A stretch of DNA of 41,939 bases from positions 1-41,939 of the IMG/VR virus record IMGVR_UViG_3300038303_000119. One strand, written 5' to 3'. Below, in pieces: positions 1-41,939 of this stretch; within the stretch, counting starts at the first letter, position 1; each line of letters starts with the position of its first letter. The DNA is from a virus. A model generated the notes under the pieces. The model had not been told where the DNA came from. It made no database searches and was given only the letters and a program-made list of their open reading frames with translations. The position numbers were made by a program, and so were the translations under genes.

Positions 1-131
1 GACACTAACTCTACTATCAATCTGGACTCCCGGTATACTTCTGGAGGGGCATACGATTTCAGGTTTAGAGCGGGGGCTACAGAGTTGATGCGTATCGACG
101 CTTCCGGCAACGTAGGTATTGGTACGGCGAG
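1..131. repeat. Terminal redundancy: identical to 41809-41939 except one base
   Basis: Bases 1-131 reappear at the right end of the window. The only mismatch is base 127 (G here, A at 41935), which changes Ala to Thr in the fibre motif GIGT(A/T)S. The overlap includes sequence unique to this locus, not only the repeated fibre motif. A circularly closed assembly is the simplest explanation. A physical short direct terminal repeat is less likely because the overlap lies inside a coding sequence and ends within a repeated motif. Confidence 0.85.
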
Positions 132-807
132 TCCAGTTAGACTGTTTGATCTTTATAAGAGCACGTCTGACGAGGTATTCATTCATTTTGGCAATACAAC
201 TACTGGCGGGACTAGCAGCGATGGAGCACATGTCGGGATAGATAATAACGAGGATTTGCAAATATCCCAATTAGAGAGCGGGAAGTTGATTGAGTTTTGG
301 AATTCCGGGACACAAGCCCTGGTAATCGACTCCTCCGGCAACGTGGGTATTGGTACGGCGTCACCAACAAGTTCCAACGGCGGGCTTGACATAGCGAGTG
401 GCGGCAAGTCTCTGATAATAGGGGCGGATAGTTCGGCATCTACGAGGACAGACGCCACAAGCAAATACGCCGTGATTGGATCGCCACATTACACCAATGC
501 CGAGGAGCCGTTCGGTATGCTCGGCGCGCTGTCCTCTGCTACTGACAACACGCTGTTAATTGGTTCAGGTGTTGGGGTAACTACAAATCTATCAACAAAA
601 ATAAAATTCTACTGCGGGGCCACCACCACCACCACCGCATCGAGCGCAAGCGTTGAAATTCACCCGGGCGGCTATTTATTTCTAAACCACGCGACAGCAC
701 ATCTTGAATTTATTGACACCGGCACGGCGGCAGCAACAGAGTCGGGATGGGTTGAGGTTGAGGTGGGCGGGGCCACACAGTATATTAGAACCTATGCAAC
801 CAAATAA
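1..807 (+). CDS. Tail fibre protein, C-terminal part (continues the gene that starts at 41164)
   Basis: This is the 3' portion of a 483-residue fibre gene split by the linear cut of a circular genome. Base 1 is in frame with the ATG at 41164 through the 131-base terminal overlap, so the protein reads through without interruption. The portion here carries two copies of the fibre motif GNVGIGTASP (near bases 103-134 and 334-365), separated by beta-rich, Gly/Ser/Thr-rich fibre sequence. It ends in a short domain with the pattern GWVEVEVGG...YIRTYATK, a form common at the C-termini of fibre proteins. There is no S74 chaperone domain on this protein. Its likely role is a tail-tip side fibre or receptor contact, inferred from its place after the TipJ-like gene. 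No specific receptor can be inferred. Confidence 0.8.
   Translation, partial: DTNSTINLDSRYTSGGAYDFRFRAGATELMRIDASGNVGIGTASPVRLFDLYKSTSDEVFIHFGNTTTGGTSSDGAHVGIDNNEDLQISQLESGKLIEFWNSGTQALVIDSSGNVGIGTASPTSSNGGLDIASGGKSLIIGADSSASTRTDATSKYAVIGSPHYTNAEEPFGMLGALSSATDNTLLIGSGVGVTTNLSTKIKFYCGATTTTTASSASVEIHPGGYLFLNHATAHLEFIDTGTAAATESGWVEVEVGGATQYIRTYATK
103..134 (+). repeat. Fibre DNA repeat, copy 1 (encodes GNVGIGTASP)
   Basis: A stretch of about 30 bp containing GGTATTGGTACGGCGAGTCC. Nearly the same bases occur at 334-365, 3658-3686, 3862-3890, 41674-41705 and the window end. Codon choice is conserved along with the peptide, which points to recent duplication or gene conversion rather than protein convergence. 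Other GIGT-type motifs in the same genes (near 3421 and 4071) use different codons. Confidence 0.8.
334..365 (+). repeat. Fibre DNA repeat, copy 2
   Basis: Same repeat as at 103-134, with GTG for GTA in the Val codon and TCACC in place of AGTCC at the end. It lies in the same fibre gene, 231 bp downstream of copy 1. Confidence 0.75.
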
Positions 808-970
808 ATTCAAAATCGAACTAGAAGAGCAGGAGATTCAGCGTATTGCGGGGATCCTCGCGGAGTGGGTAAAGTTCAACGGAACGAACCCAAACGCCGT
901 AGCGGAGGCGGGCATACTTATCAGTAAATTGCAACACGCGCAAAAGTTAGAGATAGACAAAACAAGCTAA
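794..970 (+). CDS. Small helical protein of unknown function (58 aa)
   Basis: I start this gene at the ATG at 794, which overlaps the fibre stop by 14 bases and suggests translational coupling. The product, MQPNKFKIELEEQEIQRIAG..., is short, charged and predicted largely helical, with no Cys and no membrane segment. It lies between fibre genes, so a role in fibre folding or attachment is possible but is only inferred from position. A longer reading from 704 would overlap the fibre gene by about 100 bases and is less likely. Confidence 0.55.
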   Translation: MQPNKFKIELEEQEIQRIAGILAEWVKFNGTNPNAVAEAGILISKLQHAQKLEIDKTS

Positions 971-1004
971 TAATGGGTACTATTTGATAGGCGGGGGGTA
1001 AAAA

Positions 1005-1325
1005 ATGCGGATTCGGGTATACCAGGCACCGACAGAGGCAAAATCGACGGGGCTAGATAACGAAACAATGCCAACGGCAATCCACACCCCAGGCGGCGGC
1101 TACACACCTGTAAGAGTTATTTGTACTTGCACATCAGCAACGGGCATCTACTCACGCATAGGCGACACCACTTCTACCACGGCTTTAGACGTACTGCAAA
1201 ACGATCAGGTGGTCCTGGGCGTCAACGAGGGAACCATCATCAACTTAGACGAGATCAGCCGCACTACGTTTGATGGGGACTGGATCTTTTCAATGGATAA
1301 AGTAGAGGATGATAGGCTGATATGA
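1005..1325 (+). CDS. Tail-region protein of unknown function (106 aa)
   Basis: The ATG at 1005 follows a purine-rich ribosome site (GGGGGG, spacing about 6). The product is a soluble, beta-rich 106-residue protein beginning MRIRVYQAP and ending DWIFSMDKVEDDRLI. The pattern of short beta segments resembles small structural accessories of fibres, but I do not recognise the family. Its stop overlaps the ATG of the next gene (ATGA at 1322), so it is co-translated with the exported fibre-like protein. Confidence 0.65.
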   Translation: MRIRVYQAPTEAKSTGLDNETMPTAIHTPGGGYTPVRVICTCTSATGIYSRIGDTTSTTALDVLQNDQVVLGVNEGTIINLDEISRTTFDGDWIFSMDKVEDDRLI

Positions 1326-1861
1326 TCCGCGTCGTATTGCTCATACTTTTAGTCTCTTCAGCGTTTAGCTCTGGGAACCGTCGATCAAGTAACCTCAGAA
1401 GGTCAGCCACCAACGCCTCAAACGTCACCACAGGCACACTCCCTGTCGGCGTCTTGCCAAGTACCGGCACATGGACCACGGGCTTATCAATCACAACAAC
1501 TGGGACAATCAACGCCACCACGCTAATTGGTGATGGGTCGCAAATCTCAGGGATTACCCTAACGGGCGCATCAATTCCAAACTTCGCACGTAAGACCACG
1601 ACGTATACGGCGCAAGTCAGAGAAAGAATCATAACAGACACAAGCGGGGGCAGCATCAACATCACGCCTCCAGCGACGGGCGTGGGGGTATGGTTCGAGG
1701 TGTTCGCGGCAGAGGGGGCGTCTACTAATCCAGTACGCATCCTCACCAACGGCGACCCTATAAACTCACTTACAAATATAATCAGCATAGACGAAGACCG
1801 CGTAACAGCGCGTTTTGTGTATTTAGACGCATCGACCGGGTGGGCGATAACGTCACCATAA
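1322..1861 (+). CDS. Fibre-like protein with N-terminal signal peptide (179 aa)
   Basis: The protein opens with a short positive N-terminus and a hydrophobic core (MIRVVLLILLVSSAFSSG), which reads as a Sec signal peptide. Ser/Thr/Gly-rich fibre-type sequence follows (NVTTGTLPVGVLPSTGTW and similar), then a C-terminal beta domain from about residue 90 with the pattern TTTYTAQVRERIITDTSGGS...P. A related C-terminal domain ends the next gene (KTSGYTASAGEIVGVVSSGGS...). The ATG overlaps the previous stop. A tail-fibre component with an export signal is unusual, since virion fibres normally assemble in the cytoplasm. It may be an exported surface protein; this is inference. Confidence 0.7.
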   Translation: MIRVVLLILLVSSAFSSGNRRSSNLRRSATNASNVTTGTLPVGVLPSTGTWTTGLSITTTGTINATTLIGDGSQISGITLTGASIPNFARKTTTYTAQVRERIITDTSGGSINITPPATGVGVWFEVFAAEGASTNPVRILTNGDPINSLTNIISIDEDRVTARFVYLDASTGWAITSP

Positions 1862-1882
1862 TCATTCTCTTAGGGGGGAATC

Positions 1883-3175
1883 ATGAAATTTTTTAGACAA
1901 CATAAAAAGGCGCTGTCGTTTCTAACTATCGCGCTTTTCACTTTTCCAGCGTTCGCGCCTTTGTGGGCAGCCGATACCGCCTGGAGTGGATCATATATGC
2001 CTTGGAGTGGGCGCACCATTACTGGTGTAACCTCTTTTACTGCCACCACGTTAGGCGGCACAACCGCAAACATCACCACGCTAAACCTAACCAATGATTT
2101 AAGTGTAGCGAATGGTGGAACTGGATCCAGTACAGCAGGAGACGCCAGGACCGCCCTTGGTGTTGCTATTGGCTCCGACGTGCAAGGGTATGACGCAGAC
2201 CTGGCAGCTATTGGTGGCTTAACTTCCGCCGCTGACAAGCTCCCATATTTTACTGGATCAGGGACCGCAGATGTGGCCGACCTGTCCAGCTTTGCAAGGA
2301 CTTTCATTGACGACGCTAACGAGGCGACCTTGAAGGCTACTCTCAACATGGAGGCCGGAACGGACTTTCAGGCGTATGACGCAACCCTCGACGACTTCGC
2401 GGGGCTCTCTCCTACAGCCGGTAGGTTTATCTATGGTGATGGGTCAAACTTCACCGTTATAACTACCGCCACAGCCAAAACAAACTTGGGTTTAGTTATC
2501 GGGACTGACGTTCAAGCCTATGATGAGGAGCTTGCAGATGTTGCGGGGCTCTCTCCAACTGATAGTAATATCATTGTTGGTAATGGATCCGCTTTCGTTC
2601 TTGAGTCTGGTGCTACTGCTAGAACCTCTCTAGGTTTGACTATTGGTACAGACGTACAGGCATACCATGAGGAGCTTGCTAACTTAGTAGGCTTGACCAT
2701 GACAGACAGCTACTTTGCCGTTGGTGATGGATCCAATATAGTGATGGAAGACGCCGCAACTGCAAGAACGTCTATGGGCCTTGATACAATGGCGACCCAG
2801 GACAACACCAACGTAAACATCGACGGTGGGACCATCGACGGGGTAGCGATTGCCGGGTCAAGTTTTGCGGGGACCGTCAATCAGCAGGCATTGGTTAAGA
2901 CTTCCGGGTATACCGCAAGCGCCGGTGAAATTGTAGGCGTGGTTAGTTCAGGCGGCAGCTTTAGAGTTACTTTCCCAACGAACCCAACAGCAGGAGATTC
3001 GATCCAGATTGTTGACCTGGGACTTGCTCTTGAAACTAATAGCGTTGTACTAGACGCTGGAGAGGCAACCGACCATATGAACGGCACCACTCAAAGTCTC
3101 GACTTAGACTGGAATGGTTTAGATATTCGATGTGTGGCGACCAGCGTAACCGCGTGGTCATGCGCAGGATCATAA
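1883..3175 (+). CDS. Exported fibre-like repeat protein with signal peptide and ADTAWSGSY tag (430 aa)
   Basis: A strong ribosome site (AGGGGGGA) precedes the ATG. Residues 1 to about 29 form a clear Sec signal peptide: basic KKFRQHKK-like region, hydrophobic core, then APLWA before ADTAWSGSYMPWSGR. About four tandem repeats of roughly 48 residues follow (bases about 2155-2785), each with the pattern IGTDVQAYDEELADxAGL...VGDGS...ATARTSLGL. The C-terminal domain (GYTASAGEIVGVV... to the last residues CAGS) resembles that of the gene at 1322. The mature N-terminal tag is shared with the protein at 3199, although the DNA of the two tags has diverged. Probably a cell-surface or adhesion-type fibre; its presence in the virion is unproven. 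Confidence 0.75.
   Translation: MKFFRQHKKALSFLTIALFTFPAFAPLWAADTAWSGSYMPWSGRTITGVTSFTATTLGGTTANITTLNLTNDLSVANGGTGSSTAGDARTALGVAIGSDVQGYDADLAAIGGLTSAADKLPYFTGSGTADVADLSSFARTFIDDANEATLKATLNMEAGTDFQAYDATLDDFAGLSPTAGRFIYGDGSNFTVITTATAKTNLGLVIGTDVQAYDEELADVAGLSPTDSNIIVGNGSAFVLESGATARTSLGLTIGTDVQAYHEELANLVGLTMTDSYFAVGDGSNIVMEDAATARTSMGLDTMATQDNTNVNIDGGTIDGVAIAGSSFAGTVNQQALVKTSGYTASAGEIVGVVSSGGSFRVTFPTNPTAGDSIQIVDLGLALETNSVVLDAGEATDHMNGTTQSLDLDWNGLDIRCVATSVTAWSCAGS
2155..2785 (+). repeat. Four tandem ~144-bp coding repeats
   Basis: Inside the gene at 1883, four units of about 48 residues repeat the pattern (A/V/T)IGTDVQAYxxELAxxxGL(S/T)...GDGSxFV...ATARTSLGL. Unit 1 is degenerate and longer. Units 3 and 4 (about 2500-2640 and 2640-2783) are the closest pair. 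Such arrays usually form an extended beta shaft. Confidence 0.7.
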
Positions 3176-3198
3176 AGTAAAGTAGAAGGGGTGTAGAA

Positions 3199-4572
3199 GT
3201 GTTAGCATCATGTTTCCGCATTGTATCAACAGTCCTGTTGATATTTGGCTTCTTTGTCTACACCCCTACTTTTTACACAGCAGACACCGCGTGGTCCGGC
3301 TCCTACCTTCCCTGGTCAGGGCGCGACCTAACTATCAACTCCCTCTCTCTTTCTACTGACATTTCAAGCGCGGGGTATTTTTTTAATAATTCCGGCACGT
3401 CTTACATCACAGGCGGAGACTTTGGAATAGGCACGGCGTCTCCACAAAACCAAGGGCCGGGTTTCCAACTATCAGGGGCGCAGCCGGTCTTTATTTTCGA
3501 GGAGACGGGGGTTGCTGCGGATAATACCACCTGGGACGTGGGGATTTTCGCAGAGCAGTTGAGGTTTCGCTTAGTCAGCGACGCCTATGACTCAGCCACC
3601 AATTGGCTAACAATAGACCGCACGGGTAACACCGTTGATACAGTCGCTATTCCATCAGGCAACGTAGGTATTGGTACGGCGAGTCCTGGGGTAAAGTTAG
3701 ACGTTGAGAAATCTAGCCACGGCGTACTCGCTCAGTTCTCCGACACGGTCAATATTGTCCAAGTCGAAGGAGATGCCACGGGAGGAAGAGTAGGAACCTC
3801 TAGCAACCATGACCTTCGAATAAAAACGAATGATGTTGACCGTATTTACATTGAGAATGACGGCAACATAGGTATTGGTACGGCGAGTCCACAGCATTCA
3901 CTACACATCAACGCCGCTAACAAGCACATCATGTTCACTGATAGCGGGGGCACAGTAGATACACGCTCTTGGCAAGCCTACACGGACGGCACTACAAACA
4001 CTTTTTTAATCGGCACAGTAGACGACGACGGCACCAATCTTGGAAATAATTTCGCCATGTTGCGGAATGGGAGCGTAGGAATAGGGGACACAACGCCATC
4101 CTACCGTCTGCAGGTTGCGGGCGGCACAGTAGCAGGAGCAGGGGCATACGTAAACACCTCAGATAAGCGGCTTAAAAAAGACTTCCAAACCGTAGCACCA
4201 AAATCAGCTTGTGAAAAAATCGGACAACTTCAGCCCACACTTTTCAACTGGAGAACCAATTTCTATCAGTCCCAGGAACAGTACGCAAACTCAGTGGAAT
4301 ACTATGAAAAAGAGGTTGACGAGCACGGAGTACGAAGGAAGAAAACAGGCATGGTTCATGACACCCAATATAAAGACGTGAACCAACCAAGCGGGGAAAA
4401 AGATATTGGATTCCTTGCCCAAGATGTTCAGCCCGTCTTCCCCCAAGCGGTTTATGGATCAGAACAAAAAGGTTACACGATAGCGTACACAAAATTCATT
4501 CCCCTTATGATGGCTTGCATACAGCACCAACAGGCTCAAATCCTGGAGCTATTGAAAGGGCAGAAGCCATGA
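3199..4572 (+). CDS. Exported fibre-like protein with C-terminal S74 self-cleaving chaperone (457 aa)
   Basis: GTG start at 3199 after AGAAGGGG. Residues 1 to about 27 look like a signal peptide (CFRIVSTVLLIFGFFVYTPTFYT), followed by ADTAWSGSYLPWSGR, the same tag as in the preceding protein. The middle holds several GIGTASP-type fibre motifs, two of them in the conserved DNA repeat. The last about 140 residues are an intramolecular chaperone of the endosialidase/peptidase S74 family. It starts at SDKRLKKD, which holds the expected Ser/Lys dyad, followed by IGFLAQDVQPVFPQAV and Y.I.Y..FIPLMM. In this family the chaperone folds the trimer, then cuts itself off just before the Ser. The stop overlaps the next ATG. 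An exported S74 protein is unusual. Confidence 0.85.
   Translation: MLASCFRIVSTVLLIFGFFVYTPTFYTADTAWSGSYLPWSGRDLTINSLSLSTDISSAGYFFNNSGTSYITGGDFGIGTASPQNQGPGFQLSGAQPVFIFEETGVAADNTTWDVGIFAEQLRFRLVSDAYDSATNWLTIDRTGNTVDTVAIPSGNVGIGTASPGVKLDVEKSSHGVLAQFSDTVNIVQVEGDATGGRVGTSSNHDLRIKTNDVDRIYIENDGNIGIGTASPQHSLHINAANKHIMFTDSGGTVDTRSWQAYTDGTTNTFLIGTVDDDGTNLGNNFAMLRNGSVGIGDTTPSYRLQVAGGTVAGAGAYVNTSDKRLKKDFQTVAPKSACEKIGQLQPTLFNWRTNFYQSQEQYANSVEYYEKEVDEHGVRRKKTGMVHDTQYKDVNQPSGEKDIGFLAQDVQPVFPQAVYGSEQKGYTIAYTKFIPLMMACIQHQQAQILELLKGQKP
3658..3686 (+). repeat. Fibre DNA repeat, copy 3
   Basis: Encodes GNVGIGTASP within the S74 fibre gene. It is identical over about 29 bases to the copy at 103-134, although the two genes lie about 3.5 kb apart. 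Confidence 0.8.
3862..3890 (+). repeat. Fibre DNA repeat, copy 4
   Basis: Same repeat with ATA in place of GTA (GNIGIGTASP). It lies 204 bp downstream of copy 3 in the same gene. Confidence 0.8.
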
Positions 4573-4883
4573 GCGACGACATATCAGCCGAACTACGAAA
4601 CATCGACATTGCTACTATCAACGCCTCGGTTATCCGGCTAGAAGGCAAGGTCAGCACTTTAGCAGACCGCCAGGTGGAGGACCGCAGGGACAACCGGCGC
4701 ACGTTTGAAAAGCTCGACGTATCCTTAGACTCTATCGGCAAGTCTCTTGCAAAACTTGAGCGCTCAGAGGCGTCTATTGTGGCGATGGGCTGGACAACTG
4801 GTAAAGTCTTCGGGGCCATAACCGTCTCATGCGGCCTTGTGGCAACCGCCGTTACTGTCATTCTAAAGGTGGTCGGCGCGTAG
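4569..4883 (+). CDS. Coiled-coil protein with C-terminal membrane segment, holin/spanin-like (104 aa)
   Basis: I choose the ATG at 4569 because it overlaps the S74 gene stop (ATGA), giving translational coupling. Residues about 5-75 are heptad-rich and charged (INASVIRLEGKVSTLADRQ...). The C-terminus is a single hydrophobic segment, VFGAITVSCGLVATAVTVILKVV. This soluble coiled coil plus C-terminal anchor is seen in phage membrane proteins of lysis regions. The family cannot be named. The following genes (3TM-type holin, lipoprotein) support a lysis or envelope role. Confidence 0.6.
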   Translation: MSDDISAELRNIDIATINASVIRLEGKVSTLADRQVEDRRDNRRTFEKLDVSLDSIGKSLAKLERSEASIVAMGWTTGKVFGAITVSCGLVATAVTVILKVVGA

Positions 4884-4920
4884 TGGTCGTAAACAAACCC
4901 TACATGAAAGACTGGGATAA

Positions 4921-5160
4921 GTGAAGGCCTACACGTCAGGGAAGGCAAGAGAGGCCCAAGAACAGGCTAAGAAGGCGCTAAAAGAGCGAACAAATAGAAA
5001 CTCAGTATTACTACAAGATGTCAGATGTGAGAAGTGTGCGTTGTGGCGCTCAAAGACGAATATATCAGGGCGTTGTGTCGCACAAGCTAAACCGCTCTAC
5101 ACATCTGCAAAATGGGGGCAAGACTGCCTCAACTACCAACAATATCAAGTTACAGAATAG
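4921..5160 (+). CDS. Small Cys-rich protein, probable zinc binding (79 aa)
   Basis: Starts at a GTG at 4921 with no convincing ribosome site. The upstream ATG at 4903 gives only a six-codon reading. The N-terminal third is a charged helix (SGKAREAQEQAKKALKERTNRN). The C-terminal half has four cysteines, CEKCALW...GRCVAQ...GQDC, a probable zinc knuckle. Function unknown. It sits in the chain of small genes between the fibre and holin genes. Confidence 0.5.
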   Translation: MKAYTSGKAREAQEQAKKALKERTNRNSVLLQDVRCEKCALWRSKTNISGRCVAQAKPLYTSAKWGQDCLNYQQYQVTE

Positions 5161-5169
5161 GGGTTAACG

Positions 5170-5526
5170 ATGGGATTTTTGCGCAAGCTATGGGAAAAAT
5201 TAAAGCGGCCTTCAAAAGAGGTCATCAAGTCATCAGGGGTTCAACTGGCGACAGAGTTAGTGCGGGTATTTCTGGAGGGAATAGGGGAGATGTTGATAGA
5301 CCGTAACACCCGCAAGAGATTACGACAGCTCAACCAGGAAAAGTCGGGATTAGAGTTGGCCGTCAAAGAGCGGGCAATCGACTACATGACAGAACGTGCG
5401 ATCAACGTAACTTTGATAAAGCTACTTCAAGAACTAGGCAAGAGCGACGAGGAGATTCAGAAGTATATCGCGCTGCACTATGTCGAAGTGAAGGAAGCCG
5501 ACTTAGGAATCCTTGAGGTGCTGTAG
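5170..5526 (+). CDS. Unknown helical protein (118 aa)
   Basis: ATG at 5170 after AGGGG. The product is highly charged and mostly helical (MGFLRKLWEKLKRPSKEVIKSS...). It has an amphipathic N-terminus and a middle segment LVRVFLEGIGEMLID that could lie on a membrane, but no clear transmembrane span. Its TAG stop shares a base with the GTG start of the holin-like gene, so the two are co-translated. Confidence 0.6.
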   Translation: MGFLRKLWEKLKRPSKEVIKSSGVQLATELVRVFLEGIGEMLIDRNTRKRLRQLNQEKSGLELAVKERAIDYMTERAINVTLIKLLQELGKSDEEIQKYIALHYVEVKEADLGILEVL

Positions 5527-6098
5527 TGTTGGACTGGATCCCGGTCATAGGTCCGGCGTTAAAGAAGATCACAAGTCGTATCACTGATAAAGTAATACCC
5601 GATAGAGTCGGCAGGGCCGAGAGAAAGCGCCATGAGCTAGAGTTAGACATTTTAGAGAGGCAAACACGGCTTGCGGAGGCGCAGAGCCCGTCGATCATCA
5701 CGTCAGGATGGCGGCCTGGGTATATGTGGCTCGTGTTGGCTGTGTTGGCTTATAACCACTTCATGTACGAGTTTATCTTGATGTGGCAGAACGGCGCATT
5801 TCATCGGATCATACTACCGCCTGAAGTGTGGCAGTTATTAAGCGTAGTTGCCGGGGTGTATGGTGTTGGCAGATCCGTGGAGAAAATGGGCGCGGTAAGG
5901 CATAAGGCGCAACTCATTCACAGGCACTTAAAAGAGGGCGGTATACAAGTAGACCAATCCGCCGGGAAAACGTCTAGGATCACATCTAATGGATCCATGA
6001 CACGATACTCTTGCGAGTGTGGACATAGTTGGAGCCCAACAACTCCAGGTACTAAAGAGCCTTGCAGTAAATGCGGGGTATGGTTTGAGCCGTTATGA
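5526..6098 (+). CDS. 3TM-type holin with C-terminal zinc ribbon (190 aa)
   Basis: GTG start overlapping the previous stop (TAGTG). The N-terminus LDWIPVIGPALKKI is amphipathic. SGWRPGYMWLVLAVLAYNHF and the later segment VWQLLSVVAGVYGVGRSVEKMG match the pattern of the 3TM holin family first described from gene-transfer-agent clusters. An extra C-terminal domain from about residue 155 has CECGHSW...CSKCGVWF, a C-x-C...C-x2-C zinc ribbon not usual for holins. A TM-anchored holin with a cytoplasmic metal-binding tail is an inference. Its stop overlaps the next ATG. Confidence 0.65.
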   Translation: MLDWIPVIGPALKKITSRITDKVIPDRVGRAERKRHELELDILERQTRLAEAQSPSIITSGWRPGYMWLVLAVLAYNHFMYEFILMWQNGAFHRIILPPEVWQLLSVVAGVYGVGRSVEKMGAVRHKAQLIHRHLKEGGIQVDQSAGKTSRITSNGSMTRYSCECGHSWSPTTPGTKEPCSKCGVWFEPL

Positions 6099-6325
6099 GT
6101 GAGAAGTTTGAGTTAATATCCATCGAGAAAGACCATTATAAAGCTGGTGTTTATTTGTTTCGGATCCATCACTGGACATTGCCGGATGCGCCGGACGTGT
6201 TCATCGAAATGCGGATAGCCCGCTCAATGTTCGAGGGCGGGAACCTATTGATAAAAGATAAGGCGCTTTTGAAGGGCGCTAAAGATGTGTTTTATATATG
6301 TGGGGGTAAGTCATGCGTAAAGTGA
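6095..6325 (+). CDS. Unknown small protein (76 aa)
   Basis: ATG at 6095 overlaps the holin stop (ATGA). The sequence MSEKFELISIEKDHYKAGVYLFRIHHW... is soluble and ends GGKSCVK. No family recognised. The lipoprotein gene starts inside its 3' end, so it belongs to the same translationally coupled chain. Confidence 0.55.
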   Translation: MSEKFELISIEKDHYKAGVYLFRIHHWTLPDAPDVFIEMRIARSMFEGGNLLIKDKALLKGAKDVFYICGGKSCVK

Positions 6326-6453
6326 TTCTTTTGATAGTGTGTTTGTGTATGGTGGTAGCGGCTGGCTGTGGCGGTAAAAAGGGAAACCTGGAACCTCAAG
6401 GCCAGTTGCGGGTGATGGGATTTAGTTCACAAGGGCATTATGTAGTATACTGA
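6313..6453 (+). CDS. Small lipoprotein, o-spanin (Rz1)-like (46 aa)
   Basis: A 46-codon gene overlapping the previous one by 13 bases. The product is MRKVILLIVCLCMVVAAGC followed by GGKKGNLEP... The basic start, hydrophobic core and AAGC lipobox predict lipidation of Cys19 and a mature peptide of about 28 residues. A tiny lipoprotein at the end of a membrane/lysis gene chain resembles an outer-membrane spanin (Rz1-like). No clear i-spanin partner with Rz features is present next to it. This gene also argues for a host with an outer membrane or at least a lipoprotein pathway. Confidence 0.65.
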   Translation: MRKVILLIVCLCMVVAAGCGGKKGNLEPQGQLRVMGFSSQGHYVVY

Positions 6454-6475
6454 TACAGCTCTGCAAAGCACACAG

Positions 6476-6513
6476 GCGCTCTGTCCAACTCTCTTCGGCC
6501 AGGGCGCTTTTTT
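6476..6513 (+). terminator. Rho-independent terminator of the late operon
   Basis: Stem GCGCTCTG (6476-6483) with CAGGGCGC (6500-6507), eight pairs with one G-U, a 16-base loop, then six T. It lies just after the lipoprotein stop and closes the late unit. Confidence 0.8.
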
Positions 6514-6533
6514 ATTCCTGCGAAAATAACTCA

Positions 6534-6589
6534 AACTATTTTATATATTAGGGTATACAGTGGGTCATATTATCGGGTATACTATTTAT
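6534..6589 (+). promoter_or_regulatory. Promoter/operator module A (GGGTATAC pair)
   Basis: Contains AAACTATTTTATA, then GGGTATACA (6551-6559), then CGGGTATACT (6574-6583). TATACT at 6578-6583 is a good -10. Upstream, TATACA (6554-6559), 18 bases away, can serve as a -35 or an operator. The layout recurs before 7459. The -10 is followed after six bases by ATG at 6590. Confidence 0.6.
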
Positions 6590-6856
6590 ATGAGATCGGA
6601 AACAAACAGGACACAGGAGAATGAAATGAAAAACCAAAAAACATATGTATGTTCATGCGGTTGTGAATTTGCACAGCCGTATTGTAAAGAGTGCGAAGAA
6701 ATTCTAGCCTCTGGCCCGGCAAGAAACATAGCAGCATACCATGATGTGGTTTCAAAGCAATATCGCCCATCTTCTGAGCCATTTAATCCATTCAACTTCG
6801 ATTGTGATATTGATGATCTACCAGCGTTCCCACCATCGTATGGAAAGATAATATAG
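6590..6856 (+). CDS. Small zinc-ribbon protein with two in-frame starts (76 or 88 aa)
   Basis: Two starts are plausible. ATG at 6626 has a good ribosome site (AGGAGA, spacing 5) and gives MKNQKTYVCSCGC..., 76 residues. ATG at 6590 lies exactly six bases after TATACT and would be the first base of a leaderless mRNA, adding 12 residues in frame. The protein begins with a zinc knuckle, CSCGCEFAQPYCKECEE (C-x-C-x-C...C-x2-C), and ends with an acidic/proline-rich tail DCDIDDLPAFPP. Function unknown. It is first in a short unit with the genes at 6866 and 7156. Confidence 0.6.
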   Translation: MRSETNRTQENEMKNQKTYVCSCGCEFAQPYCKECEEILASGPARNIAAYHDVVSKQYRPSSEPFNPFNFDCDIDDLPAFPPSYGKII

Positions 6857-6865
6857 AGACAGGGT

Positions 6866-7159
6866 ATGAAAATGGAAACCAAAATCATATACCGAATAGA
6901 TGCCGCATCTTGCGGTAGCTGCAACGAGCAAGAGATGGGTCAGTATTGGGCCTGGGCACGAGAAGAAATTGAGGCTCAATACTCCGATGCCGAGGTTGAG
7001 TTACTTGATGAGGATGGATACAATGATGCCTTTTCGGCGTCTGATGCAGATGATATTTTCCCAGCGTTTGGGATTATCAGATTTCTTGATGAGTTGTGGG
7101 ATCGGTGTCCTTGGATTGGGAAACATTTTGATACCGAGCACGAAGGGGTAGGGCGATGA
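6866..7159 (+). CDS. Acidic protein of unknown function (97 aa)
   Basis: ATG at 6866 (a second in-frame ATG lies at 6872). The product is strongly acidic: IEAQYSDAEVELLDEDGYNDAFSASDADDIFPAF. CGSC near residue 16 could bind metal or form a disulfide. Small acidic phage proteins of this kind often inhibit host enzymes or mimic DNA, but nothing here proves that. The stop overlaps the ATG of the ribbon-helix-helix gene. Confidence 0.6.
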   Translation: MKMETKIIYRIDAASCGSCNEQEMGQYWAWAREEIEAQYSDAEVELLDEDGYNDAFSASDADDIFPAFGIIRFLDELWDRCPWIGKHFDTEHEGVGR

Positions 7160-7326
7160 GCAGAACACCAGGAGCACTAAACAAGGGGCCAAAAAAAGAA
7201 ACAATCTTACGTATCAGGATCCACGCAGAGGAGAAGGCGGCGATACAGGCTAAGGCGCAAGACGCTGGCCTGTCTGTTACCGCCTGGATCGTTCAACAAG
7301 CTAACAACACCCGCAACGCCTCTTAA
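7156..7326 (+). CDS. Ribbon-helix-helix (Arc/CopG/MobC-like) DNA-binding protein (56 aa)
   Basis: A 56-residue gene overlapping the previous stop (ATGA). After a basic N-terminus (RTPGALNKGPKK) comes ETILRIRIHAEEKAAIQAKAQDAGLS..., continuing to VTAWIVQQA. This has the beta-strand of alternating residues, a helix, a turn at Gly-Leu-Ser and a second helix of the ribbon-helix-helix fold. Such proteins bind DNA as dimers to short operators. Its unit starts with the GTATAC-type module, so autoregulation at that module is a fair guess. Confidence 0.65.
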   Translation: MSRTPGALNKGPKKETILRIRIHAEEKAAIQAKAQDAGLSVTAWIVQQANNTRNAS

Positions 7327-7354
7327 CAATGCGCACCTTTGAGGGTTATTCATG

Positions 7355-7383
7355 GCCTCGGTAGGAAATGACCGGGGCTTTTT
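7355..7383 (+). terminator. Rho-independent terminator
   Basis: Stem GCCTCGGT (7355-7362) with ACCGGGGC (7371-7378), eight pairs with one G-U, loop AGGAAATG, followed by TTTTT. It ends the 6590-7326 unit. Confidence 0.8.
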
Positions 7384-7394
7384 CGTCTCGTGTA

Positions 7395-7458
7395 AAATAA
7401 TATAAACTATTTTATAAAAAGGGGTATACATTCTAATATATCGGTGTATACTATATAT
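7395..7458 (+). promoter_or_regulatory. Promoter/operator module B (GTATAC pair)
   Basis: Near-copy of the module before 6590: AAACTATTTTATA, GGGGTATACA (7421-7430), then CGGTGTATACT ending at 7452. TATACT (7447-7452) is the likely -10, with TATACA (7425-7430) 16 bases upstream. ATG follows six bases later at 7459. Confidence 0.6.
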
Positions 7459-7506
7459 ATGAGCTTCAAAAATACAACTTTCACCCCTAAGCCCCAGGAG
7501 GCGCTC

Positions 7507-7791
7507 ATGTTTTCCCCAGTCCTTTCAACTTTCACCACCGACTCTTCAACCTTCACCGATGCCACCAGCATCATCAAAGAGGCTTTCGAGCAAAGCCCCA
7601 ACAGCGCTGGAATCACTTTCCAGTCCCAAGTTCTCTTCCTCCGCGATTCTGATGGGGATCTCTTCACTGTCACAGAGGCTGGCCTGGACCGGGCCGGGTC
7701 CATTCATGTTCTTGGCAGGAAGCAGAGCGCTCCCCTACAATGGGACGTTTCAACAGGTGGATACCTGGATACGGACTGCACACAAGCCTAG
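7507..7791 (+). CDS. Unknown Ser/Thr-rich protein (94 aa; 110 aa if started at 7459)
   Basis: AGGAGG five bases before the ATG at 7507 makes that the best conventional start: MFSPVLSTFTTDSSTFTDATS... The in-frame ATG at 7459, exactly six bases after TATACT, would be a leaderless start adding 16 residues (MSFKNTTFTPKPQEAL). The body looks like a small alpha/beta fold (VLFLRDSDGDLFTVTEAGL). Family not recognised. It is a single-gene unit with its own promoter and terminator. Confidence 0.55.
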   Translation: MFSPVLSTFTTDSSTFTDATSIIKEAFEQSPNSAGITFQSQVLFLRDSDGDLFTVTEAGLDRAGSIHVLGRKQSAPLQWDVSTGGYLDTDCTQA

Positions 7792-7806
7792 AACCAAGTG
7801 CAAACG

Positions 7807-7835
7807 GCCTCAGCATAATACGCTGGGGCTTTTTT
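7807..7835 (+). terminator. Rho-independent terminator between convergent units
   Basis: Stem GCCTCAGC (7807-7814) with GCTGGGGC (7822-7829), loop ATAATAC, then six T. The leftward operon ends at 7838 on the other strand, so the hairpin separates converging transcripts. Confidence 0.8.
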
Positions 7836-7837
7836 AA

Positions 7838-8287
7838 TTACCGCAGCTTCTGAGACACAAGAGCAGCAAGAAACTCATCAGGGCTTGCGTTAGTGTTGCC
7901 GACAACCTGGTACCCATGAACATTAGCAATACCCTCCGCAAACTCAACGCAGTTCAACGCATCCTTACGTCCGCCTTTGAAGAAGCGACGGAACGGATAC
8001 GCAAACGTCCTCCACCAGTCATAGCGAACATTACGACGAGCACGCATCCAGTCCATACAGATGTGATAATCAAGAGGCGTGTCGAAGTGTATCATCAAAA
8101 CAGGGTTTGCCTTGCTGTAGGCTACCATCGGATAAGAAAAGATGTTGTTGCGGAACGACACCTCATAGACCTGCGTGGTGTCCTCTGAGTACAGAGCTAT
8201 ATGGTCGTACTTGCCACCAGTGACGGCACGTATCAAGCGACCACCGAAGCGATTAGTCGCGCTGAATAGAAAGTAAACTGCACCCAT
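7838..8287 (-). CDS. Permuted NlpC/P60 (YiiX-like) superfamily protein (149 aa)
   Basis: The motif order is His first, then Glu, then Cys: KYDHIALYSED near residue 28, VYEVSF near 40, and LNCVEFAEG near 113. This is the circularly permuted papain-like arrangement (YiiX/YaeF type), whose members act on amide or thioester bonds. The substrate here is unknown. The ATG at 8287 has no ribosome site but sits exactly six bases after TATACT (8299-8294, minus strand), so it may be read from its own leaderless mRNA at the end of the leftward operon. Confidence 0.6.
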   Translation of the reverse strand: MGAVYFLFSATNRFGGRLIRAVTGGKYDHIALYSEDTTQVYEVSFRNNIFSYPMVAYSKANPVLMIHFDTPLDYHICMDWMRARRNVRYDWWRTFAYPFRRFFKGGRKDALNCVEFAEGIANVHGYQVVGNTNASPDEFLAALVSQKLR

Positions 8288-8299
8288 GTCAGAAGTATA

Positions 8300-8494
8300 T
8301 CACGGTGTGTTGATGGCCTCACGTAGCTTTTCCAACATCTCTTTAGTCTCCACCGCGAAACGGACAGACTTGGCACGTAACGCCGTTAAATCGTCTCTAA
8401 GTACCTTATTCTCTAGTTCTAAGATGTGCGCCTTCTTACGCAGGTTCTCGTTCTCTTGGATCAGGTGATGTGATGCTGGTGTCGCTGTTACCAT
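8300..8494 (-). CDS. Small coiled-coil protein (64 aa)
   Basis: The product is almost one continuous heptad-rich helix, LIQENENLRKKAHILELENKVLRDD. It has a ribosome site (AAAGGGG) and its ATG shares a base with the upstream gene's TAA (TAATG), so it is coupled. Function unknown; the helix suggests dimerisation. Confidence 0.6.
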   Translation of the reverse strand: MVTATPASHHLIQENENLRKKAHILELENKVLRDDLTALRAKSVRFAVETKEMLEKLREAINTP

Positions 8495-9087
8495 TAGTTT
8501 TCCCCTTTGATCGGCGGCATGATAATAAATGGGCCTGTTGCGTCGATGTAGCGATAATCTGAAAGGGAACTATCTTTTGAATACACTTCAATTCCAGCTT
8601 CGCGGGACGTATCCACTAAGTCACTTATATCTATGAATCGAAGGTGGCTGCGCTCTGCCTTCAGACCGTTAAGTTCTAGCAGGTAAAGTACAGCCTCGTT
8701 TGGATCTATAAAGCGCTTTAGTCTTCCGCTTCTGATATGAGCCACAACTTTTCTGTAGCTGTCCTGGTCGTGCGGGTATGTGTCTACGTATTCACCGAAC
8801 GGCTCCCACCAGTTCCCGAGTACGCTGATGATTGTATCTATTTCGTTGTCGCTGAACTTCTGCATTTCTTCGCATTCCCACCTATTAAGGGAGAACCATA
8901 ACTCACCGACGGAGCAGATATAGTTTACTCTGACGTAAGAGTCGCCGTTCTCGTCTATCTCCCCGTAAAGCTCCAGCGACCTCCGCGCTTCATCCTCTAG
9001 CGGTAGAATATGGCCTATTTTATCTTTTGTTACTGTCTCCCCTTCGCCGTAGAAGTGGTGAGTATAGTGGACCTCTTCAATTTGCAT
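8494..9087 (-). CDS. Unknown protein (197 aa)
   Basis: Good ribosome site (AGGAGAGA) before the ATG. The sequence is acidic, rich in Trp/Tyr (VGELWFSLNRWECEE, GNWWEPFGEYVD), with no membrane span or catalytic signature I recognise. Length and composition suggest one soluble globular domain. It sits in the leftward operon between a short unknown region and the coiled-coil gene. Confidence 0.7.
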   Translation of the reverse strand: MQIEEVHYTHHFYGEGETVTKDKIGHILPLEDEARRSLELYGEIDENGDSYVRVNYICSVGELWFSLNRWECEEMQKFSDNEIDTIISVLGNWWEPFGEYVDTYPHDQDSYRKVVAHIRSGRLKRFIDPNEAVLYLLELNGLKAERSHLRFIDISDLVDTSREAGIEVYSKDSSLSDYRYIDATGPFIIMPPIKGEN

Positions 9088-9264
9088 TACTCTCTCCTCT
9101 CAATCCCGCTGTTCATGCGGGTTTCCAGCGTTTCCGGTCCCGGGAAGGGGGTATGGGGGCAAAATCCCAAGTACCTTTCTTCCTTAGTAACGTGCCTGTA
9201 AGCCTACATCTGCACACGCTATTTCCCACCAATCGACTTCCCAACAAACGACTTGTGCGCCATC
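9088..9264. other. Short non-coding gap in the leftward operon
   Basis: No convincing gene. On the minus strand a 14-codon reading (MAHKSFVGKSIGGK) starts just after the gene at 9265 and is too short to support. A weak inverted repeat CCCGC...GCGGG lies at 9106-9121, and a C/G-rich run near 9140-9165. The ribosome site of the 9087 gene is at its left end. Confidence 0.5.
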
Positions 9265-9399
9265 TCACGCGCTCTCGCTGTCGATCATGACGTGCGCAAG
9301 CGCTGCCAAAATACCAACAGCGATCAGGTGGGCATCACTACCAAAAAGCCCAACACAACACGCGGTGAAATAGGCGAGATACCCGTAATCAGTTTTCAT
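9265..9399 (-). CDS. Small membrane protein (44 aa)
   Basis: I start at the ATG at 9399 because it overlaps the preceding stop (ATGA). A longer reading from 9459 would overlap that gene by 64 bases. MKTDYGYLAYFTACCVGLFG followed by HLIAVGILAALAHVMI gives one or two short membrane segments. Function unknown. Confidence 0.5.
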   Translation of the reverse strand: MKTDYGYLAYFTACCVGLFGSDAHLIAVGILAALAHVMIDSESA

Positions 9400-9635
9400 T
9401 CGGTGCCATACCTTCTCTTGTCTACGTTGTTCTCTCTGAAGATGTGCGGGCTGTGACATTTGCAGATTTTACGGACAATGGATTGCCGCTCGCCAGGCAG
9501 TAACGATTTATAGGACAGCTTCCCTTCGGCGTGTAGCTTTTGCGCATCCTCCAAGCTATACACTCCAGCGTCGGTGATGATTGTCGTCTCTATCGTTGTT
9601 CCAATTCTCGTTTCCTTTTTTCCAAGCACTCTCAT
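9396..9635 (-). CDS. Unknown small protein (79 aa)
   Basis: Good ribosome site (AAGGAGAGGG). The sequence has SLEDAQKLHAEGKLSYKSLLPGE in the middle and a basic C-terminus with CKCHSPH. No family recognised. Position suggests an accessory gene of the leftward early operon. Confidence 0.6.
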   Translation of the reverse strand: MRVLGKKETRIGTTIETTIITDAGVYSLEDAQKLHAEGKLSYKSLLPGERQSIVRKICKCHSPHIFRENNVDKRRYGTE

Positions 9636-9647
9636 ACTTCCCTCTCC

Positions 9648-10484
9648 TTAGAAAATACACTCACACGGTGTTGAATCCTCATCTTTCGTACTAAACAAAA
9701 GCCGTTGCCCGCCCACTTTCAATCTCCGCTTTACGTCTGCCCAAAATCCATTGGCCTCATAATGTTCATGGATCGGGATTCCCAGATTGCACACCTTGTC
9801 GAATTCGGGCGCAAGGTCTTCCAGGTACCCATCTTTGAGGAGGTGATGGCCAACCTCCTCTTCCAACTCCGAGTACCTCCAGAAAGATTCATTATCATGC
9901 AGGTAGACGCACAGCCAATGGAGCTTTCTACCTTTGATGCAGGGTATACAATTGGCGTGTTTGAAGGCTTTATACTGCGCTGGTGGCTTTATTCCGATTT
10001 TCTCTAAGTACGCCTTATCAAGCGGGTTTTTCCAGGTGGCCAGCGGGTAATCTGTTTTGTACCCCTGTGCGGCCATGATAGACGATCTCCGCTGGATACG
10101 GTTTTGCTCGTTAGCGTCGAATCCATAATAGACAATATCGCCTTCTCGGTAATTCTCTTTTAACCACTGCATAAAGGGCGCTGTTTTTAGCCTGTTGGTA
10201 CAAAGTATCTCGGATCCACCGCCATGCCGAATTTCAAAGGCCCTCTCTTTTCTGACAACGGCTTCAGGTGTGAGCCCTGGGTACTTGGTTTCATCACCGT
10301 TCGCGTAGGTAATTTTCATCTTGTGGGCTCCTGCAAATTCGTTCTCAAACCTCTCTACATCCTCTGGCTCTGCGTTTACTTGGTGATTTAGCCAAATAAC
10401 ATCATCAGGACCATGCCACCCCAGTACCATTGCACCAACTAGCGCCGAGGATACCCCCCCTGAGTAGCAGACTATATGCCTCAT
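9648..10484 (-). CDS. PP-loop ATPase, phage PAPS-reductase-like (278 aa)
   Basis: The N-terminus has the PP-loop SGGVSSAL (residues about 8-15), which binds the phosphates of ATP in the adenine-nucleotide alpha-hydrolase superfamily. Further motifs fit the phage PAPS-reductase-like branch: ILCTNRLK near 95, and NCIPCIKGRK near 180 followed by a helix with WRYSELEEE. The classical CysH C-terminal ECGLH is absent; the protein instead ends with CECIF. Such phage proteins are annotated as sulfate-assimilation enzymes, but a role in nucleic-acid or sulfur-transfer modification is equally possible. ATG overlaps the preceding zinc-ribbon stop, which in turn overlaps the C5 methyltransferase, so the three are coupled. 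Confidence 0.75.
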   Translation of the reverse strand: MRHIVCYSGGVSSALVGAMVLGWHGPDDVIWLNHQVNAEPEDVERFENEFAGAHKMKITYANGDETKYPGLTPEAVVRKERAFEIRHGGGSEILCTNRLKTAPFMQWLKENYREGDIVYYGFDANEQNRIQRRSSIMAAQGYKTDYPLATWKNPLDKAYLEKIGIKPPAQYKAFKHANCIPCIKGRKLHWLCVYLHDNESFWRYSELEEEVGHHLLKDGYLEDLAPEFDKVCNLGIPIHEHYEANGFWADVKRRLKVGGQRLLFSTKDEDSTPCECIF

Positions 10485-10666
10485 ACTTCACTCTCCTCGT
10501 AATCACAGTCAGGCTCCCGGCAGGCCGTACTCCAGCCCTCTAGCCTGGTTGCTGGATGATGGGCGATTCTTGTGGATCCGCATTTTGGACAAACCCGCCG
10601 ATTATCATCTATCTCTAATTCTGGTTCAAAATACTCGGAATTCTTATTCCACTTCTCAACTCCCAT
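10481..10666 (-). CDS. Small zinc-ribbon protein (61 aa)
   Basis: I choose the ATG at 10666 (MGVEKWNKNSEYF...), which overlaps the end of the methyltransferase gene. An in-frame ATG at 10687 would add seven residues. CPKCGSTRIAHH...ACREPDCDYEE forms a two-half zinc ribbon. It lies between a DNA methyltransferase and a PP-loop ATPase with overlapping stops and starts, so it may be an accessory or DNA-binding subunit for one of them. Confidence 0.6.
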   Translation of the reverse strand: MGVEKWNKNSEYFEPELEIDDNRRVCPKCGSTRIAHHPATRLEGWSTACREPDCDYEESEV

Positions 10667-11696
10667 ATCTCTTGATCCTCTCTCCAATCCACCGCACCAC
10701 TGGCACGGCTTTACTGTTTCCTATTGCTCTATATGCTTGTGTGTCGCTGTAGCCTGGTACGTTGATTAAATAATCATCAGGGAAGCCCTGGAGTCTCAAT
10801 GCTTCTATTGGCGTAATTCTTCTAGGTCGATTTTTTACAGATACGTAGGTTGTCTGTTTCATACCCGGTTGAGCAGCTAACGCCCCCGCCGATTGACCGT
10901 CACCTCCGACAAGCCGACCCTCATCCCTTGTATTTTGGGCGAAAGCTACGCATTGTTGAGGTAAGCCGCCATCGCCCCCACTTCTAAGAGTCGGTGCTTT
11001 TTCTATGGCGGCATCTCTTCCAGCATCGTTTTGGGTAAACGCTACACATGACCTTTGCCCCCCACTATTGGTTCTAGCCGGCTTATTACCGAAGTTAGAG
11101 AGTCTTTCAGTACCCGAGGTAAAGCCTTCCCCCTCTTCTCTGCCCTTCTCAATATCCCCTCGCAAGCCCTTTTGCTCAAATAATACTTTTCCGGCACGTC
11201 TTGGATCTCCTCCAGAATGTCCGATAAGAAAGACTCTTCTTCTCCGCTGTGGGATTCCCCAGTGGACAGCGTTAAGAACCCGGTATGCCCACCCATACCC
11301 GCATTCGGAAAACTCCCGCAGGATTCTATGAAATGTTCTTCCTGAGCCCATAGAAAGAACTCCGGGGACGTTTTCCCAGACGACCCATTCAGGTCGTACT
11401 GCTCCACAAAGGCCGATAAATTCATGCGTAAGGTCTGCTCGTTTCCCCTCTTCTCGTTTTCCTGCGATTGAGAAGTCTTGACAGGGCGTCCCCCCGATAA
11501 TGATGTCAGGCTTTTCTGGTACATTCCATTCTCTCCATTTCGTTAGGTCACCGTAGTTTTTTACGTTTGGGTAATGGTGTTTCAACACCCTGCATGGAAA
11601 TGGCTCTATCTCTGATAGGCCGATACACTCAAATCCTAATGGTTCCCAGGCTACAGAGGCAGACTCAATCCCAGAGCAAATTGACAGGAATTTCAA
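10656..11696 (-). CDS. DNA (cytosine-5) methyltransferase (346 aa)
   Basis: The C5 methyltransferase motifs appear in order: motif I SICSGIESASVAW, motif IV GGTPCQDFS with the catalytic Cys at about residue 71, motif VI WENVPG, motif VIII QRRRRVF, motif IX RRITPIEALRLQGFPD and motif X AIGNSKAVPVVRW. The region between VIII and IX, which reads the target, contains two CVAF(T/A)QN segments. TTG start at 11696, eight bases after AAGGGAG; its TTG overlaps the previous TGA (TTGA). The enzyme probably protects phage DNA from host restriction. The target cannot be read from the sequence. Confidence 0.9.
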   Translation of the reverse strand: MKFLSICSGIESASVAWEPLGFECIGLSEIEPFPCRVLKHHYPNVKNYGDLTKWREWNVPEKPDIIIGGTPCQDFSIAGKREEGKRADLTHEFIGLCGAVRPEWVVWENVPGVLSMGSGRTFHRILREFSECGYGWAYRVLNAVHWGIPQRRRRVFLIGHSGGDPRRAGKVLFEQKGLRGDIEKGREEGEGFTSGTERLSNFGNKPARTNSGGQRSCVAFTQNDAGRDAAIEKAPTLRSGGDGGLPQQCVAFAQNTRDEGRLVGGDGQSAGALAAQPGMKQTTYVSVKNRPRRITPIEALRLQGFPDDYLINVPGYSDTQAYRAIGNSKAVPVVRWIGERIKRYGS

Positions 11697-11872
11697 TCCA
11701 TCTCCCTTCTCAACTGCACAAAAAGCCGCCGTTTAATTATCGCATCCAATTCCCGGTCACATTCAGCATGGTAAAGCCGCCTCTCTTCTTCTGTTAGGCT
11801 CCATGTTATTTCTATGCCGCCTGTTAGCCTGTGAATGGCTTGGTCGTATTCTGTTGAGATTCCGGGCTTCAT
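11693..11872 (-). CDS. Unknown small helical protein (59 aa)
   Basis: Reads MKPGISTEYDQAIHRLTGG...LRREMD. The region GGIEITWSLTEEERRLYHAECDRELD is helical and charged, with a basic C-terminal stretch IIKRRLFVQLRRE. It has a purine-rich ribosome site (AGGTGAAGAAG), and its stop overlaps the TTG start of the methyltransferase. The tight coupling supports a real gene. No family recognised. Confidence 0.55.
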   Translation of the reverse strand: MKPGISTEYDQAIHRLTGGIEITWSLTEEERRLYHAECDRELDAIIKRRLFVQLRREMD

Positions 11873-11906
11873 TCTTCTTCACCTGCTCTTTTCATAGTTC
11901 CCTCAC

Positions 11907-12104
11907 TCACAATTGGACTATCCCATATCTCTTTTTTAGGCACCACCGAATAAGGTCACCTATCTGTTTACCACGAGCCCACCCTAAGATTGGTGCAGTT
12001 TGATTTATTCGCCCCATCTCCCCCTCTAGAACTCCGCAACAAAAATGTGGGGCCGTCACCCTATAAAGGGTTCTGTCGTCACTTTCCACTATTACATCAC
12101 CCAC
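11907..12104 (-). CDS. Unknown protein (65 aa)
   Basis: GTG start immediately after the upstream TAA, with GGAGG about nine bases before it. MGDVIVESDDRTLYRVTAPHFCCGVL... looks like a small beta-rich domain followed by a helix (GDLIRWCLKKRYG). A Cys pair lies near residue 22. Function unknown. Confidence 0.6.
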   Translation of the reverse strand: MGDVIVESDDRTLYRVTAPHFCCGVLEGEMGRINQTAPILGWARGKQIGDLIRWCLKKRYGIVQL

Positions 12105-12374
12105 TTATAGTTCCTCCGGTGGTTCTGCTTTTATGAAGCCTTCCCGCTTTATCCGCTGTTGTGCGGTTTCTTTTTCAAGGGCTTTGATGCGAGTCTTGAG
12201 CCTGTCTATTTGTTGAAACACCTTTGGGCAAAGCCAGTTAAACATACTATCAACGGCTGAGTGCGCACCCTCATTAGCCCCTACCCGCTCCTCCAATTCC
12301 TTAATCCTCAACATCTCAGACTTACAAGCCCTGTGTGCTGGGTTGTTTGGGTTTGATGGTTTGTTATTGCTCAT
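12105..12374 (-). CDS. Unknown helical protein (89 aa)
   Basis: ATG at 12374 has a strong ribosome site (GAGGAGG, spacing about 5). A longer reading to 12455 lacks one and overlaps another small gene. The product MSNNKPSNPNNPAHRACKS... turns into long charged helices (MLRIKELEERV, IDRLKTRIKALEKETAQQ), suggesting a coiled coil. Function unknown. Confidence 0.6.
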   Translation of the reverse strand: MSNNKPSNPNNPAHRACKSEMLRIKELEERVGANEGAHSAVDSMFNWLCPKVFQQIDRLKTRIKALEKETAQQRIKREGFIKAEPPEEL

Positions 12375-12430
12375 TTCTCCTCCTCTTCTCCAACTACTAA
12401 TCTCTACTAATAGTTGGCAATTTAGTAGTT

Positions 12431-12508
12431 TCAGCCCTCTTCTCTCATTTTCCACGCCTCCAGCTTTTCCATGCGCTCACCCAGGCGCTGGTAATCGTAG
12501 TTATTCAT
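12431..12508 (-). CDS. Possible 25-residue peptide gene
   Basis: The ATG at 12508 overlaps the stop of the preceding gene (ATGA) with AGGGGAGAG just upstream. It encodes MNNYDYQRLGERMEKLEAWK and five further residues. Its coupling and ribosome site match the rest of this operon. With only 25 codons it may be a leader or chance reading. Confidence 0.35.
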   Translation of the reverse strand: MNNYDYQRLGERMEKLEAWKMREEG

Positions 12509-13164
12509 GGCCTCTCCCCTTCCCCGACACCAATACGCCCACCGTTACGGATAAGCCCTAGCCTGAATTCTCGTAGTGAGTCTCCTACTTGGTTTAGTTT
12601 TGAGTGGCCTGGTTCAAATGAAAGACCGATGCTTCCGCACCCGTCACAAATGACCTCCGCCGACGGTAAGAATTTAGGCCCTTCCCGCTGCGCTTGTTCC
12701 TCTTGTTGATAATGAGCCTCTAGCCGTCCAATTGGGCAGGCTTTGTAACAAGCACCGGGCATACAGGCTGGGTGGTGGAATCTCGGCCTTTCTTCGGTAT
12801 CTTGTGGTTTGCGCCATTTATTCTGTTTAGCCATGTAATAGCCGCCACTCTTTACCCATATCTCGGTACTTGTGCCCGACCCCCTCACGCGGTCTACTGT
12901 CTCCCGATACCAACCCACGCCCCCCCCAATCTGAACCTCAACCTCAGCCCCAGGTACTAAAAAGTCTGGGATTTCTGGCTTTTGGGCCTGGTTTTCTAAC
13001 TTCCGGTAGATCCAGCCTTTTCCTAAAAAGGCTTTAGGTGTCAGGATATTGTGATTTGTAATCAACTCCCTGGGGCTCACTTTCTCGACTGTGTGGATTA
13101 CCCACTTGGAATCGTAAGGTTCGTAAACCTTGATATTGTCTCCGATTTTCAGATCTTCAAACAT
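12505..13164 (-). CDS. Unknown protein with two SH3-like halves and a Cys-rich C-terminus (219 aa)
   Basis: Ribosome site AAGGGAG. Residues about 1-55 (KIGDNIKVYEPYDSKWVIHTVEKV...GWIYRK) and 70-115 (VPGAEVEVQIGGGVGWYRETVDRV...) both look like small SH3/Tudor-type beta barrels. The C-terminal third has CMPGACYKACPIG and CDGCGS, a likely metal site. Nucleic-acid binding is a reasonable guess but is not shown. Confidence 0.6.
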   Translation of the reverse strand: MFEDLKIGDNIKVYEPYDSKWVIHTVEKVSPRELITNHNILTPKAFLGKGWIYRKLENQAQKPEIPDFLVPGAEVEVQIGGGVGWYRETVDRVRGSGTSTEIWVKSGGYYMAKQNKWRKPQDTEERPRFHHPACMPGACYKACPIGRLEAHYQQEEQAQREGPKFLPSAEVICDGCGSIGLSFEPGHSKLNQVGDSLREFRLGLIRNGGRIGVGEGERP

Positions 13165-13166
13165 TT

Positions 13167-13301
13167 TTATCTCCCTTCGCGTAAATCATGGGGAAGGCAG
13201 ACATAAACGTCACCATCCCACTCAATAAAGCAAACTCCTCCAACTTGGCGTAACAACATCACGGTTTTGACTGTCCCGTATGCGTCATAGGTAACTTTCA
13301 C
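13167..13301 (-). CDS. Unknown small protein (44 aa)
   Basis: GTG start at 13301 after GAGGAG; the GTG overlaps the preceding stop (GTGA). It encodes MKVTYDAYGTVKTVMLLRQV followed by GGVCFIEWDGDVYVCLP..., a compact beta-type sequence. Coupled on both sides within the leftward operon. Confidence 0.55.
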   Translation of the reverse strand: MKVTYDAYGTVKTVMLLRQVGGVCFIEWDGDVYVCLPHDLREGR

Positions 13302-13675
13302 TTGTCTCCTCTCTTCAAAAACTTGTTTTTAGTACCAGACACTTTCCAGTTCTCGGATCCACGAAACATAAATTCACGAGGCTCAGAAGTGCTGTTTTTC
13401 GGCGTTCCTCTCTCTTCTCCCATAGGAAGGCATCCTAAAGTGGACGACAGCGCCCAAAAGTGGGCCTTCTGCCACTCAGAGCAACCCTCTTTAGTCTTAT
13501 CAATGTCTCCCCGTTGAATTGCGTTGTTAATTTCCTTTTCTATTGTGTTGATCTTTGCGTTGAATGGATCCAGTGCGTCGAAGAGCTGCGGTACATGGCC
13601 CTGGCTTTTATTTCCGACTGTATCGACTGTTGCTTTCCAGATTGCTTGGCAGAAGTTTTGGTTATAGTCGCTCAT
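13298..13675 (-). CDS. Unknown protein (125 aa)
   Basis: ATG overlaps the stop of the upstream gene (ATGA). The N-terminal half is helical (NTIEKEINNAIQRGDID), and the C-terminus is basic (GTKNKFLKRGDK). Cys residues are scattered without a motif. No family recognised. Confidence 0.6.
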   Translation of the reverse strand: MSDYNQNFCQAIWKATVDTVGNKSQGHVPQLFDALDPFNAKINTIEKEINNAIQRGDIDKTKEGCSEWQKAHFWALSSTLGCLPMGEERGTPKNSTSEPREFMFRGSENWKVSGTKNKFLKRGDK

Positions 13676-13995
13676 TCTTCACCAGCTTCCGCCTTCCATG
13701 CGTCGTAGATATATGTCGGGTGGGCGCGCTCCCAGGCTTCATCGCCTAACTTTTCAAGCATCCCCAGTGATTCGCTCGTTTTTTTTGACCCTCTTTGTCC
13801 AGCGATTAGATGAAAAAACACCCTACAGGGGGATTCCTCCAGGTAAATCGGATCGTTGAAACCTTCTATGAAAAGGTGGGTATGGATTTTACCCTCAACA
13901 ACTTTTTCTCTTATCGCGATGATTTTCGATACATTGAGATAAATAGATTCTCCGTCTTCGTCGCCGATTGTTATTCGTGTAAATAAATCTTCCAT
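13672..13995 (-). CDS. Unknown protein (107 aa)
   Basis: Good ribosome site (AAGGAGA). The N-terminal half is beta-rich (FTRITIGDEDGESIYLNVSKIIAIRE...THLFIEG), resembling small PH-like or beta-sandwich phage proteins. The C-terminus is helical. First gene after the intergenic inverted repeat at 14068-14118. Confidence 0.6.
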   Translation of the reverse strand: MEDLFTRITIGDEDGESIYLNVSKIIAIREKVVEGKIHTHLFIEGFNDPIYLEESPCRVFFHLIAGQRGSKKTSESLGMLEKLGDEAWERAHPTYIYDAWKAEAGEE

Positions 13996-14051
13996 TTAGA
14001 TTCTCCTTTTGTTGGCCCTTAGTGATTTATGGTGCAATGGCTGAAGGTATT

Positions 14052-14118
14052 CCGCCTAACGGAATATGAGGGGGGGAAGGGTATATATATTTATATATAT
14101 ATACACCTCCACCCCCTC
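14052..14118. repeat. Inverted repeats in the gap between two leftward genes
   Basis: ATTCCG...CGGAAT forms one small hairpin near 14048-14064. GAGGGGGG...GTATATATAT / ATATATATAC...CCCCCTC forms a larger imperfect palindrome at 14068-14118 with a G-rich arm, an AT core and a C-rich arm. The 148-base gap 13996-14143 has no gene. It could be a terminator, a protein-binding site or a replication origin next to the primase-helicase gene. Confidence 0.55.
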
Positions 14119-14143
14119 ACCTTGCCCTAGATCACATCGGGGG

Positions 14144-16030
14144 TTAGTTATTCTCATAGGTTTTCTTTGTTAAAATCCAAGCGTTACGTTGTCGTTCAAA
14201 GCTGATAGTTTTATCCAATTCCTCCATTATCGTAAACACCTGCTTGACCTTTTTGGTAGATAGCCCGTATTCCTGGCGCAAACTTTCCATCATGTCTTTT
14301 CTAGCGCTGCCAATAGGCGCACCAAAAACAAAGTCCTTGTATCCGTCTAGTGATTCCTGCACTAAGGACTTCTCAGCCAGTTTGAACGTACCGTGTAAAT
14401 CCGGGTCTGTGTTTTTCTGCAAAAGCCACTTTTGCCTACCGTCGAAAGATCCGTAGTTGGACTTGGTAACTTCCATATTGACGAATTCGTTATTTTCAGC
14501 GGCACCGATGCCGTAATCATCGCGCTCCGCCTGGGACGCCGGGCCAAACTGGAGGACAAACCGGGCGTTATCCACAAACGCGGTTGCTCCTCTGACGTTG
14601 TAAGATGTCGAGCGCCCATGAGTTTCTGAATCTTGGTTTAAGTGGTGTACAAGAAGGATCACCGCGCCGGTTTTCTTGTGGATATAGTTTAAGGCGTTGG
14701 AGACGTTCCCGGCGTCAGCGTTGTCGTTGTGGTTTATATCGGTGGTAAGTTTTGTTAGCGTGTCGAGTACAATCAGGTCCAGGCCATCGACTTTCTCAGA
14801 GAACTTTATGATGCGCTTAACAAGGCTTGTACTGTCTACCGGGTAGACAAAGTGCTGGGTATCCTCGGACATTAAATCGGGGCAGAATATTTGCCTCCTC
14901 TCCTGCACACCATGTCCAACCTGGGCCATGTGGCAACGCTGGTACCTTAGATGGAGTTGGTTTTCTGGATCCTCCTTGTTAATAAAAAGTGTCTTTTTAC
15001 CGCCTTCACAAGTCATTCCAAAGAAATCGACGCCATAGGCAATAGACTGAGCCAGTTGAAATAATAACCAACCCTTCCCGACTCCGCCTTTTGACGCCAC
15101 AACACCATAGGGCATGATTGGTAGAAACCCATCTACAAGCCATTTAGTTTCCTCTGGCTCTTTATCAAGCCAGCGGGCGCAGTTGATCTCCTCTGGATCC
15201 CATGTCTCAACATCGTCGAGAACACCAACGGCGACGTCAGGGTCAACCTTGGCGGCCTCTTTTGTGTATAAGCGCTGTACCATGCTTACTACAATGTTGT
15301 GTTCGAGCGGCGGTATCATTAGGGTTTGGTTACATGACAAGGCAATGCGTACAACAGAATCAACGTCTAAAGAAGATGCGCAAAGAGAACCAACAATGGC
15401 GGTCATTTGGTTATTTCTACCGCCCTCCTCTGTCTCTTGGAACACGTTTTCCAGGCTCCGATAAGGGCTGAGATCAAGAACACCGTTTTTAATAACAAAG
15501 TCAGACGCGACCTCTCCAACCATCCACGCCGGGCAGTCTGGTAAATCACACCAGTCCAGCGACTTTTCCATTTTATAAAGAGAACCGTTAGGATGAATGG
15601 TGGGCGCCGCTACTACATAGCCCCCGTTGGCCTTAACGTCCACCTTGGCGTCCTTGTCTATATGCTTGAAGATGCCTATTTTTGAAGGCACGTTTCCGCC
15701 TGGGTATTTGAAGAACAGATGCCAACCCTTCCCGGTTTTCTGCCAGATGGGGGACGCTATAGCGCCGTATTTCTCACGGATTAAATCAGCGCCGCGCTGG
15801 GAGTCAATATCTAAGACGATAATCCCTGAAGCCCTGCCTGTGACAATTCCGACGCCATCCATTCCCCATGATTCAATCTCTTCCGAGTCCGCGATTAAAG
15901 GCGACTTATCCTGAAACCTTGAACCTAGATCAAAGCCGCCATGCGGTGCCTTTGTGCCGCTTACAATTGGGATTACAGATAATCCTGCCTCCATGTATTC
16001 AAGTGCTGCGTTTTCTACGTCTTTATTCAT
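14144..16030 (-). CDS. Primase-polymerase / RepA-like helicase replication protein (628 aa)
   Basis: The N-terminal about 170 residues match the bifunctional primase/polymerase (Prim-Pol) fold: GVGIVTGRASGIIVLDID (catalytic Asp pair), GKGWHLFFKYP, then VDVKANGGYVVAAPTIHPNG. EGGRNNQMTAIVGSL near 203 fits the primase C-terminal linker. The second half is a RecA-like ATPase of the RepA/AAA_25 type: Walker A ASKGGVGKG near 312-320, Walker B LDLIVLDTL near 420, and ILLVHHLNQD. One protein can therefore prime and unwind at the phage origin. No DNA polymerase gene is visible, so elongation probably uses the host enzyme. The start is two bases after the HNH stop. Confidence 0.85.
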   Translation of the reverse strand: MNKDVENAALEYMEAGLSVIPIVSGTKAPHGGFDLGSRFQDKSPLIADSEEIESWGMDGVGIVTGRASGIIVLDIDSQRGADLIREKYGAIASPIWQKTGKGWHLFFKYPGGNVPSKIGIFKHIDKDAKVDVKANGGYVVAAPTIHPNGSLYKMEKSLDWCDLPDCPAWMVGEVASDFVIKNGVLDLSPYRSLENVFQETEEGGRNNQMTAIVGSLCASSLDVDSVVRIALSCNQTLMIPPLEHNIVVSMVQRLYTKEAAKVDPDVAVGVLDDVETWDPEEINCARWLDKEPEETKWLVDGFLPIMPYGVVASKGGVGKGWLLFQLAQSIAYGVDFFGMTCEGGKKTLFINKEDPENQLHLRYQRCHMAQVGHGVQERRQIFCPDLMSEDTQHFVYPVDSTSLVKRIIKFSEKVDGLDLIVLDTLTKLTTDINHNDNADAGNVSNALNYIHKKTGAVILLVHHLNQDSETHGRSTSYNVRGATAFVDNARFVLQFGPASQAERDDYGIGAAENNEFVNMEVTKSNYGSFDGRQKWLLQKNTDPDLHGTFKLAEKSLVQESLDGYKDFVFGAPIGSARKDMMESLRQEYGLSTKKVKQVFTIMEELDKTISFERQRNAWILTKKTYENN

Positions 16031-16032
16031 AG

Positions 16033-16611
16033 TTAGTACCTTATAACCTTTTGCCCCTTAGAGAGATTGCACGAGTTACACAGCACTTGCACATTGCATG
16101 GCGTATTAGAGCCGCCCAGCCGCGTCGGAATGATGTGGTCAACACACAAGGGGTTATTTTTCTCATACCCAGCGGATCCGCACGAGGCGCACACGGTATC
16201 GTCGGTAAATGTGGTAGTACGGATATGCTTACAATACGCGCTGGCAATTCTCTGGACACCTTGTAGATATTCGGAATTCAAAGACTTTTTGAAATTCAAT
16301 TTCCCAGCCTTCAAACATTTTAATATTTTGTTTTTAGGGTAGTCGGGCATATATCCGGCGTACCCAGGCGCAACAATAGCCTCAAAAACTTCATATTTCC
16401 TTGAATACTGTATACAGTACGAGCCGCCCCTTTTTTTGTGTTCGTAGATGATCTCATCTATTTCAAGCGGGTCAATAGGCGAGGGCTTGTCTAGGAATCG
16501 CCATAAAAGAGCGTCGTCAGTCAGTCTCTCTATACCCTCCATTCTTCTCGCGTTGGTTCGCATAAAAGAAACTATAGTTTTGAACGGAACGCTTGGCTGA
16601 ACTACTTCCAT
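16033..16611 (-). CDS. HNH endonuclease with unknown N-terminal domain (192 aa)
   Basis: The C-terminal third is an HNH domain: CASCGS near 143, then CVDHIIPTRLGGSNTPCNVQ and LCNSCNLSKG, giving the His pair and the two zinc CxxC pairs. The first about 130 residues are unlike common HNH proteins and may recognise DNA. The ATG overlaps the HTH gene by 10 bases, so both are made from the early leftward promoter. Possible roles are nicking, DNA processing or a free-standing homing nuclease. Confidence 0.75.
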   Translation of the reverse strand: MEVVQPSVPFKTIVSFMRTNARRMEGIERLTDDALLWRFLDKPSPIDPLEIDEIIYEHKKRGGSYCIQYSRKYEVFEAIVAPGYAGYMPDYPKNKILKCLKAGKLNFKKSLNSEYLQGVQRIASAYCKHIRTTTFTDDTVCASCGSAGYEKNNPLCVDHIIPTRLGGSNTPCNVQVLCNSCNLSKGQKVIRY

Positions 16612-16808
16612 TCTGACTCCTCATCATTAAACACATCAACACCAAGTGCTTTTTTATATAGGGCCTGAATAGCGGCGGACGGGGTAGACCTTCCGTATAG
16701 GTGAGCCTGAAAAGTCCGCAGTGGTATTCCTAAGTTTCTGGCGAATAGGCTCATGTTTAATGATCGCTCTTGGAGCAGATCGTAAAGTTTCGTGTTTTCC
16801 TTTTTCAT
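16602..16808 (-). CDS. Small HTH regulator, Cro/XRE-like (68 aa)
   Basis: The core SLFARNLGIPLRTFQAHLYGRS has the helix-turn-helix pattern: a first helix, the turn before GIP, then a recognition helix starting TFQAH. At 68 residues it is the size of Cro-type regulators. It is the first gene leftward from the divergent control region, with a ribosome site (GGAGATGA). It probably binds the three TTTGTATGT sites in that region and controls both early promoters. Confidence 0.7.
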   Translation of the reverse strand: MKKENTKLYDLLQERSLNMSLFARNLGIPLRTFQAHLYGRSTPSAAIQALYKKALGVDVFNDEESEWK

Positions 16809-16841
16809 TTCATCTCCGTTGTAAGTGCGATGGAATCTCGC

Positions 16842-16850
16842 TTTGTATGT
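16842..16850 (+). promoter_or_regulatory. Operator-like repeat O1 (TTTGTATGT)
   Basis: First of three identical 9-mers in the same orientation. It lies 21 bp from O2, in the leader of the leftward transcript. Confidence 0.65.
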
Positions 16851-16862
16851 ATAATCGCCATG

Positions 16863-16871
16863 TTTGTATGT
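16863..16871 (+). promoter_or_regulatory. Operator-like repeat O2 (TTTGTATGT)
   Basis: Lies just downstream of the leftward -10 (TTAAAA, 16879-16874), so binding would cover the leftward start. The distance to O3 is 42 bp. Confidence 0.65.
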
Positions 16872-16873
16872 TA

Positions 16874-16903
16874 TTTTAACACAAAACCGATAGACTTATA
16901 CAA
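16874..16903 (-). promoter_or_regulatory. Leftward early promoter
   Basis: On the minus strand TTGTAT (16903-16898), spacer 18, TTAAAA (16879-16874). It drives the HTH regulator and the leftward operon. Its -35 overlaps the -10 of the rightward promoter, so the two compete for RNA polymerase. Confidence 0.55.
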
Positions 16904-16904
16904 T
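16876..16904 (+). promoter_or_regulatory. Rightward early promoter
   Basis: TTAACA (16876-16881), spacer exactly 17, TACAAT (16899-16904), a good sigma-70-type promoter. The predicted start near 16911 falls in O3. It drives the genes from 16965 onward. Confidence 0.7.
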
Positions 16905-16913
16905 TTTGTATGT
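16905..16913 (+). promoter_or_regulatory. Operator-like repeat O3 (TTTGTATGT)
   Basis: Covers the predicted rightward transcription start. With the bases to its left it also completes an inverted repeat ATACAA-TT-TTGTAT (16898-16911), a typical repressor-dimer site. Confidence 0.65.
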
Positions 16914-16964
16914 TACGTTTATTTTTGAATTTCAAAAACAAGTGCACCCACAAAGGAGGATTTG

Positions 16965-17345
16965 ATGGAAGCACATGAAAGAGAATCAGCGGTTCTGCGC
17001 ATAGCGGAATGCAAGAGTAAAGAGAAAGAGTTAGCAACACTCAGGCGCGACTTAACAGCCCAACTTGCGGAGTTTTATCTAGGACTCAAGCCAAGTGCAA
17101 AAGAGACGTTTAACAGTTGCACGATGAGCATATCAGTACCCAAAACCTACAAGGTTAAAAAGGGCGCGGATCCATACCAACTTAAAGGCCAGGTAAACGG
17201 CGACGTTCTAGCCGAGGTTTTCAAGACCTCGTACAAAGTAGACGGGAAGGCGTTTAACCTTTTAGCGAAGTCTACCCCTGCGCTTTTAGAAGTCGTTGAG
17301 ATTAAAGAAGGCGCACCTCAGATAACCGTGGAGGTGGACTCATGA
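16965..17345 (+). CDS. Unknown protein, first gene of the rightward early operon (126 aa)
   Basis: AAAGGAGG followed by five bases selects the ATG at 16965. The N-terminal half is a long charged helix (RIAECKSKEKELATLRRDLTAQLAEFYLGL). The C-terminal half is beta-rich and ends QITVEVDS. It is not a recognised enzyme. Its position directly before a Sak4-like ATPase and SSB suggests a recombination accessory role, by association only. Confidence 0.7.
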   Translation: MEAHERESAVLRIAECKSKEKELATLRRDLTAQLAEFYLGLKPSAKETFNSCTMSISVPKTYKVKKGADPYQLKGQVNGDVLAEVFKTSYKVDGKAFNLLAKSTPALLEVVEIKEGAPQITVEVDS

Positions 17346-17536
17346 CGCTGTCATTCACATCAGTATCTAACTGGGACGTTATACACGCTCAAAACTTTCA
17401 AAAAACAGACAGATTCGCCGTGCAAGGCGGCTGGATTGTCCGATGCCGAGAGCTACGCCCCGATGATTACGCCACGACGGCAATGGCTATGGTTTTTATA
17501 CCCGATCCACAGCACACATGGGAGGTGGACTCGTGA
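17342..17536 (+). CDS. Unknown small protein (64 aa)
   Basis: ATG overlaps the previous stop (ATGA), and its own TGA overlaps the GTG of the Sak4-like gene. It encodes a compact sequence, MTLSFTSVSNWDVIHAQNFQ..., with a GGWIVRCRELRPDDYATTAMAM segment. No family recognised. Confidence 0.6.
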   Translation: MTLSFTSVSNWDVIHAQNFQKTDRFAVQGGWIVRCRELRPDDYATTAMAMVFIPDPQHTWEVDS

Positions 17537-18246
17537 AACCAATAACAACAGAATCAACTAACCGATTCGCCGCGCTGGTGTACGGAGAGCCGGGAGTGGG
17601 TAAAACGTCACTACTGCGAACAATACCAGAAGGGCAAAGAGCTTGCGTTCTATCCGCTGAAAGCGGGCTCCTATGCGTCCGCGATCTTGTTACAAGCCAG
17701 CGAGTCGAAGGATTTGAGCTTGCATCGTTCGACGACTTGCGAACAGCATACGAACAGTTGCAAACAAAAGAGTTCAAAGAAAGGTACCAGTGGGTATTTT
17801 TGGACTCCCTGACGGAGATAGGGCAGCGCTGTATCGAGGGCTTGAAGGAATCAGGCAGGTACTCAGAGAAGGATACATTCAAGCTCTGGGGCGAGTACGG
17901 CGAGAAAATGACCGCGATGGTAAAGGCGTTCAGAGATGCGCGGAGCTTTTCCGTCGTCATGTCAGCCTTAGCCAAAGCCGAAAGCGACGACCTGGGGCGA
18001 CGGTTTATAAAGCCTGACCTTCAGGGGCGCATCGGCGAACGTCTTCCAGCGCTCTTTGATTTAGTGTTCTATATGGACGTTGAAAAAGTCGAAGGGGAAG
18101 ACACAAGGGTATTCATCACGAGCCCAACGGACACCTCACGCGGTCACGTAGTAGCAAAAGACCGATCAGGCAAACTAAACCAGGTTGAAAAGCCGGACCT
18201 AACACATATTTTTACAAAGATAATGGAGGATGAAAGTGGAAATTGA
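17533..18246 (+). CDS. Sak4-like RecA-fold recombination ATPase (237 aa)
   Basis: I take the GTG at 17533, eight bases after GGAGG and overlapping the previous stop, rather than the ATG at 17518. Walker A is GEPGVGKTS (about residues 18-26) and Walker B is WVFLDSLTE (about 87-95). Length and motifs fit the short RecA-like phage single-strand annealing ATPases (Sak4/AAA_24). These work with a phage SSB; the next gene is SSB-like. The set supports recombination-dependent replication. Confidence 0.8.
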   Translation: MKPITTESTNRFAALVYGEPGVGKTSLLRTIPEGQRACVLSAESGLLCVRDLVTSQRVEGFELASFDDLRTAYEQLQTKEFKERYQWVFLDSLTEIGQRCIEGLKESGRYSEKDTFKLWGEYGEKMTAMVKAFRDARSFSVVMSALAKAESDDLGRRFIKPDLQGRIGERLPALFDLVFYMDVEKVEGEDTRVFITSPTDTSRGHVVAKDRSGKLNQVEKPDLTHIFTKIMEDESGN

Positions 18247-18688
18247 TCTATCAAAATACGAACTACAGGAAGAGTTCCCGACACTACCAGCGGGCGAGTA
18301 CGACGTATCCATACAGAAAGTAGAGCTAAAGGACAGCAAGAGCGGTAATAAAATGCTCGTGATTGATTTTAAGCCAGTAGCCGACGATTTTCGCCGCTAC
18401 ATGGTGAGGGATTATTTCACCCTCGGCCTCCAGGTGGCAATGGAAAGGCTAAAAAGCCTTTCACACGCCGCTGGACTTGGCGATAAGTTAGACGCCGATA
18501 AGCTCCAGGGGCAGCAAGTCAAGATCAAGACCAAAGTCGAAGAAGACGACTTCGGACCAAAGGCAAGAATCCTGGCGTTTCTAACACCTGGCGAAAAGCC
18601 AAAGGCTCAAGGGACTACGATCTTACAGTCTAAAGAGATTGTGGTGGAGAAGGCCGAAGAGATCAAAATGCCGTGGGAGAACAGTTAA
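18236..18688 (+). CDS. SSB-like protein (DUF669 type) (150 aa)
   Basis: GGAGG six bases before the GTG at 18236 makes it a better start than the ATG at 18230, which touches the GGAGG. The product has an OB-like beta pattern: LPAGEYDVSIQKVELKDSKSG, MLVIDFKP, then the LQGQQVKIKTKVEEDDFGPKARI segment. It ends with MPWENS, an acidic/aromatic tip like that of SSB proteins. Proteins of this kind usually sit beside Sak4-type ATPases. It likely coats single-stranded DNA. Confidence 0.75.
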   Translation: MEIDLSKYELQEEFPTLPAGEYDVSIQKVELKDSKSGNKMLVIDFKPVADDFRRYMVRDYFTLGLQVAMERLKSLSHAAGLGDKLDADKLQGQQVKIKTKVEEDDFGPKARILAFLTPGEKPKAQGTTILQSKEIVVEKAEEIKMPWENS

Positions 18689-18689
18689 T

Positions 18690-19481
18690 ATGGACTTGAG
18701 AGACAGGATTTTTACAGCACTCCACGAGTCACAAGAGCCGCGTTTTTACATGGGTGCGTCGATGATGGGCCATGAGTGTGATAGGAAAGTCTGGCTTGAC
18801 TACAGGGGGTTTAAGGGCGAGTCCTCGAACCCCTACAAGAAAGACGATCATCCAGGCAGAGTTTTTGCGATTTTCCAGGCAGGCCACGACATCGAAGAGA
18901 TGTTGATTAAGGCGCTTGGGGATATTGTTGAAGACGAGCAGGTGCCTGTCTCTCTGCCGCCGATCAAAGGCCATGCTGACGGCGTGTTAAGAATCGACGG
19001 GAAGCGCGAATTGCTGGAGATCAAATCAGCAAACAAACGCCGGTTTAAGCTCTTCAAGGATAAAGGCGTCGAAGAGACAGAGCCAAAGTATTTCGTACAA
19101 ATGCAGGTGTATATGCACTTGTTACTACTCCATCAAGGCCGCTTTCTCGTCATGTGTAAGGATGATTCCGAAATACACGTCGAGACAGTAGCTTACAACC
19201 GCGCAAAGGCCCAACGAGCAATTGAGCGCGGGATGGCGTTAGCACATAGCGGCGAACCTGACAAGATAGACAGCAGTGGATCGCACCCGCTCTGTACGTT
19301 TTGTGAGTATCGCCGCTATTGCCACGCGTCCATAGAGTTAAGAGTAGCAAAAAAAGCGTGTTTGAATTGTGCGCATTTATCCCGTGGTCATTGTGTCTTA
19401 CATAAGAAAGACATCGAGCACCCAGAGAGAGACTGCGATTTACACGCGGGGCTAGAGATGGCGGATAAATACCCGTTTTAG
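18690..19481 (+). CDS. PD-(D/E)XK nuclease with Cas4/AddB-like Fe-S cysteines (263 aa)
   Basis: ATG at 18690, one base after the SSB-like stop. Nuclease motifs are GHADGVL with the metal-binding Asp near 95, LLEIKSAN (E-x-K) near 108, and QMQVYMHLL helix near 137. A Cys near residue 27 (HECDRKVW) plus the later LCTFCEYRRYC (C-x2-C-x5-C) form the four-Cys set that holds a 4Fe-4S cluster in Cas4/AddB nucleases. A second Cys group follows (CLNCAHLSRGHC...CDLH), possibly zinc. It is likely the exonuclease partner of the Sak4/SSB pair. Confidence 0.8.
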   Translation: MDLRDRIFTALHESQEPRFYMGASMMGHECDRKVWLDYRGFKGESSNPYKKDDHPGRVFAIFQAGHDIEEMLIKALGDIVEDEQVPVSLPPIKGHADGVLRIDGKRELLEIKSANKRRFKLFKDKGVEETEPKYFVQMQVYMHLLLLHQGRFLVMCKDDSEIHVETVAYNRAKAQRAIERGMALAHSGEPDKIDSSGSHPLCTFCEYRRYCHASIELRVAKKACLNCAHLSRGHCVLHKKDIEHPERDCDLHAGLEMADKYPF

Positions 19482-19490
19482 AGGAGAGTG

Positions 19491-19703
19491 ATGAAAGCAA
19501 CAGGGATTCTAAAGTTAAACAACGGCACGACGTATATCATCAATGACTTTTTGCCAATGATATCCATCGAGATCGCCAGGGAGATGTACCGAAAAGGCGA
19601 GTTAAAGATAAGTGGATCCACAAAGTCGATGAATTCAACACTAACAGCGGCACTAAAAGAAACAAAAATGCGGGGGCGCTTGCCTCATGCTGATAAGCCA
19701 TAG
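19491..19703 (+). CDS. Unknown small protein (70 aa)
   Basis: ATG at 19491 after GAGGAGAG. The N-terminal half (ATGILKLNNGTTYIINDFLPMISIEIAREMYRK) is beta-alpha. The C-terminus is basic. It shows weak similarity of pattern to the gene at 6095 (FIEMRIARSMFEGGNLLIK versus ISIEIAREMYRKGELKIS), so the two may be distant paralogues. Confidence 0.55.
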   Translation: MKATGILKLNNGTTYIINDFLPMISIEIAREMYRKGELKISGSTKSMNSTLTAALKETKMRGRLPHADKP

Positions 19704-19731
19704 AAAGGACAGTAGATGAGAGGGCTATTAT

Positions 19732-19878
19732 ATGAAGCGTCAATCGAAACAGGGGAAGTCAAAAGGCACTGTAAAATGCTCAAAGTGCAGGCTAAAGCGC
19801 CTGTCATGCGATTGTCCCAACGGTTTCAGCGTCCCGAAGAATCAAATCAAAAACACTCTGGTTATAGGGCATCTGTAA
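19732..19878 (+). CDS. Small basic zinc-ribbon protein (48 aa)
   Basis: Encodes MKRQSKQGKSKGTVKCSKCRL... with CSKCRLKRLSCDCPNG, a C-x2-C...C-x-C zinc motif. Purine-rich GAGAGGG lies eight bases upstream. A competing frame (19716-19895, 59 aa) is also open and has the better ribosome site (AAAGGA), but its protein has no recognisable pattern. I favour the zinc-ribbon frame, with doubt. Confidence 0.45.
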   Translation: MKRQSKQGKSKGTVKCSKCRLKRLSCDCPNGFSVPKNQIKNTLVIGHL

Positions 19879-19887
19879 GGCGCTTGC

Positions 19888-20382
19888 ATGAGTGATTTAT
19901 TTATAGGTATAGACCCAGGAAAACAGGGCGCAGTTGTTGCCATCAGTAAGACCTTAAAGATAATGCGGCTTCTGGACTACGAGCACGACGCGCATAAAAT
20001 CCATCGTTACTTTTCAGAAGTGAGGGAAGCGGGTCTAGTGGCCCACGCGATGATCGAGGACGTTGTAGGGTTATCCGGTAGAGGCTCTCAATCTGAGTTT
20101 TTGAAACAGGCGGGAATCCTAGAGGGGTTATTGATTGCCAATCAAATACCCTATGCACGGGTGACGCCTTCGAAATGGAAAAAGGCGATGATACCGCCAG
20201 ACCTAAAGGCGCCGAAGGGTGCGCGCGATGCCCAGAAAAAGGAAGAGGGTAGGCTTGCCGCTTTAAGGCTTTGGCCTTGGGAGAGTACGGACAGGCTGAA
20301 GTATAAAAATTCGCACGACAGAGCAGACGCGGCATTGATGGCTGTTTATTGTTTGCGGCGGTTTAGGGGTGAAGTGAAGTGA
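19888..20382 (+). CDS. RuvC-like Holliday junction resolvase (164 aa)
   Basis: RNase H-fold motifs are present in order: FIGIDPGKQGAV (Asp near 9), MIEDVVGLSGRG (Glu near 57), and HDRADAALMAVY (Asp pair near 149). This matches phage RuvC-type resolvases that cut branched recombination intermediates before packaging. TGA overlaps the GTG of the DNA methyltransferase. It completes the recombination set. Confidence 0.8.
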   Translation: MSDLFIGIDPGKQGAVVAISKTLKIMRLLDYEHDAHKIHRYFSEVREAGLVAHAMIEDVVGLSGRGSQSEFLKQAGILEGLLIANQIPYARVTPSKWKKAMIPPDLKAPKGARDAQKKEEGRLAALRLWPWESTDRLKYKNSHDRADAALMAVYCLRRFRGEVK

Positions 20383-21116
20383 TAAAATCCGAAACAACCC
20401 TGTGGCAAGGCGATTGCCTGGAGCTAATGGGCGACATTCCCGATGGGTCGATTGATTGTGTGATAACTGACCCGCCGTATGGAACAACTCAATGCAAGTG
20501 GGATTCTGTTATACCATTTGAACCGATGTGGGCGCATTTGAAGCGTGTTACTAAGTCTAATGGTGCGATTGTATTGTTTGGTTCTCAGCCGTTTACGAGT
20601 GCTTTGATAATGTCTAATGTAAAGATGTTTAGGTATCAATGGGTATGGGTTAAGTCAACTATTACCAATTTTGTTAATGCAAAAAAGATGCCCCTTCGGA
20701 AACATGAGGCGGTATTAGTCTTTTCCAAAGACCCATCTGCCTATTATCCGCAAAATTTAATTAAATTAGGGGAAAAGAAAAAGCAGGGAAAGCGCGGCAG
20801 CGGTAATTTCAGCGCGGCGACAGTGAAAGAGTACACGCAAGAGAATACAAACTACCCGTCAGATGTTTTATATCAGGGTTCGGTTTCAGTAAACGACCAC
20901 CCAACCCAAAAACCCGTAGACCTAATTAAATATCTAGCAAAAACCTACACCCTAGAAGGTGAAACAATATTAGACTTTACAATGGGCTCAGGAACGACAG
21001 GAGTAGCGTGTAAACAATTAGGGCGACACTTCATCGGAATAGAACAAGACCCTGAGTATTTTAAGATAGCAAAGAAGCGCATCAGCGAACCGGCTCAAAT
21101 ACCATTAAAGAGGTGA
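20379..21116 (+). CDS. DNA N4-cytosine/N6-adenine methyltransferase (245 aa)
   Basis: Catalytic motif IV TDPPYG at residues 30-35 comes before the SAM-binding motif I, DFTMGSGTTGVAC near 197-209. This order defines the beta class of amino-methyltransferases. NDHPTQKPVDLIKYL near 170 is the usual linker motif. GTG start overlaps the resolvase stop (GTGA). It is the genome's second DNA methyltransferase. Base composition appears AT-richer around the motif IV region than in the neighbours, possibly reflecting transfer. Confidence 0.85.
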   Translation: MIKSETTLWQGDCLELMGDIPDGSIDCVITDPPYGTTQCKWDSVIPFEPMWAHLKRVTKSNGAIVLFGSQPFTSALIMSNVKMFRYQWVWVKSTITNFVNAKKMPLRKHEAVLVFSKDPSAYYPQNLIKLGEKKKQGKRGSGNFSAATVKEYTQENTNYPSDVLYQGSVSVNDHPTQKPVDLIKYLAKTYTLEGETILDFTMGSGTTGVACKQLGRHFIGIEQDPEYFKIAKKRISEPAQIPLKR

Positions 21117-21120
21117 AATA

Positions 21121-21336
21121 ATGGAAATCAACAAAGATAAAATCAGGGAAGCGTTAGCGCTGTTTTTACATGACAACGACATAGAGCAAGAGCTTGAGAT
21201 TCTACAGCAGATTAAAGGCCCTAAAGAGAGTGTTACACAACTGCTCATGATGGGGTTAGCGCAGAGGATCTATGAAGAGGAGAATCAGCACAAAATGAAC
21301 GGGTTAGCTAACTTTCTTGGAGTGTGTGACTCATGA
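21121..21336 (+). CDS. Unknown helical protein (71 aa)
   Basis: Ribosome site AGAGGTG. The product MEINKDKIREALALFLHDND... is all-helical with a charged surface. The stop overlaps the lysin ATG (ATGA). Function unknown. Confidence 0.6.
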   Translation: MEINKDKIREALALFLHDNDIEQELEILQQIKGPKESVTQLLMMGLAQRIYEEENQHKMNGLANFLGVCDS

Positions 21337-21857
21337 CCAATCCAGACTTCAAACTAGCCTTAATAAAGTTAAAGCAAGATTACCCGGTACTTTTCCCTGT
21401 AATATCTGCTCAATGGTGCTACGAATCGAATTATGGCAGCTCCAGGCTAGCCCGTAACGCTAAAAACTACGCGGGTTTGAAATTTCGGCAGGACATATCG
21501 TGCCACCTGTCAAAAGACGTTTGGACCCGCGTAGGGAAGTACATCCACAAGGATACTAAGGGCGATACGGACCCTTATGTGATGTGTCACAAGGCAAGTG
21601 ACTTTGTTGAGGTCTATATGGCGTTTCTAAGCCGTAGCCCATATTGTGCAGCGTCCTACCAGGGCATCATAGACCCGCATTTGTTCGGTGATTTACGACA
21701 GCCAACCACGTTTCTAGCTCATATCGCAGACTGTGGCTTCTGCGCCTGGATACCAAGATTTGAGGGTACACAGCAAGAAATCTATACAGAGTACGTTTAC
21801 CGGGTCTTGAAAGTTCTACACTCTAAAAAGTATCGAGAGGTTGTGGCTAATGTCTAA
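21333..21857 (+). CDS. Glucosaminidase-type endolysin (174 aa)
   Basis: AQWCYESNYGSSRLARNAKNYAGLKFR is the signature of the glucosaminidase/FlgJ family, with catalytic Glu near residue 31. FVEVYMAFLSRSPY is the matching later helix, and the C-terminal IYTEYVYRVLKVL is typical. It would cleave peptidoglycan glycan bonds at lysis. There is no signal peptide, so release needs a holin. It is placed in the early rightward module, away from the lysis-type genes at 4.5-6.4 kb. Confidence 0.8.
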   Translation: MTNPDFKLALIKLKQDYPVLFPVISAQWCYESNYGSSRLARNAKNYAGLKFRQDISCHLSKDVWTRVGKYIHKDTKGDTDPYVMCHKASDFVEVYMAFLSRSPYCAASYQGIIDPHLFGDLRQPTTFLAHIADCGFCAWIPRFEGTQQEIYTEYVYRVLKVLHSKKYREVVANV

Positions 21858-22011
21858 AAAGAAAGAGAGCCCATTTTTCCATGTGGCTGTTCTTGTTTTT
21901 GTGTTCGCCCTACTTATCGGTATTACTCATTTCCGCTACAGCCTACACCTAAAAGACCAACCGGAAAGTAAGTTATCATTTATTGAGTTCATGATTTTGT
22001 ATGGAGATTGA
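21850..22011 (+). CDS. Small membrane protein, holin candidate (53 aa)
   Basis: Overlaps the endolysin stop by eight bases. MSKKKESPFFHVAVLVFVFA continues to LLIGITHFRYSLHLK: basic N-terminus, one transmembrane segment (residues about 10-28), and a soluble tail. A single-span protein next to an endolysin is a candidate holin, pinholin or anti-holin. It is too short for a normal i-spanin. Confidence 0.6.
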   Translation: MSKKKESPFFHVAVLVFVFALLIGITHFRYSLHLKDQPESKLSFIEFMILYGD

Positions 22012-22012
22012 T

Positions 22013-22315
22013 ATGTGTGAAAAGAGATTTTGTGCATCCTGTGATAGAGAGTCACAAGTAATCAAAGACGCGTGTTTTCAGTGTGAGCACTGTTGCTATG
22101 TCAATGTGCTTGATGAGATTCAGCCAACAGCCGCAGGGGTATGGAATTATAATTTGGATGAGCTGCCGAAAAGCGGAGTATTTCTATTCCACTTTGAAGG
22201 CGCTTGCATGGAAACCGAGACATACACGGCGGAGGGCTTCAGGGATTTGTTGACTATTAGGGACTTTAGAAATATTGCCTGGGCACCAATAAACCTGCCA
22301 ACGGGAAAGAAATGA
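22013..22315 (+). CDS. Zinc-ribbon N-terminal protein (100 aa)
   Basis: ATG at 22013, seven bases after GGAG. The N-terminus holds CEKRFCASCDRES and CFQCEHCCYVN, a Cys-rich zinc region. The C-terminal part (GVWNYNLDELPKSGVFLFHFEG...WAPINLPTGKK) resembles small DUF551-type phage domains. Its stop overlaps the next ATG. Confidence 0.6.
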   Translation: MCEKRFCASCDRESQVIKDACFQCEHCCYVNVLDEIQPTAAGVWNYNLDELPKSGVFLFHFEGACMETETYTAEGFRDLLTIRDFRNIAWAPINLPTGKK

Positions 22316-22596
22316 ATCTGTTTATTGTCCAACATTATGACGACGACTTCAGTATTCTAGTCGTAGCCAAGGACGATACCCACGCCATAAGTCTTGTAAT
22401 GAAATGGCAGACGGGGAGGAAAACCGATCCTTCAAAATTTCATGTGGCGCTTAGAGATAATCTAAAGTCAATAAACCGCCTAATCAAGAGAAAGATTGGT
22501 GGCGTGGTTTATAGTTCAAATTGGTCAGAATACGGCATCTGTAATCGATGTGCGGGCATAATAACAACAATATGTTTTCATGGAAAATGTTCATAA
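22312..22596 (+). CDS. Unknown protein, last gene of the rightward early unit (94 aa)
   Basis: ATG overlaps the previous stop (ATGA). MNLFIVQHYDDDFSILVVAKDDTHA... is a small alpha/beta fold ending in a Cys-containing tail (CNRCAGIITTICFHGKC) that may bind zinc. Function unknown. Confidence 0.6.
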   Translation: MNLFIVQHYDDDFSILVVAKDDTHAISLVMKWQTGRKTDPSKFHVALRDNLKSINRLIKRKIGGVVYSSNWSEYGICNRCAGIITTICFHGKCS

Positions 22597-22778
22597 CAAG
22601 GGCAATGACGGAGCCCTCACAAATCCGTCTGAGTGTATGGAAATAAGTCTGTAGCGGACTTGCCCACTGGTCAGTTCCGGTGGGCTAAAAGATAACGCGA
22701 AGCCTGGCGCATAATTCAGGCGGTTACAACAGGCGATATTTTGGGATAAAAACACTTTTGTTCGAATATTTGAGGATT

Positions 22779-22808
22779 AGGGCGCTGGATTTATCTGGCG
22801 CTCTTTTT
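22779..22808 (+). terminator. Terminator of the rightward early unit
   Basis: AGGGCGC (22779-22785) pairs with GCGCTCT (22798-22804) with one G-U, loop of 12 bases, then TTTTT. It has the same GGGCGC/GCGCTC core as the terminator at 6476. Confidence 0.75.
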
Positions 22809-22851
22809 CATTCCCAAAAGTACAAAAATCCCGCATAGAGCCTACATTTTG

Positions 22852-22863
22852 TATAATAGATGT
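22852..22863 (+). promoter_or_regulatory. -10 element placed for a leaderless start
   Basis: TATAAT (22852-22857) followed by exactly six bases, then the HNH ATG at 22864. No ribosome site exists. No convincing -35 is seen at 17 bases. Confidence 0.5.
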
Positions 22864-23250
22864 ATGGGTAAGCCGGGATCATTCTACGCCACCGCACGAT
22901 GGCAGAGGCAAAGACGGCGACAGCTGTCTATCTCTCCACTGTGTATCAAGTGTCTAAAAGGCGGCTTCATCACACAGGCAAGAGAAGTGGATCATATAGA
23001 ACCGCTATCAAAAGGTGGATCCAAGCAATCCACTAACCTCCAAAGCCTTTGTAAATCCTGCCACAGCAAGAAAACAAGGGACGACAACAGCACAAAGAAG
23101 ACAGTAAACATACACGGATTCAAAACAGTCTCGGACTTACGCGCTTATCTAATCACAACAGATTACACACCAGCGGAGCAGAAGCAAGCCGAGGACGCAC
23201 TAAGGGAGAGAATATGCCTGGAAAAAGAGTTATCCCAGAGAAGATTGTAA
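22864..23250 (+). CDS. HNH endonuclease of the packaging module (128 aa)
   Basis: GSFYATARWQRQRRRQLSISPLCIKCLKGG opens a compact HNH: CIKC, then EVDHIEPLSKGGSKQSTNLQSLCKSC and HSKKTRDD. Small HNH proteins encoded beside terminase genes are needed for cos cleavage in HK97-type phages, so this is probably a terminase partner rather than a homing enzyme. The ATG follows TATAAT by six bases and has no ribosome site. Its 3' end overlaps the small-terminase gene. Confidence 0.85.
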   Translation: MGKPGSFYATARWQRQRRRQLSISPLCIKCLKGGFITQAREVDHIEPLSKGGSKQSTNLQSLCKSCHSKKTRDDNSTKKTVNIHGFKTVSDLRAYLITTDYTPAEQKQAEDALRERICLEKELSQRRL

Positions 23251-23684
23251 GGCTAAGGGGCGTACCTGATAACAAGTCTTACAACCGCAAGGACTTGAAA
23301 GCACCTGACGGAGTGCCGGACTTTCCAGACTCCATCAACGAGGGCACAACGGCGGCGGACGAATGGAAGAGAATATGCCACGATTTAAGCCGCATCAACT
23401 TACTTTCGAGCGTTGACCGTATAGCCGTTGAGCAATATTGTCACGTCTACGCACGGGCAAGGTTAGCTCAGGACGAGATAGACGAGCACGGTATAACAAT
23501 CGACACGCCACACGGCAGAAAAAAGAACCCGGCGGTGCCTATATTAGAGAAGGCCACGGATCAGATCAGGCAATTCTTGACAGAGTTTGGACTAACACCA
23601 GCAGCAAGGGCGAAGCTCTCCATCAAAGAAAGCAAGGACGACACGGAGTTCGGGGACTTCATCAAAAAACGTGCTAGAGGTTAA
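23214..23684 (+). CDS. terS: Terminase small subunit, P27 family (156 aa)
   Basis: ATG with GGGAG upstream. LLSSVDRIAVEQYCHVYARARLAQDEI followed by GRKKNPAVPILEKATDQIRQFLTEFGLTPAAR is the P27-family core. It recognises the packaging site and recruits the large subunit. It overlaps the HNH gene by 37 bases and the large subunit by 14. Confidence 0.85.
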   Translation: MPGKRVIPEKIVRLRGVPDNKSYNRKDLKAPDGVPDFPDSINEGTTAADEWKRICHDLSRINLLSSVDRIAVEQYCHVYARARLAQDEIDEHGITIDTPHGRKKNPAVPILEKATDQIRQFLTEFGLTPAARAKLSIKESKDDTEFGDFIKKRARG

Positions 23685-25335
23685 TAAATACATAGCAAAT
23701 GTTCACGCTAACAAAGTCTCAGCGTGTGATTTAGTGCACCGCTCACTTCAGCGCCACTTAGACGACCTCGAAAAATCCAAGAGTAAAAAATACCCGTTTG
23801 AGTTTGTTGAGGAAGAGGCGCAGCACGTCTTTGATTTCTTCTGCTATTGCAAGCACTCCAAAGGCGAGTGGGCGGGAACGGCGATCAGCTTAGAACCCTG
23901 GCAGAAGTTCATCATTTCTCAGGTGTTTGGGTGGCGGTCCAAAGAGACTGGACTAAGGCGCTACCGAGTGGTGTATATCGAAGTGCCGAGAAAGAACGGA
24001 AAGACCACTTTCACGGCGGCAATCGGCTTGTATCAGATGGTAGCCGAGGGCGAGATGGGCGCAGAAATTTACAGCGTAGCAAGCAAAAAAGACCAGGCCC
24101 GCATCGTGTTCGACGAGGCAAGAAACATGGTGCGGTCCTCCAGGGCGCTGCAAGAAGAGATTGAACCATTAGCGCATAACCTCAACTGTCTGAGATTCAT
24201 GGCTAAGTTTCAGCCGCTAGGCAAGAACGCGAACAGCCTGGACGGGCTAAACGTGCAACTGTCTATACACGACGAGTTACACGCCTGGAAAGATGAGTCG
24301 TTGTATTCGGTGATGGAGACGGCAACCGGATCCAGAAGGCACCCTATTATATGGAACATCACGACAGCGGGCTTCGACAAGTCTCTTTATTGCTACGAGC
24401 TAAGAGAGTACACCAGGAAAATACTCACAGGTGTTATCGAAGATGATACGCATTTTGGCATCATCTACACAATAGATGAGGGTGACGACTGGAAGAGCAA
24501 AAAGACATGGGAGAAGGCGAACCCGAATTGGAATGTGTCAGTGAAGCCAGACGACATGGAGAGACTATGCAGGAAGGCCGAGGAGATCACAACAAACCAA
24601 AACGCCTTTCTCTGTAAACGCCTAAACATCTGGACGAGCCAAGAGTCAAGATGGCTAGACATGGACGCATGGGCGGCATGTGATGCGCCGTTAGAGATGG
24701 TCGATTTAGTGGGTGAGAATTGCGTACTGGGCTTAGACCTCTCCTCTACAACAGATATTTGCGCATGTGTCTATACGTTCTTAACAAAGCAAAACATCTT
24801 AAAGCTGTACTGTAGATTCTTCCTACCAGAAGACGCTATTTACAAGAAGTCCGGCATAGAGCGTTCATTATATGACAGGTGGGTGAGAGACGGCTTTATC
24901 ATAACAACAGAGGGTAGAACGCTAGATTACGAAGTCGTTTATGAGGACATCGAGAACCACGCGGAGAAGTTTAACATCACACATTTGGCATATGACCCGT
25001 GGAACGCCGCGCAAGCTGTAAAGCGGTTTGATAAGCAAGCTATGGAGATGGTCGCGGTGCGCCAGGGCGTCTACACCCTCAATGATCCATGTAAGATGCT
25101 GGAGAAATTTGTATTAGCCGAGGCGGTAGTACACGGGAATAATCCTGTGTTGACCTGGATGGCCGATAACGTGGTTGTGAAGTATGACGATAACAACAAT
25201 ATAACGCCATCAAAAAAGAAGAGTTTACAGAAGATAGACGGCATTTCAGCGAGTGTAACGGCTATGTCAATTTACAAGACGGACATCGAGCCGAAGAAAT
25301 CCGTATATTCACAAAGAGGCGTCAGAGTGCTATGA
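23671..25335 (+). CDS. terL: Terminase large subunit (554 aa)
   Basis: GTG start inside the end of terS. The ATPase has Walker A-type VPRKNGKTTFTA near residue 108 and Walker B LSIHDELHAW near 200. The nuclease half begins with NCVLGLDLSSTTDICACVY, whose Asp begins the RNase H-like metal site, and LAYDPWNAAQAV continues it. Length fits the HK97-type family. It drives DNA packaging and cuts the concatemer. Confidence 0.9.
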   Translation: MLEVNKYIANVHANKVSACDLVHRSLQRHLDDLEKSKSKKYPFEFVEEEAQHVFDFFCYCKHSKGEWAGTAISLEPWQKFIISQVFGWRSKETGLRRYRVVYIEVPRKNGKTTFTAAIGLYQMVAEGEMGAEIYSVASKKDQARIVFDEARNMVRSSRALQEEIEPLAHNLNCLRFMAKFQPLGKNANSLDGLNVQLSIHDELHAWKDESLYSVMETATGSRRHPIIWNITTAGFDKSLYCYELREYTRKILTGVIEDDTHFGIIYTIDEGDDWKSKKTWEKANPNWNVSVKPDDMERLCRKAEEITTNQNAFLCKRLNIWTSQESRWLDMDAWAACDAPLEMVDLVGENCVLGLDLSSTTDICACVYTFLTKQNILKLYCRFFLPEDAIYKKSGIERSLYDRWVRDGFIITTEGRTLDYEVVYEDIENHAEKFNITHLAYDPWNAAQAVKRFDKQAMEMVAVRQGVYTLNDPCKMLEKFVLAEAVVHGNNPVLTWMADNVVVKYDDNNNITPSKKKSLQKIDGISASVTAMSIYKTDIEPKKSVYSQRGVRVL

Positions 25336-25342
25336 TTTTACT
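25308..25342 (+). promoter_or_regulatory. Promoter for the portal gene with leaderless layout
   Basis: TTCACA (25308-25313), spacer 17, TATGAT (25331-25336), then exactly six bases to the portal ATG at 25343. No ribosome site precedes the ATG. The promoter lies over the end of terL. Confidence 0.55.
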
Positions 25343-26608
25343 ATGGGTATACTAGATTTCTTCACAAAACGCGCAACAAAAATAGATCCAAAACAGCCAA
25401 GAGATCCGGTTGTTGCACAATGGCTAGGCGAACCATTAAGCGCTTCTGGCATCAATGTGGACGCTGATAAGGCGCTCATGGAAACCACCGTTTTCGCTTG
25501 TGTTCGTGTTCTCTCGGAAACAATAGGGCAGTTGCCGCTGATACTCTACCGGGGGCAGGGCGAGGGAAAAGAGCGGGCGTCGTCTCACTATCTCTACGAC
25601 GTACTACACAACAAGCCAAACAACTTCCAAACAAGCGTGGAATTTAGAGAAATGATGCAAGCGCATTTATGCTTGAGGGGTAACGCTTACGCAACCATCA
25701 TAACCGACGGGGTGCGGGCTGTGTCTCAGCTTCTACCCCTACACCCGGACAGAATGAGAGTTCACTTCAACAAAGATGGAAGAGGGATACCAACAAGAAT
25801 TTATGAGTATTTCGAGCCAGACGGAAGTTCAAAAGTGTACCTACAAGACGAGATATTTCATATCATGGGGATGAGCTTAGACGGGATAACCGGTGTGTCT
25901 CCGATCAGATACCAACGTGAAACCATCGGGTACAGACTGGCGACCAACGAGTATGGATCCAGGTTTTTCAGCAACAACGCCACACCAAAGGGCGTCTTGA
26001 GGCATCCAGACGCGATGAGCGATGAGGCTTTTGATAGATTAAAGGCGTCTTGGAACGCTGCACACAAAGGGCTTTCGAATTCTCACAACATCGCCATTCT
26101 CGAGGAGGGTGTCGAATTCCAGCCATTGTCGATCAACGCAGAAGACGCGCAATGGATCGACTCACAAAAACTTTCCCGCTCTGAAATTTCAGCGATATTC
26201 CGTGTTCCAGCGCACATGATAAACGACTTAGAGAAAGCGACGTTTTCAAATATTGAGAACCAGGGGCAGGAGTTTGTCACGTACACCATGCAGCCGTGGG
26301 CTAAGAAGTGGGAGCAAGCAATAGCCCGCGACCTCATCTCACAGAGGGGCAGAACACGAGACGGGCTCTTTGCCGAGTTCTTGTTTGATGCGCTTTTACG
26401 TGGTGATTCAGAGGGGCGCTCAAAGCTGTATCATAGCCTTTTTCATGTAGGCGCTATGAGTCAAAACGAGATCCGCGCAAAGGAGAACCTGAACCCTATT
26501 GAGGGCGGGGACAGGCACTTTGTTCCACTCAATATGACAAGCTCTACGGAAGAGATTACGGGCGCGGAAATGTCAAGCGACCCGGCACCCGAAGCCATAC
26601 AAAAATAA
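25343..26608 (+). CDS. Portal protein, HK97 family (421 aa)
   Basis: Family pattern includes ALMETTVFACVRVLSETIGQLPL near residue 42, HYLYDVLHNKPNNFQTSVEFREMM, GNAYA near 116, and SRSEISAIFRVPAHMINDLEKATFSNIENQGQEF near 275. It forms the dodecameric ring through which DNA is packaged. ATG at 25343 lacks a ribosome site and lies six bases after TATGAT. Confidence 0.9.
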   Translation: MGILDFFTKRATKIDPKQPRDPVVAQWLGEPLSASGINVDADKALMETTVFACVRVLSETIGQLPLILYRGQGEGKERASSHYLYDVLHNKPNNFQTSVEFREMMQAHLCLRGNAYATIITDGVRAVSQLLPLHPDRMRVHFNKDGRGIPTRIYEYFEPDGSSKVYLQDEIFHIMGMSLDGITGVSPIRYQRETIGYRLATNEYGSRFFSNNATPKGVLRHPDAMSDEAFDRLKASWNAAHKGLSNSHNIAILEEGVEFQPLSINAEDAQWIDSQKLSRSEISAIFRVPAHMINDLEKATFSNIENQGQEFVTYTMQPWAKKWEQAIARDLISQRGRTRDGLFAEFLFDALLRGDSEGRSKLYHSLFHVGAMSQNEIRAKENLNPIEGGDRHFVPLNMTSSTEEITGAEMSSDPAPEAIQK

Positions 26609-26616
26609 ATAAATAC

Positions 26617-26645
26617 TTTACATAATTGTCCTTAGCTCGTTAAAT
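26617..26645 (+). promoter_or_regulatory. Possible promoter before the prohead protease
   Basis: TTTACA (26617-26622), spacer 17, TTAAAT (26640-26645), eight bases before the ATG at 26654. The gene has no ribosome site, so the transcript could be leaderless or nearly so. Confidence 0.5.
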
Positions 26646-26653
26646 TAAAGTTA

Positions 26654-27319
26654 ATGAGCATAGAAAAAAGACACTTCTTCAGCGAACTACGAGCAGACGG
26701 TACAGAAGACCGCAGAACCTTACGGGGACACGCGGCTGTATTCGACACCCTCTCACAGCCCATCATGGGCATGTTTAGAGAGCGGATCCTACCAGGCGCA
26801 TTTGATGGAGTCCTACAGGACGACGTTAGAGCGTTATTCAATCACGACCCGAACATCGTTTTAGGCAGGACCAAGAGCGGGACGCTAAAAATCGGGATTG
26901 ATGAGCGCGGCCTTACTTACGAGGTAGACCTGCCCAACACCCAGCAAGCCCGCGACCTATGGGAATCCGTAAAGCGCGGGGACATCTCTCAAAGCTCCTT
27001 CGCTTTTTCTGTTGAGAAAGACGAATGGAGACACGAGAAGGGTGAAGAGATCCGCGAAGTTCAGAAAGTCGCAAAGCTCATGGACGTGTCACCTGTAGCG
27101 TTTCCGGCTTATACGGAAGCAGACGTTGACGTTAGAAGCGTCGATGAATGGAAAGGACGAGTAATGCCGGATCCAAAAGAGCAGGAAGCAAGCGAAGAGT
27201 TAAAAAATGAATTCAATGAACTTCGCTCACTTTTCGACGTTTTGAAAATTGAGAATGAGAATTTAACGCGGAGAGTGAAACTACTCGAAGCCGAACAGGG
27301 GGTTAAAAATGAGTCTTAA
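26654..27319 (+). CDS. Prohead protease, HK97 family, with coiled-coil tail (221 aa)
   Basis: The herpesvirus-type serine protease residues are visible as FNHDPNIVLGR (His near 67) and GDISQSSFAF (Ser near 115), with VSPVAFPAYTEADV near 147. After residue about 170 comes a charged coiled coil (SEELKNEFNELRSLFDVLKIENENLTRRVKLLEAE) that may act as part of the scaffold. The stop overlaps the capsid gene ATG by 11 bases. Confidence 0.85.
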   Translation: MSIEKRHFFSELRADGTEDRRTLRGHAAVFDTLSQPIMGMFRERILPGAFDGVLQDDVRALFNHDPNIVLGRTKSGTLKIGIDERGLTYEVDLPNTQQARDLWESVKRGDISQSSFAFSVEKDEWRHEKGEEIREVQKVAKLMDVSPVAFPAYTEADVDVRSVDEWKGRVMPDPKEQEASEELKNEFNELRSLFDVLKIENENLTRRVKLLEAEQGVKNES

Positions 27320-28514
27320 AGACTTGATCGACGAGCGCGGGAAACTTCTACATGAAGCCCGTGGAATGCTAGATCGAGCCGACACTGAGGGACGATCCCT
27401 GGCGGCTGACGAGCAGGAACGATATGATACAGCACACGGCAAGATTGCCGATCTAACCAAGGACATCGACACCCGCAAGATGCAGGATGAGGCGGAGCGG
27501 CGCAGCGCCGAGATCGCCGTAAGTGCCAGCAACGAGCGAACAGAGAGCCGAGTCGAAGAAAAGCGCATGGAGGTATTCCGAAGGGCGCTTGTAACCGGCG
27601 TTGATAGTCTCTCAGTCGAGGAAAAAAGAGATTTGCAAAGCACTTCTGATACCGCCGGTGGCTATTTAACCGCACCTGAAGAGTTTGTTAATATTCTTAT
27701 CAAGGCTGTTGACGACATGACCCATATAAGGGGAATCTCCACCACTTTCCAAACTGACGCCGATACTCTCGGCGCTGTAAGTCTGGATAACGATCCAGGC
27801 GATTTCACAATGGGAACTGAACTTGAAGTGGCGACAAGCGACTCCACCATGTCTTTTGGCAAGCGCGAGTTGACTCCACACCATGCAACTGCTCAAATCA
27901 AGGTTTCCAGGGATCTTTTGTTAAGGTCCAGACAGCCTATCGAGCAATTGATAGCCGGCAGGTTTGGATACAAGCTGGCAACCACCCAGGAGAAGAAGTT
28001 TCTCACGGGAACCGGTTTTAATGAACCTCTTGGATTACTCACCGCCTCAAGCGATGGTATATCCACTGGTAGAGACATCAGCACCGGAAACACCACCACG
28101 GCGATTCAGTTCGACGGATTGAAGGAAGCACAATACGGTATTAAAGATCAGTACCGCAGTATCGCGTCCTGGCTGTTCCACCGTGACGGGATCAAGCAAA
28201 TCTCCAAGCTCAAAGACGGCGAGGATAACTATTTGTGGCAACCGTCAAACCAGGTGGGCGAGCCCGACAGACTGTTAGGTCACCCGGTGCGTTCAAGCGA
28301 GTACGTTTCAAATACTTTCACCGCCGGGCTTTATGTTGGCCTCTTCGGTGATTTCAGCCACTACTGGATCGCGGATCATATTGGTATGCAAATGCAGCGG
28401 CTAGAAGAGCTGTACGCGGCTACAAATCAGATCGGTTTTATCATGCGGGTCAAGTTTGACGGAATGCCAACTCTTGAAGAGGCTTTCTCAAGAATCACTT
28501 TGGCAGCATCATAA
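27309..28514 (+). CDS. Major capsid protein, HK97 fold, with N-terminal delta domain (401 aa)
   Basis: Residues 1 to about 95 are a coiled-coil delta (scaffold) domain (LIDERGKLLHEARGMLDRADTEGRSL...). QSTSDTAGGYLTAPEEFVNILIKAVDDMTHIRGI starts the mature capsid fold. Later conserved parts include DLLLRSRQPIEQLIAGRFGYKLATTQEKKFLTG, LLGHPVRSSEYV and a C-terminal GLFGDFSHYWIADHIGM. The delta domain is presumably removed by the adjacent protease, with cleavage near EEKRDLQSTSDTAGG. Confidence 0.9.
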   Translation: MSLKDLIDERGKLLHEARGMLDRADTEGRSLAADEQERYDTAHGKIADLTKDIDTRKMQDEAERRSAEIAVSASNERTESRVEEKRMEVFRRALVTGVDSLSVEEKRDLQSTSDTAGGYLTAPEEFVNILIKAVDDMTHIRGISTTFQTDADTLGAVSLDNDPGDFTMGTELEVATSDSTMSFGKRELTPHHATAQIKVSRDLLLRSRQPIEQLIAGRFGYKLATTQEKKFLTGTGFNEPLGLLTASSDGISTGRDISTGNTTTAIQFDGLKEAQYGIKDQYRSIASWLFHRDGIKQISKLKDGEDNYLWQPSNQVGEPDRLLGHPVRSSEYVSNTFTAGLYVGLFGDFSHYWIADHIGMQMQRLEELYAATNQIGFIMRVKFDGMPTLEEAFSRITLAAS

Positions 28515-28523
28515 GGGGATGAA

Positions 28524-28961
28524 ATGGAATTGTTGAAAAATTCTTTAATTGACTCGGTAGTAAATACCCAGGCGGACGGAACTGGTACGACTTCCAGTGA
28601 CATTCTCGACATGGCGAACCATTGCGGCGTGTTGTTTGTCTGTAAGTTTGGAGACGTGACGGATACAGCCGTCTTGACTCTTCAAGCTCAACAGGACACA
28701 GCATCAGGCGGCGGAACTATGGCGACCATAACCGGGACCGCAACTTTTACCGCTGGCGCAACTGACGGAGACGATAAGCTACTTATCCTCGATGTTGTTG
28801 AGCCAAGGGAGCGATATATTCGTGCTCAGGTGGTAGTTGCAACCGCGAACGCAGTAATCGAGAGCGTAACAGCTATTCGATACGGCGCTCGCAAAAAGCC
28901 GTTTACCCAAGGATCGGATGTTGTGGGCTCTAATAGTGTCTACAGTCCTGCCGAGGCTTAA
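28524..28961 (+). CDS. Head-associated protein, possible decoration (145 aa)
   Basis: Ribosome site AAGGGG. The product is beta-rich and Gly/Thr-rich: GVLFVCKFGDVTDTAVLTLQAQQDTA, GTATFTAGATDGDDKLLILDVVEPRERYIRAQVVV. The position directly after the capsid gene and the beta-sandwich pattern suggest a capsid decoration protein. The family is common in phage heads but unnamed to me. Confidence 0.6.
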   Translation: MELLKNSLIDSVVNTQADGTGTTSSDILDMANHCGVLFVCKFGDVTDTAVLTLQAQQDTASGGGTMATITGTATFTAGATDGDDKLLILDVVEPRERYIRAQVVVATANAVIESVTAIRYGARKKPFTQGSDVVGSNSVYSPAEA

Positions 28962-28964
28962 TAA

Positions 28965-29216
28965 ATGCGGGTAAAGCTCAGAACAACTTACGCCTCCCCA
29001 TTAGGGGCATGGGGGCCGGGGTCGGTCATAGACCTTCCTGACCCTCAAGGGCGTGATTTGATCGAGGGGGGATACGCTGTTGCTGTCAAAGCCGGAAAAG
29101 TGGAGATGGCAACAGAGATACCCATAGAAACAGCATCAGAACGAAAAGCGGGAAGCGCAAAGAAAGGACGCCGTGGAAAAGTTAAGATTAAACTTGGTAA
29201 CGGCTCCGACAGTTGA
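28965..29216 (+). CDS. Small head protein with basic tail (83 aa)
   Basis: N-terminal half VKLRTTYASPLGAWGPGSVIDLPDPQGRDLIEGGYAV is a short beta domain common between capsid and connector genes. The C-terminus is very basic (RKAGSAKKGRRGKVKIKLG), suggesting contact with DNA. It overlaps the connector gene by 44 bases. Confidence 0.6.
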   Translation: MRVKLRTTYASPLGAWGPGSVIDLPDPQGRDLIEGGYAVAVKAGKVEMATEIPIETASERKAGSAKKGRRGKVKIKLGNGSDS

Positions 29217-30108
29217 ACCGCTTACGATAGCTGAAGTAAAGCGCCATCTACGTATAGATTCAGCCGACGGAGAACCAGCACCAGACGCACCAACTGCCGC
29301 GCTTGCGGGCGCAGCCGGAAACGTAGACGACGGCGCACACCGATACCGTGTTACTTATGTCACAGCAGACGGCGAGACAGAGGGCGGCTTAATATCCGAC
29401 GTTCTCACTGTCTCAGACAAAACATCAGACGGGCAGGTCACAGTTACCATCCCTGTTGGCGGTACAAGTGTTACAAGCCGTAAGATATACAGGACAGAGG
29501 CGGCGGGGACATCTTACAAACTACTGACTACCGTCGCGGACAACTCCACAACAGAATACACGGATAATACCGCCGATTCTGGGCTAGGCGCAGAAGCGCC
29601 CACGACCAACGGCACTCTGGATCCCACGCTAAACTCTCTTATCACTATCGCGCGTACGACAGTAGAGAGTCACACATCAACGGCGCTAATGACTCAAACC
29701 TGGGACTTATACCGCGATCAGTTACCGTTTAGGCTAGAGATACCCAGACCGCCACTACAGTCCATCACGTCGATAACGTACACGGACACCGACGGCAACA
29801 GCCAGACGTTAGCATCGTCTAACTACGATGTAGACACGATCAGCGAACCAGGCATAATACAGCAGACAAAAACAGGGGATTATCCGTCGGACATCGCAAG
29901 CCCTTACGATAATATCAATGTTGTAAAAGTAAGGTTTGTAGCTGGCTACACAACGGCAAGCGATATTCCAGAGCCGATCAAACACGCGATGCTCCTATTG
30001 GTTTCCCATCTATACGAGAACCGGGAATACATGATGCGCGGGCGTGTTGGGAAACTGCCGTTTGGCTTTGATGCCCTACTTTCAAGTTACCGCATGAGGC
30101 ATTTTTGA
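29173..30108 (+). CDS. Head-tail connector (HK97 gp6-like) with inserted Ig/FN3-like domain (311 aa)
   Basis: GTG start six bases after AAAGGA. Residues 1-29 (LVTAPTVEPLTIAEVKRHLRID) are the usual connector start. The connector resumes near residue 147 with LNSLITIARTTVESHTSTALMTQTWDLYRD, IPRPPLQSITSITYTD and KHAMLLLVSHLYENRE. Between these lies an extra domain (about residues 33-147; bases 29265-29612) with HRYRVTYVTADGETEGG, VTIPVGGTSVTSRKIYRTEA and YTDNTADSGLG. This Ig/FN3-type pattern is known from tail and fibre proteins. Typical gp6-type connectors are roughly 100-200 residues. Confidence 0.8.
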   Translation: MEKLRLNLVTAPTVEPLTIAEVKRHLRIDSADGEPAPDAPTAALAGAAGNVDDGAHRYRVTYVTADGETEGGLISDVLTVSDKTSDGQVTVTIPVGGTSVTSRKIYRTEAAGTSYKLLTTVADNSTTEYTDNTADSGLGAEAPTTNGTLDPTLNSLITIARTTVESHTSTALMTQTWDLYRDQLPFRLEIPRPPLQSITSITYTDTDGNSQTLASSNYDVDTISEPGIIQQTKTGDYPSDIASPYDNINVVKVRFVAGYTTASDIPEPIKHAMLLLVSHLYENREYMMRGRVGKLPFGFDALLSSYRMRHF

Positions 30109-30434
30109 TGAATCCGGGGCAACTGAGACATAGGGTGCGCATCGAAAAGCTCGTAAAAACTCAGGATTCCTACGGCGAGGAGGCCGACTCTTGGGAGATT
30201 TTCGGCACAGCTAATGCCTTTGTTGAACCGATGAGGGCCGACACGCTATTTGAAGCCGACCAGAGGCAAATGGCGGTTACTCACAAAGTCACTATGCGGT
30301 ATCTCTCAGGGCTTAAAGGCGACTATAGACTGTACTACAAATCCCGCTATTACCGCATCGACGGAGTGGTAAACATCGAAGAGCGCGGAAGGTTTACGGA
30401 GTTACTTTGCACAGAGTTGGAGGACAGAAGCTAA
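30105..30434 (+). CDS. Head closure / head-tail joining protein (109 aa)
   Basis: MNPGQLRHRVRIEKLVKTQDSYGEEADSWEIFGTANAFVEPM is the signature start of the head-tail joining (HK97 gp7/SPP1 gp16-type) family. The rest (VTMRYLSGLKGDYRLYYKSRYYRIDGVVNIEERGRFTELLC) matches as well. ATG overlaps the connector stop; its TAA overlaps the next ATG. Confidence 0.8.
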   Translation: MMNPGQLRHRVRIEKLVKTQDSYGEEADSWEIFGTANAFVEPMRADTLFEADQRQMAVTHKVTMRYLSGLKGDYRLYYKSRYYRIDGVVNIEERGRFTELLCTELEDRS

Positions 30435-30934
30435 TGGCTAGAATCCAGCAGCAAATGATCTCCTCTAAGGACGTATACGTCAAAGGCGCGGACAACCTCG
30501 CTAAGACGCTTATGAAGGCTTCAAAGGAAGGCTTTAACAGGGCGATGAAGAAGGCGACAAGGGAAGCGACTAAAGTTATTAAAAGAGACGCAAAGGCGTT
30601 CGCGCCTCATCGCACCGGAAGCATCGAGCGTTCTATCAGTTTGAAAAACAGGTTTTCAAAATCACAAGGCGAGTATATTGGATTAGTGTTCACGGCTTCA
30701 AACCTCGCGCACTTGATTGAGTTTGGTGTTAAGCCGCACTGGATATGGAGACGTAAACCGGGGGGAAGGCGAAGGCGCGGAAGTGGGCTTGTTTTCACTA
30801 AGGGGAAAGTAAGGCACCCAGGTATGAAGCCGGAGCCGTTCATGGTTCCAGCGATCATCAAAAACCAGGACTTCATACTTCAGCGTACAAACGCGCTCAT
30901 GTTCGACGAGCTGAAAAAGATAAAGGGTATCTAA
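30434..30934 (+). CDS. Tail completion protein, HK97 gp10-like (166 aa)
   Basis: ATG at 30434 shares a base with the previous TAA (TAATG). The family pattern is LAKTLMKASKEGFNRAMKKATREATKVIKRDAKAFAPHRTGSIERSI, with a later LAHLIEFGVKPHW segment. It links the connector to the tail. The middle is unusually basic (RRKPGGRRRRGSG). Confidence 0.75.
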   Translation: MARIQQQMISSKDVYVKGADNLAKTLMKASKEGFNRAMKKATREATKVIKRDAKAFAPHRTGSIERSISLKNRFSKSQGEYIGLVFTASNLAHLIEFGVKPHWIWRRKPGGRRRRGSGLVFTKGKVRHPGMKPEPFMVPAIIKNQDFILQRTNALMFDELKKIKGI

Positions 30935-30935
30935 A

Positions 30936-31316
30936 GTGGCGATAGAGACATCTATATATTCCAGACTCACAGCTTACGCGGGGGTTGCTGACTTAGTCAG
31001 TACGAGGGTGTACCCGGTAGTCATGCCACAAAATACAAGTTTCCCGGCGATCACATATCAAACGAACGCCAGGGAGAAAAACCCGACATTCGGCGCGGAT
31101 TCAACGATCAGCAACAAAGAGATGCGAATCACGTCTTGGGCGTCAACATACTCAGGCGCAAAAGACCTGGCGGCGGAAGTGCTCGCGGCGTTGAACAGGT
31201 GGTCAAGCGGGGACGTGCAAGAGGTATTCCACGAGGACGAGGGCGACACGTATAACGAGGAGTTAGACAAGTACGGCGTATACATGGACTTTACCGTCTG
31301 GTTTGATGAGTCGTAG
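30936..31316 (+). CDS. Tail terminator-type protein, DUF3168 (126 aa)
   Basis: GTG start at 30936, one base after the previous stop. SIYSRLTAYAGVADLVSTRVYPVVMPQNTSFPAITYQTNAR is the DUF3168 start, with ALNRWSSGDVQEVFHEDEGDTYNEELDKYGVYMDFTVWFDE at the end. These proteins cap the tail tube. Confidence 0.75.
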   Translation: MAIETSIYSRLTAYAGVADLVSTRVYPVVMPQNTSFPAITYQTNAREKNPTFGADSTISNKEMRITSWASTYSGAKDLAAEVLAALNRWSSGDVQEVFHEDEGDTYNEELDKYGVYMDFTVWFDES

Positions 31317-31325
31317 GGGGCAAGC

Positions 31326-32048
31326 ATGGCAACACAAGTATTAAAAAACGTAGGCATATGGCTAGACAAGTTTGATGTGGCGGGCGACACAAACGCCGCT
31401 AATCTGACTTTCGGCGCTCCTGAGTTAGACACCACGACATTCTCTGACACGGCTATGACAAAGAAACTCGGAATAGTTACTGTCAATTTCACAGCCGAGG
31501 GCTATTTCAACGTGGACACGAGGCAGTTAGATGGAAGTCTACTGTCTAACCTCGCCGTCAAAAACGTACCGTTTACACTTGCCCCAACGGGCACACAGGG
31601 CGACATTGCATACCTCTTGCCATCGCTGGAAACCGCCTACGATTTCGGCGGGACAGTTGGCGAGATGCTGAAGTTTAGTATAGACGCCTCTGGATCCGGC
31701 GCAGCAGCAAGGGGGATTTTGGAGTTTAAGAACACGGCGACCTCTACAGACAGCAGCACAGGATCTCAACTAGGCGCGGTAACAGCCGCACAAAACCTGT
31801 ACGCTATGCTTCACGTAACAGCGGCAAGCGGCACAACTCCGACTCTTGATGTGATTGTTGAGAGCGACGATAACGGCAGTTTTACATCTGCGACAACTCG
31901 CGGAACTTTCACCCAGGCGACCACGACAACGAGCGAGTTTCTAACCGTCGCGGGCGCTATTACAGACGACTATTGGCGAATCACTTACACAATCGCCGGA
32001 GCTACACCATCGTTTACTTTCGCGGTGTCATTAGGGATTAACGTATAA
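31326..32048 (+). CDS. Tail tube-like protein 1 (240 aa)
   Basis: Ribosome site GGGGG. MATQVLKNVGIWLDKFDVAGDTNAANLTFGAPELDTTTFSDTAM is a tail-tube-type start; the rest is a beta-rich, Thr/Ser-rich structural sequence. A second tube-like gene follows. One may be the main tube protein and the other a cap, spike or secondary tube; which one cannot be decided here. Confidence 0.65.
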   Translation: MATQVLKNVGIWLDKFDVAGDTNAANLTFGAPELDTTTFSDTAMTKKLGIVTVNFTAEGYFNVDTRQLDGSLLSNLAVKNVPFTLAPTGTQGDIAYLLPSLETAYDFGGTVGEMLKFSIDASGSGAAARGILEFKNTATSTDSSTGSQLGAVTAAQNLYAMLHVTAASGTTPTLDVIVESDDNGSFTSATTRGTFTQATTTTSEFLTVAGAITDDYWRITYTIAGATPSFTFAVSLGINV

Positions 32049-32060
32049 AGGGGAAATATC

Positions 32061-32477
32061 ATGGCAACATTTGTTTTTAAGGACGCTTATATCTCTATTG
32101 ATAGCAACGATTTAAGCGCCGACTCAGTATCAGTGACTTTGGATCTAAGCGCAGACGCGCCAGAAGATACGGCAATGGGCGACACCTTCACCAGTTTAGT
32201 CGGTGGCGGGATCAAAACAGCGTCTATAACCGTAGAGTTTAACCAGGATTTTGCGGCTTCAGGGCTCGACTCTATCATCTACCCGCTATTCAACACGGGG
32301 ACGGCGGTAGCGTTTGAGGTCAGGCCGACAAGCGATGCGGTGAGTACGTCGAATCCGAAGTTTACTGGATCCGTTCTTGTCACCAGCTATCAGCCGTTAG
32401 GCGGGTCCGTTGGAGACAAGGCCACGGCAAGCGTAACTCTACCCATCACGGGCACAGTAACAAGGGCCACAAGTTAA
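32061..32477 (+). CDS. Tail tube-like protein 2 (138 aa)
   Basis: Ribosome site AAAGGGG. MATFVFKDAYISIDSNDLSADSVSVTLDLSADAPEDTAMGDTF..., followed by IKTASITVEFNQDFAASGLDSIIYPLF and a KFTGSVLVTSYQPLGGSVGDKATASVTL segment, matches small tail-tube folds. Stop and next ATG overlap (TTAATGG). It immediately precedes the tail chaperone, the usual place of the major tail protein. Confidence 0.7.
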   Translation: MATFVFKDAYISIDSNDLSADSVSVTLDLSADAPEDTAMGDTFTSLVGGGIKTASITVEFNQDFAASGLDSIIYPLFNTGTAVAFEVRPTSDAVSTSNPKFTGSVLVTSYQPLGGSVGDKATASVTLPITGTVTRATS

Positions 32478-32824
32478 TGGCGCTAACTAAAGACCAGATA
32501 CTAAAGGCAAACGACCTCCAAACAAAGGAAGTCAAAGTCAAGGAATGGGGTGGTAGTGTCCGCCTTAAGGAGATGGACGGCCTGGAGCGTGATGCGTTTG
32601 AATCGCGCTTTAGTTCGTTATCAGAAGAGGGTAAGAACATGGAGGCCATCACCTTCATGTTGAGCCTGGTGATGGTAGACGAGAACGGCAGGAAACTATT
32701 TGAGACGCCGGAAGAAATGAAGGCGCTTACAAAGAAGAACCCTAACGTGCTTGTCCGCCTGTTTGATGAGGCGTCGAAGTTAAACGCATTGGCTGAAGAC
32801 GCCGAAGAGTCAAAAAAAAATTAA
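32477..32824 (+). CDS. Tail assembly chaperone, short form (lambda G-like, 115 aa)
   Basis: The product MALTKDQILKANDLQTKEVKVKEWGGSVRLKEMDGLERDAFESRF is the common start of tail assembly chaperones. It ends EESKKN at a run of nine A. At that run a -1 slip leads into the longer form. It helps the tape measure assemble with tube subunits and is not part of the virion. Confidence 0.85.
   Translation: MALTKDQILKANDLQTKEVKVKEWGGSVRLKEMDGLERDAFESRFSSLSEEGKNMEAITFMLSLVMVDENGRKLFETPEEMKALTKKNPNVLVRLFDEASKLNALAEDAEESKKN
32812..32818 (+). promoter_or_regulatory. Slippery heptamer A-AAA-AAA for -1 frameshifting
   Basis: Part of a run of nine A at 32812-32820, six codons or fewer before the zero-frame stop at 32822. 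It fits the X-XXY-YYZ rule. I see no strong stem-loop immediately downstream. Confidence 0.7.
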
Positions 32825-33021
32825 AAGACAGCCCGTTTAAGCTGTTCACGTTTCGCCTTGCTAAAGACCTGCATATGGGGCGCGGTGAGATGTTGCGTAA
32901 AATGAGTAGTCGGGAACTGTCAGAGTGGATGGTGTTCCACTCGCTTTTGATTGACGAGCAAAAAGAGTCAGAGTTAGAGGACAGCGTAAGACGAAAGGCG
33001 GAGGCAAAGCAACATGGCTAG
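32812..33021 (+). CDS. Tail assembly chaperone extension (lambda T-like) made by -1 frameshift
   Basis: The reading frame one base back continues as KKLKDSPFKLFTFRLAKDLHMGRGEMLRKMSSRELSEWMVFH..., to TAG at 33019-33021. It has no start codon of its own. The slip site is A-AAA-AAA (32812-32818) in the zero frame TCA-AAA-AAA-AAT-TAA, so a -1 slip gives the fused GT-type protein of about 181 residues. The T part shows the AKDLHMGRGEMLRKMSSRELSEW pattern of T-like domains. It overlaps the tape-measure ATG by eight bases. Confidence 0.8.
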   Translation, partial: KKKLKDSPFKLFTFRLAKDLHMGRGEMLRKMSSRELSEWMVFHSLLIDEQKESELEDSVRRKAEAKQHG

Positions 33022-35050
33022 AGCGAAGACTTCAGCGGCAACCTTATCAGTTCAATACCTGGCAAATACTGTGCAGTTGCTCACGGGTACAAAAAAAGCC
33101 GCTGACGCTGTTGCTAAAGGCACATCTAAAATAAACAGCCACATGAATCAAATGCGCTCTGTTATCCAGGGGGCAATGGCCGCGTTTTCCGCTCGTGAGA
33201 TTGTTTCAACCTTCACTCAGACGGCGCTTGCCATTGAGCGCACCACTAGAACCTTAGAAGCGGCGACGGGCTCCACAAAAAAAGCTATGGAGGAATACCG
33301 CTTTGCTACGGACACGGCGAAAAAGTTAGGGCTAGAAATTACATCGACAATACAATCCTATGCGAAGTTTACCGCCGCGCTAAAAGGCTCCAGTATAGCT
33401 GGAGAGCAAGCGCGTAAAATCTTCACGGCAGTATCAAAAGCGAATACCGTTCTAGGGTTATCCGCCGAAGACGCCAGACTTACATTTTTGGCGCTGGAGC
33501 AGATGGTATCCAAAGGGAAAGTCTCAATGGAGGAGTTGAGGCGGCAGTTAGGCGAAAGGATTCCAGGCGCCTTTCAAATGGCGGCGCGATCAATGGGCGT
33601 AACCACGGCGGAACTTGATAAACTGGTTTCCACTGGGAAACTAACAGCGGACGACCTGCTGCCAAGGTTCGCAGAGGAGCTAGAGAGAACTTTTGGCGAT
33701 AAGGCACAGGATGCCGCAAAGGGGCTACAGGGTAAAATCAACGACATCAAAAACGCCTTCTTCGACTTAAAATCAGAATTGTTGCGCCTCGGCATTGCTG
33801 ACGGCATTAAAGAGATGGCGGATTGGGCGAAAAATTTAGTCGGCTATCTAAAAACCGCCGTAGACTATTACTCAGGCTTCCAGGGCGGGGGCACCAAGGC
33901 CCCTAGAAGTGTCCAAGAGTTGCGATCTCTCAGAGAGCAAAGGCGCAGAGTGTTCATGCAGCACGCCACGGAACAGATGCCAGGTGGCGCGAAGCCGTCA
34001 ACTATGTTGGGTATGCTTGGATTTACACCTCAACAGGGCTTCAAAGACATAATGAAGGGCAAGAGTGTAAAAGAACAGGCCGATATAATGAGCCGGAACT
34101 TCGAGGCGTTAGACGCGGAAGGGAAAAGGAAGTTTCAGCAGATTGATATGCAGATCCGACTTGCGGAAAAGCGGGCGGAACTTGGCACACGTTTACCCTT
34201 GAGATACGCGGCTCCAAAAGTAGTACCAACAACAGCCACGGCGTTACCTGGGAGAAGCGGCAAAGACATATTGAACGCCGCAGAGGTAGAGAAGAGGGCG
34301 AAGGAGGAGAAGTCGGCGCAGCTAAAAGTCACTAACGCTTTAAAGCGGGAAGAAGAGAAGCGCAGAAGCGAGGCGCAACGCCTCATAAGTTCATTTCAGA
34401 CTCAAGAGGAAAGACTAAAAAGCCAGCTAGAGACGGCGGGATTTCTCAGGGAAGAGGGCGCATTGACGGATAGCCAGTTTGATTCTGTAGCCAAGCGCAT
34501 CAGGTCAGCGATGGATTCCATCAAAGATAAGACGAAAGAGACAACCGACGAGATGGGTAGAATGTTTGATCGTATAGCCGGTTCTATGGCCGACGCGATC
34601 ACACAATTTGTTACATCGGGGAAGATGTCTTTCAGTGGTTTAGTTAATTCAATGATAGCCGACATTATACGGCTGTCGGCACAGCAGCTAATCACGCAGC
34701 CGTTAGCGGAATCTATCAGTAAGTCGCTCAAGAATATCTTTGGAGGCGGCAGGGCCGACGGAGGCAGAGTAAGCTCGTCCAAAGCCTATGTAGTAGGCGA
34801 ACGAGGTCCAGAGCTTTTCATGCCAGGCAACAGCGGGAACATCGTACCTAACCACGCTTTAGGTGGCGGGAATACATCGGTGGTAATAAACGATATGCGC
34901 GGCGCGGGCGCTCCGCCTGTATCCACTACCCAGAGAATGAAAAACGGCAGACGCGAGGTGGAGGTAACTATCACCGACACCGTGAGAAAGGCGCTGCGCT
35001 CTGGAGACTTAAACACCGATTTAAGGCTTGCAATGGGCGGGGTGATGTAA
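33014..35050 (+). CDS. Tape measure protein (678 aa)
   Basis: N-terminal helices lead into the tape-measure N-terminal domain at about residues 75-240: ITSTIQSYAKFTAALKGSS, AEDARLTFLALEQMVSKGKVSMEELRRQLGERIPGAFQMAARSMGV. The middle is long coiled coil. The C-terminal ADGGRVSSSKAYVVGERGPELFMPG is the typical gpH-like end. The length suggests a tail of about 100 nm by the usual 0.15 nm per residue, if most of the protein is helical. It is short compared with lambda gpH (853). Confidence 0.9.
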   Translation: MARAKTSAATLSVQYLANTVQLLTGTKKAADAVAKGTSKINSHMNQMRSVIQGAMAAFSAREIVSTFTQTALAIERTTRTLEAATGSTKKAMEEYRFATDTAKKLGLEITSTIQSYAKFTAALKGSSIAGEQARKIFTAVSKANTVLGLSAEDARLTFLALEQMVSKGKVSMEELRRQLGERIPGAFQMAARSMGVTTAELDKLVSTGKLTADDLLPRFAEELERTFGDKAQDAAKGLQGKINDIKNAFFDLKSELLRLGIADGIKEMADWAKNLVGYLKTAVDYYSGFQGGGTKAPRSVQELRSLREQRRRVFMQHATEQMPGGAKPSTMLGMLGFTPQQGFKDIMKGKSVKEQADIMSRNFEALDAEGKRKFQQIDMQIRLAEKRAELGTRLPLRYAAPKVVPTTATALPGRSGKDILNAAEVEKRAKEEKSAQLKVTNALKREEEKRRSEAQRLISSFQTQEERLKSQLETAGFLREEGALTDSQFDSVAKRIRSAMDSIKDKTKETTDEMGRMFDRIAGSMADAITQFVTSGKMSFSGLVNSMIADIIRLSAQQLITQPLAESISKSLKNIFGGGRADGGRVSSSKAYVVGERGPELFMPGNSGNIVPNHALGGGNTSVVINDMRGAGAPPVSTTQRMKNGRREVEVTITDTVRKALRSGDLNTDLRLAMGGVM

Positions 35051-35051
35051 G

Positions 35052-35408
35052 ATGCCCACATGGCCCGCAGGACTACCACAAAAGCCGCTGATAAACGCCT
35101 ACGGCGAGACGTTCGCAAACCTAACAATCGCGTCACCTGTTGACGACGGACCACCAAAAGTAAGGAAGTTCACCACCTACGCGGTGGATCCGTATACTTT
35201 TAGGTTTGTCATTACGACAGCGCAGCGCCTCACGTTTGAGACGTTCTACAAGACAACGGTGAACGGCGGCGCTGATACCTTCACATGGGCGCACCCGATT
35301 ACTGCCGCGTCTGACACATGGCGGTTCAACCCGACAAGCACACCGAAGTTTGTACCTGTACCAAACACCGACCAGCTATACATGGATATAGCTCTACTTT
35401 TATTATGA
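35052..35408 (+). CDS. Minor tail protein, lambda M-like position (118 aa)
   Basis: MPTWPAGLPQKPLINAYGETFANLTIASPVDDGPPKVRKF... resembles small distal tail proteins found after tape measures, with later TTVNGGADTFTWAHP. Order tape measure / M / L / K / I-J fits lambda-type tails. Confidence 0.7.
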   Translation: MPTWPAGLPQKPLINAYGETFANLTIASPVDDGPPKVRKFTTYAVDPYTFRFVITTAQRLTFETFYKTTVNGGADTFTWAHPITAASDTWRFNPTSTPKFVPVPNTDQLYMDIALLLL

Positions 35409-35411
35409 CTA

Positions 35412-35879
35412 ATGGCAAGAACACTCAGCACGACCTTAAAACAAGCGATAAACGCGGAAAGCACATCAGAGGTGCTGTTACCGTTGGTAACTATCGACCC
35501 GTCGGGGACTCCGTTAAGATTCGTAGACAATGGCGCTAATGTCACAAGCGACGGCGATACATATACCGCGTCCGCTTTTATGATCGACATTCCGCCAGAA
35601 CAAGAGCGCACGATTCCACGCGCTGAATTAGTCATTCAAAACGTAGACCAGACGATAATTCAAACCGCCAGGGCGCTGACATCAGAAGTAGATGTCGAGC
35701 TTTCTATAGTGCTTGCAAGCGATCCTGATACCGTTGAAATAGGGCCGATCAGTTTTAAGTTAAAGAGCATTGAATACGACAGGTTTTTTATCGTTGGGGA
35801 ACTAGCTTTTGAGGACGTGTTATCAGACACATACCCGTCTATAAGTTTTACACCAGATCATTTTCCGGGGCTGTTTTGA
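35412..35879 (+). CDS. Minor tail protein, DUF1833/lambda L-like (155 aa)
   Basis: EVLLPLVTIDPSGTPLRFVDNGANVTSDGDTYTASAFMIDIPPEQERTIPRAELVIQNVDQ is the DUF1833 pattern. In lambda the equivalent L protein carries an Fe-S cluster; this one has no Cys set. The stop overlaps the ATG of the NlpC gene. Confidence 0.75.
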   Translation: MARTLSTTLKQAINAESTSEVLLPLVTIDPSGTPLRFVDNGANVTSDGDTYTASAFMIDIPPEQERTIPRAELVIQNVDQTIIQTARALTSEVDVELSIVLASDPDTVEIGPISFKLKSIEYDRFFIVGELAFEDVLSDTYPSISFTPDHFPGLF

Positions 35880-36289
35880 ATGATTACGAGCGCTTTCTAT
35901 CCGTACCTTTCCTGCCTTGCGGGCGTGATTCTAGGGGCGTCGATTGCTGGGGGCTTGTGTGCCTTGTTTATGAGCATTTCCTCAATGTCAGGCTTCCGCA
36001 CTACCTCGGCGGATACGAGTCAACAACAGACCGTGAAGGCGTCAGCACGACTATTAAAGACCACTTTGCGGAGTGGGTTAGCGCACCTTGTCCTGAGTAT
36101 TTGTGCGTTGTTGTTTGGTATATATGTGGCAAGCCGCTTCATGTGGGGGTATTGGTAGACAGCCAAAGGTTTATTCATGCTGAAAAATCAGGAGTTAAAA
36201 TCGAGCGACTTGATAGCCGAAAGTGGGCGCAGAGAAAACGCGCTTATTTGCGCTACTCGCTACTTAACAATATCAGCGGCACCGTTTAA
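35876..36289 (+). CDS. NlpC/P60 tail-tip peptidase (lambda K-like, 137 aa)
   Basis: Catalytic Cys in GVDCWGLVCLVYEHF near residue 24, followed by KPLHVGVLVDSQRFIHAEKSGV with the His pair. In lambda-type phages this domain cleaves peptidoglycan cross-links at the tail tip during entry. There is no JAB domain, so this is a K protein reduced to its NlpC half. Confidence 0.85.
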   Translation: MNDYERFLSVPFLPCGRDSRGVDCWGLVCLVYEHFLNVRLPHYLGGYESTTDREGVSTTIKDHFAEWVSAPCPEYLCVVVWYICGKPLHVGVLVDSQRFIHAEKSGVKIERLDSRKWAQRKRAYLRYSLLNNISGTV

Positions 36290-39200
36290 GCGCGAACACT
36301 TCACGGCGGAATTCTACGAGCATAAAAGCGTTCTTGATTTAGTGATAGACAATATCCCGCAAGATTACTGGGCTTTTGCGCAGGTCTACATCAACGACGC
36401 TAAAGTACCCAATCCCTATTGGGCGAGGGTGTACCCGCTACCTGGCACCATCACGACGATCAATGTGATACCGCAGGGCGGCGACGATAAAAACCCTATA
36501 GCGCTTTTAGTGGGCGCTTTGACATTAGGGGCGGGGGCCGCGTTTGGCGCTCACGTGGCGGCGGGGGGAACTTTTCTAGGATTGAGCGGCACGGCGGCAT
36601 TAGTTGCCGGGAATCTCGCTATAGGGTATGCGGGGTATTTAGCAAACAAGCATTTTGTTAAGCCGCCTAATCAAAGACTCCCAAGCGTATCACAAGACAC
36701 GCCGATACAGTCAATAACGGGGGTGTCAAACAGGGCGAACCCCTTCGGCGCTATACCCGTGATATTTGGCAAAACGAAGATGTACCCACCGTTAGCCGTG
36801 AAGCCGTTCACAGAGATCATCGACAACGAACAATATCTTAGAATGTTGTTTGCTATTGGCTACCAGGACAGCACCCATAACTTATCAATCTCGGACATAA
36901 AGATCGGCAACACGGCGATTACAAACTATTCTGAATTCGAGATGGAATACACCACGCCGTTTGCGTCTCTTACACAAGCGGAGCAAGACAGGTGGTTTCC
37001 AAACATCAGCGAGGAGTCGCTATCATCGGCACTGACCCAGGCGGCGGGCTGGATAACTCAGACCACCACGGCAAGCACAACGGGTATTTTAGTTGATATA
37101 ACATTCCCTGCGCTCGTGGCGTTCTCAACATCAGACGGCACAAAGTCGCCGGTAATAGTTGATTTTGAGATCGAGTACAAGCCAAACGGCGGGGCGACGT
37201 GGTATCCGATGTCAAAGCACACGGGCGACCCACAAATAGTATCAAACAAAATGGGGACGGCTAGAAACGGCCACAGTGCGACGAATGTGGGCGGCATTGT
37301 CTATGTTGTTGGCGGAACTACTGTCAACGGCGGAACAACGTATTTAGACACGATAGAGGCGTTTGATCCATCAACGGAGACATGGACAACTAAGAGCGCC
37401 ACACTGACAACGGCAAGGCGATACCAGGCTGCTGTGGCAGTCGGCACCGACATATTTTTATTCGGGGGAGAAACAGCGGGCGGCACTATCTTAGACAGTG
37501 TTGAGATATACGACACAGTAGGGGACAGTATATCGGCGGGCGCAACGATGCCCGACGCTTTATCAAAGATGGAGGGGATCTACTTTCAAAAGCCCACTAA
37601 GGTTATTTTGGTTTACGGCGGCTGGGATGGCGCTGTGGCAACCAGTGAGCTTTATGAATACGGGATTGTAGCCGACACATGGGGGACCGGGACGCTAAAT
37701 AAGGTCACGGGGCCAAATATAGCAACTCTTAAAAAGAGGTTTGGGTATGCGCTTATACCACCAACCATCTCCGGTATTGTTCAGAGGGTATGGTTTATGA
37801 TGGCTGGTGGAGAAACGGCGGCGGGCACAGAAACGGACGACATCTTATATGTCGTGGCCACATTTACAAGCGGCGCTCCTCTGTATCATGTGGTCGGTGA
37901 CTTTTACACCCTCCCGGAACCGCGCACAATGCACTCTGTCGCTTTTGATAATACAGACCCGAGCTTTGCCTATATGGGCGGGGGCCTGTCTGGGGGGGTA
38001 GCTTCTGACGCATTTTACAAAATAAGGAAACTAGTACCCTTTGATACCATCGCCCTAGACACATTATCAGCGCCACAGGCTGAGATTCGCCTGGCATCCG
38101 CAGACGGCAAAGTGTACCCGATAGGCGGATTAGTTAGCGGCCTATCTGTCACGGATATAGAGCGCTTTAGCTCCACTAAAAAGACCATCACGGCGGCATC
38201 TACTCAAGTAGTAAGGCGCACGTTTTCAATGCACGGGCTAACGTCTGATACATACGATGTAAGAATCAAGAGAACGACAGCAGACAATAGCGCGACAGAA
38301 GTATCTGACGACGCCACATGGACAGCATTGCGCTCGGTACGCGCAGGGTCAGCAGTAACTAATACAAACATTAGAACCCTGGCGCTAAGAATCAAGGCAT
38401 CAGACCAGCTAAACGGTGTTATCGACCAATTAAACTGTATCGTTGAGGCCGAGGTGCCGACACACGACGGGGTAGAGTGGAGCCAGAATGTTTCGAGGAA
38501 TCCAGCATGGGCGTATGCGCAGGTGTTAAGAGGCGGGGCGGCTAAAAACAGCATGGCAGATGCGCGGCTTAACATCACCCAGATTAAATCGTGGGCTGAT
38601 TTCTGCGACACCAACGGGTATAAATTCGATTTTGTCGTTGAGGGCGCGATGAGGCAAGCCGACTTGTTGGACCTCATAGCATCTACAGGCAGAGCGTCAC
38701 GAGGTATGGTAGACGACTTGCACAGTGTTATACAAGACGATACCCAGGCCACGCCGGTACAAATGTTTGGGCCTCGGAACATATTAGCCGGGTCGTTCAA
38801 GGGCGGCATGACGTATCGGCTAGTACCGCACGGGCTAAAGATCAGATTCCGCAACGAGGACGAGAACTACTTAGAGGAGATCCGCACGGTATACCGCGAT
38901 GGATTCAACGCCGACGGATCCGGGGGCAACGCAACAGCAACAGTTTTTGAGGATATGGAGTTTCCGGGCGTCGTAAGCTCTGACAATGTCTTCAGGCTTG
39001 CGAGATATTTTCTCGCTGTCGGCGTATTAAGGCCGGAAGTCTGGACTTTCAAATGCTCGTTAGATGCCTTGTCAGCCAACAGGGGGGACAGGGTAAAGCT
39101 ACAACACGACGCATCAAGTATCGGGTTAGGTAGTGCGAGGATTTCAGCAGTAGGTACAAGCGGGGGGCAGATTGTCAGCATTACGCTAGACAGGGCGGTG

Positions 39201-41162
39201 CAGACAAGTTCAGGCACTAACTATACTATCTCGGTTAGAAAATCAGGGGGCGGTATTGTTTCGCGTGTCGTCACTGTAGCGGCTACCCAGGAAAATACCT
39301 TCTTTACGATCACAACTCCAGCAGATAGTACAGGCGACTATGACGCAGGTGATTTTGCGATGATCGGCACAGAGGACGCCGAAGCCGTTGACGCCGTTAT
39401 CTCGTCGATAAGGTATACAGGGGACTTTGTGGCGGAAGTGGGCTGTGTGCCCTATGATACAGGCGTGTATACAGCCGATACTGAAGCAATACCGGCGTAT
39501 ACCACCACGATCACACTAACACCTGAGCAGGTGCGGAAAATTCCAGACGACCCGACGATAGACTCTATAGTTTCAGATGAGTTTGCATTAGAGCGTACAG
39601 GCGACGGCTCTTTAGACTCAGGGGCGATACTTTACTTGAACCCCTTTGTAACTCAGGGCGTAGCGCCTTCGCATATAGGCGCAAGACACCGCAGGACAGA
39701 CAGCACCGATGGGCCTTATACTCACGCGCCACCCGTAAGCGCAGAGCAAAACCAAATCCGCATAGGCGCTTTAGAAGATGGCGTCGAGTACACCCTGCAG
39801 GTTCGTTACATTAGTAAAGTGGGTGAGACGTCAGAGTGGGTATCAACTACTCACACGGTACAGGGGAAGCAAAACCCACCGCCAGACGTAGCCAACCTGA
39901 CGGCGACGGTGCGGGACCGCGATTTGCTGTTGTCCTGGGATAAAGTCACAGTACCGGACTTATGGAAGTATGAAATCCGTGAGGGGGCATCATGGGCGGC
40001 GGGTACTGTAATAGATGTGATAGACACCACCACTCAGATTATAGACGCGCTTACAGCGGCGTCGTATACATACAGGGTCAAGGCGATAGATACGACTGGG
40101 AACTATTCGACTACAGAGGATACGGTTTCTATTACTATCGCGGCGTTATCGGCACCTGGCAACCTTGGGGCGCAGTCAGCACAGGGGCGGGTAAGCCTAT
40201 CATGGGAAGTGCCGACGTTCTCAGGTACGCGGGTTGAGCATGGCGTCAGGTATTACAACATCTACAGAGGGGCGTCTGGATCCGATTTTGCAGACAGTAC
40301 GCGAATCGGCACCATTGGGGCCACAGAATACGATTACACCGAAAAGACAGGCGGCACGTACAAGTATTTCGTCACGGCATATGACTTTGGTGGTAATGAA
40401 TCCACGGCGGCGACTTATGAGATTATTGTAGACGACGCTTTTGAATATGTTTTATTGGATACGGTAAGAGTTACACCTTCGCTATCCGGCACGGCGTTTG
40501 ATGAGGATTGGCACAGCCCTATAAGGTATTATCTTGGGGCTGACTCGACATCGTGGGTTGATGTTCACACGGCAAACGGTTGGACTTCCGTACAGGATCA
40601 AATTGATTCCGGAAATACGTATTTCATCGAGCCTCTTGTAAGTAACGACACGGCGGCGGGTAGGTTTACAATGGCGACGGTTTCCTGGGCCGTGGGGCTT
40701 AGGAATATAAAGGCTAAACTTTTATTCAACCAAACAGACGTAGACACAGGCGCGCTAGATATAAGGGTGCGGTTTGCCACTGATAACGGTACAGTGGTGC
40801 AAAACCAGCCCGATCATGAGTTCTTTGCTGACCAAGTGGATTCGTTTAGTTTCTACGTTGAGTTTTACGGCGATGCAAACTCCCTGTCGTATTTCGACAC
40901 CATCCAGTATCAATACTGGGCGATGAAGCGCACGTTTTCCGGCTCTTTGAGTGTTACTACGGCTCCAACAGGGACGGCACTAGACATAGACGCCAGCTTA
41001 ACCGCATGGCCTGACATCACCGCTAACGTCGTGGATGGGGCCACAGGCGACACTGTTAAGATAGTCCAGAACATCGCATACGACGAGTTTACACTTTACA
41101 CCTATGACTCTGGCGGCTCACAAGTGGCGCGTACAGTGAATTGGCAAGCGAGAGGGTACTAA
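36177..41162 (+). CDS. TipJ-like tail tip / host-specificity protein with inserted Kelch propeller (1661 aa)
   Basis: The J-type N-terminus is visible at residues about 40-215: a small-domain start (FYEHKSVLDLVIDNIP), a GA-rich hydrophobic stretch (IALLVGALTLGAGAAFG), and NPFGAIPVIFGKTKMYPPLAVKPFTEI. Residues about 356-668 (bases about 37243-38180) are Kelch repeats. The J fold then resumes with VVRRTFSMHGLTSDTYDVRIKR and the later DFCDTNGYKFDFVVEGAMRQADLLDLIASTGRAS. Three FN3-like domains follow (about 1120-1230, 1232-1322, 1324-1419) and a C-terminal domain of about 240 residues. The ATG at 36177 (AAAGG upstream) overlaps the NlpC gene by 113 bases. No alternative ATG exists before the J-domain start. 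Confidence 0.85.
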   Translation: MLKNQELKSSDLIAESGRRENALICATRYLTISAAPFKREHFTAEFYEHKSVLDLVIDNIPQDYWAFAQVYINDAKVPNPYWARVYPLPGTITTINVIPQGGDDKNPIALLVGALTLGAGAAFGAHVAAGGTFLGLSGTAALVAGNLAIGYAGYLANKHFVKPPNQRLPSVSQDTPIQSITGVSNRANPFGAIPVIFGKTKMYPPLAVKPFTEIIDNEQYLRMLFAIGYQDSTHNLSISDIKIGNTAITNYSEFEMEYTTPFASLTQAEQDRWFPNISEESLSSALTQAAGWITQTTTASTTGILVDITFPALVAFSTSDGTKSPVIVDFEIEYKPNGGATWYPMSKHTGDPQIVSNKMGTARNGHSATNVGGIVYVVGGTTVNGGTTYLDTIEAFDPSTETWTTKSATLTTARRYQAAVAVGTDIFLFGGETAGGTILDSVEIYDTVGDSISAGATMPDALSKMEGIYFQKPTKVILVYGGWDGAVATSELYEYGIVADTWGTGTLNKVTGPNIATLKKRFGYALIPPTISGIVQRVWFMMAGGETAAGTETDDILYVVATFTSGAPLYHVVGDFYTLPEPRTMHSVAFDNTDPSFAYMGGGLSGGVASDAFYKIRKLVPFDTIALDTLSAPQAEIRLASADGKVYPIGGLVSGLSVTDIERFSSTKKTITAASTQVVRRTFSMHGLTSDTYDVRIKRTTADNSATEVSDDATWTALRSVRAGSAVTNTNIRTLALRIKASDQLNGVIDQLNCIVEAEVPTHDGVEWSQNVSRNPAWAYAQVLRGGAAKNSMADARLNITQIKSWADFCDTNGYKFDFVVEGAMRQADLLDLIASTGRASRGMVDDLHSVIQDDTQATPVQMFGPRNILAGSFKGGMTYRLVPHGLKIRFRNEDENYLEEIRTVYRDGFNADGSGGNATATVFEDMEFPGVVSSDNVFRLARYFLAVGVLRPEVWTFKCSLDALSANRGDRVKLQHDASSIGLGSARISAVGTSGGQIVSITLDRAVQTSSGTNYTISVRKSGGGIVSRVVTVAATQENTFFTITTPADSTGDYDAGDFAMIGTEDAEAVDAVISSIRYTGDFVAEVGCVPYDTGVYTADTEAIPAYTTTITLTPEQVRKIPDDPTIDSIVSDEFALERTGDGSLDSGAILYLNPFVTQGVAPSHIGARHRRTDSTDGPYTHAPPVSAEQNQIRIGALEDGVEYTLQVRYISKVGETSEWVSTTHTVQGKQNPPPDVANLTATVRDRDLLLSWDKVTVPDLWKYEIREGASWAAGTVIDVIDTTTQIIDALTAASYTYRVKAIDTTGNYSTTEDTVSITIAALSAPGNLGAQSAQGRVSLSWEVPTFSGTRVEHGVRYYNIYRGASGSDFADSTRIGTIGATEYDYTEKTGGTYKYFVTAYDFGGNESTAATYEIIVDDAFEYVLLDTVRVTPSLSGTAFDEDWHSPIRYYLGADSTSWVDVHTANGWTSVQDQIDSGNTYFIEPLVSNDTAAGRFTMATVSWAVGLRNIKAKLLFNQTDVDTGALDIRVRFATDNGTVVQNQPDHEFFADQVDSFSFYVEFYGDANSLSYFDTIQYQYWAMKRTFSGSLSVTTAPTGTALDIDASLTAWPDITANVVDGATGDTVKIVQNIAYDEFTLYTYDSGGSQVARTVNWQARGY

Positions 41163-41163
41163 A

Positions 41164-41939
41164 ATGGCAACAATAGACTTCGACAAACCAGACGCAAGTA
41201 CAAGCGCGGCGGACGTGCTAGAGGACGTAAGGGACAGCATATTAGGGCTTTCTGATTGGCTTGACCCTGCGAATAACTCGCTGTCAAACGCGCCGACGTA
41301 TGCAAAAACTCTAAGCGCTGTCTCTATCGCGTCTTTCGGCACGATGAACACCTTAGAGAACCAGGGGAATGTGTATTTCCAGGCCAACTCAGGCGGGAAG
41401 GGTTTACACATCTACGGCAACGCGTCCTCAGACGGGGGGGAGCTGCTGTTAAGTGCTCAACGCGACATCTCAGCGGATACCAATAGGTCCGCGTTTTGTG
41501 TTGATGCTTTTGACGGCTCAATCCGTGAGATTCTCGGCAATCAAGATTTTATTATCAAGAGCGCGGACTACGCCACGAATACGAATAAGGCCATCAGGCT
41601 AGAGGGCAACACCCTGGACATATACACGGGGGCGGATAAGACCGCGACGGCTTCGGCTGTTCATGTGGATAGCTCCGGCAACGTGGGTATTGGTACGTCG
41701 AGTCCTTCTTTTGGGAAGTTGCAGGTAGAAGCTGCAGAGGGTGTAAATAATTTCTTATCCCTGAGATCAACGGGTACTGGTAACAGGATGCTGTCTACTT
41801 GGGTAGATGACACTAACTCTACTATCAATCTGGACTCCCGGTATACTTCTGGAGGGGCATACGATTTCAGGTTTAGAGCGGGGGCTACAGAGTTGATGCG
41901 TATCGACGCTTCCGGCAACGTAGGTATTGGTACGACGAG
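41164..41939 (+). CDS. Tail fibre protein, N-terminal part (continues at base 1)
   Basis: ATG at 41164, one base after the TipJ stop, with GAGG nine bases upstream. It is open to the window end and in frame with base 1, giving a 483-residue protein in the circle. The N-terminal segment (MATIDFDKPDASTSAADVLEDVRDSILGLSDWLDPA) likely docks to the tail. GNVGIGTSSP occurs at 41674-41705, and the last bases encode another copy. The portion shown is 215 codons before the overlap region. Confidence 0.8.
   Translation, partial: MATIDFDKPDASTSAADVLEDVRDSILGLSDWLDPANNSLSNAPTYAKTLSAVSIASFGTMNTLENQGNVYFQANSGGKGLHIYGNASSDGGELLLSAQRDISADTNRSAFCVDAFDGSIREILGNQDFIIKSADYATNTNKAIRLEGNTLDIYTGADKTATASAVHVDSSGNVGIGTSSPSFGKLQVEAAEGVNNFLSLRSTGTGNRMLSTWVDDTNSTINLDSRYTSGGAYDFRFRAGATELMRIDASGNVGIGTT
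41674..41705 (+). repeat. Fibre DNA repeat, copy 5
   Basis: Encodes GNVGIGTSSP with GTG and TCG variants. Further copies lie at 103, 334, 3658 and 3862. Confidence 0.75.
41809..41939. repeat. Right copy of the terminal redundancy
   Basis: Matches bases 1-131 with one difference (A at 41935 for G at 127). It ends inside the fibre DNA repeat. Confidence 0.85.

Follow-up and report, generated by a model that had tools for sequence, protein, structure and literature searches.

The virus record IMGVR_UViG_3300038303_000119 of IMG/VR (DNA of 41,939 nt, positions 1-41,939, referred to here as the window) includes a cassette of three consecutive genes, named A, B and C, that code for fibre-like proteins with predicted Sec leaders. 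In B and C the leader is followed immediately by almost the same 15-residue tag. The genes A-B-C are found in the same order on the IMG/VR contigs L003 and L004, which are near-identical in this region, and on L005. We consider that A-B-C may be a mobile cassette coding for exported mosaic trimers resembling the MAT fibres of Bdellovibrio, in which the tag would be bound to a common partner and the tips would occupy receptors, a reading to which we give a nearly even chance. The features of the window on which this reading is built are as follows.

1322 to 1861, + strand: gene A, the first of the cassette; 179 aa, leader-bearing, with a C-terminal beta domain of the tailspike/fibre type
1883 to 3175, + strand: gene B; 430 aa, consisting of leader, tag, tail-fibre repeats (phrog_24210) and a C-terminal beta domain
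1883 to 1969, + strand: leader of B, 29 aa, predicted Sec signal peptide
1970 to 2014, + strand: tag of B, ADTAWSGSYMPWSGR
3199 to 4572, + strand: gene C; 457 aa, consisting of leader, tag, a shaft of the GNVGIGTASP type and an S74 chaperone
3199 to 3279, + strand: leader of C, 27 aa, predicted Sec signal peptide
3280 to 3324, + strand: tag of C, ADTAWSGSYLPWSGR
4159 to 4572, + strand: region of C with the S74 self-cleaving chaperone, beginning at SDKRLK
4569 to 4883, + strand: small protein with a C-terminal hydrophobic stretch, homologue of the L005 gene 3' of the cassette
5170 to 5526, + strand: 118-aa protein, homologue of the L003 gene 3' of the cassette
41164 to 41808, + strand: leaderless fibre gene behind gpJ, part 1, continuing at 1-807 across the record ends
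1 to 807, + strand: leaderless fibre gene behind gpJ, part 2, an internal contrast to A, B and C

The ORF list contains B and C where the first-pass annotation had placed them, and gene A, upstream of B, is a further leader-bearing gene that this annotation had not included. The N-termini of B and C consist of a charged segment and a hydrophobic leader, with the tag immediately after. Leaders were called by a composition rule (a net positive start, a 10-residue uncharged h-region with a mean hydropathy of at least 2, and a small-residue cut motif) together with conservation of leader character across orthologues, and the calls are rule-based predictions. A, B and C were the sole passers of the strict rule among 54 non-overlapping ORFs of the window, and the same three genes were the sole passers on the 26-kb L003 contig. 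Alignments show that the leader character of A, B and C is kept in the orthologues of the three lineages, namely the window, L003/L004 and L005. In the last of these the mechanical choice of ORFs hid A and placed the start of B upstream of the likely ATG at 3042, and both leaders are visible in the alignments. The Sec-type signal peptides previously assigned to the adjacent genes B and C thus stand both by the rule and by the orthologues, and export of A, B and C is, as judged from sequence, strongly supported.

It is extremely improbable that these are ordinary virion fibres with misread starts or with N-terminal trimerisation helices. A misread start is conceivable in that C begins at a GTG codon and ORF starts were picked mechanically; on the other hand, purine-rich ribosome-binding-like sequences are found upstream of most cassette starts, and a misreading would have to account for the persistence of leader character in the cassette genes of three lineages. 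Trimerisation helices, which the first-pass annotation had named as an outcome that would refute its reading, are not supported either: the h-regions are 10 residues without charge rather than heptads, all orthologues have charged, hydrophobic and small-residue N-termini, and the virion-fibre relatives read are mostly leaderless.

The leaders could also be uncleaved N-terminal membrane anchors, in which case the fibres would remain attached to the inner membrane on its periplasmic side, or the hydrophobic terminus would serve inside the virion. The predicted cut region of window C, FYT-ADT, falls short of an ideal AXA site and would agree with such an anchor, cleavage being a prediction. However, the tag lies directly at the expected cut site in 6/6 proteins (B and C of the three lineages) and the XXS-ADT region predicted in the relatives is an acceptable site, so that we regard anchors of this kind as very unlikely. 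No lipobox cysteine was found at the predicted cleavage sites of window A, B and C. The Tat route was considered as well, as RR precedes the h-region in the B proteins of L003 and L005, but window B has KK at this place and the C proteins have no RR, and Sec is therefore preferred.

The tag, with the consensus ADTAWSGSY[M/L]PWSGR, is identical in B and C at 14 of 15 residues. As the first-pass annotation had claimed, it is located right after both signal peptides, and the window includes it at these two sites only (1970-2014 and 3280-3324), as established in six frames and by a profile search. B and C are otherwise essentially unrelated, since outside the leader and tag clear similarity reaches a few residues further at most. 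The DNA coding for the two tags differs at 15/45 bases, as compared to 1/15 residues. In 200,000 simulations in which an equal number of random substitutions was introduced in the tag, none changed fewer than 4 residues, and the best common 15-mer in shuffled B/C pairs had 6-8 matching residues versus the 14 observed. Taken together, these results indicate that the tag peptide is strongly constrained, in agreement with the earlier proposal that selection keeps the peptide while its DNA has diverged.

The tags directly after the leaders are ADTSFSGSYLPWSGR and ADTSFKGSYLPWASR in L003/L004, and ADTSFKDTYMPWSGR and ADNSFKDNYLPWASR in L005. The recurrence of the tag right after signal peptides elsewhere, which had been suggested as a check, was thus observed in two other IMG/VR phage lineages. 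Residues A, D, Y, P, W and R are invariant in the six tags. The B-C matches within genomes amount to 36 for the true pairing, compared to 27-33 for the other five pairings, and this somewhat closer resemblance of the tags of one genome fits a common partner, being, with three genomes, at best a 1-in-6 result. The B proteins of the two other lineages show 70% and 48% identity to window B by blastp. The body of C in the relatives is wholly different from that of window C, the clearly common part being leader plus tag, and a search with C alone found no relatives.

The tag is known from these three lineages after scanning viral_contigs, genome_contigs, phages and plasmids. Strict patterns, looser patterns and N-terminal alignment found nothing in viral_contigs beyond the records of the relatives, the tag pattern had 0 matches in genome_contigs, and tblastn with leader plus tag had 0 matches in phages and plasmids. 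As these scans found it nowhere else, the tag can be considered rare in the sequences searched.

The last 131 bases of the window (41809-41939) repeat the first 131 (1-131) with one mismatch, in a record classed as without end repeats. This terminal repeat makes the record circular, and the ORF that starts at 41164 and ends at 807 is accordingly a single fibre gene of 483 residues. The window includes HK97-type terminase, portal and head genes, a tape measure gene and gpJ, and the gene directly 3' of gpJ is this leaderless fibre gene. The gpJ-like tail protein (36177-41162, +) has Kelch repeats in its N-terminal third, and a phosphoadenosine phosphosulfate reductase-like gene (phrog_424; 9648-10484, −) is a possible auxiliary metabolic gene. 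No tRNA was found in the window, and PADLOC and NCBIfam gave no match.

The terminase of L003 had no blastp match to that of the window; in tblastn its relatives belong to other phages, with identities under 40% throughout the best matches. The cassette in L003 and L005 is followed by a large portal-like ORF and by ORFs with podovirus-like sizes and order, which may be P22-type. By blastp, the window and L003/L005 have in common A, B and the N-terminal part of C, the two neighbouring genes (4569-4883 and 5170-5526) and a short methyltransferase segment, and no virion gene common to the HK97-type window and the podovirus-like contigs was found outside the cassette. Since the cassette is common to phages with different terminases, it appears to have moved between unrelated phage types, presumably in the same or related hosts.

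Leader-bearing fibre-like proteins without the tag were found in several other phages. One, in the IMG/VR contig L008, adjoins a gpJ-like gene. Bradyrhizobium phage ppBdUSDA122-1 (L055) has two in a row (1686-3134 and 3170-5767, +), flanked by a large tail gene and an amidase gene. Four prophage-like loci from bacterial genome assemblies (L039, L040, L045 and L051) also include such proteins, and in L045, from an Afipia genome assembly (2705-3808, +), the leader directly precedes a domain homologous to the N-termini of other phages' tailspikes. Manatee Spring phage ctLpZ231 (L059) codes for a leader-bearing protein without the tag for which there was no family match and whose fibre nature is less certain. 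Our search of the literature, limited to open-access papers, found no description of leader-bearing phage tail fibres.

The L045 arrangement keeps alive the alternative that the cassette proteins are exported and are still virion parts, which would reach their folded state in the periplasm and, at lysis, attach to finished virions by means of the tag. The two leader-bearing fibre genes right behind the large tail gene of ppBdUSDA122-1 also favour it. Such late mounting is nevertheless unlikely, as the same tag is found in two kinds of phages, an HK97-type siphovirus and podovirus-like ones, with no virion gene detectably in common outside the cassette, and as the window already includes a leaderless fibre behind gpJ. 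For the former reason it is improbable that the tag serves for docking to the virion, and A or a host envelope component would be a better candidate for its partner.

Apart from their N-termini, the cassette proteins are built of ordinary fibre modules, and in B and C the leader and tag occupy the place of the N-terminal region of ordinary fibre relatives. The repeats of B are tail-fibre repeats of phrog_24210 (E 2.5e-29), with relatives in Rhizobium, Sulfitobacter and Puniceispirillum phages whose fibres are leaderless where read. The C-terminal beta domain of B shows weak similarity to the end of A (hhalign E 8.5e-4, probability 24%; blastp E 2e-5), and the beta domain of A matches the tailspike chains 7rfv, 7rfo and 7rej. 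The only two cysteines of B (417 and 427) are C-terminal, inside the beta domain, and are kept in both orthologues; as a sequence feature, the pair fits folding in an oxidising compartment. The S74 self-cleaving chaperone that the first-pass annotation had recognised in one of the two proteins was confirmed in C (Pfam E 2.9e-13), with the SDxxxK motif kept as SDKRLK at residue 321, and in the C proteins of L003 and L005 the place of S74 is taken by a different C-terminal domain, which has two cysteines. The AlphaFold models obtained for B and C were of low confidence (mean pLDDT 33). Exact repeats of 23-29 bases around GGTATTGGTACGGCGAGTCC (3657-3685 and 3868-3890) are common to C and to the leaderless fibre gene 41164-807, which suggests possible recombination between exported and virion fibre genes. 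Thus the cassette proteins have the repeats, S74 chaperone and C-terminal beta domains of S74 and phrog_24210-type tail fibres, and differ from them by having leader plus tag instead of the relatives' N-terminal region.

Among known proteins, the exported MAT (mosaic adhesive trimer) fibres of Bdellovibrio bacteriovorus come closest. In these a leader is followed directly by a conserved, beta-rich domain some 130 residues long, and further by a phage-like shaft that is trimeric and by tips that can be exchanged (PMC10769870). Thirteen MAT proteins have S74 and 8 do not, members have been seen on the predator surface, and the TNF-like tips are disulphide-bearing (PMC10769870). B and C likewise have a leader and an invariant N-terminal element and, as far as sequence shows, a shaft like that of phage fibres and tips that appear exchangeable, S74 being present in some and absent in others. 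Shaft and tip likeness was observed as a match of the C shaft to MAT chains (Bd2133, 8ojn), the S74 motif and the swap of the C tip, the models being poor. In contrast to MAT proteins, the cassette is phage-encoded and known here from genes alone, and its invariant element is a 15-residue tag. As the signal peptide is present by the rule and the domain of about 130 residues is absent, the cassette can be considered MAT-like but, on present evidence, not a MAT member.

A resemblance to trimeric autotransporter adhesins of the UspA1/YadA type was also found, as C of L003 includes a repeat matching the UspA1 adhesin head; no C-terminal membrane anchor of the trimeric autotransporter type was detected by Pfam. 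The UspA1 and MAT similarities would agree with surface adhesins that alter the infected or lysogenic host, as lambda Lom does or as MAT fibres do on their bacteria. The lambda lom gene, located between the tail spike and tail fibre genes, is similarly placed and codes for a signal-peptide-bearing product (PMC12309495), which is an outer-membrane barrel and not a fibre. However, no integrase was found among the genes scanned and the cassette genes lie directly before the holin gene, which together make late lytic expression likelier. Lysogenic conversion is accordingly given less weight, and host-altering adhesins are distinctly unlikely. Behind the holin-like gene, a 46-residue putative lipoprotein (MRKVILLIVCLCMVVAAGCGG...; 6313-6453, +) could be an outer-membrane spanin subunit.

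As possible functions, the first-pass annotation had suggested receptor blocking, surface remodelling and, for the tag, an anchor role. Returning to exported trimers with a partner for the tag, we infer the function of the tag and the blocking of receptors as follows. A, B and C would be made late in infection and would cross via Sec unfolded, to be cut just before ADT. The chains would trimerise once outside the cytoplasm, with the S74 chaperone assisting in C and a disulphide perhaps doing so in B and in the C proteins of the relatives. At the base of each fibre the three tag copies would next be bound by a single partner, common to the fibres, which would be either a component of the envelope or a cassette product, A being the best candidate among the latter, and the receptor-binding tips would thereby be kept at the envelope or beyond it. 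We found no known route by which the fibres could cross the outer membrane, and their display outside before lysis is a proposal. The likeliest benefit would be that sister phages are not lost to the infected cell or to the fragments set free at lysis, as receptors or glycans there would already be occupied. We prefer receptor occupation to adhesion because no integrase was seen, the holin gene adjoins the cassette, and there is a precedent in T5 Llp, an exported phage lipoprotein that keeps phages from adsorbing to the infected cell as well as to the fragments left after lysis (PMC9586334). The likeness to Llp and to the Cor superinfection-exclusion lipoproteins lies in the proposed outcome only (PMC9586334), as Llp is a small lipoprotein and A, B and C are fibre-like and have no lipobox. 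We put forward tentatively, with the chances leaning against it, the wider claim that phages of different virion types share horizontally moving exported mosaic adhesin fibres, the mature N-terminal tag of which would be an address read by a host envelope component or by A, and that a phage would in this way present a set of its receptor-binding tips on the cell it infects or on the resulting debris.

Phage fibres are regarded as components of the virion that assemble in the cytoplasm, and genes of this kind are annotated as 'tail fiber'. A conserved cassette with Sec leaders and a common tag, found across unrelated phages, points to fibre-like phage proteins that would work outside the cytoplasm, and it may connect the MAT adhesins of predatory bacteria with phages. 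Whether leader-bearing phage fibres are decoys or blockers, late-mounted virion parts or adhesins becomes a testable question. Predictions of receptor-binding proteins from metagenomes may include exported fibres that are absent from the virion.
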